Source of the DNA: Hygrocybe punicea
Lineage: Eukaryota; Basidiomycota; Agaricomycetes; Agaricales; Hygrophoraceae
Direction: 5' to 3'
NCBI GenBank assembly: GCA_963556145.1
Contig: OY744465.1
Span: 1,302,001-1,366,000, forward strand
Length of the DNA: 64,000 nucleotides
Shown piece by piece: positions 1 to 64,000 of the stretch. The stretch's first letter is position 1. Every line of letters starts with the position of its first letter. The notes under the pieces are model-generated. The model was not told the origin of the DNA. It made no database searches and worked only from the letters and a program-made list of their open reading frames with translations. The position numbers were made by a program, and so were the translations under genes.

Positions 1-3000
1 ATCAATCACCCACTATGCTTATATTATGCTGACAACAAAGAAAAGTTTTATCCTAAACTACGTCTACCCCAGGATTGTTACAAACTAATTGCAAACAATC
101 CAGTTGCTGGAGCCCGCTTTTTTCACTTTACTACTGAAATGTTCATCAAACATATATTAGGAATAAATGAATCTCATCCTGGCCTGTATGGAAACACATC
201 AGGTTATTATGCAACGGTAGAGGAACAAGGACGTCTTACCTTGCATCTTCATATGCTGTTGTGGATAAAGGGATGCCTTACACCTCAGGAAATACGTGAC
301 AAAATTATGGGTGAAAATTCTGACTTTCAGAAAAGATTAGTGGAATATTTGGAAAGTTTGTGTGTAGGACAATTCATGACAGGTTCTAAAGATGAGGTAT
401 CACAGAAAATGGAACAGACAATGTCGAAACCTGAATATCAACCACCAACATGTGTCATGCCAGATCCACCATCATATAATTGTTCCATGAATTGTCAATA
501 TCACAACAAAAGATCAACATGGTGGCAAAGGTTTCAAGATGTTGTAGATGATCTTTTATTGCGATTAAATGTACATAACAGGCATGATGGCAAAAAAAAG
601 CCATACTGTCTTAATTCGAAAGGTGAATGTAAACGACGATTTCCCCGTGATATCTTTCAACAAACTTTTGTAGAACCTAACACTGGTGCTCTCAACCTCA
701 AGCATGGTGAACCTTGGATGAACACGGTGACACCTGAAGTTACATATATGCTACGATGCAATTCTGATGTGACCAGCTTATTATCAGGTACTGCTATAAA
801 GGCCATAGTTGCATACATAACAGATTATATTACAAAATTCTCCTTGAAGACCTATAGCATTTTTGAAGTGATAAAAAGTATTTTTGATAAGAATTCCGAA
901 ATGATTGGTGGCGACCTAAAAAGAAAAGACAAAGTCAGAAAGCTGTTTACACAAATAGTCAATTCACTCACCTCCAAAATGGAAATTGGTGCTCCAATGG
1001 CTTCATTATATGTCCTTGGAAATCCTGATCACTACACCAGTCATAAATTCGTGCCATTCTTTTGGAGATCTTATGTTAAAGAGGTTATCAGTGCATGGTC
1101 TGATGAAGAAATTCCTAATATATGTGAAGACCAAAATAATGCACAAAAGGTTGTTATTGGTAAGAATAATGGCGCATACATTGGACTTTCCAAAGTAAAT
1201 AATTATATGTTCAGACCCGCCTTGTATGATAATGTATCACTGTATGACTGGATACGTCTTGCCACTATGGAACCAAAGAAAAGACGCACCAAAACAAAGA
1301 CCAAAAGGGCCAGAAAAGAACCAGTGCAAAACCAAATTTTTGACAATCTAGGCTGTGATGATTTGTCTGACTCTTGCACTGAACCTACTAATGTTGACTA
1401 TTCCAGTGATGACAACTTGTCTGATGTCGTTGATAATGATATACTCATGGAGATAGATGAAATTCCAAAACCTGATAGTTTGAATAGACATGCAGGCACA
1501 GAAATAGCTGATAAAACAAATGAAGTTGATCTTAATAAATTGACAAAATTTGAAAATGATTATACTTTACATTCCAATCATCCACAATATCTTACCCACC
1601 ATGCCAAAATGAAAGGGAATGATCCTTTCATAGTTCCTAATTTTATTCCGAACACTTTGCCAAGGGCTGACCGTGGTGATCGAGAATATTATTGTTGTAC
1701 AATGTTAACATTTTTCAAGCCATGGAGAAGTGGCAAAGAACTCAAAAGTAAATTACAAACATGGGATAATGCTTTTATAGACCACGAGTTTTCTAAAAAA
1801 GAACTAGAGATCATGAAATACTTTGGTCTGCGGTATGAATGTTTGGATGCAAGAGATGATCTCTCTGCTAAACATCAGAAGAATAATACTGCAAATATAA
1901 GGTATTCATGGGCGACCTCAAACGGTCTTGATGAACTGGATGACATGCACAATGCTGAATTTGCATTTAATGGCGACGACTTCAACAACAATATTGATGA
2001 AGACAATAATGACACGGAAATACTCCTGAAACTTGGTCAAAAAGGACAAAAAAGGAAAGATCAAATGCTGATAGCTGAAAGAACTTTGAAAAGGTCAGGG
2101 TGGCTCGATGATTGTATTGATGGTACCCCAGATATAGGACCGTTGATACCTATAGAACCACCTGTAGTACAATCAGCAAAATTGTGGAGAACTGCAGTCC
2201 TTGCAAAGAAAAAGGAAATCATCGATGACAGAAATAAAAATTTACCAACAAACACAGCAACCATAAATAAATTGGGAAATTTTCAATATAATGATGTCAA
2301 GATAGTGGATGCAGCATACATCAACCATATGTTTATTCCTGCAAACAGAGCTGATCGTCATCTTATTGATGTAACTATCAATGATTACAAGTTGAACACT
2401 GACCAAAAGAGAGCATTTCATATCATTGCGAATCACTCTACCTTGATTAACGGTTCTGATAAGCTACGCATGTATCTTGGTGGGATGGCAGGCACAGGGA
2501 AATCACAAGTCATCAAAGCATTGACTAGTTTTTTTGGTAAACACAACGAAAATCATCGATTTGTGGTTCTTGCACCAACCGGTGGTGCTGCTGCCCTTGT
2601 AAATGGATCCACATATCACTCCATTCTTGGAATTAATCAGGGAGGATCATCTCGTTCCCTTGCACAAGTACGTGCCAATCTTGATGGTGTGGATTACATT
2701 TTCATTGATGAGGTGTCAATGTTATCTTGCAGAGATATGTATAAAATCAGTGCTCAGTGTGCAAAAGCACGTGGTGTTTATGATGAACCCTTTGGTGGCA
2801 TTAATATGATATTTGCAGGAGATTTTGGCCAACTTCCACCAGCTATGAGTGGTGCTCCTTTATACTCTGGAACCGTTGGTGTCCAAATCAATTCCAGTCA
2901 AACTATAGCAAATCAGGAAGCGGCTATAGGCAAAGCTCTTTGGCATCAAATAACAACAGTTGTTATATTACGTGAAAATATGAGACAAACCAATCAGTCA

Positions 3001-5121
3001 GAAGAAGATGTCCAACTGAGGCTTGCTTTGGAAAACATGAGATACAAAGCATGTACTCCCAAAGATATTGCATTTCTTCGTACTCGTGTTGCAGGAAAAG
3101 GTCCAAATGATCCAAAATTAGCCCAAAAGAAATTCAGGAATGTGTCAGTTATAACTGCATTGAATGCACAAAAAGACAAAATCAATGAACTTGGTATTCA
3201 ACGTTTTGCTGCTGAAAATAGGAGACCATTAACATCATTCTATTCCATAGACAGATGGAATGATCCTACTAGTTCCAATAGCAAAAGAAAATCTCATCAC
3301 ATGTCAACAATTTTGGATCCTATTCGACACACAAAGATATTGGAACCTTCACTCCAAAAGCTACTTTGGAGCCAACCACATGCATCATCCTCTGATCATA
3401 TACCAGGAAGATTGGACTTATGTGTAGGCATGCCAGTGATGCTGAGGAACAATGATGCAACAGAGTGCTGCATTACCAAAGGAGCAGAGGGCATAGTTGT
3501 GGGTTGGCAGAGTGCAATAGGTCCTGAGCAACAAACTGTACTGGACACTTTATTTGTCAGATTATTGAATCCTCCAAAAAAAATTAACATAGAAGGACTT
3601 CCTGAAAATGTTGTGCCGATTACAAAACATGTCACTTCCACCATGTGCTCATTACCCAATGATGATGTGATATCTTTGTCAAGAGAACAAGTGTTGGTAC
3701 TACCTAATTTTGCAATGACTGATTATGCATGTCAAGGACGTACTCGTCCTAACAATGTAGTTGACCTCAGTAGTTGTAGAAACCACCAATCCTATTATAC
3801 TTGCTTATCAAGAAGTGCTTCTGCAGCAGGAACTATCATCATGCAAGGCTTTGATCCTAAAGTAATTACTGGGGGTGCTTCTGGATATCTCAGGCAGGAA
3901 TTCAGAGAATTAGAACTGCTTGATGAGATTACCAAACTGAAATATCAAGGACTCTTACCAGACCATGTCAAGGGAGATCAGCGAAATTCTATCATTGATC
4001 AATTTAGAAAATGGAAAGGAAAGTCATATATTCCAAAAAACATTCATCATGCTATCGCATGGAAAGCCACGGAGCAACTAAATCAATACACAACACAGCC
4101 CTCTCCATGGCAATTAATTAAACATATGAACAAAAATCAAAAGGCAGATTTCAGAAACCTCAACTTTGTTCCTGCAAAAGGAACTGTTCCAATCACTGTC
4201 ACTCATAAAAATTCGATGGCCAATGTATTGCAAAATAAAAAACGAAAATTACAACAAGTTGTAAGTTCATCTTCCATAGTGAAAAAAAGACGAAAAACAA
4301 GTACTATTGAATTAAATGAACCAAAAGGGTTTATATGGGATGCGGAAGATTGGAGCTGTGCTTATGATTCACTCTTTACAATATTACTAGCAATATGGAA
4401 TGAAGATCCATCAAGTTGGAAAAAAAGATTCAATAGCATCAATGAAATATTAAAGATTTTGAGCTTAGGATTCAAACGATCCAAGAATCACACAACAGAT
4501 TTAGAAACAGTTAGAAATACAATCAGACATTTATTGCATCAAGATAAACCCGAAATATTTCCTTATGGTCAAGTTGGCATTGCCATAAGTGATTTGGCCC
4601 ATTATATAATGAAAGCAAATGAACCAATGACTTCAACTTGTCTTAAATGTATCAATTGTGAAAACATAACCATTCTGGAAAATGATAGATGTGACGCCAT
4701 CTTTCATTGTTCATATTCATTTTCTGGAACAATCTCAACATGTCTTGCTCAAATCATAGTTAATAGACAACGGCACAAATGTCAATTGTGTTGGGGAGAG
4801 ATTACTAAATTTATTGCATTTAACAAAATTCCACCTCTAATCATGTTTACAGTTGACTCTATTGAGAATTTAATAATTAGTCAAGTTATAAACTTGTCAA
4901 TTGATGACATATCCACTGCTTACACATTGAGAGGAATTGTGTACTTTGGTGATGCACATTTTACTGCCCGCATATTCATCAACAGTATGGTATGGTTTCA
5001 TGATGGTATATCAACCAGATCAATTTGTATTAATGAAGGTGATATAGATGACTTTTCAAATATTAATTTATTGTCATGTAATGGTAATAATGCTGTACTG
5101 TTTATATATGCTCAATCTTAA
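1..5121 (+). CDS. Helitron Rep-helicase (RepHel), 5'-partial, with C-terminal USP-like domain
   Basis: Open in frame 1 from the window edge. Residues are numbered from the Met at 139, which is internal: conserved Helitron_like_N sequence (NPVAGARFFHF) precedes it. HUH nuclease: HLH at 36-38 and the paired tyrosines Y226 and Y230 (YITDY). PIF1-type helicase: Walker A GGMAGTGKS at 781-789 and Walker B FIDE with D857/E858. The protein nicks and unwinds DNA during rolling-circle transposition. After the helicase there is a region resembling a ubiquitin-specific protease: a Cys box (WSCAYDS, C1407), zinc-type CxxC pairs (C1501/C1504/C1507 and C1548/C1551) and a His box (H1607, then W..D1622). No stop or frameshift over 1,660 codons. 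The Rep and helicase calls are firm; the protease call is inference from motif order. Confidence 0.9.
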   Translation: MNHPLCLYYADNKEKFYPKLRLPQDCYKLIANNPVAGARFFHFTTEMFIKHILGINESHPGLYGNTSGYYATVEEQGRLTLHLHMLLWIKGCLTPQEIRDKIMGENSDFQKRLVEYLESLCVGQFMTGSKDEVSQKMEQTMSKPEYQPPTCVMPDPPSYNCSMNCQYHNKRSTWWQRFQDVVDDLLLRLNVHNRHDGKKKPYCLNSKGECKRRFPRDIFQQTFVEPNTGALNLKHGEPWMNTVTPEVTYMLRCNSDVTSLLSGTAIKAIVAYITDYITKFSLKTYSIFEVIKSIFDKNSEMIGGDLKRKDKVRKLFTQIVNSLTSKMEIGAPMASLYVLGNPDHYTSHKFVPFFWRSYVKEVISAWSDEEIPNICEDQNNAQKVVIGKNNGAYIGLSKVNNYMFRPALYDNVSLYDWIRLATMEPKKRRTKTKTKRARKEPVQNQIFDNLGCDDLSDSCTEPTNVDYSSDDNLSDVVDNDILMEIDEIPKPDSLNRHAGTEIADKTNEVDLNKLTKFENDYTLHSNHPQYLTHHAKMKGNDPFIVPNFIPNTLPRADRGDREYYCCTMLTFFKPWRSGKELKSKLQTWDNAFIDHEFSKKELEIMKYFGLRYECLDARDDLSAKHQKNNTANIRYSWATSNGLDELDDMHNAEFAFNGDDFNNNIDEDNNDTEILLKLGQKGQKRKDQMLIAERTLKRSGWLDDCIDGTPDIGPLIPIEPPVVQSAKLWRTAVLAKKKEIIDDRNKNLPTNTATINKLGNFQYNDVKIVDAAYINHMFIPANRADRHLIDVTINDYKLNTDQKRAFHIIANHSTLINGSDKLRMYLGGMAGTGKSQVIKALTSFFGKHNENHRFVVLAPTGGAAALVNGSTYHSILGINQGGSSRSLAQVRANLDGVDYIFIDEVSMLSCRDMYKISAQCAKARGVYDEPFGGINMIFAGDFGQLPPAMSGAPLYSGTVGVQINSSQTIANQEAAIGKALWHQITTVVILRENMRQTNQSEEDVQLRLALENMRYKACTPKDIAFLRTRVAGKGPNDPKLAQKKFRNVSVITALNAQKDKINELGIQRFAAENRRPLTSFYSIDRWNDPTSSNSKRKSHHMSTILDPIRHTKILEPSLQKLLWSQPHASSSDHIPGRLDLCVGMPVMLRNNDATECCITKGAEGIVVGWQSAIGPEQQTVLDTLFVRLLNPPKKINIEGLPENVVPITKHVTSTMCSLPNDDVISLSREQVLVLPNFAMTDYACQGRTRPNNVVDLSSCRNHQSYYTCLSRSASAAGTIIMQGFDPKVITGGASGYLRQEFRELELLDEITKLKYQGLLPDHVKGDQRNSIIDQFRKWKGKSYIPKNIHHAIAWKATEQLNQYTTQPSPWQLIKHMNKNQKADFRNLNFVPAKGTVPITVTHKNSMANVLQNKKRKLQQVVSSSSIVKKRRKTSTIELNEPKGFIWDAEDWSCAYDSLFTILLAIWNEDPSSWKKRFNSINEILKILSLGFKRSKNHTTDLETVRNTIRHLLHQDKPEIFPYGQVGIAISDLAHYIMKANEPMTSTCLKCINCENITILENDRCDAIFHCSYSFSGTISTCLAQIIVNRQRHKCQLCWGEITKFIAFNKIPPLIMFTVDSIENLIISQVINLSIDDISTAYTLRGIVYFGDAHFTARIFINSMVWFHDGISTRSICINEGDIDDFSNINLLSCNGNNAVLFIYAQS

Positions 5122-5158
5122 TATGTGTTCTCTTGCTAAAAGAAGGGACGAGTAACAT

Positions 5159-5190
5159 GCCATGCAAAGCAATGGCCCACACCCCACTAG
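5159..5190 (+). repeat. Helitron 3' terminus: hairpin plus CTAG
   Basis: GCCAT at 5159-5163 and ATGGC at 5172-5176 form a short stem with an 8-nt loop. Ten bases later comes CTAG with T after it. The stem is short, but the position is confirmed by the coding sequence resuming at 5191 on the minus strand. Confidence 0.7.
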
Positions 5191-5265
5191 TTATCTGTGA
5201 AGACTGCCTGAATTGGTTGATGGCCATAGAGCTGAAGAGAGTTGGAAATTTCTGCAATTGCTGGC

Positions 5266-5567
5266 TACGGTTGGCGGAATGGCCGCGGTTCGATTCAACC
5301 AGCGTGTCAGATTAATATCATAGATTATTATATAAACTCGATGTTTATAATATTATTTTTCATTAGATAATTGCCTATGCCTATAATTGAACAGCAGGCA
5401 ACAATAATATATTTCGGGGGGGGGGGTCAACGAGACACACAGAATGACTACATATATCAACAAGGTGCAATCCGGACACTTGGAGGGGGGAAGGGGATCA
5501 ACGAGGTGCATAGAATGACACTATATACATCAAAAAGAGGCAGTCATGACACAGTCGAGGGAGGCGG
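5266..5567 (+). repeat. Left TIR of the 5.7-kb element
   Basis: Pairs with 10748-10978. The outer ~80 bp are nearly identical to the other arm; the inner part (G-runs alternating with TCAACGAG and AGAATGACTACATA) is roughly 90% similar. This arm carries about 60 extra bases near 5349-5410. The inner edge abuts the Mug135-like stop codon. Confidence 0.85.
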
Positions 5568-6476
5568 CTACTCTGTGATCGGTACCATGCACCCAATGGC
5601 AACACGTATGTCCTCACGCATGGCGCGTATAGTCTTGGTCCCAACCCGGGAATTAGGATGGTAAAATTGATAGTATTCTTTCAATTTATCACCGTTAAGA
5701 GCTTTGAGTCCGGCCGGATCTCGGATAGGCTGGAGGTTGACCTAAGCATAGAACGTCAGAGTGAACAGTGGGAAAGATAAGAATAACCAGTTATATACCT
5801 CTGCAAGCTTCTTGCCAGTCGGAGATAGCACTTCTTCATATTTGATGGTCGAACCGTCAAATAATTGGCGGTTTACAGCCTGCGAAAGAGTCACTCATTT
5901 AAAATGTTAGTACATATATCAGCCTACCTTAGACGCCTGCACCTTGATGATATTCACATCACTTTTGATCTCCGTGATATCCAGGGCAAGCTGGTCCACC
6001 TTAGCCACAAGGTGTCGTATGCTGGTCTTGACATGTCGGATTTCATCCCTAATGTTCGGAATTTCTGCTAAACTTGCTTTCATCCTTTCGATATTGGCCG
6101 ACATGGGATCTATCATTTGCTGAAACCAAGCAGGCGGTAAGCCTATACAAGTTAGTCTTTTTATTTTATTTTTTATTTTCATGGCTTACTCCTGTCCAAG
6201 TCTTTGTAGCCGTGAAGAACTTGCGCCTCGTATACGACAGCATCAACTACTTCTACCCTGGTTGTTCGATTTGCAGAATCTGTAGTGGCAATGTGGTGAG
6301 AAGAATATATCAATTGCATGAGAAGAACCTTGCGCATGTTCAACAGCTTTGCGGTATTGTCTAGCATCAAAAACATCTTCGTAGGTGACAGGGTTACCAG
6401 GTGCGGTTGGAAGTCGTATGTTGGCATCAATTCTACCAAGAGGTCCGAGTCTGGGTAGTTGGATTGGATTCGCCAT
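5568..6476 (-). CDS. Mug135-like coiled-coil protein (transposon cargo)
   Basis: Multi-exon minus-strand gene, ATG at 6474-6476 (MANPIQLPRLGPLG), stop TAG at 5568-5570. The order is a short N-terminal segment, a middle exon (VEVVDAVVYEAQVLHGY), a heptad-rich coiled coil around 5.92-6.15 kb (MKASLAEIPNIRDEIRHV, then VAKVDQLALDI), and a conserved end with LNGDKLKEYYQFY then VGTKTIRAMREDIRVAIG. The C-terminal pattern resembles the Mug135 C-terminal domain of basidiomycete proteins; that assignment is from memory and moderate. It lies 115 bp downstream of the alpha-kinase on the same strand. Function unknown; it could be a structural or DNA-binding partner in transposition. Exact splice sites are approximate. 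Confidence 0.6.
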
Positions 6477-6590
6477 GATGGGGAAGTCAACAAGCCTATT
6501 ATCTGATGTTCACACGGGATGCAAGATAAAGGTATTAATGCGGGCCAGTTGGCTGTAAGCTATGAGTACGAGAAACAAAGTAAAAGCATA

Positions 6591-8985
6591 TTAAGAGTCC
6601 TCTGAAAATTGGCCACCGTCATTTCCATTCTCATTCTCATCAACCTGCACATCAAATGTATCTAATGCGACCTCGGAATCAAGCCCAAGAGCGATGCACA
6701 CCTGTCCGCAGGTGTGATCATTTAGAAATGTCTTTATACCGTCGACACCGAAATCACCAACACCAGATTTACTGAAAAAGAAAAAATTAACACCGTAATA
6801 TGTCTGACAGCGAGAACTTACCCGGTTATAGTGTGAGTCATAATATCGAACAAAACCAAAAAATCCTGACCATTAACCAAGGTAGGAGAACCTAAAGTTC
6901 GGTAAGGAGATAGTGTTGCGGACATGTATTCGCTTACCTTGAATATCAGCAAATACCATCTCCTTGTTGCTGTGACCGTAGACAAAATGTGCAAGTGCAA
7001 ATACAGTTAGGCTGCGCAGATCTTTCTTGTTTGTAGTATGTGTGAGGGTCCCGCTGTACCGAATAGCAGTAGTGGGGCGCTGTTTCTCTACGAGCCACCA
7101 GATGGGTTTCTCATCGGGGGATTGACCGGAGGCAGGGGTTGGATTTCCTTCCTCTTCTCCAAGAAAGGCATCAGCAAACATGATGTCTAGTCGTAATATG
7201 AGCTTGGTCAGTGGCATTGTGAGCAATACCAACAACATACATTTGTCGACAGCAACACCCTTCCTCTGAGCAAACTTATAGAATGCCTTGAGGAACCATT
7301 GTCCAAGCGCTAGCCGACTCAACTCTGCCTGGATCTGAATATTATTATCACTGACAGAAACAGCATTGCCCGGTTCATCTTCATCAAAAAGCTCGTCTTG
7401 CTCATTGAGACGGAAAAACCGTTTGACGGCAAAGCGTCCATTTGATGTCACGAGCTATAATAGTGTCCGGTGAGTTGCAAAGAAAGATCAACAATCACAT
7501 ACATCGTAGACATGTTTCATACTGCCAGAATTTGACGGATTATCTCCTAACTCGCCAAAGATACTTTTTCCAGTTTTCTCAAATGTGCAATCAGCTGTTT
7601 CATCGTCAACACGGCAAATAATTTTTTTCAGGCTGACAAAAGTTCGGGTGAGAATGACTGATTGTTCGGTCCAGCCTGACAAGCGAAAGCTGGATTGCAT
7701 TGTTCCTGTGGATGATATCAGTCAAATTGAAAATTATTGATGAAAATTACCACCTACCACCTGTACATGCGCGCTTGCTAGCAGCAGTATCTGTGTCACC
7801 GTCATTTTCTATCTCCTCATCCCGAACACGTTTTTTGCGTAGCGATTGCCCCTTTCCACACCTTCCATCATATTCTGCAGCCTCTGCTCGCTCCAGCCAC
7901 TGCATCCCAAGAAAGTTTGTCATCATCAAGCGTGGAACATTAAAACAAAATCATACCGCTTCAAAATTAATGTACATTTCCAAACAAAGAAATGGTATTT
8001 TGGTTTTTGAATGATGCTTCCACATTGCTGGGACTTTTTGGGTAAAAATAGGTGCCATGTTCGGAGACGAATAAAAACGGTAAAACTCTAGTAGCGTGAG
8101 AGTCGCTGTGTCAGACTCTAGGACTTTGTTTCCATCAAATCGGATTGAGACGTCCTCACTATGTAATATTTGTCAGAGGGTTATAGTTGATGGAGAGATG
8201 ACATACGGCAGCAATGGTAGCGAGCGCCTGCAAGTCCACTCGATACTAATTTGCTGTGTAATCTGTGCCTTAATATCTTCCATAAACAGTGAAACAGCCC
8301 AGCGCTTTGCACCACTACCAAGGTCGGCGTCGATACTTCGAGGATTCTTGCTGATGCGTACCTTCAAGTAACATGTAATACTGGTATACACTGATGAAGA
8401 CGAAACATACCTGCCAGCAAATCATGACTTTCTCTTCACCTGGCGCGCCTCCTCCATTCTCATGCTGAAGAAGGTTTAATGAGCTGAGACTGGTGGTTGG
8501 CCCTCTGGTGGATGGCGGTAACAGCTTGAGACGTTCTCGTGTGGCAGCAGCACGAAGCTGGTGGGCATCAGGGATGTTTCGTGCGAGGGATTGGCTTTGG
8601 GATTGAAGCTGGGACGATGCCGCTGAAAAGTATAGATGTGAATAATATAGACTACACTAAATTGTGGGGAGGCAAACCATCGTCGGCATTTGCATTTGTA
8701 TGCTTGTTGCATAGAATAGAGCCGCATGTTTGAGTAGAGTTGAGAGGAGGTGGTGCCATATTGCGCCGAGTGACACCACAAGCCAGACATTGTGGCCATT
8801 TCTAGGCAAAATATAAGAAAACTTGTGGCAAAGGACGGAGATTAATGTACTGAGATATCAGAATATTCAATGGAGTCGCGTGTGTGAACTCCAAGCTTGA
8901 TACACTTGGGGCAAGGACCATCACTCTGCCGTAGCGGGAAGGTTATGCCGCAACCGTCACATTCAGAGTTGTTGTTGTCATCCAT
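6591..8985 (-). CDS. Alpha-type (MHCK/EF2K-like) protein kinase, transposon cargo
   Basis: Multi-exon minus-strand gene starting at the ATG 8983-8985 (MDDNNNSECDGCG), stop TAA at 6591-6593. The N-terminus has paired CxxC zinc motifs (CDGCG...CPKC, then CLACG...CGSILC), a Q/S-rich linker, then an alpha-kinase catalytic domain: FLKAFY, AFLGEEE, WLVEKQR, RYSGTL, FALAHFVYG, FADIQG, LFDIMTHT. It ends with the C-terminal block SGVGDFG plus HTCGQVCIALGL, the family's zinc-binding end. Alpha-kinases transfer phosphate to Ser/Thr but are unrelated in sequence to ordinary kinases. Splice junctions I followed keep frame (an intron after IEYSDIS; another joining NADD to AASSQLQ). Domain order looks complete. 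The role inside a transposon is unknown. Confidence 0.82.
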
Positions 8986-9152
8986 ATGCAGAGGAATGTT
9001 TAAAGGAGGGTTTTGTGCAGGAAAAAAGTCGCTGCTGTTAGGTAAAAGAGTGTGATGTGAAGTGATGGTTAGGGAAAAAAAACGCAAAATAGCAGCGGAC
9101 TTTGTCACACCATTGACAACAACCTGAATTATTTTGAACATCCCTGACCTCC
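8986..9152. promoter_or_regulatory. Divergent promoter region of the 5.7-kb element
   Basis: 167 bp separate the start codons of the alpha-kinase (minus) and the DDE transposase (plus). A shared bidirectional promoter is inferred from geometry only; no specific site was recognised. Confidence 0.45.
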
Positions 9153-10742
9153 ATGCCGAATCCTGAGGGCAAAAACGGCTATGGCGAAAAAATCTGTAAG
9201 TTAAATTCCACTTGAAGTACGCTACTTACATTCGGCTTCCTAGACCCTCCTGACGACATCCTCAGGGATTCACTTATGGAGTATACTCGACGTGGACTGA
9301 AAAGAGAGGAGAAAATCAAGAGATTGAAGGAAGACTACAACTTAGCCATTTGGTGAGTGTCTGCTAGAGATGTCCATACTACTTGCCTGAAGATGAATGA
9401 TGATAGCACAACTACTCTGAAGGAGCTGGAGTGCCGGCTGGGAATTCCATCTGTTCGAAAGCCTCTTGCTCCAGAGGTTGCCAGGCAGCTGGTCATTGAT
9501 GTTGTTGACAAGGATGTTGTGCAGAACAATGGGCCAAACTTTGTGCAAGTCATGTTGCGGCAGAAAGGAATGCTTGTTGCAAGGTACAAAAGCCGGCTGT
9601 GCAGCATATGTTGATTGTTGTCAGCTGAATCAGACTTTCACAGGCAAAGTGTTCGTAACATTATGCTTGAACATTTTCCTCTCGGCTTCAACAAACGATT
9701 CCCTGGTAGAAATCGAGGGATGGTTCGACGACCATTATCAGCAATCGGTCCTTATCACGAAATATCTTCTGATGGTCATGAGAAACTCTCACAACAGGCT
9801 CTTGACATGGGCGAAATCGGGTTACCAATATACGCATATAAAGATAAATGGAGCGATGTTCTGTTAAAGTTATCTGTTGTGCCCAACTGTCGCAATGCAG
9901 GGGCCATTGGCCACCTTTACTTAGACTTTATAACCGAAATTGGAGGTAAGAGATTTCATCTGGAGGACTTCACTTCGATCTCAAAATGAACAGGTATCCC
10001 AATCCAATCAACAACAGACAAAGGCTCGGAAATTGGATGGCAGTATGCATTCCAGGATGCTCTTCGGTGAGTAACATCAAGCTGCTTATGGTGCATTTAT
10101 TGAATTGGACCTACAGGAACACATATGCACCGGACATCGATACTGATACTTTCCCTTCATACGTTATTCTTCCGAGTCCCCACCATACGACCATTGAGGG
10201 TTTTTGGCGATGGCTTAAAGAGAAAACTGGCCTCAACATTAAGGACCACGTACTGCGCGGCAAACGAGAGCATATCTTCAATCCGAATGTGCCGTTCCAT
10301 AAGTTGGTTTGGTACCCTGCCGTGACACGTAGCCTTCACACTGACTACATGAAAAATACACAGGGATCTATTCAACTGGATATTCCCACCTCTCGTTCAA
10401 GCTGAACTTGACGATTTTTGCAAGTGGTGGAATTACCATCGGGTTCGCACTCAGGCTGATAAAGCAATGCCTTCTGGACATGTCCCAATTGATGTTCTTG
10501 AGCATCCAACCCTTTACGGAGGGCTTAACTGCCTCATTCCTGTCCCTACACAAGCCATTGATCATCTCCAGGAGTACCTTGTGGAAGAAGTTGGGCCGCG
10601 GAGTACCTATCTTGACTGGGTCAGTGAAGACTTTTTGGCTGTTGCTGAAGCGGCACACCAGTCCCTCGGTAATCCGGTGATAACCTTTACAAATTGCTGG
10701 GATATATTTCATGACATTTCGACAGTGATTGCTGCATTGTAA
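9153..10742 (+). CDS. DDE transposase with integrase-core domain
   Basis: Seven exons with GT-AG introns: 9153-9195, 9244-9352, 9407-9583, 9644-9945, 9994-10066, 10117-10302 and 10364-10742. Spliced length is 1,269 nt, about 422 residues, with no stop or frameshift. The N-terminus is helical and DNA-binding-like (GLKREEKIKRLKED, then LKELECRLGIPSVRKP). Candidate catalytic triad: D in ISSDGHEKL, D in TTDKGSE, E in TIEGFWRWL, the spacing of mushroom integrase-core transposases. It would cut and join the element's TIRs. The stop codon lies at the inner edge of the right TIR. The acceptor of exon 3 was chosen because it keeps the family-like TLKELECRLG in frame. Confidence 0.82.
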
Positions 10743-10747
10743 TAATA

Positions 10748-10978
10748 ACCCCCCCCCTCGACTGTGCCTCTTGTTGATGTATATAGTGTCATTCTGTCCG
10801 CCTCGTTGATCCCCTTCCCCCCCCCGAGTGTCCGGATTGCGCCTTGTTGATATATGTAGTCATTCTGTGTGTCTCGTTGACCCCCCCCCCCCGAAATAAA
10901 CATCAAGTTTATATAATAATCTATGATATTAATCTGACACGCTGGTTGAATCGAACCGCGGCCATTCCGCCAACCGTA
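10748..10978 (-). repeat. Right TIR of the 5.7-kb element
   Basis: Reverse-complement partner of 5266-5567, ending CCGCCAACCGTA at 10978 and followed by the TGCTGGC duplication. It begins within a few bases of the transposase stop codon at 10742. Confidence 0.85.
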
Positions 10979-12329
10979 TGCTGGCATAAACTGGTTATGG
11001 GCCTTGCTTGGTGTGAGAACCATTGACCAAATCTCAGTGTATTCATTGACACAAGTATGCAATCCTCCTGCAAACACTGTTTCCCCATTGACTTTGCCAA
11101 GGTGCTTAATGACCTAACAATGAGATGTTGTGAGGACATGAATATCAAGATGAGATGAAGGCTCATACCTTATAGCTATGGTCAATTTGGATAACATTTG
11201 CAGATAGCATTGCCATATGCTGGTCAATTTCAGTAGCATGGGATGCAATATATGTCACGTAAAATTGTCGAAAGTAGGTGGCACATGGTGTGAATCCAGC
11301 ATACCCAGCATTGTCACTGAATAGACTAAACGGTTGGAATTTTCCTAGTAGTCATCCAGCCGGAGAATGAAGACGAATATAAACCATTTCAAGATATTGC
11401 CGATGCAAGTTCTCATGTTTCAGATATGGAATGTGTGAATCATCTCTGAGAATGGTCCAGGGCCAATTCCATGTTGAAAACAAGACCGCATCAGGGCAAC
11501 GACTTGGTCAGTGAGACTGCTCCGATATGTGAGGTGAAAAGTGAAATTCAGGGAAAGTGATGGCGGAAGGGCTGCAACAAGGGCCGGGCTCCAGCTCTGA
11601 TATGTCTTCAAGCAAACTCCACAAGAGTAGCAATAGCCAATGATGTAAATGCATTCATGCAGGTCAACTACACAGCGTGGAGAGGCAGGCCAGCCTTTCT
11701 GCCAAAGGTATATGGTATTGTTATTTGCAGTTGCACAATTGTTTTCCAAGCAGGCAGGGCATGGGATACGCTGTGTAAATAGGTGGGGAAGCCAGATGAA
11801 ATATCAAGGATGATAAAAGTCCTGAGGACTTGGCTGAAATTTGTGGTCCACAGTAAAGAATGGGAAAGGTACACCATCAATGAATGTGTGTCGATCATAG
11901 CATGTTGGCCGTTTAGATGGATTCCTTTTCATCTCGGCAGTAAGCCTCTCACGAACATCTAGGGATGACCATGGGTTTGGGTCAACCCGCGGTATTACCA
12001 AAACAGGTTGCGCGGGTATGGGTAGGGTGTTTGGTTTCGTCACCCGTGACCATACCGTGACCCGTACCCACGGTTTGGCGGTGTGTCACGGGTTCATCAC
12101 ACAACCACCACAACCACCTCGACGGCTACGACCAAGGGCAAGCAAGCGCACGGCGACCAGACGACCAACCGCAACAGTCAAAGGAAGGAGCAGGGAAGCG
12201 GCTGGGGGGTGGTGCTCCCACTTCCCAGCCTAGGTAAGTCTCAATTTCTGATCAAGTAATGAACTGTAGCTAACTACGCTATGACAACAACAACAACAGC
12301 ATGGGGCAACAGCACACAACGACAACGAT

Positions 12330-12610
12330 GCGTCGCCCTCTCATCCACCTTGCGGACATGCAACAACAACAACGCGTCGCCCTCTTGTCCACCTCGCGGA
12401 TACGCAACAACAACAATGCGTGCCCCTCTCGTCCACCTCGCGGACAAGCAACAACGATGACGCACCCCCTCTCATCCACCTCGTGGACACGCAACAACAA
12501 CAACAACGCGTCCCCCGGCCCGGGCCTTTGTCCACCTCGTGGACACGCAACAACAACGCATCCCCCTTCATCCACCTCGCGGACACGCAACAGTGATGAC
12601 AGCGACGTGT
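12330..12610 (+). repeat. Minisatellite, unit CACCTCGCGGACACGCAACA
   Basis: About eight variable copies of a 30-45 bp unit with a CACCTCGCGGAC-type start and (CAA)n tails. The unit matches the left arm of the palindromic module at 12698-12750. It keeps several frames open by chance; no gene is implied. Confidence 0.8.
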
Positions 12611-12697
12611 CCCCCTCTTGTCCCCCTCTTGTCCACCTTGCAGATGCGCTACAATGCGTCCGATGGCACATGCCCCCCTCGTTCCCCATGTTGATCA

Positions 12698-12750
12698 CCT
12701 CGCGGACAAGCACGTCGCGTCAATTGATGCTGGCGCTGCATCTGCGAGGT
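12698..12750. repeat. Palindromic module, copy 1
   Basis: Arms CCTCGCGG / CTGCGAGG around core GTCAATTGAT. Lies inside the hAT-like element next to its minisatellite. Confidence 0.7.
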
Positions 12751-14813
12751 TGCAGAGTGGAACGGGGGCTGTGGTGGACGGTGGGACGCGACGGTACACC
12801 ACAGGTAAGGTGTACCGTTGTGACCCGTGGATGTTCGGGTGCAGTGTGGGTCAAAACCGCCCCGGGTAAGGTGTTCACGGGTATGGGTGCAGTGTCAGCC
12901 GAGCCGACCCATTCAAGACCCGTGGTCATCCCTACAAACATCTGCATAATCATTGCTCAACCATTCAGGCATCGCCAAGTGTCCCCAAAATGTTCAATTT
13001 GCACCCACCGATGAGCTCGTTTCAGTAACAACAGGCACAGGTGCCTCATCATTGTCATCCGGAAGAGGTCCGAACTCCCCATCATCCTGTTGTAGTCTGC
13101 TGGTCTCCCTCCCATCAAACAAGTAGTCGACATCGGTGTCGTCACCTTCAGGTTTGAAGTCAATATTTGAGTTCTCTAACCGATAGAGCATTAGAAAACA
13201 GATCCTGCTTATTATGCAAAGAGAACACACCAATTGACCCATGTAGGTCCACACCGAGCCCACACCCTTTCAGGGGAGACCAGGGATCTGCAGAAATTTG
13301 TCATTTACACATGGTTCGAATGCATAAAGAGAAGCTGACCATGTCTCAACACATTTTGCCCAGCCATTTCCATTTGGTCAGTTGGAACCAGTATGCCTAT
13401 GAAAAGGGGAGGATCATTAGCACCACGCAAGTGGAACAATTGGTTTTCTCACCGGGAGGACCAATATCATCAATATCAACCACCCCCTGGGCCAACTCAG
13501 TGACATCTAGGGTTTCCACAACTCCTGAAATCATTTCTAGCGTAGATTAATAGCTGCACACATCCAGTGACTGAGTAAGACACTCACGAGCTTGAGATGC
13601 TGGAGGGAATTGATCCCGGAACGATGGAGGCAGCGTTGATATCGGGTTCCCCAGTGATGGCATGGTCGTCTGAGATTGGTTGTCATTATTGGCGGTGGTT
13701 CCTGTGTTCCAGGGCTATGTGAAGTTGAACAAATAGTGACATTAATCCAAAATTACCACTTGTCAGGTCCATGCATACCATCAGGTCTGTATGAGCATCG
13801 CATGTCTACAACAAAGTATATATAGCATACACACCTTCGGAATGATGGGTACCACTTTCCCTTGCCATGGACACTTTGTTTTTCTTTCCCGGCGGTCTTC
13901 CAACTTTCTTGGCATTTGGGCCATTCTTCGAGCCTTTAGGACGCCCCCGTGGCCTTTTCATAGGTTCGGAATTCATACAAATGGGCACGGTGTTTAGAAT
14001 AGAAGCTATGTCAAGTTTTGTGGGCGCGTCGACTTGACTCAGCTGAGCCCGAGTCTCTGTTTGGTCGAGTTATATTTTATTTATCTCTAGTTATATTTTC
14101 AAACTCAGTTATATTGGTGGTCCACCTATCACATCAGGAGTTCCAACTTTTAGTTAGGATCTAAAGTGATTTCTAAAGTTAGCAGAAAAATATAATCTTT
14201 AGATTTACATTTAGGCCTAGCCTAAATATTAAATTTAAGTCATGAATAAATATACATCTAAATCATTTATTTATTTACATCTTTAGGTTATTCTTGCAAT
14301 CAAAATAATTATCAGATCTAAATTGTAAGGGGAAAGCATAATATAGTTTCAAGTTTACTCAAAATTTCTAGTCCCAATTTAGGCATCACTTAAAGGCAGA
14401 CCAGAATTAAAACTTTTGGTAGGATTAAAATAATAAATTTAATAGTTGTCAAAATATAAGATTCCGGCAGCTATTTAAATTCAAGTTACCATCAGATCTA
14501 AAGCTATTGCCCGCGCCATTGCCCACCCATTGCCCACTCGTTGCCCACCCGTCACCCACTCGTCACCCACCCATTGCCCGCCCGCCACCCAGCCATCACA
14601 CTGCTGTGCAGCTGATCGTCATTGTGCCATGGGCTTTGAGGGTGTCCCACTATTCACCAACATTAATTGGCAGCAGGGGGCAGAGGCGGGGAGGTGTAGG
14701 TGAGGGAGATGGCATAGGCAAGGAGATGGGTATGACGGCATGGGACGCAGCCCACCATCGTCCACCCATTGTCCATCCATTGTCTACCCATCTCCCAATG
14801 GACCCAATCATGA

Positions 14814-14866
14814 CCTCATGAGCCCAGCTCCAACGTCAATTGACGTGGTGGTGGGGTTCGTGAGGT
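14814..14866. repeat. Palindromic module, copy 2
   Basis: Arms ACCTCATGAG / TTCGTGAGGT around ACGTCAATTGACGT. It sits at the edge of the minisatellite inside the fold-back element. Confidence 0.7.
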
Positions 14867-14879
14867 GATGACAGAGGTA

Positions 14880-15500
14880 GGGGGATGGTGGGCAATAGGG
14901 GTGGGTGAGGAAGATGGCGTGGGCAGGGGGAGATGGTGGGGGCATGATAGGATGGGAGGCGGAGAGGTGTGGCGAGGGAGATGGTGGCAGGGGGAGATGG
15001 CGGGAGCACGATGGGATGGGAGTGCGGGGAGATGGCGTGGGCGATGGCGTGGGCGACGAGGGTGAGGGAGATGGCGTGGGGTGCGGGCGAGGGAGATGGC
15101 ATTGGGCACGTGAGATGGCATGGGCAGGCGTCAGGTGATGTGGCGTGGACAAGGGAGATGGCGTGGGGTGTGGGCGAGGGAGATGACGGGATGGGAGAGT
15201 GGGGATGGGAGATGGCGTGGGCAGGGGGAGATGGAGTGGGCACGATGGGATGGGAGGCCGGGGAGATGGCGTAGGCGATGAGGGCGAGGGAGGTGGCATA
15301 GGCGATGAGGGTGGGGGAGATGGGGGCGACGAGGGAAAGGGAGATGGCATTGGGCAGGTGAGATGGCGAGGGCAGGCGTAGGCAGGTGATGTGGCGTGGA
15401 CAAGGGAGATGGCATGGGTGGGGAGACAGGGTGGATGTGAGGGCAATGGGAGCGGGCAATGGGAGCGGGTGATGGGCGCGGGCAATGGGATGGGCTGCAG
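14880..15500 (+). repeat. GC-rich minisatellite (GGGAGATGGCGTGGGCG-like)
   Basis: Irregular tandem copies of a 15-40 bp purine-rich unit. Long proline/serine/histidine frames on the minus strand and glycine-rich frames on the plus strand are by-products of the repeat. 15500-16160 is further low-complexity DNA (GTC/GTGG-rich) with no gene. Confidence 0.75.
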
Positions 15501-16643
15501 AGATGGTGGTGGCGATCTTGTCGCCATTCCGTGGGGCTGTTGCTGTCGTCGTCATCTTCATCGTTCGTGGTGGTGGTATTGGTGGTTGAGGAAGTCGTGA
15601 GGGTGGTGGGTGAATGCCCCTGCCGTCGTCCCCATATTGCTGCCATCATATTCGACGGCAGCGGTCGTGGTCGTGTTTGTAGTGGTCGTGGTCGTAGTCG
15701 TGGACCATTGGGCCTTCATTATCATTGCCACCGTTGGATTGATCATGGCTGGGGCGATGAGTGGGAGGTGTGGTCGGCGATGGCTGGGCGATGAGCGTGC
15801 CCGATACCCGACACCCCCGTTCCACCGCCATTGTCCTCATCGTTGCCCACTGCTGCCTGTTAGCAATGGAGGTTGTCGCCGTCATCTGGCTGCGATAGGA
15901 GTGGTCGTGCCACCGATACTGCCGTTTTTGTCGTCCTCATCATCTTTGTCTGCATCATCATCCTCACCACTCCTCCGGGCCTCGCTGGTGATCACTGTTG
16001 ATGTCGTTGTTGTCAGTATCGTTGTTTTTCTTGTCTTCGTAGTTGTTGTCGTCGTGCGTCGAAGACGATGACATTGTCTTATCCTAACGTGCACGTGCAG
16101 CGAGTGGCGATGGGTTGGCAATGAGTGGGCGATGAGTGGGCGATGGGAGTGTACAATCACTTTAGTTCTGACGGAATCTTAACTTTTGATAACTACCAAA
16201 ATGGTACATTTTGATATCCAATAAATTAAATGTTTTAATTCTATCAAAATTATAACTTTCGGTTTGTCTTCAAGTGATGCCTGAATTTGGACTAGCAAAC
16301 CTGAGTAAACTCAAATCTAAATTATACTTTCCCTCCACACTTTAGCACTGATGATTATTTTGATTGCAGGACTAATCTAAAGGCAAGAGAAAAGAATTAA
16401 TTTAGACATTTATTTATTCATGACTTAAATTCCATATTTAGATTTGGCCTAAATGTAAATCTTTAGATTATATTTTGCTGCTAACTTTAGAAATAACTTT
16501 AGATCCCGACTAAATGTTGAAAGTCCTGATGTGTATTGTAACTGCCAGGTCAGGTGCAAAGTGCGGCGTGACCGTGACCGCGTGACCACTGTTACATTTA
16601 CCGACTCAACCCGGCATATTAGAAAAACCGTCTCCCCACAGCC

Positions 16644-17105
16644 ATGCACCCTTCGCTCGTTCGCAGGCAGCTGGGAGGCCTCATTCCTCCAAAGATAGCG
16701 ACACCGTCCCTCTTGGTGAGTCTTGAAATCTACAGAGACAATCCCGCTTAACAAACATTCGGACTTGGATGAATTACGAAGTCTGGAGGCTCCGGTTCAA
16801 GTCTCACACCACTCGTTGACTTTTACTCCAAGCTACCGAAAGGACCCGCACCGACACCGTTTCGCGGGATTAAAACCCGATTCTTCAGTGGAAAGAACGC
16901 CTCCGCCGCACCTCTCTTTGTGACTATGTTGGCAATCTTCGGTCTCGGATACACTATAGACTATCAGAGTGAGTGTTAGCCTTCTTGACTTTCGTACAAT
17001 ACCTTACTGTCAATTGCAGTGCACTTGAGTAAGAGTTATTCATTCTGTGCGATGTGTTGTGCTGACCTCAGTTCGTTAGAGCATCACAAGAACCATGTTC
17101 ATTGA
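16644..17105 (+). CDS. atp17: Mitochondrial F1Fo ATP synthase subunit f
   Basis: Four exons: 16644-16715, 16782-16968, 17020-17028 (only 9 nt) and 17080-17105; 294 spliced nt, 97 residues. The protein begins MHPSLVRRQLGGLIPPKIAT, continues with VDFYSKLPKGPAP and a membrane segment (PLFVTMLAIFGLGYTIDYQ), and ends MHLKHHKNHVH, the fungal subunit f signature. It is a small membrane subunit of the Fo stator in the inner mitochondrial membrane. Every junction is GT-AG and the microexon is needed to produce the MHLKHHKNHVH end. Intact single-copy core gene, marking the start of the host gene island. Confidence 0.9.
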
Positions 17106-17312
17106 AGGGAAATCTGCTGAACGGCGATGGGTTACTTACTTTGTTCGTTGTAGCAAGCACTGTAACCCAGTCCGCTCTGTAGTAATAATAAAGGATCTAC
17201 TTCGCCCTGAACTTTTATTGTCCATGTCTGTTAGCTTTGACCACCTCCATACCGTAAATCTCTGACAGTCTACCAAACTGGTCGTCCAGCTGGAATTACG
17301 ACCGCCTTCGCC

Positions 17313-18638
17313 ATGCCCACGACTATTCCCGTTCCCTCAATATCAGCCACGTTCGCGCACTTTCTTATATTCGCCTTTGCCCTCTCATACGTTGGATGTC
17401 TTTACGTTTCCAAAACCACCCGTCTTTCCTTCTCTTCCAAGGCAGCCCCGACCAAAAGTGGTGAGGCTCGACCCAAAGAACAGGATGAACGCTGGAGGGA
17501 TGACCCGGACGTTATCAAAGCGCGTTTGGCTTCCGTCAGTCTGGCTTCCTTGCTTTGCTGCTTTGCCGTGTCCGTAGTGATACATTTTGTTGGTGGTGAT
17601 AAAGTCGTAAGCCTTCCCTCATCCCAAAAGTTCATTTTCGGTTTATCGTTCGCAGGCAACCCTTCAGCGCCTAGGTCTACAATTCGACCCCCGTTCATGG
17701 TCAATACACCCACACTTCCTGACGCCTATCCTGTTCCTTGGCCCCCTCTACGCTTCATTTCTTGACGAATCCCTCCCGCTGCAGCGGAACTGGCCTCTCA
17801 ACCATAATCCAGGTTTTACGTGGGTGAGGTGCCGTAACTACATACTTGTGCGTTTCCAATGTCCTCGTTCCCTTAATCAATCTGTCGTCTTTTTGTTCTC
17901 CCTTTGTCCACTCCACCAGTTTCTGTCCCCTTGACTCACTCGTACCCACCACAAAGGGGCCAATTACGGAGGAAATCGTCTTTCGAGCATGCGTTCTATC
18001 AGTGTACCACCTATCTGGTGGGTCGAAGACGCATATGATTTTTCTCAGTCCGCTCTCTTTCGGTGCAGGTAAGTTGTATTGTCTACTTTCGTACAGTGTC
18101 GTTGCTCGTCCTCACCGGTTTGCTTGTAGCGCATATCCACCATGCTTGGGAAACCTATAACCGGTATGGAAGAACTCCTGCCGCCGCCAAACGTGCAGTG
18201 ATCATGAGTCGTATGTTCTCGCCATTGCCACCTCAAACAAAGCAGGTTAAATGTTGCATCGCAGTGTTCCAGTTCACGTACACCACGATATTTGGCTTCC
18301 ACTGCGCCTTCCTCTTTCTTCGGACAGGCTCTATCCTCCCACCCATCTCCGCTCACGTGTTCTGCAATATCATGGGTGTGCCGCAGTTAGGTTCGGAACT
18401 TGACCAGTTCCCTAGACATAAATTGGGTGCGTGTTCTGTCCTCCCCCGCCTTCCTCCTCTTGCGTTTTCTCTTCCGTGGCTCTGTGTGATGTAACTAATA
18501 TGCAAATATCAACCACCTCCAGCGATCGTGGGGTCATATATCCTTGGCATCTTTGTATTCATCTGCGGCTATTGGCCGTTGACAGCTGTACGGGACAGCA
18601 TATACTGGCAGGCTTCGAGTCTCCCTCGACCAATATAA
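17313..18638 (+). CDS. rce1: CAAX prenyl protease 2 (RCE1, type II)
   Basis: Membrane protease of the ER that removes the -aaX tripeptide from prenylated CAAX proteins such as Ras and a-factor. Six exons: 17313-17606, 17656-17847, 17957-18068, 18130-18210, 18265-18426 and 18523-18638, giving about 318 residues. Catalytic motif PITEEIVFR (EExxxR) in exon 3, the His box AAHIHHAWE across exons 3-4, [10 protein letters not shown] in exon 5, and the late His/Asn motif [11 protein letters not shown]. Several hydrophobic helices, including one at the N-terminus. All catalytic residues are present and length matches the family. The donor of intron 4 was chosen as GTATGT at 18211; a GT at 18208 would also keep frame in principle. 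Only 207 bp separate it from atp17. Confidence 0.9.
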
Positions 18639-19099
18639 TATATTGAGCCCACCATCAAATGTGATATCGTCGGTTCTTCTGGCACATTATAATTACATTT
18701 CGCCGCTCACTTGTTTTCTCCACCAATCATTTTGTTCCGGGAACGACGTTCGAAAATATTTTGCAGGCAGAGTAAACTAACGATTTGTATACTACAAGCA
18801 TTCATAGATTCAACTATGTGCTAAGCGGAGTTGTTGGTTTGAATTATCGCAAAAGCTATACTAGTTTTTTCCGCAATTCTTGCTTTCTCAACAAGGCACC
18901 ATTTGCTGGATGTTGTGTTTTCTTCAATGATAGACGTAGCACTCGAAGATCGTAGCACTCGAAGATCGTATCCAAACAAGGATTACCTAAGGGACGAAAG
19001 GTCTCGCCAATATCAGTCGTGCACATTGACCCTACGCGACTTCGAGACAGATATCAGATTGGGCGATAGCTCGAGGTAGAAGTACAGATTTACCTGACT
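18639..19099. other. Intergenic, nothing recognised
   Basis: About 460 bp of 3' flank between convergent genes. A short tandem duplication, GTAGCACTCGAAGATC, occurs twice near 18946-18966. No gene or element seen. Confidence 0.5.
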
Positions 19100-20284
19100 T
19101 CACGAGTTGCGTGGAGGAAGAGGTTGCCATTGCCACATCGGGTACGGGTATTGATTACCCGACATATGACCTAGGACGGGGGGCCCGTAAATCTGGACCG
19201 AATTCGACTGCGCATGGATACCATTTTGAGGTTCAATAACAAATGGTTGCGGCACGTAGCCGTAAGGATAAACAGTGTAGTTGTGACCTTCATAAGTCTG
19301 GCTGTCACCAAAAGGTGGTTCGTACGCAAGAGTAGGCTGGTATGCTATAGCGCCGGTGGGTGGCGGGCTCGCCGTTCCACTTGATGCGCTGGACAAGAGG
19401 TCGATGTACTGACGGTGGAGAAGGGCATACCAGGAAGGAGCATCCCAATCATCCTTGGCGTACTTGTTCAGACGATAGCGCCCTTCGGATTGCCCTGGAT
19501 AATAGTCCGTTGTGGGTCGAGATGAGGACCACGGAAGGTCTTTAAGATCTTTGAAAAATTGACGTAGACGGGAAACGTATGAACTAATTGAGGGTATCGG
19601 CGGTGTCGAACTGCGGGATTCCATCCCAAGGTAGTTGGATGACCGTTTCAGATCGACAAGTTCCGGGCTCTTGATACGAACAGGTAATAAAAGATTGTTT
19701 GGAGGAGCGACCGCCGTCCCGCCATCGTGAAGAAAGAAACTGTCGTCGACTTCGTGAGCATGGTCGGATGCAACGGGCAGGCCGGGTCCTTGTGTGCGCT
19801 GCCTCCTCACAGATGGCCGTTGCGAGCGTGGGACTGTCAAACGAAACGAACTAGGCTGAACAGTCGCAGTGCCCTCCCCATCCAACTCGCTAGATTCTGA
19901 GCCTTGACCACGCTTGGTCTTCCGCTTGTTGCTCCGACTTCTCGTCGCGGCTCGGGTCAACTTGTTCAACCCGGTCACAAATCCGTCTTCGAGATTTATC
20001 CCTCCGTTTCTGCGTCTACTCGACGAATACTCCCGCCGTCTCAAGGCTTTCTCTACATCAGGAGGATCATCCGGATCCCAGTCGAAGACCTCTCTTGCGC
20101 TTATTGTTGGAGGATGAACAGAGACGGCTGGCGGATTTCGGCGAGATTTTCGAGACCGAGTCGTACTGGAACGGCCTTGACGTGCGATATGACCATCCCA
20201 ATGAGATGGATTCTAAAAGGACGAACTTGAATCAGTGGCGTTTTCGGGCAATAATAATGAGGATTGTACCAAGGAATTGTCCAT
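19100..20284 (-). CDS. Hypothetical basidiomycete protein, ~375 aa
   Basis: Two exons on the minus strand: 20270-20284 encodes only MDNSL, then a 57-nt intron (20213-20269, GT..TTTTAG), then 19100-20212. The start was moved upstream of the obvious long frame because the small first exon and intron extend it cleanly. The N-terminal half is basic and serine-rich (RSRSNKRKTKR, likely a nuclear signal); the middle has a WSSSRPTTDYYPGQ segment; the C-terminal third is rich in Tyr/Pro (YPYGYVPQPF, YPMWQWQPLPP). No known domain recognised, mostly disordered. It shares a 205-bp divergent upstream region with the CCDC137-like gene. Confidence 0.65.
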
Positions 20285-20489
20285 CAAGGTCTACGGCCGC
20301 AATGCACAAGACGCAGCACTGTCAAGGTCAGCTAAGAAATTGACAGTGATTGGGCGCTGAGAGCTCTGGCTCTGGCAAGAAAATATAATCAGATTATGGT
20401 AATCAATAGATAAATACACGTAAACAACGGTAGACATGTGATCGCAATAAAGATAACTCAACCAAGCAAGCAACCTTGAAATTTCCCAA
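20285..20489. promoter_or_regulatory. Divergent promoter region
   Basis: 205 bp between the start codons of the minus-strand hypothetical gene and the plus-strand CCDC137-like gene. Assigned from geometry; AT-rich around 20380-20440 with no clear TATA box identified. Confidence 0.4.
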
Positions 20490-21366
20490 ATGCCTCACAA
20501 ACGAGCCAAGCGAAACGTCCGCGAACACCAACGTTCTCAAAAGTCAGTCATTTGTGCTCTCCCACCTTTGAGCTCACTTGACCACGTCTTCATGACCAGG
20601 GGAACTGACTTGGCGCCCGTTTCGCACACTCTCAGTAACGAAGCGGTCCCAAAATCCTTGGCGCGAGTACTGGATGCTGCAAGAATCCGGGATGAATGGA
20701 AGGACAAGAAACGAAAACGTGGCGAAGGATTTCCGGACGACATTGAGAGGGGGCCGGGAAAAAAGAGGAAGAAGGCGGATGCGAATGGCCAAAGTGGAAA
20801 GGCTTTCATTATTCAGCCGGAGGAGACACTTCGCCATTTTAACAAGTACGCAGCAATACTGATCAATATATCGAGACTCTGCTCACTGCTACGTTATTGG
20901 TGACAGGAGAGTAGATGACGACATGCGACCCATCGTCCAATCAGCCATGCAAACATCATCAGCCCTCACGAGAATGGCTCGAAGAGCAGAACTCAAAGTC
21001 GAGGCGCAGGCGAAGAAAAACAAATCGAAATCCAAGGCGCAAGACCCACCTCCCCAACCTCCTTCGCCTCCATCATCACCAGAAGAAAAGCACGGAGGAC
21101 ATCCGAAAGAATTCTTGACGACACCTTCATCTGCGCCTCGCCGGCTTAATGATGTTGTCCGAGCACCCCCTGAGCTGAAGAGGCTTCCACGCGGCGCCGG
21201 TACTCAGAGTCAGAACGCGGCCGCAGGGAAACGTGATGGCATATTATCCATGTCACAGAAAGCGATGATGGAGAAGGAGAGGGATAGAGCCATTTTACGT
21301 TATAGGGAGATGAAAGAGAGGAAGCGGGGAACAGGTTTGGATGTTGAGAGCTTGGCTGAACGGTGA
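20490..21366 (+). CDS. CCDC137-like nuclear/nucleolar protein
   Basis: Two exons, 20490-20845 and 20907-21366, with a 61-nt intron; about 271 residues. Begins MPHKRAKRNVREHQRSQK, contains PKSLARVLDAARIRDEWK and a basic stretch (GPGKKRKKA), then FIIQPEETLRHFN joined across the intron to KRVDDDMRPIVQSAMQ. This pattern (motif, then HFN+RVDDDMRP) resembles CCDC137-type proteins of animals and fungi; assignment from memory. Highly basic and partly coiled, suggesting a nuclear or nucleolar location. The C-terminus is basic and helical (MMEKERDRAILRYREMKERK). Intact; stop TGA. Confidence 0.7.
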
Positions 21367-22085
21367 GAGACTGTTTGATAGCCAATTGTTTTAAGCTGGA
21401 GCTGCGAGTCGTGGTGAAGACCTTGCTGGAGGACACTTCTTGGAGGCATGGAGCACACCAAGGGAATTGCTAGAGGTGAGTAATGTATTTGTGATGTGGT
21501 GACAGCTGTACCTAGAGGTGAGTAAGATCTAATAGAATACGACGTACACCTCAGCGATGTGTATAACAGCACTGAGAGGTACGACGAATGGCAAAAATTG
21601 TTAGTTATGGTAACATCCACTATATTGACCGCTGAAGCAATACCAGTGAACCGCCATTTTTGAAGCCACCTCAACCGTGTACAGGCAACCGGCGATGTAT
21701 TGGGGCTAAATAACGGTTTAATAACACTTTGCACTGGGAGATCTCAAGGAGCTAGTGACTCGGCCGTACACTGTGATAATACAATCTGGGAGTGACTGAC
21801 CGACCTCATGTAAAACTTGCCAAGTTTCCTCATCTGTCTCAACCGTTGAATCCACCTTACTGATAATCGATATCTGTTGTCGCATCTTCGGAATACAGTG
21901 TTGAAGTGGAGAGCATGAGCGGCCAGCATGCATTCATGCCGACCGTCGATCCTGCCGATCACGGTGGGCCTAATCATCCAAGTCCGGCCTCTGGTCAGGA
22001 TCTCTTCTGGCATGTTTTCTGCAAATCGCTTGATTGACCCTGAGCAGCAGCGGCTAGTTCCAGAGTAACGGCCGCAACTCAGGAA
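21367..22085. other. Intergenic, nothing recognised
   Basis: About 720 bp between two plus-strand genes. No open frame with recognisable content and no clear repeat. Confidence 0.5.
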
Positions 22086-25000
22086 ATGACCCTGCCCGAT
22101 GCTGGCTTGAGATCACCCCAAACTTATCATGGCCCTTCCAGAGGATCTGCGTTGGGTGGAAATCGTAACCGGAATATTATCAACAACAATGAAAATGTCA
22201 CGATTGTTGTTGATGGTGGCACTTCAGGTATGCCTCGTGAGTGCTGGCGTTGCTCTCGTTCTGTATCCTCATTCCAGTCATCTATCAGGCGCGTCAACTA
22301 CCTCAAGCCCACACACCATCGAGAGGTGTGGCGGACGCCGCAATGAAAATGCAGCAGAGAAATATGCTCGTATCCTGCTCACAACACGGAATGGATACCC
22401 ACTATGGAGCCCAGGACCATCGAACATTCCTTTAGCGTACGAATCTGAAGGTATTCGTATCGGTGACGTTGGCATCGTCGATGAGGATGGCCTCTTTGAT
22501 TTCTCCTTCAATATATGTCTACCCGCCGGTCACCCTATCAACTTAAGCTCGCGTCTACCATCTTCGTTCGTACCCTTCACCTATGCGTCGAGTGATGTTA
22601 GGCGCAGGGATGACATCTTCCAACCCGGCGCAGTCATTGGGAGTGAATCAGTTCGAGAGAGGTTGATCTACTCAGAAACAGGACACGAAGGGTATTTGAA
22701 CAGCTGTTCTAGCAAGTTGCATCGATCCTGACGCATGACTACAGCCGCACTCGCCGTCTCTGCCAGTTTCAGTTTGATTGCTCAACTCCAGAGGGTGCTG
22801 TCCTTGTATTGCCCAATGGTGCCTTGCGGGTGAATCTTTGCCCTAACTTTCGCCATCATCTCCAAGCATACGCTCGCCAACACGCCCCGAGTTGGTTCAA
22901 GTATGTTTATGGCACTTCTGATCTAGATGTCGACATCACGTCCCTCTATCTTATCACTGGATATGATAAATGCGACAACTGGTGTCTAGCGTCATACTCG
23001 AATATCCCGACTGAGGTAGGCGTCTCTCTGTCATTCACCCCGACCACAATCAATACCTGCGATACTGTTCTGTATATACCCGAGTCCTCTGGAGCCATCG
23101 GCAAGCGAACATTCTCCCCCCGAGGTCAGAGTCTTGTGAACCAAAGCATCTTCATTCGTGGATACCAGATAAGACTGCGCAAGACGCTCCATGAGAGGTT
23201 ACTCCGGGGCTCTATTAAGGTATCAGATGTCGTTCCTCAAAACACCGAAGGTTCCACGACAACTGGAGGTGTACCCGGAGGGGCTACACCAAATCGATTT
23301 TTCTCGTCGGTAATAGGTATGGGTGGAAATATCAGTGGCAACGTTTCAGACCGACATCAAGATCAAGATGTGAACGTTCTTGATACTGATGCCATTAAAG
23401 TTGAAAGCTTCCCTGGTGGTCCTGAGGTGAATTGCTTCTTTAACAATTATTCTCTTTGCTTACACGATCTCTGTCAGCTGCATCACCCATCAGATATCAT
23501 CAATTTATACTCGTTGAGTGCAGTTCGTTCCTCCATGTTCATCTGTTGTTCATGGGCTGAGATACACTGCCGAAAGTGCCCGAACGCCTCGATCGCGATG
23601 ACACACGATGATCAGTGGTGTAGTGTCATTGAAGAGGTTGTGTATTTAGTCATATATTCGAGTGGCTATCACTAACAGTATGACTGCACCACAGAGCGAC
23701 ACCGCAATCCCTGATGGCCCTGAGCTTTGGCAACGAATCTTGGCAAAATATTTTCCGATACAAGAGAGCGGTGAGATTCTACGCCTTCTGTTTGCCTTGC
23801 AGATAATCAACAACATCAGGTTGTGTGACCCTCATTCAAAAACAGGAGGTCGTTGTCGAGGAATCGGCGTCGGTCCTTGACAGTCAACAGGACATTATAC
23901 ATCTTGGCTACAGGTCCCCTGATCCAATCAGCGGTCACAACACAGTGACCGACAAACCCGGAAATCTGAATAAGGTATGTCAGTCACAATTTCATTGTTC
24001 GTGGTTCTAATGAATAACTCTTGTCTGAAGATGGCTTCCGGCGAGACTATGCTGCCAATGTCTAGCGGTAGGCATCCTTCTTTTCTGTATTCTAAAAACC
24101 TTACGTATGGGGTGATGGCTTGCATCCTCGCTAGGTAGCGTGTCGTTTCGCACAGGAATAACTGACCCCATACCCAGATATGTTGGTGGCGGGGGCTCGC
24201 ACGTTCTGGGGGACTTTGGTGTCTCCAGTTCCGTGCCCAGGTCTTCGTCGTCTTCTCTGATCTGTCGCTGTGGCGCTGAGTCAATTCGTGTATGTGTGCA
24301 TTCGAAACAACGCCATGGTGATGCTGTGTTGACTTTTTCTAGATTCTGGACGGCCAAATCAAGTTGATCAGCCCCGACCATATTGCTGTTGGGGGATTTG
24401 CTGATATCTTTCTCGGGGAATTAACGGAGCCATCGGGAAAGGACATCACCGTGCGCCTTCGCATCGATTACACTCTTCTATCAATCGGCTCACTATTCTG
24501 CAACAGGTAGCTCTGAAGGTACTTCGGTCGTATGACAGAGATCCCATGAAAACGATGAGGGTATGCCATCTATCCTCTACTACTGGCCCTGTTCACCAAG
24601 AATATTTCGATAGCGGATTAACCGGGAATCGAGTGTGTGGATGAGATTGGAGCATCCCAATATCTTGCCTTTCTATGGCATGTGTTCTGGACTTTTGCGA
24701 ACCCCTGCGCTTGTGTCACCTTATTGTGAAAATGGCACGGTATTGCAATATCTATGGACTAGAAGTGATGTAAACAGGATGGCGATTGTGAGTGCTGTTT
24801 CTGATCGAGGACCGATAGGATGTGGATCTACAACTGTACAAGGTATCGGACATCGCAGAAGGCCTTTCATATCTTCACACACAGGATGTGATTCATGGTG
24901 ATATCAAACCTGTGACCCAGATCTCCCTCACCACGTGCAGATCAGCACACGCTTACTGATTTTTTTGAAGGACAATATTCTCGTTGATTTAGAAGGCCAC

Positions 25001-25528
25001 GCACAGATCTGTGATTTTGGTGGGTCAAAGATTGCAGGATACTCTGGGTACAGCACCGGATTGGCTGGGACCGTGCGATATATGGCGCCGGAATTATTGT
25101 TTGATTATGAGGATGACGGAGTGGTCACGACTGGCTGTCTGTCGAAGGAATCAGACGTGTACTCCTTCGCGATGGTCACACTTGAGGTATGACAGTTCTC
25201 CTGTCTCTCTAGGTTCACATCTGGCACACATTCGCATGCCAGATATTGTTCTTCATCTTCATCCTCCATGTGTCCACATCTCGCTCAACATCATGATAAT
25301 CTTTCAAAGGTTCTGACAAATCAGAAACCCTTATTCTATATCCCTGATTTCCGAGTCCCCGTTGCTGTTCTTGGGGGGGCACGACCATTTCTGGCAAGAT
25401 ATACTGCACCGGGTTTTCCGGACAACATGTGGCTTCTGTTGGAAGGCTGTTGGAAACAGGATCCAAACGAAAGACCAAGCATGTCGGTAGTCAAGACCGC
25501 ATGCTCCTCAATCTACCACAAAATGTAG
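22086..25528 (+). CDS. Serine/threonine kinase with mushroom-specific N-terminal domain
   Basis: Multi-exon gene. Exons 22086-22227, 22289-22691 and 22745-~23426 are well supported; later ones are approximate. The start is the ATG at 22086, whose exon (GGNRNRNIINNNENVTI) splices in frame to NENAAEKYARILLTTRNGYP. The N-terminal domain (GYPLWSPGPSNIPLAY, GIRIGDVGIVDEDG, LYLITGYDKCDNWCLASY, SIFIRGYQIRLR) is one I associate with agaric kinases and NLR-type proteins; function unknown. The kinase part has the glycine-loop-like GGFADIFLGEL, the VAIK-type lysine in VALKVLR after an intron, HGDIKPDNILVD (split by an intron), DFG in CDFGGSKI, APE in MAPELL, and a terminal WKQDPNERPSM. It looks catalytically competent and TKL-like. 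Region 23.43-24.35 kb has uncertain splicing. Confidence 0.75.
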
Positions 25529-26374
25529 TTTTGCTTGAAGATTACGCATGCATGGCAGAATGTCCTTATGTATAGTTTCTTACATCACAAGTTGTCCCCT
25601 GACATCTCTGCTTGCTGCCAGGGTGAATCACTCGTGATTATGGGCACTGGCTAGTGTTGTTATGGCTTGGCTCAGCTTAGTGTTGCCTCAGCTAGCTTTG
25701 GCTAAGATTGGTTTCATACTAATGCAGCTCAGCTTGGCTCCTGCTCTTGAGCATGAGCTATTCCCAGGCTGTTTTTCCATGGCTCTCATCAGGAAAAATG
25801 GTCAATACTCAATCCATCTTAGTCATGTTTTTTTCACAAGTTTACATTTGGCTAATCACATGGCCATGTCTCTACTGTCATAGTGTTGGGGAAGTTTGGC
25901 CTCAGACTGATCCAAACCCAGTTTAGACCAAACTGAAACCACCGATTTCAGTTTTGGTTTGGGAAATTTTGACTGAGACTGAACTGTTTGGTCTCTGGTT
26001 TGGGGATTTGGCTGTGGGCCAAAACAGTTTCAAACTGATGGTCAGTCGGCCACTGAGCTGACTTCCAAACTCACTTGCAACCACCAACAACATCATCTCC
26101 AACATATGCCAAACAAGGATGATGGAGCACCTGAGGATGACAAAACTGGCGGCAGGGAGTACTCTGCCACCCATGTATGTTTTATTTTATTTTATTTTAT
26201 TTTATTTTTTATTTGACACTAACTAACACTTAAGTTACCGGTCAGCGGCAGGACACCACCACCACCACCACCACCACCACTACACCCAAATAAAAACTGG
26301 AAAGGCAGAATACACATGTTCAATGCATGTGTTTTGCTAGGACAGGGCTGTGCAGCCCACCCAGTCCCCAATCC

Positions 26375-26429
26375 CACCTTGTAATGAGGCCAGCCACATT
26401 GATTGATGTGTGCAACACTCTTGTGAGGT
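26375..26429. repeat. Palindromic module, copy 3 (diverged)
   Basis: CACCTTGT...CCACATTGATTGATGTG...CTTGTGAGGT; core degraded to ATTGATTGAT. Confidence 0.55.
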
Positions 26430-27652
26430 CAGATGGGAGTGAGGGCCCCCAGCGCACCGCAGTTTGTGGTCTAGACCATGTTTGGACTGAAATTGAACTG
26501 ATGTAAATGGTTTATATCGGTTTCGGTGTGATGCATGGGAAGTGTTTAGACGAATCCACACCAAGGGTTTCCAGAGTGCATTGTTGATTTGAAAATTACC
26601 TTGTTGTCCTTTGGGATCAAGAATTTTGCTCTTCTATAACTCTGGGTTGTGGTGTGAATCTTATCAAAAGTTAGCTTTGAAGGAGACAACAAATACTTGA
26701 CAAAGAAATAAGTCAGATGTATGACTTATGGAGGATGAATGAACAGTGTGGTATTCCCTACACAAGGTAAAGACTTTGAGTGATGTGCAAGAGTATGAGC
26801 AGTTGATAACTCAAGCAAGTAGTGTTGGGGAAGTTCTCAGACCAACCCAAACCCAGTTTAGACCGAACCAAAACCACCAGTTTCGGTTTCAGTTTGGGAA
26901 GTTCTAGCCAAGACCGAACCATTTGGTCTCGGTTTGGGAGATTTGGCCACAGGCTGAAACAGTTTCAAACTCAGTTTGAACCACAAACCGACAGTCCCAA
27001 GTTGGATACTTCACTGACTTCAAAAGTGACCCAAAGTCACCAACCCCCACCAATAACACCCCTGATGTACACCAAACGAGGACAATGGAGCACCCAAGGT
27101 CGACAAAATGGGTGGTGGGGTACTCCCTGCTGCCCGCGTATGTTTTTTATTTATATTTATTTGAACTTAACTAATGCATTAACAAATTACAGGTTGACGC
27201 ACCACCACCACCACCACCACGATGGTCATGACAGCGACTGCCACCATGATGGCAACGACCACAACAGCAGCCATCAATGCCTCCAACACACGCATATGCA
27301 AACAAAGGTGAACGGGGTGGATTGGGGCAGAACAAGCAGTGGGGGGTGGTGCATCCACCCCCACTGCTTCATGGTATGTTTTTTCATCAAATTTTTCATC
27401 AAATTTATTCTCATAATACAGAAAGTGACACCACACCACCACAATCACCACCACTGCCACACTGTCGTCACCATCACCACCACCCTCACCACTATGCAAC
27501 CACCGAAAAGGGTTCAACCTGCCCATCGTCACATGTATGATGCGTCGGGACACCACCACCACCACCACCTGGATGCAACCAAGGTGGAATGCACGCATAC
27601 AATGTGTGCATTTCGCCAGGACTGGGCCTTGCAGCCCCCTGCTCCCCAATCC

Positions 27653-27798
27653 CACCTCACGATGAGGCCAGCCACGTCAATTGATGTGTGCAGCTCTCTT
27701 GCAAGGTCAGAAATGGAGCAGGGCAACTCACCTGCCCCCCAATCCCACCTCGCGAAGACACCGGCTATGTCAACTGACGTGCATGGCTCTCACGAGGT
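27653..27798. repeat. Palindromic modules, copies 4 and 5 in tandem
   Basis: 27653-27707 (CACCTCAC...CGTCAATTGATG...GCAAGGT) and 27746-27798 (CACCTCGCG...TGTCAACTGACG...CACGAGGT), each preceded by CAATCC. Confidence 0.65.
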
Positions 27799-28009
27799 GA
27801 ATATGCAACAGTCTTGGTTTACAGCTGATTACATAATAGCTGTCGTAAATTCGAAGTCTGCCTCTATAACACACCTCTACTTTGTGCGAGCAATATCTCA
27901 GTGAGTACTGAACCAAATTGCTCAAAATTTGTTGTATATTACTCACCTACACAATATCTAGGTCCCTGTGTAATAAAATCCACAAAAAAACTGCTCAATG
28001 AAATTCTGG

Positions 28010-29893
28010 TTTTCCAGGCCCTCAGCCAACGTTGGTGAGCCATTGCTCACGATCAGCTGATGCTATACATTTTCTGAAACAATATACAGTGTCTAAGTGA
28101 TGTAGTGGAGGGCCCAAACTCATCAACTCCCTGAAGAACCTTTGCAAACGCCATCAAAACTTCGAGCACCAGACAACCCTGTGTGATTTGTTACTCACAA
28201 TTGAGGCTCATCGAACCTATTTACACATTTTCTACAGTGTCTCAACTACATAATGGAGGGCCCATAACATGTAGAAGCCGATCAGCTGTCTATTTCCTGG
28301 CTCCAGCCTCATATGTATCATCACCCTCACCCCATCTCTATTCATGACACTGATAAAGCACTTATTTACATCATGTTCTGAATCAATTTGTCCTCCTTTG
28401 TCAGGCTTTTGATGGGCACCTTGTGATTAGAACTATCATGCTGTGCTAACAATTTACAATAACTGTTAGTCAGCACTAGTCAGCCTCAATCATCTTCACA
28501 ACATTGGCAATTTATCTCATCTCAGGCCAGTGCTCAGATGCCTTCATTTCTCTCACATTTATGGACTAAAGCAGTTAGCACTCCAACTGTAGTCTCCCTC
28601 CAATTACCCTCATCATCTCAGACAGTCACGTCATCGATGCCTATCGCATGCCACCTCTCGCATGCCACCTCTCGCAGCTCAGCTCGCCAAGCACATGGTC
28701 CACATTTGGTGAATGTTTCTGAAAAGAATCAGGCTCCAAAACAAAATTCGTCTGTGTTTTGGAGCCTGAGAGCCAGAGGTGTGGTGCACCCACTCTCTGG
28801 CTCTCAGGTACATGTCTAGTTTCTCATTCATTTTCCACTCTCACATCTAGCAGTCCTTTCACAGTTTTCACATGCAATACCATACCAACCAGTCCCACAT
28901 ACGCTGCAACCCTACATGCACCACACTGTCACCAAACACTCACCACACACTGCTTGACCTCACGGACACGCACTGTTGCATCAATTGACATTTGCGTGCA
29001 TGGCGTGAGGTCCTAGGATGCCATGGACACATTGACAATCTCACCGGCTTGGCCCATCTCATCTTGACAGTCGATACAGTAGTCTGGTGCCAAGACACGT
29101 CGGTTCTGTGATCAAGGTCATGTCCTAGGCCTCTATCACCTCATGTGAGCACACCACTATGTCAATAGATGTTGGCACTGTCAATGCGAGGTCTAGATAA
29201 GGCCACAGGGCCCACCAATTTCCTCGTTTATCACCCCCAGTTTGTTTGGCAGCCGCCGACTCGTTTAGCATGCCGCTGGGCCCATTTGCGTGCTGTTGCA
29301 CCTGTTTACCCACTGCCTGACTTGTCTATCCATCCCTGGACCATCCCCTGATCTGTATCCATGGCTCAGGTCTGGATAGGCACAGATATGGACACAGATA
29401 CCATGATCCGAGTTGTACTCACTGCTTTTTTTTGGTTTTCACAGCTGGAGCCACTCTGCCAGTGAATAGTGTAATGAAAGAACATTGAAACTCATGATAA
29501 AAGCACAGAATGTATGTAGAGTATAGATATGCATGACAAAATTTAGTTAATTCTACAGCAAAAACATTCTGGTAAGGGTGACGACACATATGAGGCCGGA
29601 GTAAGAAAATAGACAGCTGATCAGCTCCTACATGTCATGGGCCCTCTGTTGCATGGTTTAGACACTGTAGAAAATGTGTTAATGAGTTTGACAAGCCTTG
29701 ATCGTGAGTAATGACTCACAGAGGGTAATTGGGTGCTCAAAATTTCGACAGCATTTGAAGCAGTTCTTTGGGGTTGTGACAAGTTTGGGCCCTCAACTGC
29801 GTTCGCATAGACACTGTAGATTGCTTCAGAACATGTATAACATGAGGCAATTGCGAGTTATGGCTCACCAATGTTGGCTCAGTGAGGCACCAG
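28010..29893. mobile_element. ~1.9-kb element with ~300-bp inverted repeats
   Basis: Arms 28010-28330 and 29585-29893 are inverted copies at roughly 80%: both contain AGCCAA(C/A)(G/A)TTGGTGAGCC, ACAGTGTCTA, GAGGGCCCA, ACACATTTTCTACAGTGTCT and GATCAGCTGTCTATTT. The interior (28.33-29.58 kb) has no gene and contains palindromic modules at 28956-29012 and 29138-29192. The right arm runs into the recombinase-like gene. Outer ends and duplication unresolved. Confidence 0.6.
28956..29192. repeat. Palindromic modules, copies 6 and 7
   Basis: 28956-29012 (GACCTCACGG...GCATCAATTGAC...GGCGTGAGGTC) and 29138-29192 (CACCTCATG...TGTCAATAGATG...TGCGAGGT). Confidence 0.6.
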
Positions 29894-30813
29894 AGAGAGC
29901 AGCACTTGAGCTCCTCCAGGGTGTACACATCTGCAAGGGAGCGACAGGGAGGGTGAGAATGGGTGCAAATGGCAAGAGCACCAGCTTACCGGAAGAACTG
30001 CCTGTGGCCTTCAGCGCCTGCGAGTTCTCAATCCACTTTGGCTTGTTGTGCTTCGAGCAGGCTTCAAGGGTGTGGATGCGGTTGTCATTGCGGAGGGATA
30101 CCTGTGCCTCGGGGGTGTGCATATAGAGGTGGTGGTTCTGGAACCACCAGTATTCCAGTGCCAAGATCACTTGCACGATGTGAGACTTGCCCACAGACGA
30201 CCCAGCAATGGCCTCAGAGCTGCTGCCACGCTTTCGCTTGGGGAGAAAGGCCATCAGCCAGGCACGGTGGGGAGAGAAGGAACAAGGGGTAGTGACTAAC
30301 CTTTTCACGTGCCATCTCATGCTCGAGGAACATGACAACCTTCACTGGCGTGACCGGGAAGGCAGGTATTGCCATGTTGCAGCTGCCATCAGTGCTCAGG
30401 CCATGCTGGTACTGGCACCACCACTTCTCATAGTTTTTGAGGTGACGTTGATACATCTTCAAGGTCTGCTTGTCAGCCTGGACAAGCCTTGCCTGGTTTT
30501 GCCAGACCACGTGGGACTCCACCTCCAGTTGGACAAGAGCGACCTGCATCCCAGCAGAAACAGTCGAGGGGTGTCCTGGGTGCATGCCAAAAGGCTCGAG
30601 AGGGGTTCAGCCCTCATTGACACATTCTGCAGCCTCACCAGGATGGGGAGGGGCCACAATGGAGGGCTCTGGGGAGGTTCGGACCCTGCTGGCAGCCTCT
30701 ACTGCCCCTCCTGGAGAAAAATAAATAAATCGTGACATACTGTCGGCACCACCCTCGCATTGGGAGGCAAGGCAACAGTGCTTGCTGATGGGGGCAACAT
30801 CGGACTCAGACAT
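29735..30813 (-). pseudogene. Tyrosine-recombinase (Crypton/Ndc10-like) gene, C-terminally truncated
   Basis: Minus-strand frames beginning MSESDVAPISK at 30813. They include KMYQRHLKNYEKWW, IPAFPVTPVKVVMFLEHEM, KRKRGSSSEAIAGSSVGKSH, QVILALEYWW, RIHTLEACSKHNKPK and LKCCSLWCLTEP. This order resembles the N-terminal DNA-binding part of mushroom Crypton-like recombinases. A frame break near 30590-30610 may be an intron. The catalytic recombinase domain is absent: downstream of LKCC the frame enters the inverted-repeat arm (29585-29893). Likely truncated by that rearrangement. Confidence 0.5.
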
Positions 30814-30859
30814 GGTGACACGTTTTAGGGTGCTGGACAAGGAGGGGGCGGGCAGCATG

Positions 30860-32340
30860 CATCAGCCCAAGAAAGAAAAAAAAAAGGAAGTGAAAAAAAA
30901 CTCATGTTGAGAAGGGAGCGATGGAGCGCCCTGGATGGTTTTGAAGGTGGCCAAGCACGGAGGGCCTTGGGGCGAGGCACAGGCATGCATCAGCCCAAGA
31001 AACAACAAGACCAAAAAAAAAAAAAAACAAACTCATGTCGATGATGGAATGCTGAAGCGCTCTGGACAGTTTTGAACATTTCCAAGGACAGAGGGGCTTG
31101 GGGCATCGCTCGCGGCCATGCACAAGCTCAGGTGATGCGACGTGAGGGAGGGGAGGGGAAGAAGGGCTGGGATGGTAAGGAACATGAGCAGGGGGAAAGG
31201 AGAGGGGAGCGAGGGAGAGAGGACTCGACACTCACCAGAAAACCTAGCCTAGCTTGAGATTAAGGGCACGGAGTGTGCTGGCGATGTGATAGCGTGAAGA
31301 GGGGAGGAGGGGGGTGCTGATATTGAGCTTGTCCAGAAGGGAGGGGGTTTTGCAACCAGAAGGAGGAGGCGAGGGGGAGGCGAATGGGGGAGGTATTATG
31401 AGGACTTGTAAGGTAACAGGAGGGAGGGGAGCAAGCCTGGGCAGCGGCGCTCGCGACACAAACGAGGTGGTGATGGTGATGGGGGAGAGAGAAGAGGGCC
31501 TTGGCCGAAAAGGAAACACTAGTGGAGATCAAGATCGCACAATCATGGCCAAACAAAGCCCGATTAGGCAACCCACCTGGCAACGGCCATGTATTGGGGT
31601 GGTGACGCTTCTTTCGTCAGCCAAAGGTCACCGCCGAGGTGCCCAGGCCCAGCCGGTACCCCAGGGTATACCTTATGTATAATCTGAACAATAGTAGACC
31701 AGCAAAAAGCCACGGCCCCGCGGCTTGGCTCCGGCACTCGGCTTTTTTTGGATCTCAAAGCCCCCCAGGCCGCCACTTTTGCCTGGCTTGGCCCAGCCTA
31801 TTTGGGCTCGGCTTGGCCAGGTCGGGCACATCAACTACCCTATTCTGGTATGAACATGTCATACATAGCACGACAGTGGTACATTACATGCTTGGAAAAG
31901 TATCTTAGTGGCAGAGCTTTCCACCAGTAAAATCCGGTAACAGGCCATGTATATGAGGGTCGCCTTTGGACAAAATAAAATAATCTCTCAAGATGAAAAA
32001 TGATTTCTTGGTTGTACCCTGTGCTTTACAACTGCACAATAGAAAAATTGAAATCAACTAATTATTTATTGATACAATGTCCACTTTGTCAACAGCACCC
32101 ACGTATTTCCCAAGGAAGTGTTACACTTCCCGCACATTGAACAAAACTTTCCGCACATTGAATAAAACTTTCCGCACATTGAATGAAACTGTCCATGTCC
32201 ACAATATATTTTTATGTTGGTTATCTGATCTTTCTTGGAACATTTCGTCTACTTTTCCAAGCAAACTTCCTAGTCCTGTGGGAATTTCCGCAAAACTTGG
32301 GAAACTTTCCTAGGCAAACTTCACACACATCAACTCCTTC
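30860..32340. repeat. Repeat-rich stretch without genes
   Basis: A ~125-bp tandem duplication at about 30850-31100 (ATGCATCAGCCCAAGAAA then AAACTCATGT). Purine-rich DNA at 31130-31520. A Gly/Pro-type GGCTTGGC-rich segment at 31700-31830 resembles 25660-25760. A 23-bp unit, TTTCCGCACATTGAATAAAA, is repeated three times at 32128-32192. No gene recognised. Confidence 0.55.
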
Positions 32341-33287
32341 AGCTCAATGTGCTGTTTCGTCCTTCTAATTGCCACTCAAGTCACTCTCTCTGCCCAAACT
32401 CTCTGCCCCAAAGTACGATCAGATGATTTTTGGGGTGCTGAATCAGCAGTGTGTGACAGCGATCCTCAGGCTGGCTTCCGAGTCTCGACTAGCAATATTA
32501 TTCATCAACTCAAATGCTCATCAGTCCCTGCTCTAATGACCAGCCGATATGACTGCTCACATTGTAGAGAGGGTGGAGAGTGCTGTGCTGCATTTGTACA
32601 AACTGCAGGCAATAACTCATTGGTCAGTCCAACGTCAATGCCATGTTATTCTTATTAGGGCGTTAATACGATACGAGGTTATTGTCATGATCAGAGCATT
32701 GGAATAGCACATTTATGCCTTTGTGGACACTTTGAAGATGTCCACTCTCTAAGTCCAAGCATTCCGATTTCTGTCCTCCCTCTGAAAGGCGGCTGTGTTG
32801 AAACTCAGTGCATAGGGTTTCAAACGGTGAGTTATTGGAAATCTGATATAACAACCATTGCAACTGCCCGCTACACCCTAGTCCAGTCAAGTAGTCACTC
32901 CAAGGACAATCTGTGCATGTGGACGGACATGGCTAGCGCACTGAAAGTAATGAATTTTGACATTGTATAATTGTAGTCGATGATGACCAGGATTATCTGA
33001 AGTGCAAATGTTTCCGAAACCAACCTACTGCAATCATTCACATGGGCACCTCTGCAACCGCCTACTGCCAATACATCTACCAATGGACGTCGTGTCTAGT
33101 GTTGCCGAAGTTCAGTTCGGTCCGGTTCCGAGCCTTTTTGGCGGAACCGCGAACTGAACTTCGGGTCCGGTTTGGCGCATGGCCAAACCTGGACCCGAAC
33201 GGCTTTGAACCGTCTCTTCGCGTTCGGTCTGGGTTCAGACGCGGTCTGAACCCCAGACCGAGGTTGGCTCACCCCTGAGCTCCGTTC

Positions 33288-33341
33288 TCCTCGCGAATGG
33301 CAGGCACGTATCAATTGATACGGCGCTACGCTTCGCGAGGA
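33288..33341. repeat. Palindromic module, copy 8
   Basis: CTCCTCGCGAA...CGTATCAATTGATACG...CTTCGCGAGGA, one of the best-paired copies; it borders the triplet array. Confidence 0.75.
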
Positions 33342-33369
33342 AGTTGGGCTACGGGGGAGCCGTCTGGTG

Positions 33370-33679
33370 CTGTTGCTGCTGCTGCTGCCGCTCCCACTGC
33401 TGGTGCTGCTGCTGCTGCTGCCGTCGCCGTCGCTGCTGCGCTCCTGCTGCTGCTGTTGCCGCTGCCGCTGCCGCTGTTGCTGCTGCTGCCAGCGTTGCTG
33501 CTGCTGCTGCTGCTGCTGTTGCCGCCGTTGCTGCTGCCGCTGTTGCTGCTGTTGCTCCTGCGCTCCTGCTGCTGCTGCTGCTGCTGTTGCCGCCGTTGCT
33601 GCTGCCGCCGTTGCTGCTGTTGCTCCTGCGCTCCTGCTGCTGCTGCCGCTGCCGGCGCTGCTGCTGCTGTCGTGGCCGT

Positions 33680-33710
<31 letters not shown>

Positions 33711-33729
33711 GTTGCCGTTGCCGTTGCCT

Positions 33730-33803
<74 letters not shown>

Positions 33804-33822
33804 GTTGCCGTTGCCTTTGCCT

Positions 33823-33874
<52 letters not shown>

Positions 33875-33980
33875 TGCTGTTGCTGCTGCGCTCCTGCTGT
33901 TGCTGCTGTTGCCGTTGCCGCTGCCACTGTTGCTGCTGCTGCCGACATTGCTGCTGCTGCTGCTGGGCGTCGTGGTTGTC
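33370..33980 (+). repeat. GCT / GTTGCC trinucleotide-hexanucleotide array
   Basis: About 610 bp of GCT interspersed with GTTGCC runs (longest about 33768-33798 for GCT and several 40-50 bp blocks of GTTGCC). Free of stops in many frames of both strands, giving artefactual poly-Gln, poly-Ala, poly-Leu and poly-Cys frames. Confidence 0.9.
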
Positions 33981-36608
33981 GTTGCCGTGGTTGTCGATTT
34001 TCCTGTCGCAAATAACATTAGTAAAGTTAAGAAAAAAAGGAAACTTACCTTGAGGAACACAACACAAATTGTGTTGTGTTCAATCCGCGTTGATGTTGCT
34101 GTGTCGCGTGAAAGCTACCTCGTCACGGCCGGTCACATGATACCGTTTAACACGAAATGGTAAGTAAAGAAATATGAAAAACAAATGAAATAAATTCCTT
34201 AAAAATATCCGCGTTCGCGGTTTGGACGCGGTTTGGAGCCGTTCAGGAAATCCGGCCAGCCTCGAAACCCTGAACCGAATCCGCGGTCCAGTTCAGCATT
34301 TGGCTGAACTTAGACTGAACCCCGGGTTCGGTTCGGGGTTTGAACCGGGTTCGGCTAGGTTCGGAACCGAACTACGGCAACACTAGTCGTGTCGAGGCCA
34401 TGACTCGTCATCGCCGCGTTGCACAAGTCGTTTCATCAGGCTCTGTCACTGCCACTGGCAATCGTTCTCGTACTTCTCGTCTTAGGGTTGGATCTGCATG
34501 TAGTCAAGCTAATGATGTCGCTCTTCCACAACCTTATTCATTTGACATCGGGATTCTTGCAAATCCGGTATGTGCTGCTTTTGGTCTGGAAACATATTCT
34601 GACATGATTCTAGTTGTCGCCAATCACTGGACTGGACCAGAATGAATTCTTCTTGACCCGAATTTGGGTGGATCGCTTGCCTGAGATGCTTGCACATATG
34701 CAAACTCACAAGCTTATTATTCATGCTTATACAAATGCTCTGTCGACTGATAATGCAATGCAGTTCCTGCAAGATACCATCAAGAACCATCTCGACACTA
34801 ATTCTCTCATAATTCCCCTGTCACATCAGCCTAATATCATTCTCTCGGAAGGGCAAACGAATGAACAAGCAAGCTTTTATCAATTGCCATGGAAACTTGT
34901 CAGCATCGGATATCGCAAAACGTACAATGCAGGGTCTTATCATCTGATCTCAAATTCCAGCATTGCGTACCATCTCATGACGTGGCACAATATTTTCTCA
35001 GGTGCGCAGGGCACCACTGGCCAGGAGCTTAGGAGGCTGCAGAACATTTCTGACCGACCACTTATACTCATTGGTATCATATATTTCTTTCCTATTGATC
35101 ACATCTGATGGCTGATTGGACACAAATAGCTCCCAGTTTCGGTTTGCTGTCGGGACTCATTCCAGGAGGTCCCAATGAGCCACACCCCTGCTTCCATGCA
35201 AGGGTTTTCTGGAATTTTCAAAGCGCTTGTGTTCGTGAAGATGTTGAATATATAGAATGTCTTGAAGCCTGTCCCCGACCAATTCCAGAGGAACCCATTG
35301 CCATGACTGCAAATCAGTCCCTCCCCACCATTCATCAGCCTCTTGCAACCATGTGCCATCCCCTTCCTACTGCGCAATGAGCAGAATCTCCATTGTTCAT
35401 TCCTGATTCGCCAAGTCCTCCACCTCACGCACTAGCATCTTTCACCATTAGTAATTCCTTCCATTATGCATCCTTAGATGCATGGCAACTGCAACTACAG
35501 GCCGATCTCTCCTCTTCAGATGACAAGTACAACTTTTTTCTCGAAGCCGGTGATGTGGAATCAGCGGCTCAGGCGCTTCTTGAATTCATGACGGCTGTAC
35601 ACTCTGGGAACAACAATCTCAGCCGTCAATGGCGTGCAGAATTGAACATCAAGATTCAACCAAGGTTCGTCAATTCCAGGCTTATTCTACAGCCAGAATT
35701 TAACAATTCACGTGTGAGTACTTTTCCCTGCATCATTGCATCATTTTCCATGTAAACTAATTTGTGTGTTAAAGGGGTGAGGGTACTGGGGAAGGAGTCA
35801 TATGTGCAGTGTTGGAAGCTGCGCTACAGAAAATGCTGCAGAATGATTGTTACTGGCGTGCAGGACTCGAAGAAGATTTTTTCTCCCTTGTTCCACGTTG
35901 GGAGACATCGCCAGAGCGCTGTGCCCAGCTCAAGGCATTTGGTACTCTTGTCATGATGGCCATCTTTTACGGAGTGCCTCCTGATCCTGTATCTCCATTT
36001 CTTCTTGCCAGTGTATTTCATAGCACTGCCGTACTCAAGGACCACGATTTTATTGAGGCAGTTGCACCTGCAACTGTGCTCACCTTAGCAAGTTGGCCTA
36101 CCGATGATTCGGCTGTGCCGGCATCCCTTGCAAACTGCTCATCGCTGGCTAACCTTGAAATGCAGGTACGTAGCATATTAATGATACAGAAATTGACTCA
36201 ACAAATTCCTGCAGCACCGAGATATCACCGATTACATCAGCAAATCTACAAAACACCTTTTCAGCACTTTTCACACTTTTAAAAGCTGTCTAAGTTCCAA
36301 AGCAGCTCAAGGTCAAACCACTTTTCTACGCTATGTCAATTGCTTAGAAAACCAGTCCAGCTTCTTAAAAGAGGGCAAAAAGCGGCTCAAGCGGCCAAAT
36401 GTTTTCAAGACAAACAATGTGTCTAAAAGAGGTGTCCAAAGCAGGAGGTGTCGAAAAAGAGGTGCACAAAAATAAAAGAGGTGCACAAAAATAAAAGAGG
36501 TGCTTGAAAATGAAAGAGGTGTTTGAAGATGAAAGGTGTAATTAGAATGTCTGACAAGCTGAAACGAGCATAACATTGCTGAGATGACGCCACGCACCCC
36601 CAACGATA

Positions 36609-38904
36609 TCAATCCATATTGATGTCACCATCCAACGAATTATCCGCATACGGAAATTCAACCTTCACTGTAACTTGCTTGAGGTCATCGTCATCGTCTT
36701 CGATCTCGTAGTCTTCTGAATCTGATGAATCAGGAATCTTGATGACGTTCATCGGGATCGCTTTCTTTTGCTTGGCAAGAGCAGCCGCCGTTTCATAAAT
36801 CTTCCACTGGATGTCATTCAACTTCCTGACAAGCTTTATGAGATTCGACGTGGATTTGACAGCAATATCACGGCCGTCCTGCCTCTCAATGTGATCACCC
36901 CAATTGGTTTTGGAGAAGAATCCAGATGGACCAGTAGGTACCAGTTTCTCTCCACTCTCCCAAGACATAAGAGCGCGGATGCCCTTATCAGAAAGATGAG
37001 AATTAGTGATACTAATAATTGCAAATGAGAGATACTGCTTGTAAAGAAAGAACAAGAGCCGACTCGGCATTCTCAGTCATGCGTTTGGACGACTCAATGT
37101 TTGAGATTGATGTGAGGTGAGTCGCGAAGGTGTATGCAATGAGATAGGATTGAAATATTCCCTGCATATGCTTCGATGAGTCACTTTATTGCCATGATAG
37201 AGGAAAAACAGACCACAGGCTTCTTGCCTTCCACGTACTCTTTATAATAAAAGGGGTGTGACTTGTCGGTTGTGCCGAGCATCCACTTTGCATATTCGGC
37301 GCGGTCTTCGACTTCGTCTATCGGCAACGCTTTGAAAATATTTTCGAGGGCAGTCAGTGCTGCTGCACCGAAGTCATGGCGCCAGGATGCAATTCGATCA
37401 GTAGCCTTGTTAGTATGATCGTAAGCACATATTGATGGAATAAGAAGGGGGGACTTGCTAATTTAGATACGACATCATAGAGGTGGTCATCCATCTGGGA
37501 ACCATCATTAGGATTTGTTCGGCTCCAGGCAGAACGAATTTCCATCTCAGGAATAGGATCCCATGGCCCTACTGTAGAGGATCCCATGACCTCACGGAGG
37601 AAAGGGGCAACAGACAGACGAAATCCTTCTTGATACGAGTAAGGCAGATACGCCATGCCAATGTCCTCTTTTTTCACTTGATTTTGACCACGAGACTTTG
37701 GCTTTGGTATGTTCGGGGAGATTTTTGCAATCATATGAACCTATGGTATCATTGTATTATCTGGCGGTAGCAGTAAACAAATGGAAGACTCACCTGGTTT
37801 TCCTTCATCACAGAGCCACCACCGTAGTAGTGAAACGGCTCAGCCTTGGTGAAACCTTTGTTACTGAGAGTGCCACTCTCAAAATTGTCAGCCTCATTAT
37901 CATCATCAAAGGCGAAGACAGGGTCATCGGGATTACCCTTCTCTATGGATGATTTATATTTGGTTGCTGATGCAAGAACGGTGCGTGCTGAGACGATTGC
38001 ATTGTGAGAGGGACGCCAGTTGGAACGGAGTCCTTTGAACTTGGAGAGTTTGGGCTTCTTTTCAGCAGGGCTAATTGTCGTGTGGGAAATGAAACATAAA
38101 ATATGCGAAGGGAATGGCCACATACACTACAATAGCACTGGGTGCATCGGATTTGACCTTCTTGTCAGCGGGGCTACATGTACAAGGAGCAGGTCGTAAG
38201 AGGAGAAACAGTGATCGATAAGACATGAACGAGGCAATTGATGAGACATGAACGAGGCAATGAGGCACATACAGAGAATCAGATCCATTATCAATCTGAT
38301 CAAGCGGTCGTTTGCTTGTCTTAGTTTGTTCTGATGCACGTTCATCCATCACACGATGTCGAAGCTCAGTCTTGAGCTGAGCTTTCTTCTCTTTCATCAG
38401 CCTCTTTTTTTCCTCTTCTTGCATACGTTCTTCCTCAGAATCCTCTACAACAGAGAGGTTTACCTTCCTCATGGTGGCACTGGTGTCACCGCCAGCATTG
38501 ACATCTGTCTCAATCAGTGTGTCCTTTTCATCAACTCCTTTATCTATGAGAATCAGTTTGTGTGAGCCTATACTCATGAGAACCTCACCTATGGTAGATA
38601 TCTTGCTGGCCACCTTTCATACTACCTTAGCCTTCATCAAGACAGGTGGGTGGTCAGCCGTAGTCTCATTCTCCTTATCCTTTTGGGTCATCTTGTTTTC
38701 AAGTTTTGCAAGTTTCTTGATGCCATCGTCAATGGTCTTTTGTTTGTTTTGCTTGTCTTGTTCTTTTTGAGCCTTTTCAGCTGCGACCACTGCTGATGAC
38801 CTCCTCGGTGCAGGCATATCGGGTTTGCCAGGTGCAGCCAAACGGTTAGGCCTAAGACGCATTCCAAGAGCCGGTGGAAGGGATGAAGAGACTTTTGGTG
38901 GCAT
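36609..38904 (-). CDS. Plavaka-associated protein of unknown function
   Basis: Minus-strand multi-exon gene starting MPPKVSSSLPPALG (38904), ending DNSLDGDINMD and stop at 36609. N-terminal coiled/charged region (KAQKEQDKQNKQKTIDDGIK, EERMQEEEKKRLMKEKKAQ), repeated nuclear-signal-like exons (SPADKKVKSD and SPAEKKPKLSK), a conserved-looking centre (FRLSVAPFLREVM, GPWDPIPEMEIRSAW, RIASWRHDFGAAAL, EYAKWMLG) and an acidic C-terminus (SDSEDYEIEDDDDD). Read through without stops when introns are removed. A second protein like this accompanies many Plavaka transposases; the family name was not recognised. Exon limits approximate. Confidence 0.55.
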
Positions 38905-39098
38905 GCTGAAGTGAAGTGATGGTGGTGTGATAAAAAAAAAGGACGCGTAAGTCGAATTGACTTTGAAAAAAATTCCCAGACTATGCTGACCGTCTACATG
39001 TGGACTTGAATTTATTTAACAGACAACATTTTTTCGGAGTCATCTACTACACGTTCAACTCGCCAAATCACTGCCCCTCCTACTGGCAAAATTATATC

Positions 39099-42000
39099 AT
39101 GAAACCTAATCACAAAACCTTCAGACCCCCCATTTTTCTTTGTCCCATACCAGGTTGTGGAAAGGCTTGCCGTTCGACAGGTGGGCTCACAAGGCACACC
39201 AACACCATAAACAATTTACCCCAAGGGACCTCCAATCTCGGCTATGAATCCCCTTCACCACAGGGCTCTGTATCGCAATCACCACCAGTGCACCTTTCTG
39301 ATACACCTTCTCCTGTGGAGGGGTCACCGTCACCACCAGAAACTCCTCGTTCACAATCTCCACTTTCCTCCCGCTCTGTTTCCCCGACTGATGAAATGCC
39401 TCATCAGCCATCATCCCCACTGCCCACTCGAGGTTGATCAACCATTTCCCACCCGATTATTGATGGTACTCCATGCGATATCCATGGCCAAGATCTCCCA
39501 CCTGGCACTCCCACTCCCCCACTTGAAGAACGCATGAACAATGACTTCTTTCCTTTCAACAACCAAGCCGAATTTGAATTCGCTGACTTCATCTATCGGG
39601 AGGAGCAGATGTTGGGAAAGAAATTTGACAGATTATGTGATCTACTTGCTGCACTTTACCCAGACAAGGACCCCCCCTTCGCCAATCATGAAGATTTATA
39701 TGCGACCATTGACGCTCTACCGCAGGGGGATATCCCATGGAAATCGTTTTGTATTTCATACAGTGGAGAACGCCCAGATGGCCCCGTCCCTTCATGGATG
39801 TCGGCTGAATACAAAGTTTGGTATTGTGATCCACTCCAAGTGATCGAAAGTCAGATCGGCAACCCTGATTTTGCGAACGACTTTGACTTTGCACCAAAGC
39901 AAGTCTTCGATGAGAATGATAAATGTGAATATATGGACCTAATGTCTGGGAATTGGGCATGGAAGCAAGCGGTATGATCGTCTATGTCTATCATACTGGC
40001 ATGATCTCACAGTGCAATTTTTGTTTCCGGCAGGACATTATTGCAGAGAATGAGGAAAACCATGGCGCCATGTTTGTACCAGTGGCCCTTGGTAGTGACA
40101 AAACGACGGTATCTGTCGCAACAGGACTCACTCAATTCTATCCACTTTACATATCATTAGGAAATGTCCACAACAATATCTGTCGTGCTCATCGCAATGC
40201 CGTTACTTTACTTGGTTTTTTTGCTATCCCACACAGGATGCTATTCTCAGATTAATGGTAACAAATAGCGAGCTTAACCATTTCCTTCAGCTACACGACA
40301 ATATGCAAATGCTCAAGATTTCCGTCAATTCCGCTGCCAACTATTCCACACTTCTATCCATGGAATTCTCTTATCCCTTCGACAACATATGCTTGTCCCT
40401 AGAATCACACGATGTGCCGACAGACACTTTAGGCAAGTTATATATGGTTTGGGCCCATATATCGCAGACTACCCAGAACAGGTTTTACTGTCCTGTATTG
40501 TCTCGGGATGGTGTCCTCGGTGACTTATTCAGCTCCCTTCCTTGTAATGAATGCTAATAATCTACCTTGCTAGTTGCACTGCACCTGCAAGTGATTTAGA
40601 TTCTCCCACAGCTGGCCGACGTTCACATGAGCATACTGAAGCTGCCATGGTGTTTGCGTCCCTCAGAGAATTGTGGGAAAACTATGGGATCATAGATGAT
40701 CTTATCGTAAGTTAATCAAAAATCAACGTCATCCTGCATAAGTTCTTCGAAAGGTTGTACTACCAGAAATGATTCAACAAGGGGATCATCACTGACTCCA
40801 TGATGACAGTGTCGAAATACATCCTGAATCCGACCAGGATGTGAGTTGTGTTCCCCTGGTCGTCGGTAAAGAATCAATGAGTTGTGTATAGATTGTCTTG
40901 CTGTCGAGAATTGTACGCCTCCTACTTCAATGGCTTCAATATGTTGGACCATAGGCGCCAACGCATATCCTGTAGCCGAAACTTTCTTATGAGAATAAAA
41001 GTGCGATGTTCCTGACTTTCCAAATACATACATACCTAGATAATCCTCAGCCCTTCACCAGTGGATTTCCGCGCGCCGACATTCATGAACTCCTATCCCC
41101 GGATTTGCTTCACCAGCTCATTAAAGGTACCTTCAAGGACCATCTCGTTGCCTGGGTTGTAGAATATATCGAAAGCACGAACACTGCAGCTGAAGCGGCT
41201 CAAATATTAGCCGATATCGACTTACAGTAAGCATATTATTTCGCCATGAACTATTGCTGACTGCACTGTGATTGTAGAATTGCAGCTGCACCACCTTTTC
41301 CAGGGCTGCGCCAATTCCCAGATGGCCATGAGTTTAAGCAATGGACAGGTGATGATTCAAAAGCACTCATGAAGGTATGGACATGTTTGGAGTTAACCTG
41401 AGACTGCAGAATTTATGGAATCCCAGGTATTCCTTCCTACAATTGCTGGCCATGTTCCCAGTGAGATGGTCCGAGCAATCAGCGCATTACTTGACTTCTG
41501 TTATCTTGTTCGCTGGCCGGTTATCACCGAACAAACTCTGGTAGCCATCAAGGAAGCTCTTGCACGGTTTCACCAATATCGGGAGATCTTTATTGAGGTC
41601 GGGATCCGAACGAATTTTTGCCTTCCACGACAACATTCCCTGAATCATTATCGATACCTTATCCAAATGTTCGGTGCGCCAAATGGCCTATGCTCTTCAA
41701 TCACAGAGAATAAGCACATTAAGGCTGTCAAAGAGCCTTGGCGACGCTCAAATCGACACGATGCACTGGGACAGATGCTCGTTATCACTCAACGCCTAAA
41801 TAAACTAGCTGCTGCCCGGGTCGACTTTACCAGCTGTGGGATGATGGATGGTGTTTGCCTTCCTTCAATGCACCCACCTCCCAATTCAGCACAATCTGCT
41901 GACCCAGAACGCAGTCATCTCCAGCCTGTGAACCTTGTCAGTACAGTAGAGCCAGATGATGATGGGGAGAATGATGCAATCGCTGCCAATGGTCCTAAGC

Positions 42001-42732
42001 ACATCGCAGAGGTCAGGTTGGCGAAAGGCCATGGTACGACATTCACTTGTCAGCTTGTGATGTATTTTGACAGATAATCCAGTGCGTGGTCTACCCCGGG
42101 ATGTTGACGACCTTGGCGAACATATTGGACGGCCAGACCTTCGTAACCTACTTGAACGGTTCCTACACAAACAGCAAGGCCTGAACTTGCCTGCAGGCAA
42201 CGTCCAAAATGCAGCACGTCCAATGGAGCGAGTGACTGGCAAAGTTTATGTGTATCCTTCTGCCATCGCAACATACTATTCACCAAGTGATCTATCCGGC
42301 GTGGGCAGCATGCACCGGGAGATTATTCGTGCAACCTCTTCGTGGCATAAAGGTCCTCCCCGTTATGACTGTATACTTGTTGAACATGACCAATGACAGG
42401 AGGGTTTCCGGGGGCTGCATGCAGCCCGAGTCTTTTGTTTCCTTGCATTCAAACATCATGGAACTACATACCCTTGTGCCTTGATCCAGTGGTTCTCTCA
42501 AGTTGATAATGGACCGTGTGAGGACACCGGGATGTGGATCGTAAAGCCTGATGCCGATTACCCAACAGAAATAATTCACCTGGACTGTATCCTCCGCAGT
42601 GTACACCTCATTGGAGTGGCAGGAAAGAACTTCCTTCCTGAGGACTTTACCTGCCATGACTCACTGGACGCGTTTCAACCATTTTACGTTAACAAATATG
42701 CTGACCACCATTCTCACGAAATCATTTTCTGA
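39099..42732 (+). pseudogene. Plavaka transposase with two in-frame TGA codons
   Basis: Begins MKPNHKTFRPPIF with a C2H2-type zinc finger (CPIPGCGKACRSTGGLTRH), then VWYCDPLQVIE, MSGNWAWKQA, ALGSDKTTVSVATGLTQFYPL, VHNNICRAHRNAV, a QVIYGLGPYIADYPEQ block, DIHELLSPDLLHQLIKGTF, FKQWTGDDSKALMK, APNGLCSSITENKHIKAV and a C-terminal FVNK/ADHHSHE-type end at 42732. This is the standard Plavaka DDE-transposase order. TGA at 39435-39437 and at 42394-42396 interrupt an otherwise continuous frame; both could be former CGA. An extra fragment lies in it at 40716-41033. Probably inactive. Confidence 0.8.
40716..41033 (-). pseudogene. Foreign transposon-gene fragment inside the transposase
   Basis: Minus-strand frame with VGGVQFSTARQSIHNSLIL, PGRIQDVFRH and ESFLVVQPFEEL, a pattern seen in C-terminal parts of other mushroom transposon proteins. 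It lies between transposase coding blocks that end at IIDDLI and resume at PFTSGFPRADIHE, so it may be an insertion spliced out as intron. Confidence 0.4.
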
Positions 42733-42946
42733 AAGCATGTTACATGCTACGACACCAACTTCCACTGCTGCCCTCCACCAACCTATTCTATTATTACCAC
42801 CAGACTCTACTGTTTCACTGCCAATTTGGATTCACAGCTGTTCTTTCTTGATATTCTGAAGACTCACTTCCTCCTTCATACAATCGTAAGTCGGCATTAT
42901 CACTATCACAAGTCAATTGTTGCTGACCTACCTACCTGTGCAGCAA

Positions 42947-43716
42947 ATGCAAATCTTCGTAAAGATGCTCACCGGCAAGACCATTGAGGTGGAGTCATCT
43001 AATACAATCAATAATGTCAAGGCCAAGATTCAAGACAAAGAAGGTATCCCCCCGACCACAGTGTCGCATCTTTGCTGGCAAGCAGCTCAAGGATGGGTGT
43101 ACCTTGTCGGATTACAATGTCCCGAAGGAGAGGACCTTCCTTGGTATGTGGCATCCGTCTCCCCGCCCTTTGTTTTATTGACTCATTGTATGTAGTTATC
43201 CGGCTCTGCGGTGGCATGCAGATCTTCGTAAAGACCCTCACCGGCAAGGAGTCGTCTGATGCCATCGATAATGTCAAGGCCAAGAAGGTATCCCCCCTGA
43301 CCAGCAGCGTCTCATCTTCGCTGGCAAGTGGCTTGAGGGCAGGTGCCTGTCAGATTACAATATCCAGAAGGAGAGAAGCCTCTTTGGTATGTGGCATCCA
43401 CTTCGCTGTGCTGTGTTTTATTGACTCATTGTATGTAGTTATCCGGCTCTGCAGTGGCATGCAGATCTTTGTAAAGACACTCACTGGCAAGACCGTCACT
43501 TTTGAGGTGGAGTCGTCTGATACAATCGACAACATCAAGGCCAAGATTCAAGACAAAGAAGGTATCCCCCCAACCCACAGTGTCGCATCTTCACCGGCAA
43601 GCAGCTCCAGGATGGGCATATGCTGTCGGATTACAATATCCAGAAGGAGAGCACCTTCCTTCTTGTTAAGGACTCAGACCAGCCTGAACAACGTCAAGCT
43701 AAATACCTTGCGCTAG
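42947..43716 (+). pseudogene. Captured, decayed polyubiquitin (three repeats with introns)
   Basis: Three head-to-tail ubiquitin units begin MQIFVK at 42947, 43218 and 43461. Unit 1 reads on as [11 protein letters not shown], then IQDKEGIPP, then in a shifted frame [18 protein letters not shown]. Unit 2 has lost internal codons. Unit 3 ends QKESTFLL and [12 protein letters not shown]. The units are separated by GTATG...TGTATGTAG introns that rejoin to [11 protein letters not shown], matching the natural LVLRLRGGMQIF junction, and a 5' intron ends CTGTGCAG just before the first ATG. So an intron-containing genomic copy was captured rather than a cDNA. Each unit has a frameshift near the P37-D39 region; it cannot make ubiquitin. 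Confidence 0.85.
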
Positions 43717-45149
43717 TCACAAGCCTTTTGATGTACTAGTACTAGTATAAACAATTTGCTTATGAACAAAGTGGGAAAAGTGGGAAAAGTGGCAAGATTT
43801 GAGAAAAGTACAAAAGGGAAAAGAGGAGAAGTGGCAACACCTCCAAAACTTGAGAAACGTAAAAAAGGGGAAAAGGGGAGAAGTGGCAAAACTTCCGATA
43901 CTCGAGAAAAATAAAAAATGGAAAGGGGGAGAAGCTGCAAAACCTGCAGAAAAGCTCTGAGAAAAGCAAAAATGAAAAGTGAAAAGTGATTTAAAAAAGC
44001 CCAAGTGCTGAAAAGGGCCCGAAAAGCTACTTGTAGATTTGCTGATGCTACAATCCGGCTCAATTACGGCGTCTCAGATCTCGAGTGTTTTGTGACACAT
44101 TGGTTGGAAGGCTCGAACCCTTGGAGGTTGCCGCATTCAACGAAGGACTGCAAATTAAGATATCCAGTTCAGTTCAAGACCTCTCAGCGGTAAGATCTCA
44201 ATGATGGGAATCTTGTTTGCTGGCTGCTAATCAGGACTGCAGGTCTTCCGTGGGATAAATGGCCTGAACATGCTCAACCAACTGTATGGCCGTCGAGTCT
44301 CTGATCCAAACCAAGTCCTTTGACTTGTTTCTCCCCAACTCACCCCAGAGTCATTTAGACTATACGGTGAAGATTCTGAAGGATCCATGGAACCAGGTAT
44401 ACCAAATCATGGGGCTGAGTTGACCGCTTTAGGGCGTTGCTTCATGCTGCATCTGGCTTGATACCTGACTGGAGCCAGTCATCCCAATGATCCCATATGT
44501 GAAAACCTTGTGTCCATGGAGAATCGCCAAGCTGCACTCAAGGACAAGGCATTCCGGGCTCGCCAATTTCTGTACCAGATGATGGGAACAATGTTCCTGG
44601 ATTCTTCGCCAGGTGATTTAAGGGTATGTATCACTTCTTTTCCAGCTGACTTTGCACTCATTCCAATCTTAAGATCCACTATGCGCGACCATCTTTCACC
44701 AGACCTTCCAATGCCGATCCGAGTTGGAAGGTATTGTGGCTCGATTCTCATAAGTTTGGCCCCATTCTGATACCAGGATGCAGCCCCCATTGCAACCACT
44801 TTACTTCCACAGTTGCTTCAGCTATGCTGATTTTGCTGTTAGCTCAAGTCTTGTCAAAACACTTGCCGCAGAAGTCCCAGTTGATCTGCAGCTAGTGACA
44901 CCATTTGACCTCTGGCTTCACCAAGCTATTTTCCCGATAAGCGATATTGCAGATGCTCCCGAGACTTTCAATAGGGTCTGACGCTTCCATTCCATATCAC
45001 AACTTCCTTTACATCATCATTCCAAGTCATCATCTCAGTCTGTTCATGCTGTATGTGTAGTGGTCATTTCATGTTCTCACAGCATCCATCATCACAATGC
45101 CTTCATGTATTTCATTTAGCACAATTGCATGTCCACCAGAACTCATGGT

Positions 45150-46380
45150 ATTAAACATAATCAAATCTGTAACTTTCGATAATCAAAGCTCCAGGTGCGT
45201 CCGCCGAGCTTGAGCAAGCCTGAAGGTTTGTTCGGGCCTGTCTTGGCACGCTGGTTTGGGGTACAGGCGCGAGTACGAACAGGGAAACGAAGGGAAGGAT
45301 GGTGAGTGTGTGTGAAAAAAAAGAAAACAAAAACGCGGATCCGAAGGCGAAGTAAGAAGATGAAAAGAAGATGAAAACCATCGCCACACACCATCACCAC
45401 AAAGCTACGATGCACACGCACACACACACACACACGAACAGAAAATGCACGCGCACGCACGCACACACAACACACGCCGATGAAGTCTGCTTGCTGGACG
45501 GCCTGCAGATTGGAATTCGTCATCAGAAATGCAAGCAAGCTCGAGAAAACAGAAGGAAGTGAAAACACCCACTTTGAAGCTGCTGCGCACTAATGTCTCG
45601 TCGAGATTGAGCATGAGGCATTTCCGGCCACACGCACATTACTTTTTCCAAACTTTCTTTGTAAACAGGTAACTGGATCGTGATATGCGGGAGGTTGGCA
45701 TCGATTTCCAGATTTTGCTCCGGCCTGACAGCAGAGTAGTAACGAAGGTTTTCGTGATATTGAGCCACGGGACCAATTCTGTAAACGGGGTTTTGTTGAG
45801 TTTTTTTTCGTCTGGGTATCAGTTTCTGCGAAAAATCGAACGAGAATCACGTACAAGAATGCGATGTTGGATATAACTTGGAGAGAGAAGAACTGAAATA
45901 AAAATAAAATAAGATAATTTCAGGATGATAAAAGAAGAAAGAAAGGAAAGGAAGCGTTGTTTTTCGCGATGAGGTGCAAAAGAAGAAAAAAAAGAACACT
46001 TACAAGGGAAATGCAGAAAAGGCATGGGACAGTCGCCAGAAATGCAAACCTCTGGTAGAGACCATCCAGTACCCACTCTCCAAGCGATATATTGATGCCG
46101 CTCCCGATGAAGACTTGTTCGTTTGGTCGGGCGTTGATGCTGGCGTGGTGGGATCCCAGTTTGATGCGTGTATGGACGTGTTTTTCAGCAGGGGTAGTGG
46201 GTTGGGGTCAATGCGGGCGCGTGGCGCATCTCTTGTTGGGTTTTGGGCGCCAGGGTTGGCATTGGGGTATTATTTGATGACGGGGCGTCATTCAATGCGG
46301 TTGCCGTTGTTTCCAGAGTGTGTAGGAGTGCCAGTGTGGTAGATGTTGGTGACGTGGCATGGGCTCGCGCAATCACCATC
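45150..46380 (-). pseudogene. Relic of a family-2 glycosyltransferase (chitin-synthase-like)
   Basis: Scattered minus-strand blocks: DGLYQRFAFLATVPCLF near 46.05 kb, NLRYYSAVRPEQNLEID and HITIQLPVYKESLEKVM near 45.7 kb (the QxPVYKE signature), LDETLVRSSFKV at 45.59 kb. No continuous frame; CA repeats and purine tracts interrupt it at 45.3-45.5 kb. The catalytic core beyond the N-terminal third is missing. Lies just downstream of the HECT-like remnant. Confidence 0.45.
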
Positions 46381-46945
46381 GTTCTAGGTGAAGTGGGCTT
46401 GTTGGACTATTCTTGGGAGCGTTTTCATGCGAGGACAGGTGTGACTGCTGATGCTTGCGTGGTCATTGATGTGCAGATGCGTGGCATTGTTTGGGTTGGC
46501 ACGGTTGTTCTGGTGGGTGGTTCGCGATGTGTTGCTACTGCAATGATTCGTGGCGGTGCCATTTGGTACATCGACAAGTGGCTGTCCGGATGGGGAGCAA
46601 AATTGAAGGGATGGGATGGGAAAAGATGGGATGGGGAAGGCCAGGGGTTCACTCGGATGAAAAAGAAACAAAAGAAAAGATCGAACCTGAAAAGAGGCCC
46701 GGGTGCGACTCTTGAGGACGGTGGTGTCACCGTGACCGCGACTGGACCTCCAACTTTGAAATTGGATGCTGAGCGTGATTTCAGGAAGGCAGCACTTAGT
46801 GTGGCTGTTACAACCTAGGTGTGTAGGAACTGCCTAACCCAGTTTCCCAAGGGAAAGCAAGAACCAATGCCCAAGGTACAACTTGAACACAAGTAAACTG
46901 CAAACTTGACTCGCACGTTGGGACTTGAACTTGAAATAAAACAAG

Positions 46946-48739
46946 CTAGACTACATAAAGGTGTCTGCACATGTCAAATGCAGTCGTCCAACGAAGCCAA
47001 TATGAAATGGTGCTTCTACCCTCCCAAAGTCCCTGAGTGCTCAGCCCCGCATCAAGGAATTGAATCTGCTCTTCTGTTAGTGGAGAAACCGGCCCCACAA
47101 CTTCAACGTTTGCAAAATTCTCCGGTACTTGAGGCTCAAAAGGGTTGTCTGCAAGAGTATTGTCAAGGTGAGCAGCAGCTTGATTTGCAGTATCATGATG
47201 TGTGCGAATACGGTGATCAGCGAGATCTTGCCAGTCAATTCCATATCCTGCAAGTTCATCCTCCGAAAGGTCTGCATTTGCATGCTCAATTCCCCTAGGA
47301 CCCTCTGCAATCATTCCAAAAAAAAACACATCATGTGGTGTGCATGATCGCTGTCCTCGAATTGACATGGTGTGGTTATTTCATGACCCCAACCAGTCTT
47401 CAATATCCTTGTTGATTTCGTGGAGGAAAAGATGGTGTAATAGCCAGATATGAGCATTGTTGCTCGAGTCGAGGTTATCATAGGCTTCAAGGTCATGGAA
47501 GAAGATTTTCCATTTTCCACCAAAACCCAAGGTGACGTCAACCCAGAGTCGTTCAATCCGAATGTTATGGACACTCCTGGAACAATAGTTTTGAGTATGG
47601 ATCATGAACCAGATCAATTACAGACCTTCCCCAGATATATGATCCGATACCATTGACATCTTCCATGCACTCTGCTACATCAAGATTCTCAGTGCTGTGG
47701 TCTCCTCGAACACGACTTGGCAACCCAAAGGTCTCAACTGCATCAAGAAAAAGGTTGAGAACTGTCTCGGCTCGGTTATTGTTACTGGCTCGCATTCCGA
47801 CAGCGAGTCTAGACTTTCCATCAATGAAGCCGTGAATGACAATCTTCCACCGAATGAGTCCTATAACTTGATAAACATCTGAGCACACACCAAGTTGAGC
47901 TACTTACCGTGCTGTCCATCATGGTGCCAAAGTGAATTTGGCCCAGGAACGGAGTATGTCCGACGTTCAATTCATTGCGGTCCAAAGTGAGCTGCAGGAG
48001 GACCATGAACTCATATGTATGATGCTTCTAAACGAGGTCGAGGGATCCGATGGCCAAGATGCTTGATATGACCAGTTATCATTCAACGACTGAACATTGG
48101 AAATGTTTCGACAATCTCCCGAACCATATCATCTAAAGCATTGTCGGAGAGGTCAGAGGATGATGCAGTGGATGAAGTGTATTGGTGATAAGTTGAGCCA
48201 TCTGCAGCCTCATGCTGAATGTGGACTGGATGCCTGGGTTCGACAAGTCCATATTCCAGAGCACGACGTCGAATTGTTCTTGCAGATGTTCCAAATACAG
48301 GTGCAAGGCCAGTGGGTCCTCGCATCTCAAGGGAAGTGGCAAGCATATTGCGATCAATCTCAACACAAGGTCGTCCCCGTCGCCCTGTGTAGAATGTTTG
48401 CATAAGTTCAATTGGCGGTGCATCTGGAGGATCTGCTGCTGCTGCTGCTGCTGCTGCACGATCCAAATGATCAAGCATTAAGTTGATGCTAGTATGAATC
48501 GTCTCTACCTCCTGTTGAGACAGAGTAGCTACATGCTAATTAAGCTGGCATTGAGCAGTTGAACAATTGATTGATCCAAACACTTACCTGCTCAATGACA
48601 GCAAGCAATCGCAGACACTCATTCCGAAGAGGACTCAATCGCGGTGCATCACCCACATGAATCTGTAATGCTGAGCGGATACGATCACCGAGTGCTTCAA
48701 ATGCAGCTTGAATATTCCGTCGTGGCCCTGGAAGCGACA
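46946..48739 (-). pseudogene. Integrase-core DDE transposase with four in-frame TGAs
   Basis: Starts MSLPGPRRNIQAAFEALG (48739). It has a helix-turn-helix-like part (GRPCVEIDRNMLATSLEMRG, TSARTIRRRALEYGL), then GHIKHLGHRIPRPRLEASY, GPNSLWHHDGQH, across an intron IRWKIVIHGFIDG, RVRGDHSTEN, SVHNIRIERLW and AHIWLLHHLFLHEIN. Candidate DDE: D in HHDGQH, D in GDHSTEN, E in IRIERLW. In-frame TGA at 48083, 48011, 47972 (family arginine) and 47381 (family tryptophan). Frame and splice sites otherwise intact. It is related in type to, but distinct from, the transposase at 9153-10742. TIRs not located. Confidence 0.75.
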
Positions 48740-48779
48740 TCTTGCAAATTACTAATGGAGGCTAATAGAAAGAATCAAG

Positions 48780-50128
48780 CAATGATCCTGGGAAAACTGG
48801 TTTATTCAACATAATAATAGCAACTCATGTCTCTGTGTTTTTGTGAGATAAGCTGACCGTTCCTAGGCATCCCTGGACAGGTGCTTCATGAACCCATCAA
48901 TCACTTTGCCGATCTCCACAGCAGATCCAGAACACCAGCTGCCAGTATTGGCGTTGAAGCCCTGTGCCGGTAGGAAATGCAGTTGGTGTTACTCCACCCC
49001 ATCAGGCGCCATCTTTGCTGCCACTGAAATCTTCACCCCAGGAACAGTTTCACCACTGATTAGGCGATCTGTTACCTCGCGAGGGTGGCCGGCTGCGTCA
49101 ATTGACGTGGGCCTGGCCCTCGCAAGGTATGTTTCACTTCCTCACCCCGTGAGGGTGGCTGTCGACGTCAATTGACGTGGGCCCAGCCCTCGCGAGGTAC
49201 TCGGGTGTGGTGCCAGTGCCAGTGCCAGTGCAGTGCTACTGCTAGTGCCGGTGCTAGTGTCGGTGCTGTGGTCTTACCTCACCTCGCAGGGCTGGCGTCC
49301 ACGTCAGTTGACGTGGGCCTGCTGCTTGCGAGGTACCCAATGACGCCTTGCGAGGGTGGCTGGCCCTCGCAAGGTCCGCTGGTGGCGCTGGTGTCGGTTC
49401 TCGTCATCGTCCTCACGCATTCTCTATCTCAGGAACCCAAGACGCACGTCATTCGACGCGCACTTGTGTTCGTGAGGTAACCGAGGGGGGAGTGAGCAGG
49501 TGGCAAACATTGATAAAAATAAAACACACACCTGGGCCACAGTGTGGACACACCATACCTCTGGCCTTGCTCACCGTCGTCCGCATCATTTGGTTCCTTG
49601 TAAGTTGGCCGGTGATGATGTGGTGACGATGTGGTGACAGTTGCAGCGTCATGGTCATGGTCGCGCTTGTGGCTGTCATCTTGCACCGGTGACATCTTGG
49701 TGATTTGCGTTGTCACCTTGGTCACCTGGCTGTTGCTGTCGAACTAGGATGGGGTACGCACCTGGGCCGGGAGGTGGATGCACCACCCTCCCGGCTGTTT
49801 CCCTTCCTCTTCGCGTGGTGGCGGCCTGAGACGGCTTAGTTACTAGAAAATAATTACCTGTAGATAAAAGAGGAAAAATGAATGAAAACTTACATTTGCA
49901 GCCCTCCGTACTGAGCCGCGCACACCCCACACCGTACCCAACCCTTATCCGTGCCAGAGAAAGGTTGAGCAGATTGGTTGAAGTCTGAGGAAAGGTCACG
50001 GTTGTGCATGCCTAGAGATCTTGTGGGAAGTTCACAGGGCATTGCGGGAGGTTTGCAAGACACGGTGGGAAGTTCACGAGACGTTGCAGTAAGTTCGGGC
50101 GAGTTGCGGGAAGTTTGCATACAGAACA
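48780..50128. repeat. Non-coding repeat region rich in palindromic modules
   Basis: Contains four palindromic modules (49074-49374), a short minus-strand coding-like remnant at 48846-49070 (GFNANTGSWCSGSAVEIGKV, unidentified), GT/GTGC tracts at 49200-49260, and a segment at 49.5-49.75 kb resembling 55.7-55.95 kb (CCTGGGCC/CACACC-type start). No intact gene seen. Confidence 0.5.
49074..49374. repeat. Palindromic modules, cluster of four
   Basis: 49074-49128 (ACCTCGCGAGGG...GTCAATTGACGTGG...CTCGCAAGGT), 49144-49199 (GTGAGGG...GACGTCAATTGACGT...CTCGCGAGGT), 49281-49334 (ACCTCGCAGGG...ACGTCAGTTGACGT...TTGCGAGGT) and a shortened copy lacking the core at 49346-49374. The best-conserved cluster in the window. 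Confidence 0.8.
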
Positions 50129-50316
50129 TATGACGTTGCACATGCACATTTATTATTCTGCAGGTCGCGCAAGGTCGCGTGACCTCTGCAATTTGTACCA
50201 GCTTTAATTTCTGTTATATAACTACAGGCAGTTACATTGTAAAAATTACCCTACCAGTGCCGTCGTGCTATTGAGCTTGACAGTCTGCTGTTGTACACTC
50301 CACCACCAACATATTA

Positions 50317-50369
50317 ACCTCGAAAATACAGGCCCTTGTCAATTGACATGGCTGTCGTGTTTGCGAGGT
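50317..50369. repeat. Palindromic module in left arm
   Basis: ACCTCGAAAATACAGG...TTGTCAATTGACATGG...TTTGCGAGGT; partner of 50784-50836. Confidence 0.7.
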
Positions 50370-50783
50370 AGATTGGTGGGTGGTGGGGTAGCCATGGGCA
50401 CCTAGGTGCTGTCTTCCACCCGTCTATCCTCGTCCTCGTCCCCTCCCGTCGCCATCTTGATGCCTCGGGAATGCAGGGCCATGTTCACGAAGTGATTTTG
50501 GAAGTGGTAGCGCTGGTGCTGGCCCCGGTGTTCACATTGTTGCGCCATCCTCACGCATTTTCGTCATCCTTGCCTTGATTGTGGTCCACGGTGAAGTTGT
50601 CCGCGATTTCGGACATAGCATTATCAATGTCGTGACGGAGAAATTTTTGAATTACATAATTTGGACTTATCGTTTCTCCATCACGATGACGACAACACCA
50701 ACGTAATCACAAAAGACCAGAGCGACACGCATAACGACCAAGACGAATGGCATTGTCCTGGAGGGGCCACTACCCATCAATCT

Positions 50784-50836
50784 ACCTCGCAAACACAACA
50801 GCCGCGTCAATTGACAAGGGCCTGTATTTTCGAGGT
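50784..50836. repeat. Palindromic module in right arm
   Basis: ACCTCGCAAACACAAC...GCGTCAATTGACAAGG...TTTTCGAGGT; inverted copy of 50317-50369. Confidence 0.7.
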
Positions 50837-51030
50837 TGATATGTTGGTGGTGGAGTGTACAACAGCAGACTGTCAAGCTCAATAGCATGATGGCACTGGT
50901 AGGGTAATTTTTACAATGTAACTGCCTGTAGTTATATAATAGAAATTAAAGCTGGTATAAATTGCAGAGGTTGCGCGACCTTGCACAACCTGCGGAATAA
51001 TAAATGTGCATGTGCAACGTCATAAGAACA

Positions 51031-52428
51031 GGGATTTCCACCGCATTCGGAGAATTAATGTGTTCGCAGGAAAAACTGGATTGACAAATTTCGAGGTCAA
51101 ATGGGATAATTCAAGATGAATCAAGAAAATTAACTAACAACGAGGCAGGGAGTTTGTAAACGACACGGAAAGCAAATGCTCGAGGGCAAAAATCATACAA
51201 AATTGCTCAGAAGGTTTGGCATAGCACGAAAAGTCCAGATTTTCTGAAACCTTTCAGTCCCAAAGTTTTATTTAACTAATTACTGTGGTGACTTCCAAAC
51301 ATGCTTTTTTATTTCTCGTTCGGTATACTGGGAAATAAATACAGTATTTGGAAATGGAGTTGTTTTGGTCCAAAGGCGCACCCCATACATGTATGTTTTG
51401 CACACTTTTGCTGATGGAACTTCGAGACTAAGCCAGTGCTGCTTCCGTAGGTCTTACACCTTCAAATTACCAGTATTAGTAATGCCTACTTTCGCAAGTT
51501 CTCTTCCATGACATGGCTGAAGTAGCCGCGCTAGCTACATCCCTGAGGTTGATTGGCTTAATCGCTCAGGTACTATGGAAAGCGACAGTGATCAGCTGCA
51601 AATAAAGACCGGCATGTAGCAATGACCCCGAAAACCGCTCAGCTAAGATATATATTTATCAAAATTAAAACTTCGGTCTTCGCTCGTCGACAACATGCTC
51701 AAGTTCTCCTCTACCCCTTCAGTTTATTGGCTAGTTCTTTTTGTAGACGTCATTCAGAAGGCAATAAAAAAAGCAATTTGATTAAACTACATTGATGATG
51801 CGGACAATATGTGAATAACAGGCCATACTGCCCACTGTATCTGTGCTTGGTTGTGCCACCTGTGGCCCCATTGTGCATGCTCCATGGCGCAGGTGCCGGG
51901 GTGGGTGCAGAATGGTCTGGGGCAACACGACTCTATTGCTCATCCTATTCCTGGCGGGACCAATTCGCTGTATGGTGAAAGGGTGGGTGAAAGAACTGGA
52001 GAGGACTGCCGAAGGGTGCCAGATGAGTGTGGGAGGGTAGAAAGAGGTGTGGGGGTGCAGGAGAGGGTGCTGGATGGGCGTGGAGGTGGTAGAAGGTGAG
52101 AGATGGCATTGGAGTGCAGAAGACGGCGCTGGGGTGCCAAGGGCGTGACAGGTTGCCGGATAGGAGAGAGCAATGGTAGAGGGCGCGAGAGGGCACTGGT
52201 AGAGGGCATGAGATGGCACTGGAGTGCAGGAGTGGGTACTGGTGGGTGGTGGATAAAATGGGAGGGCAGTAAAGGGCACCAGGTGGCACTGAAGGGTGGT
52301 GGATTGGAGTGGGAGGTAGTATAGGACGAGAGAAGGCACTGGAGGGTGCTGGAGGGTGCTGGAGGGCAGGGGTGTTGGAAGATGGGCCCTAGACTCGGAG
52401 GTGGGAGTGGTGAGGTTGATTGTGAGTA
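51031..52428. other. Gene-poor region
   Basis: 51.03-51.78 kb is AT-rich with a short frame at 51511 (MAEVAALATSLRLIGLIAQV) that may be a remnant; its end, CTATGGAAAGCGACAGTGATCAGC, recurs inverted at about 57.82-57.85 kb. 51.83-52.42 kb is an irregular purine-rich minisatellite (GGGTGCTGGA, AGATGGCACTGGAGTGCAG). No gene recognised. Confidence 0.5.
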
Positions 52429-53396
52429 ACCTAGCGGAGGAATTCATGAGTAAAGGGTATGAAAGGATGCAAATAGTGAATTACTTACCTCTGCACCTAA
52501 AATGGGCACTGCAACCGCCTGCTTGCTGTCAACAACGGCGGTTTGGCAAGGCTGGACATGGTTGAATTTGCCAAATTTCCAAAACGGGAGAACATTAATA
52601 TTGCCATAATTGTAACTATTTTCGAGACCGTTCTCGACATTGTTGCGACCACTACAAGCCATATAAAATCAATCTGACATCACCAAGACACTATTAGATA
52701 CTCTAGGCAATTATATGACTTATTGTATTTTATCTTTACCTACACGGTCAGATATTCATAATACAGACCTTAAGTGTTAACATTCAAGTTGTCACTGCTT
52801 GATCAATAAATCCTGTAAAAATACGGAAATAATTCCTTGACTAGCTGTTATACTATATAATACTTCAGTGGTAGGTACCTGGTAGTCAACATTGTAGGAG
52901 GGCTGAAAATCTTGATCCTCAGAGGTCTGTGCTGTGACCTTCATCCTGAATCTGTGGCTGGCACTGAAGTATAACAGCTAGTCAAGGAATTGTTTCCATA
53001 TTTTTACAGGATTTATTGACAACTTGAATGTTTACACTTGAGGTCCGTATTAATAATGGATATCTCACCGTGTAGGTAAAAACAAAATACAATAAGTCAT
53101 ATAGTTGTCTAGAGTGTCTAATAGTGTGTCTTTGTGATGTCAGATTGATTTCATATGGCTTGTAGTGGTCGCAACAATGTCGGGACTCGGGAATGGTCTC
53201 GAAAATAGTTACAATTATGGCAATATTACATGTAATGTTCTCCCGTTTTGGAAATTTGGCGACTTCCGCGCAAATTCAACCTTGGCAAACCGCCGTTGTT
53301 GACAGCGAGCAGGCGGTTGCACAGCGTGCAGAGGTGAGTAATTCACTATTTGGATCCTTTCATACCCTTTACTCATGAATTCCTCCGCTAGGTAAC
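52429..53396. repeat. Large imperfect palindrome, ~430-bp arms
   Basis: Arms about 52429-52880 and 52965-53396 are inverted copies at roughly 90%, from CCTAGCGGAGGAATTCATGAG outwards to CTAGCTGTTATACT inwards, with a spacer of about 85 bp. It would form a long hairpin. No coding content; it may be a fold-back element. Confidence 0.8.
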
Positions 53397-53899
53397 AACT
53401 TCACAATCCAGCATGATGGCCAACTACAACGGTGTCCACAAGTTCCAACACCTACAGCCACGCTCCACCACTCTCCAGCGCCTTCCAGCACCTACGGAAC
53501 AACATGGGCAATACCGCTCACAGGTGGTATTTCTGTTCAGAACTTTGTTATTGACATGTCTTATTTTTATCACACAGATCATGTGTCATGTTAGCTTGAC
53601 ACAACTTTTGCTTCAAACCACGGCGCATGCAGCAACGGCAACAGCAACAACGCATATGCGGCACCGGCGGATAGGATACAAAGAGAAATGCAGCGGGCAG
53701 TGGTGCATCCACCCCACTGCGCCAGGTAAGTCTTTTTTTAAAACTTGGATTTTTGTCTATGTCCTAACTACACAAACGACAAACCCAATCCGCCCAGCCC
53801 CGATGACCTGCGATGACGATGACTACGATGGACCACAACGATGGATGACGACGAAGGGTTGGGAAGGACGACAATGCGGCGGGTGATGGCGACATTGGA

Positions 53900-53909
53900 G
53901 GGACAACAA

Positions 53910-53960
<51 letters not shown>

Positions 53961-53976
53961 CGACGACGACGACGAT
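53900..53976 (+). repeat. (GAC)n microsatellite
   Basis: About 24 GAC/GAT triplets. Flanked by low-complexity DNA up to 54.1 kb; 53.40-53.75 kb and 54.1-54.56 kb contain no recognisable gene. Confidence 0.85.
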
Positions 53977-54802
53977 GGTGGACCACGGCGACAACAACAA
54001 TAACGGCATGAAAAATGCCGATGAAATAGATGAGGATGGACAACAACAACAACGGCCCACCTCCTCCCCCATTTACCTCGTACTTTCACGATCACCCCAA
54101 TTGAGGTGGGGTGTGCAATTGCGAGGATTGCAAGGCTAGGCGAGGACGCGGGTACGAGTTTGGCGGGCAGTGCCTGCTTCCACCCTCCAGAATGCTCACC
54201 CGCCCTCTCCCATCTCCTTGCACCCCCTTGCACCCATTTGGCACCTATCCCACCCTCCAGTAACCCTCTCACGCCTCTCCCATCCCCTCGTACCCATCCT
54301 GCATCCTCTCCACCCTCCAGTTCCAACTTCCACCCATTGTTATGTATTTACTGTGTCTCGTCTATGTAATTTTCTCAATTCAAATTTAAACAATACAAAA
54401 AGAACTAGCCAATAAACCGGAGGGGTGGAGGAGAACTCGAGCACGTTGTTGAAGACAACGAGCGCGGAACGCTGTTGTATATGGGTGCCGATAACTCATT
54501 ATTAAAAGATGGGCTCTTAAATTACTATGGTACATGGGGTCTTGGCTGTCGGCAACAGCAGTAGTATGGAAACCGAGACTGACCTGCTCAAAAACCGTGA
54601 CACAATGTGTGATAGCCGAAGGTGATAGTGTATGGACCCCGTGTACTTTTTCTTTATCAATGTACATAATGTCTATTACTACATTCACAAGTCTCTTTTT
54701 GTAGTTGCAAGGTCATGATTCTAATATACATGGTGAAATTCTCAAAAGCATTGTGAGTAGTTTAACTACATTGGCACATAAGTTTATATGTGCTACTTTT
54801 AA

Positions 54803-55023
54803 CACTGCAAATATGAAGGGATTTGTAAATTTGACATAATCCAATAATTGTTAAGAAAGTTGGCAAACTCCAAAAATTCATTCCAAATAAAGCAATGATT
54901 GCCATTTATAAAAATAAAGGGTTCAATATTTTATGAATTTGTTGAGTATCTTACAAATTATTAATATGTTTATAGATTATTTTAGCATATGTCAAATTTA
55001 CAAATCCCTTGATGTTTGCAGTG
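54803..55023. mobile_element. 221-bp MITE (PIF/Harbinger-like, TAA duplication)
   Basis: TIRs CACTGCAAATATGAAGGG and CCCTTGATGTTTGCAGTG, with TAA at 54800-54802 and 55024-55026. It lies in the left arm of the 3.2-kb element; the right arm (near 57.57 kb) is uninterrupted at the same place, giving an empty site for comparison. Confidence 0.85.
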
Positions 55024-55374
55024 TAAGTAATTAGGATATGATAAAAGAATGAGGAAAGGGCCAGAAGGCACAGGAATGGCTAAGAAAGGGTTGGAAGGGG
55101 CAGGAAAGGTTATGGAGGGTGCAAGAGGGAGTCAGGGAGGTTTAGAGGGGCCAGGGAGGGCCAAAGTGCAGGGAAGGGCAGGGGCAGGCTCAGGTGAGCT
55201 CAGGGGGAGGCCATGCAAGGGTGTGAGAGGCCAGGTAGTGTATTGCATGGGTATGGGTAAACCTGCAGGTTTTGCCACACGTATAGCCTCAGGTACAGGC
55301 ATAGGCACAGATTCTTGGACCCACCAGCTCTTTTTGAAGCCCTGGATCATCCACAATGGTCAAGTATTGAGCTA

Positions 55375-55415
55375 GATATGCTTAAAATACTTTATTCTTG
55401 TATTTTAAGCATATC
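55375..55415. repeat. Perfect 16-bp hairpin
   Basis: GATATGCTTAAAATAC, 9-nt loop, then exact complement. AT-rich and isolated inside the 3.2-kb element; role unknown. Confidence 0.85.
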
Positions 55416-57805
55416 CAGGGCTTAAAATGACAGGTGAACCTGCAGGTATTGTACCAACGGGTGCAGGTATGGGTACAGCTAAAAATACCTGGGGGTTACC
55501 CATGCAATACACTAAGGACAGAGGGGTTGTGAGATGTTCAGGGGGTTGGATGGCGCAGGGAAGCACTGGTGCTGCAGTTCTGGTGCCTCTTTGTTACCCT
55601 CATTGCCATCACCTTGAAAGCACATTTGATGTGTTCTGTATTCATGAGGTAATCTTGAGCGGTATCTGGGGGGGAGGTGAGAGATCTATGTTGAAGAAAA
55701 ATAAAATGTACCTGGGTTGGAGTGCAGGCACACCACACCTCCAACCCTTTTTGCCATTGTACTGTAACTGTTGTTGGTGTGGTCACCATTGCAGTCATTG
55801 TGGTTGTGGTTGTGGTTTGGTTGTGGTCATGGCAGTTGCAGTCATCACCCTCAATGCCTGTTTGGTTTGGTTTGCACTGCTTTCTTGTTGGTGGTTGTGA
55901 CCTGTTACCATCATCATAAGGGTGTGGTGTGGCAGTGGGTGGCCAGTTGGTGACCCTGACCTGCACCTGTGGAACCCATTATGTAATTACCAAGTCGTTG
56001 TGATGGCAAGTGTCAGTGTAGACCTGGATAGGAATCTACAGTAAGGGTGACTAGCTAGAAAGTGATCTGAGGAGTCTTAGGTCTTGTATAGGTTGTCGTA
56101 ATTAATCCAACCAAGATCTGGGGGTTCTGGAACAGAGGGGAAATGTAGGGGGAAGATGAAGAGGAATATGGGAGATACAATGAGGGTACTAAATGGTAGA
56201 TCTGAAGTGTGGTAATAAGCTATATTTTGTAGTGTAAAAGCACAACTTCTATACTACTGGAGAGAATCTTGTGCTGTATACTATAAGCAAAGGAAGTAAC
56301 TGATAGCGGTGAAGTGGGGAGGTAGATAGGAGAAGAGACCTATGTACTGAGAGATGGGAAATGAAGATATGTGATGTACAAGTATATATATACTGATTCT
56401 AAGTCATTAGGAACATCACATCATGGGTAGGAACAATTTCAGAGGTGGAATCCAGAGTGGAATCGGTGGAAAGGAGTGGAATCAATGATATTGGAGTGGA
56501 AGTGGATGGGAACAATGTGGGACATGAAGAGGATATGATTCCAGACAGTCCAGAGCCTCTACATCATGATAAATGCTAGCAAGGGTGGGGAGACACCAAT
56601 GTGTTGGCAACCTGCAGGTGACCCACACACCACCCCATACCTATGCAAGGGTACACCCATTGCACCCAACCCCTCACTGACCTGCAGGTCATTCAGGTGT
56701 CAGCATACCCATGATAGTCCTTGTGAGGGAGGGTGCAAGGGGTATGGGAGTGCATGGGAAGGGTGTGTGTGAGGACACAAGGCATAGAGAAGGGAAGGGC
56801 AGGGTAGGGTAGTGGAGTTGCAAACAATCTGTGGGGAGCTCATTAGTTACTGAGGCTGCAAAAACAGGTGTGAAAGGTAAACTTGCAGCTTGCACTTTCA
56901 TAATACTTCTCATGAATAATGAATGGTCAGGTCCATTGTGAACGACAGCTGATTTGAGGGGTGGGGAAAGTATAGCTGTAAAGTGTATGAGCAAGGCATA
57001 CATTCCAGGGAAGAAGTGCAGGAGGTGTTGGAAAGCATAATGTACAAGTAGTGGAGGTTGAAATTGGTGAGAAAGTGGCATAGGACAATGAAATCCAGAC
57101 TGTCAAATTGTCAAATGTGGAACACACTGTGATGTGACTTGTTGCCCTCTTCAAGTGGTTCTCCTCACTCTTGACAATACTCTCCTCATGATCATCACAT
57201 CATGTGATGCGGATGTGTAAGGCAAACAGTGGAGGGATAGAGTAATGTGTGCATAATAGTATTTGCTGACAAACATCCTGCACCACTCCAGTCACCCATC
57301 CCAACTCACCTGAGCCCACCTCCTGCTCTTCCCTACACTCTGGCCTCCTCCAGGTCCTCCCTGTCCTCCCCTGAGCCCTCTAAACCTCCCCAAGTCCTCT
57401 CACACTCTCCTGCACCTTTCACACCCTAACCAAGTTCTTCTTAACCTCCCTGACTCCCTCTTACACCCTCCCATAACCTTTCCTGCCCCTTACAACCCTT
57501 TCTTAGCCATTCCTGTGCCTTCTGGCCCTTTCCCCATTCTTTCATCATATCCCAATTACTGAAAAGTAGCACATCCATAAACTTATGTGCCAATGCAGTT
57601 AAACTATTCACAATGCTCTTGAGAATTTCACCATGTATATTAGAATCATGACCTTGCAACTACAAAAAGAGACTTGTGAATGTAGTAATAGACATTATGT
57701 ACATTGATAAAGAAAAAGTACACGGGGTCCATACACTATCACCTTCGGCTATCACACATTGTGTCACGGTTTTTGAGCAGGTCAGTCCCGGTTTCCATAC
57801 AGTAG

Positions 57806-59794
57806 AGCCAAACAGAGACCAATTTGGGGCTGATCACTGTCGCTTTCCATAGGTACTGACGAGAATGGATGAGACTTGGGAGCAAAATCGGGCCCTGCAT
57901 GTGAGCAACCTCTGTCATCTCACAATATTGGATTATTCAAGTTGGTGATGCCGTCAGTCAAGGACTCACTGGGATCGATCCTGCTCCGTACCGTACCTTG
58001 GAACAATACGATCGCTGGAAGAGTGACTTTTCACGCAATGATGTCTTCATATCATCACTGAATCTCCCAAGGCTCCTGAATGACATCCTCCAAGCAATGG
58101 CCGACTATGCTCAACTTTTATTCGATTTGCATTTCCCCACATAACGAGGCGAACTATCTTAAGGCTGAACGATCGCGTGCAATTCTTCCTGGATACCTAC
58201 ATGGTCATTGATTCCACACATTGTCACTGCGAATATGACACGGTCCTACACAGATTCAAGCATTAACAGAGTCTGCGCGGCTCAACATCGAAAACTTTGG
58301 TCGACCTCGAGTGTCGGTTTCAGACCAAGTTACACTAATTGCAAATCTTCCCGAAAGTGTTCAGTGGGATCTCATTTCACACCCGGATGGGTCACGAGCG
58401 TCAGTCTTGCAGGACCGGGTATTGTCTTGGCAGCGGGATATCCCTGCTCAGACAAATACAATTTTTTCGACGGTTCATCGTGTGTGCTCTCGCCGGTCCA
58501 ATGTTGACAAAGCTAAATCATTCACAGCTCCATCACACGTTGCCTCAGATGAGGAAACCTACCAAGAGCGTGATCTCACGACTTACCCTGTAACCGACAT
58601 TGGTATGTTTGGCTCGTGTCATAGCTTGTGGACTAATTTTCGCAAAGAGCGTCCGAAGGCAGCTCAACAGCGTCCCACTAATTATCACAGGGATTCCCTG
58701 TTCTCCGAAGCTGGTGACAGTCATACCCTCGGTACATCAGGACTTCATGGGCCACATGTAAAGTTTGTTCCCCCGGGTCACCAATCCAGGTGGCAACAGC
58801 ATTTGTATCAGCCTCACGTCATTTCCTGTCGTGCGTTCAGATGCTGACCGGACACTCGTAAAGTTAATTTGTACCCTTAAAACCTCTTCCAACGGCCACC
58901 CTCACGGTTTCCACAGCTCCTGAGCAACACGATCCAAGCCCTCAGCTATCCAGTAAGAGTACACGAGATGCATACGACTCCTTCAAATCTATATAGTCTA
59001 AAGTGTTGAAACAACAGGTAGCCAACAGTGCTGGGATTTCTGCTTTATGAGATGGACTGTGGTCGCACTCTGCTGCCGGATACTTGCCATTGTGCGATTC
59101 TCCGGCTGATCTGGTTTCCATGTCGCTTCCTCGTCTGCATTGGTGATTGTGTTGGAATGGCAAGGTACCTTCGCCGGTAATATGTATACTTTCCCACCCA
59201 CTGCCCATTGTCCATGGCCAACGATGAGTGCATGCACCGCCCCCCAGTGTTGAGCGACGAAGTCGTTATGTTGGTCCCGTTGCAGATTTGGCAGTCCTTA
59301 ATTGTCGTCCCGTGGTACCCATCAAACTAGCGGTAAATTTCTCATTCAAAGTCTGATTGTCCCCCTCGTATCACCTTTTATCCATTCGTTGGACAACCGA
59401 TGATTGGGTGCCTTCTGCCGACGGTCGAATCAAAGAAACAGCAAAAGATTGGTTATCTCTCGCGCGCTAGTGCAGGTTTCTTATAATGTGCATATCACAT
59501 CGACTAGAAAAAGCGGTTAAGACGGGACAACGTAGTGGAGTGTCTCATAATTCGGCGCAAGCCAACCAAGATGACTTTAACATTGTAAACTCTCTCGGGA
59601 ACAATCTGATAGCAGGAGATAAGGTAAGTAAATTACAAAAGCGGCACATAATTTCCTGGTGAACAAACTGGAACTTCGAAAAGGTAGTGGTACAATTTTG
59701 GGGCATAATGAAATCTTTGTCGACCGCCGGGCATTGCCTTTACTCGGATTAGCCCAAGTCAAATACAGGTAAAACGGGGTGACTGACCAAAGCT
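57806..59794. pseudogene. Coding remnants, unidentified
   Basis: Plus-strand stretches look once-coding: GIDPAPYRTLEQYDRWKSDF and LNDILQAMADYAQLLFDLHF (about 57.97-58.14 kb), DRVQFFLDTYMVID (58.17-58.22 kb), a 178-codon frame at 58311-58847 (QVTLIANLPESVQWDLISHP), and on the minus strand HALIVGHGQWAVGG near 59.2 kb. No family recognised, no continuous gene, frames shift repeatedly. Probably a decayed transposon or gene. Confidence 0.3.
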
Positions 59795-60238
59795 TCACGC
59801 AATTGGCGTAAAAGTCCAATGCTGGCCAGAATGGTCTCCATCTCCCAAAAACGGCACCTTTGTGTCACTGCAAACATCCAAATGCAACCCACTCCCCGAA
59901 TACTCATTTGTCAACCGGAATGTCCCATCACCCCACGGGGTGATGGTCCAGATCTGGCCCGAGTAGTTCCCTGCATCTGCTAAGTGTGGCTTTGTCTTGT
60001 CGTTGCCATATACGTCAAGGCGCTTGTTGGGGCCAAGGAACTGTGTATGGAGTGTGTACTTGGAGGAAGAATGACTCGACTCCAGCTGCCAGTATTGGCC
60101 AGAAAAGTTCCCGGATGGTGCCATCTGGAGTGTACCAGACGAAGCCTGACCACCGTCGTTAACGACGTCCAGAGACAGGCTTGTGCCCGTGAAGGTATTT
60201 GTCAGGCGGTACCATTGATGAGGTTTGGGAGCAGCCAT
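59795..60238 (-). CDS. Ricin-B-fold (beta-trefoil) lectin-like protein
   Basis: Single exon, 147 residues, MAAPKPHQWYRLTNTFTG to HWTFTPIA, stop TGA. Three internal repeats typical of a beta-trefoil: each has a W-Y/F-R-L-T-N type start and a Q-x-W end (GQYWQLES, GQIWTITP, GQHWTFTP), and LDV motifs (SLSLDVV, RLDVYG, LHLDVC). No signal peptide, so probably cytosolic, as for many mushroom lectins. It would bind glycans; specificity cannot be read from sequence. Complete and uninterrupted although surrounded by repeats. Confidence 0.82.
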   Translation of the reverse strand: MAAPKPHQWYRLTNTFTGTSLSLDVVNDGGQASSGTLQMAPSGNFSGQYWQLESSHSSSKYTLHTQFLGPNKRLDVYGNDKTKPHLADAGNYSGQIWTITPWGDGTFRLTNEYSGSGLHLDVCSDTKVPFLGDGDHSGQHWTFTPIA

Positions 60239-60351
60239 GTTGGTGGGTAGCTGCTGCTAAGTGGATTGCATTTGGGGCCCGGACATCCTTATAATCGGCA
60301 CCAGTATAGTTATCGATGGCCTACGTCAGGACCCATGAATATAAGTGACAA

Positions 60352-60511
60352 TGCCTCCGCAGCAGACCCCCTTTAGGTCCGGAAAAAAATATTCAAATTT
60401 GCTCGAAAAGGTCCGGATAAACTCAGGCATGCGACCAATTTTCAGATTTGGGGCCGGACTCTGGCGGAGGCCTTCCAAAATATCAAAAAAGTCCGGATTG
60501 CTGCGTAGGCA
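60352..60511. mobile_element. 160-bp MITE-like inverted-repeat element
   Basis: TGCCTCCGCAGCA at the left and TGCTGCGTAGGCA at the right, with internal inverted GGTCCGGA/TCCGGA blocks. Target duplication not resolved. Confidence 0.5.
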
Positions 60512-60517
60512 CATACT

Positions 60518-60978
60518 CTAAGCTAGTTTGTCGCTGGATAGTACCTCCATGTCCGCTTCTTTTTCAGTCAATTCCCCCTTCCTAGACCTTGGATTTCTAC
60601 GCAAGACTTGAAGATGCTTGACGGCTGCTAGGAGCTGTGGTATGTATTTCTTGTATCTTGTGAAAATTGAGAAAGAATCATCAAGCTCGAGGTGGCGCTG
60701 ATCAGTACTCAGAGCTGCAGACTGTGAGATCCAGGTAACAGCCGTATCTATGCAGAGGATTGGCTGGGAATAATCAATTTTAATAACTCGGTGACAGAGA
60801 GTCTTGGATATGGAATGAGTCCTGTGTGTGATGTAGGTATTTCCAGGACTTCAGCGCGTGCTGCCAGAATGAAAGAGGGATTGTTGTTGGTGGGGTACTT
60901 CTTATTGTTACAGATCCAGTCAGAGCTCTGCCATAGGTCTGCAGCCAAGTCGTCGTCACTGATGGGGATTGTGTCCAT
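60518..60978 (-). CDS. Hypothetical short protein, possibly frameshifted
   Basis: ATG at 60976-60978 (MDTIPISDDDLAADLW, then SSDWICNNKKYPTNNNPSF and RAEVLEIPTSHTGLIPYP). The downstream half is in another frame (ILCIDTAVTWISQSAALSTD, YKKYIPQLLAAVKHLQVL, stop TAG 60518-60520). The change of frame near 60785-60800 could be a small intron or a frameshift. No domain recognised. Its start lies 18 bp from the end of the hAT-like element at 60996. Confidence 0.4.
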
Positions 60979-61331
60979 CTCACAATAGATGCTAGTAGTG
61001 TTGCCACGGCTCGGTCCGGAACCGTTAGCCGTTGGAGCCGGACCGATAATTAGCCGAGCCGAGCCATTCACTCAGCTAACGGTTAAACCTCGGCTTAGCC
61101 ACGGCTAGCCGTTATTAGCCGTTACCAAATATCCAAATTAGGAAATTTAGGTTTCCAGCCTTTTTGCTGGCTTCAACTTCACTTGGATAACCCTCTGCTG
61201 CCTCCCATACCTCACGAACATATACAGCCACAGTTCACAAGGTTTTCAGGTGTTTCTTTTTCTTTTTGCGTATCTCCACATAGCCTACCTATGTACATGT
61301 ACATGTATATGAAAAATATGAAAAATACCTA

Positions 61332-61592
61332 TTTCATTGTCTTCCTGAATAGATCCATATTAAGCCTCAAACTTGGCCCGTGTAAGAATTTCCGAAAAGT
61401 CATTGCCATCCTTGAACGACTCGATTTCGATCCTCGTCGACTGCTGACAACATCCGCTTAGCCTTCTCGACCTCGCGCTTGAGCTTGCCCATTGCGCTCA
61501 AGTTCAGCGACACATCAGTACCTGTCTTCTTCTTGTACGCCTTGACAAGATGGTCGATAACGCGGTTGTAAAAGTCCTCGCCTCCAAGATGA
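61332..61592 (-). pseudogene. HSP70 (BiP/Kar2-type) fragment
   Basis: Minus-strand reading [35 protein letters not shown], then in a shifted frame [18 protein letters not shown] and [11 protein letters not shown]. This is the middle of an ER-type HSP70 nucleotide-binding/substrate junction region. The rest is missing and the frame is broken. Probably captured by the surrounding hAT-like element. Confidence 0.8.
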
Positions 61593-61689
61593 GCAAAGGA
61601 GGGAGAAGCCGCCATGCGCCGGGGTCGGATGCGCAGACGTCGAGGGAGGCGAGACATGGTAGTAAATTTGCAGAACGATTGTCATCATG

Positions 61690-63900
61690 GTCGTTGTTGT
61701 CATGACAGCAGTTGTCGGTGTCGGTGTTGTCATATGAGGTGTGGGGGTTTGGATCATGTCGTGGGTGGTCGAAATCAGCGGCTGGAAGGTGCAGGAACCA
61801 CCGAAAAAACTTGGGGGGGGGGTGGGGGGACAAATTGATGGCACAGGCGATTGGGAAGCGCCAGCCTGTCGTTTGTGGGCTGAACGAGGTGCGCAGGGTT
61901 GTACCATGCCATGGGTGGTCGAAATCGGCAGGTGGAAGGTGCAGGAACTGCCGAAAAAACTTAGCAGGGGGGTGGGGGACAAATTGATGGTGCATGCGAT
62001 TGGGAAGCCCCAGCCTGTCATTTTCGGGCCATATGAGGTGCGGGTGATTGTACCATGCCGTGGCTGGTCAAAATCGGCGGGTGGAAGGTGCAGGAACCGC
62101 CCAAAAAAAACTTGGGGGGGTGAGGGGGACAATATGATGGCGTGGGTGATTGGGTAGCCCCAGCCTGTCGTTTGCGGGCTAAACGAGGTGCGGGGGATTG
62201 TGCCATGCCATGGGTGGTCGAAATCGGCAGGTGGAACTGCCGAAAAAACTTGGGAGGGGGGTGGGGGACAAATTAATGGTGCAGGCGATTGGGAAGCCCC
62301 AACCTGTCGTTTGCGGGCTAAACGAGGTGCGCAGGGTTGTACCATGTCATGGGTGGTCGAAATCAGCAGGTGGAAGGTGCAGGAACCACTGAAAAAACTT
62401 GGGGGGGGGGTGGGGGACAAATTGATGGCATGGGCGATTGGGAAGCTCCAACCTGTCATTTTCAGGCTAAACGAGGTGTGGGGGGTTGGATCATGTCGTG
62501 GGTGGTCGAAATCGGCAGGTGGAAGCACCAGGAACCGCCAAAGAAAACTTGGAGGGGTGGATGGGCAAAGTGATGGTGTGGGTGGCTGGGCAGCCCCGGG
62601 CTGTCATTTTCACGCTGAACGAGGTGCAGAGGCCTGTGCCATGCCATGGGTGGTCGAAATTGGCGGGTGGAAGCAGCAGGAACGAATGCAAAAAAGGTGG
62701 TTGAGGTTGGGGGGCAAAGTGACGGCGCGAGTGATTGGGCAGCCCCGGGCTGTCATTTTCAGGCCGAAGGAGGAGTGGGGGGTTGTACCATGCAGTGGGT
62801 GGTCGAAATCGGTGGGTGGAAACAGCAGGAACCGCCGAAAGAAATTTGGGGGTGGGTGGGGTGGACAACGTGATGGCGTGGGCGATTGGGTAGCCCCAGC
62901 CTGTCGATTTCCGGCCGAACGAGGTGCGGGGGGTTGTGCCATGTCATGGGTGGTCGAAATCGGCCAGTGGAATGAGCAGGAACCACCGAAAAAAAATTGG
63001 GGGGTGGGTGTGGGACACATTGATGGCGTGGGCGATTGGGAGGCCCCAGCCTGTCGTTTTCGGGCCAAGCGAGGTGCGGGGGCTTGAAAGATGCCATGGA
63101 TGGTTGAAATCGGCAGGTGGAAGGTGCAGGAATCACCAAAAAAAACTTGGGGGGGTGAGGGGGACAATATCATGGCGTGGGTTATTGGGTAGCCCCAGAC
63201 TGTCGTTTTCGGCCCATACGAGGTGCAGGGGATTGTAACATGTCGTGAGTGGTCGAAATCGACGGGTGGAAGGTGCAGGAACCGCCGAAAACAACTGGGG
63301 GCTGCTGTGGGGGACAATGTGATGACATGGGCGATTTGGAAGCCCCAGCCAGTCGATTTCCGGCCAAACGAGGTGCGGGGCATTGTACCATCTCGTGGGT
63401 GGTAGAAATCGTCGGGTGGAAGGTGCAGGAACTGCCGAAAACAACTTGGGGGTGCTGGGGGGGGACAATGTGATGGCATGGGCGATTGGGCAGCCCCAGC
63501 CTGTCGTTTTCGAGCCAAACGAGGTGCGGGGGATTAAGAGGTGCTATGGGCAGTCGAAATTGCTAGGGGGAAGCAGCAGGAACCGCCCAAAAAAACTTGG
63601 AGGAGGTGGGGGGGGCAAAGTGATGGCACGCGCGATTGGCTGGCACCGGCCTATCATTTTGATGTGAAATGAGGTGCGGGGGGTTCAAAGATGCCTTGTG
63701 TGCTCGATATCAGTGGGAGGCAGCAGCAGGAACCGCCGAACAAAGCTTGGAGGAGGTGGGGGGGTGCAAAGTGAAGGGACGTGCGATTGGGCAGCCCCAG
63801 CCAGAAGTTATCAGTCCAAATGAGGTGCGGCATGCAGTGGGCAGTCGAAAGCGATGGGTGGAGACAACAGAAGCCGCCCGATGAACTGGGGAAGTAAATC
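61690..63900 (+). repeat. ~150-bp satellite, about 15 copies
   Basis: Marker GGTGGTCGAAATC recurs at about 61771, 61921, 62070, 62220, 62359, 62508, 62656, 62805, 62956, 63106, 63255, 63405, 63556, 63706 and 63846: spacing 148-151 bp, with two short units of 139-140. Each unit also has GATGG(C/T)...GGCGATTGGG, AGCCCCAGCCTGTCG and GCAGGAACCGCCGAAAA. Copies differ at roughly 10-15%. The long frames on both strands (for example 61515-62528 and 62610-63518) are the satellite read through, because 150 is divisible by 3. Confidence 0.92.
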
Positions 63901-64000
63901 ACAACAAAATGACAGTCACCTCATTTGATGTAGTGCTGTTGCCGTCGTTGCCACTGCTGCTGTTTGCCGTCGCCGTGGTCATTGGTCATTGCTGCTGCTG

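Follow-up and report, generated by a model that had tools for sequence, protein, structure and literature searches.

An apparently intact IS3EU-like transposon carries an alpha-kinase gene and a Mug135-like gene beside its transposase

The segment at positions 5266-10978 of the analysed window (64,000 nucleotides, C7:1302001-1366000 of a 92.2-Mb genome in 42 contigs) raises the question of why an alpha-kinase gene and a Mug135-like gene should lie beside a transposase gene, between the same pair of inverted repeats. We favour, with a probability of about 0.6, the reading that the segment is an apparently intact IS3EU-like cut-and-paste transposon, in which the kinase and Mug135-like genes are standing parts that serve the element.

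The segment is a single element of 5,713 bp, bounded by long inverted repeats (TIRs) with TACGG..CCGTA ends. The left TIR (5266..5542, plus strand), found by TIR search, starts with TACGGTTGGCGGAATGGCCGCGGTTCGATTCAACCAG; its outer block is partly conserved in three families, and its inner part contains diverged repeat units of ~71 bp with G tracts. The right TIR (10765..10978, minus strand) was located by its complementarity and by TIR search. Complementarity between the two TIRs is 99% over the outer 83 bp and 94% over a further pair of 127 bp. In the window, TACGGTTGGCGG has two exact matches, one at each end of the element, and the ends at 5266 and 10978 given in the original prediction proved correct. 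When up to two mismatches are allowed, this 12-mer has four matches in the window against 2.55 expected, and it is therefore weak evidence alone; the long TIRs carry the case.

On both sides, the element is flanked by TGCTGGC (5259..5265 and 10979..10985), the 7-bp duplication (TSD) that had been predicted. We joined the flanks and searched the genome, scoring 40 of 389 candidates. A paralogous repeat at C3:755470-755789 (region C3:755440-755800) spans the junction of the joined flanks at 93%, in an alignment that is gap-free around the junction and contains TGCTGGC only once. This empty site, with its single TGCTGGC, indicates that the whole 5.7 kb, the three genes included, was inserted as one unit. 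It bears on the explanation that the genes do not form one unit, being independent host genes or nested elements between two TIRs. This genome does contain nested insertions (C7:1402655-1423511 and the copy on C39), but the empty site covers the entire 5.7 kb and the three genes stand in one order at five bounded loci, and we regard this explanation as highly improbable. Nested independent genes were rejected for the window, given that the empty site was found.

The interior of the element is occupied by the transposase, kinase and Mug135-like genes, all with open frames and all modelled from splice signals and homology. The gap between stop codon and TIR is 25 bp for the Mug135-like gene (left TIR) and 22 bp for the transposase gene (right TIR), while 114 bp separate the kinase stop from the Mug135-like start. 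The kinase and transposase genes are head-to-head, with their starts 167 bp apart (spacer 8986..9152). A shared divergent promoter had been suggested for these genes; the spacer agrees with this for the kinase and the transposase, but not for the Mug135-like gene, which follows the kinase on the minus strand that both share. The spacer is identical in three copies of the element (167/167 in all three pairs), which is little beyond expectation, because their introns are 99.2-99.4% identical.

The transposase gene (9153..10742, plus strand) comprises seven exons encoding 422 aa, with introns of 48-61 nt that are all GT-AG, and its assignment draws on the splice model, 131 homologues and the fold of a homologue. 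The closest named homologues are in Mycena and other mushroom-type fungi, at no more than ~60% identity. The protein matches PF24764 (rva_4 integrase core) with an E-value of 5e-5 and 23.4 bits, just below the cut-off of 26; of 21 chosen homologues, 20 match the same profile with E-values of at most 0.01. The predicted DDE catalytic residues are D153, D219 and E262. They correspond to D155, D221 and E264 of the Mycena venus homologue; across 21 sequences, the first of these is conserved in at least 90% and the other two are invariant. The predicted structure of that homologue (mean pLDDT 82.9) matches a chain of a Tn7-type transpososome, the RSV and PFV integrases, IstA, TnsB and Mu transposase with E-values of 5.5e-6 to 1e-4. 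The TM-scores are low over the whole query (0.16-0.32), and the best over the target is 0.72, with an integrase catalytic core. The predicted fold of the transposase is thus integrase-like. By sequence, none of 177,635 distinct PDB sequences was a relative at E<=1, and no HHCC motif was seen by eye upstream of the DDE core in the 422-aa translation.

The alpha-kinase gene (6591..8985, minus strand) consists of 11 exons encoding 627 aa, with GT-AG introns throughout, and was identified by the splice model, PF02816 and a match to Dictyostelium myosin heavy chain kinase A (MHCK A). The PF02816 match has an E-value of 5.5e-22 and 79.2 bits against a cut-off of 21.3, and the MHCK A match an E-value of 5e-7. 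The kinase domain covers residues 382-593, with a Cys-rich region N-terminal to it. The DIQG motif, the Asp of the next motif and the HxCxxxC motif align to MHCK A, and the Lys, DIQ and HxCxxxC motifs are all retained. Among the aligned fungal kinases, the N-terminal half is conserved and has no Pfam match of its own, except in one chimeric member. The predicted structure of the kinase is poor (mean pLDDT 54), and weak ubiquitin-like matches of this model (E 0.14-0.2) were set aside for that reason.

The Mug135-like gene (5568..6476, minus strand) encodes 235 aa in five exons (6476-6329, 6279-6190, 6142-5928, 5879-5799 and 5741-5568), in an open frame with four introns placed by eye. The protein matches PF08593, a C-terminal domain, with an E-value of 1.8e-11 and 44.6 bits against a cut-off of 23.8. 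Residues 105-146 follow a heptad pattern, indicative of a coiled coil, which none of 300 shuffles reached. Among 345 candidates, no homologue was found at E<=0.001. As had been proposed from the first inspection of the locus, the seven-exon transposase gene is open and both further genes are apparently intact between the TIRs.

A TIR search of the genome returned 16 matches. Two near copies of the window element have both ends: one at C1:2423586-2429399 with the TSD ATCCTCC (7/7), and one at C39:367624-375316 with ACTGCAC/ACTGCGC (6/7). Between these three, the transposase and kinase coding sequences are 98.5-98.9% identical and the introns 99.2-99.4%. All three frames are open in the window copy only; the C1 kinase has a one-base frameshift, and the C39 copy has lost 10 bp of the transposase and carries a 1.9-kb insertion in the Mug135-like gene. 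Two further bounded elements represent separate families. C3a (C3:4247472-4253355) has TAGAG..CTCTA ends and the TSD AAATGCA/AAATGCG (6/7), whereas C6a (C6:367548-375270) has TACGG ends, TIRs of ~1.25 kb and the TSD CATTGGC (7/7). A copy of the C6a family, C6b (C6:7806436-7813508), has the same gene order; its right end was looked for and not found.

Thus, in all five bounded elements read (window, C1, C39, C3a and C6a), the three genes have the same order and orientation, across three families whose proteins are 38-69% identical. All five have a 7-bp TSD, with one mismatch in two of them (C39 and C3a), and their TIRs range from ~200 to 1,250 bp. Compared with C3a, C6a and C6b, the window proteins are 59-69% (transposase), 50-57% (kinase) and 33-40% (Mug135-like) identical. 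Together with the TIRs, the duplication and the empty site, these elements establish the predicted three-gene layout as a real mobile unit. The terminal blocks of the three families have TA..GT.G.C..AATGGYCRCGGTTC in common, which is likely a putative binding site of the transposase. A tRNA-like B-box in the TIR (GGTTCGATTC) was dropped as a candidate feature, as the other two families retain AATGGYCRCGGTTC while the full box is absent.

The remaining traces of these elements are partial. Truncated or interrupted pieces lie at C36:3333153-3334395, at C2:7814542-7824206 and at places on C8, C9 and C23. The single ends at C2:7764819, C34:1940556 and C35:6713212 have no inverted partner within 3 kb, and further single TIR ends are at C34:248218 and C33:2596934. 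A sixth TIR pair, C7:1402655-1423511, was read in part; within it are a Mug135-like gene, a piece of a transposase and a unit in which kinase and transposase are tail-to-tail. This unit and the 1.9 kb within the C39 copy are nested insertions. Copies that lack the kinase and Mug135-like genes had been named as evidence against the original prediction. None of the five elements with both TIRs is such a copy; the single ends fall outside this count, and a distant locus on C8 has no detected kinase.

We compared the window genes with those of C3a, C6a and C6b, using homologous pieces only. Synonymous sites are near saturation (pS 0.73-0.82), with dS computable in one of nine comparisons, whereas pN rises from 0.19-0.26 in the transposase through 0.28-0.33 in the kinase to 0.38-0.46 in the Mug135-like gene. 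These values point to long-run purifying selection on all three genes, weakest for the Mug135-like gene. Among the window, C1 and C39 copies, no gene, the transposase included, shows constraint (dN/dS 0.39-2.96, with few changes), and the introns are not more diverged than the exons.

Is the kinase tied to this transposase beyond the bounded elements? Our genome searches scored single exons and the best candidates, and the linkage counts are therefore lower bounds. PF02816 detected 27 kinase places, the window transposase gave 72 matches in 31 clusters, and PF08593 gave 18 Mug135_C clusters. PF24764 gave 75 clusters among the matches listed (150 of 180 candidates scored), 3 of which overlap the 31 transposase clusters. 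A window-type transposase cluster is found within 5 kb of 15 of the 27 kinase places, against 0.095 expected from coverage, and chance co-location was rejected on this comparison. The 72 other rva_4 clusters among the matches listed have no kinase place within 10 kb. An additional linked kinase at ~C3:7793900-7796326 was missed by PF02816. Alignment and layout sort the linked kinases into about eight families, and same-family copies are not independent of each other. Counted from the other direction, a kinase place occurs within 5 kb at 15 of the 31 transposase clusters, and truncated pieces and unread loci are among the remaining 16. Mug135_C clusters lie within 5 kb of a window-type transposase in 8 of 18 cases and within 10 kb in 11, leaving seven with neither, and one of the 18 is within 10 kb of another rva_4 cluster. 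That alpha-kinases are never linked to such transposases, the refutation stated with the original prediction, is clearly not what this genome holds. The proposal that such elements are the vehicle of alpha-kinases stands in part: the linked places bear it out, but 12 of the 27 have no window-type transposase within 10 kb, and the elements are thus not the sole vehicle.

The linked genes occur in three layouts. In layout A, the window type, the Mug135-like and kinase genes share one strand and the transposase is head-to-head with the kinase. In layout B, the kinase and the transposase are tail-to-tail (C33, two loci each on C34 and C35, C36, C40 and C7:1409401). Within each of its two groups (C33, C7, C35a and C34a; C35b and C40), the shared DNA is 74-94% identical. 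No TIRs were found in the layout-B stretches read; C33 and C7b have one end, ...AACGGTA, in common, for which no partner was found. Those stretches, at eight loci, also showed no clear Mug135-like gene of their own, the exceptions being a weak match at C36:906409 (E 0.11) and a PF08593 match 8 kb away at C36:898451. The pairing of kinase and Mug135-like genes thus seems not to be obligatory. In layout C, the transposase and Mug135-like genes are tail-to-tail with the kinase beyond (C3:7791605-7796326 and C3:6704382-6711210). At C8:5865240-5867961, a transposase and a Mug135-like gene are present and no kinase was detected. The kinase stays with the window-type transposase group across the three layouts.

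These observations bear on whether the kinase and Mug135-like genes could be passengers, genes that an ancestral element took from its host a single time and that have no role in its life cycle. Transposons do capture host genes, and the lack of any sign of selection on the recent copies, the C8 locus and the layout-B loci without a clear Mug135-like gene are all consistent with this. However, both proteins are recognisable across families near synonymous saturation, and the presence of the kinase with one transposase group in three layouts is unexpected for a dead passenger. We therefore consider the passenger explanation unlikely.

The recurrence of one gene order across diverged families argues for the preferred reading, in which the two genes would be standing parts of the element and not recent cargo. 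In such an element, the transposase would most likely recognise the TIRs by their conserved subterminal block, and its staggered cuts would leave the 7-bp duplications that, like the empty site, are observed. The kinase would phosphorylate a substrate of helical or coiled-coil type, which could be its Mug135-like partner or a factor of the host, and this phosphorylation may control transposition or escape from silencing. Alpha-kinases act on helical, coiled-coil substrates, and the partner protein is predicted to make a coiled coil, so that the two may be an enzyme-substrate pair; the target could equally be a silencing or repair factor of the host. The further-reaching proposal, that the pair would form an element-borne phospho-switch for transposition or against silencing and that such elements would be a main source of the fungal alpha-kinase expansion, is in our judgement doubtful.

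Alternatively, the two proteins might act on the host rather than on transposition: they could form a drive or addiction module, for instance, or regulate development to the advantage of carriers. Spok genes, which are transposon-borne kinase-domain genes and spore killers in other fungi, provide a precedent, and the kinase and Mug135-like pair is conserved with the element. PMC4150398 includes one rust alpha-kinase gene in its list of 46 genes under diversifying selection. Against this, there is no sign of drive or of a host phenotype, and two of the three near copies carry broken genes; action on the host thus seems quite improbable.

The linkage at 15 of 27 kinase places suggests that many fungal alpha-kinase genes may be transposon genes. 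PMC4469406 describes the family as highly expanded in rusts. If the suggestion is true, the first assumption for such alpha-kinases should be that they belong to the element, not that they are signalling or virulence genes of the host. A kinase kept for long by a transposon would offer a handle on self-regulation or silencing evasion by eukaryotic elements, and a three-gene unit with known ends is testable piece by piece.

Outside this genome, scoring of 8,000 candidates yielded 11 kinase homologues at E<=0.001, eight of them with species names. For four of the eight, a contig of the same species and size is among the 120 listed transposase homologues (of 131), a pairing that carries no kinase-transposase distance: Favolaschia claudopus (2,068,807), Galerina marginata (1,602,056), Mycena vulgaris (429,372) and Mycena pura (379,723).

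As for known kinases, the window protein resembles MHCK A and eEF2 kinase in its kinase domain, with the catalytic and zinc-binding motifs, but differs from them in that the fungal kinases have a conserved N-terminal half and that the window kinase resides on a mobile element. Among known transposons, the element is to be taken as IS3EU-like, an assignment set by published descriptions of ends, TIRs and fold. IS3EU elements have TA..TA ends, TSDs usually of 6 bp and no HHCC motif before the DDE core (PMC10045372, available passages). The window element shares with IS3EU and GingerRoot the TA..TA termini, an integrase-like DDE transposase and the absence of a visible HHCC motif, and its TIRs exceed 30 bp. 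It differs in having a 7-bp instead of the usual 6-bp TSD, and the same passages do not mention accessory kinase or coiled-coil genes.

The closest published counterparts are the TET-bearing IS3EU elements known from rust fungi and from Tuber, for which the accessible text of Kojima 2025 (PMC12730594) states that all families have the TET/JBP gene between oppositely oriented transposase and alpha-kinase genes. The pairing of kinase and transposase is therefore already published there, in passing, and the earlier remark that no description was known no longer holds. In the rust families the TSDs are 6 bp, the TIRs exceed 30 bp and the ends read TAYGG..CCRTA; the TACGG..CCGTA ends of the window, C1, C39 and C6a elements fit this pattern, whereas C3a agrees in TA..TA only. 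The window element resembles them in the alpha-kinase opposite the transposase and, for the rust families, in its TIRs and ends. It differs, as far as that text describes them, in its 7-bp TSDs, its extra Mug135-like gene and its agaric-type host, and only 167 bp, without a TET/JBP gene, separate transposase and kinase; a Pfam search of the three element proteins found no TET/JBP domain. KDZ and Plavaka elements with TET/JBP, as portrayed in the same text, are likewise fungal DNA transposons with a conserved enzyme gene beside the transposase, but they belong to other transposase groups and carry a dioxygenase in place of the kinase. In the open-licence literature, we found neither a Mug135-like third gene nor 7-bp TSDs described for such elements, and no account of a genome-wide kinase share. 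What is new relative to Kojima 2025 is the lack of a TET gene, the third gene, the 7-bp TSDs and the reshuffled layouts, together with the linkage of more than half of one genome's detected alpha-kinases to this transposase type.

The inner TIR of the window element, at 5416-5542 and 10765-10891, contains diverged units of ~71 bp that have long G/C tracts, and the right TIR arm carries ~80 bp of extra sequence in the two near copies on contigs C1 and C39. The left flank of the element contains a piece of a high-copy repeat (window 5016-5192). Among the 40 matches scored, this stretch recurred at 37 other genome places with 98-100% identity; a recent, abundant repeat therefore has one end near 5192.

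The window holds a further rva_4 transposase match (PF24764), on the minus strand at 47303-47858 (C7:1349303-1349858), which belongs outside the group of the window transposase. None of the PF02816 kinase places detected genome-wide lies within 10 kb of it.

Five alpha-kinase places (C3:48831, C35:6580935, C7:6847712, C7:7286347 and C6:166544), all with open frames of 359 aa, showed no linkage to the window transposase group. Several are close to contig ends, and the five possibly represent another kinase family, mobile or subtelomeric.

On C7, a TIR pair of the C6a family, which has the same gene order as the window element, lies 20.9 kb apart (C7:1402655-1423511) and encloses a kinase unit in layout B, with kinase and transposase tail-to-tail. 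One kinase-carrying element is thus apparently nested in another. In Hohenbuehelia grisea, the predicted protein P0010 joins a DDE_3 piece and an alpha-kinase. Two genes may have been fused in the gene model, or transposons and kinases may be associated here in a second way.
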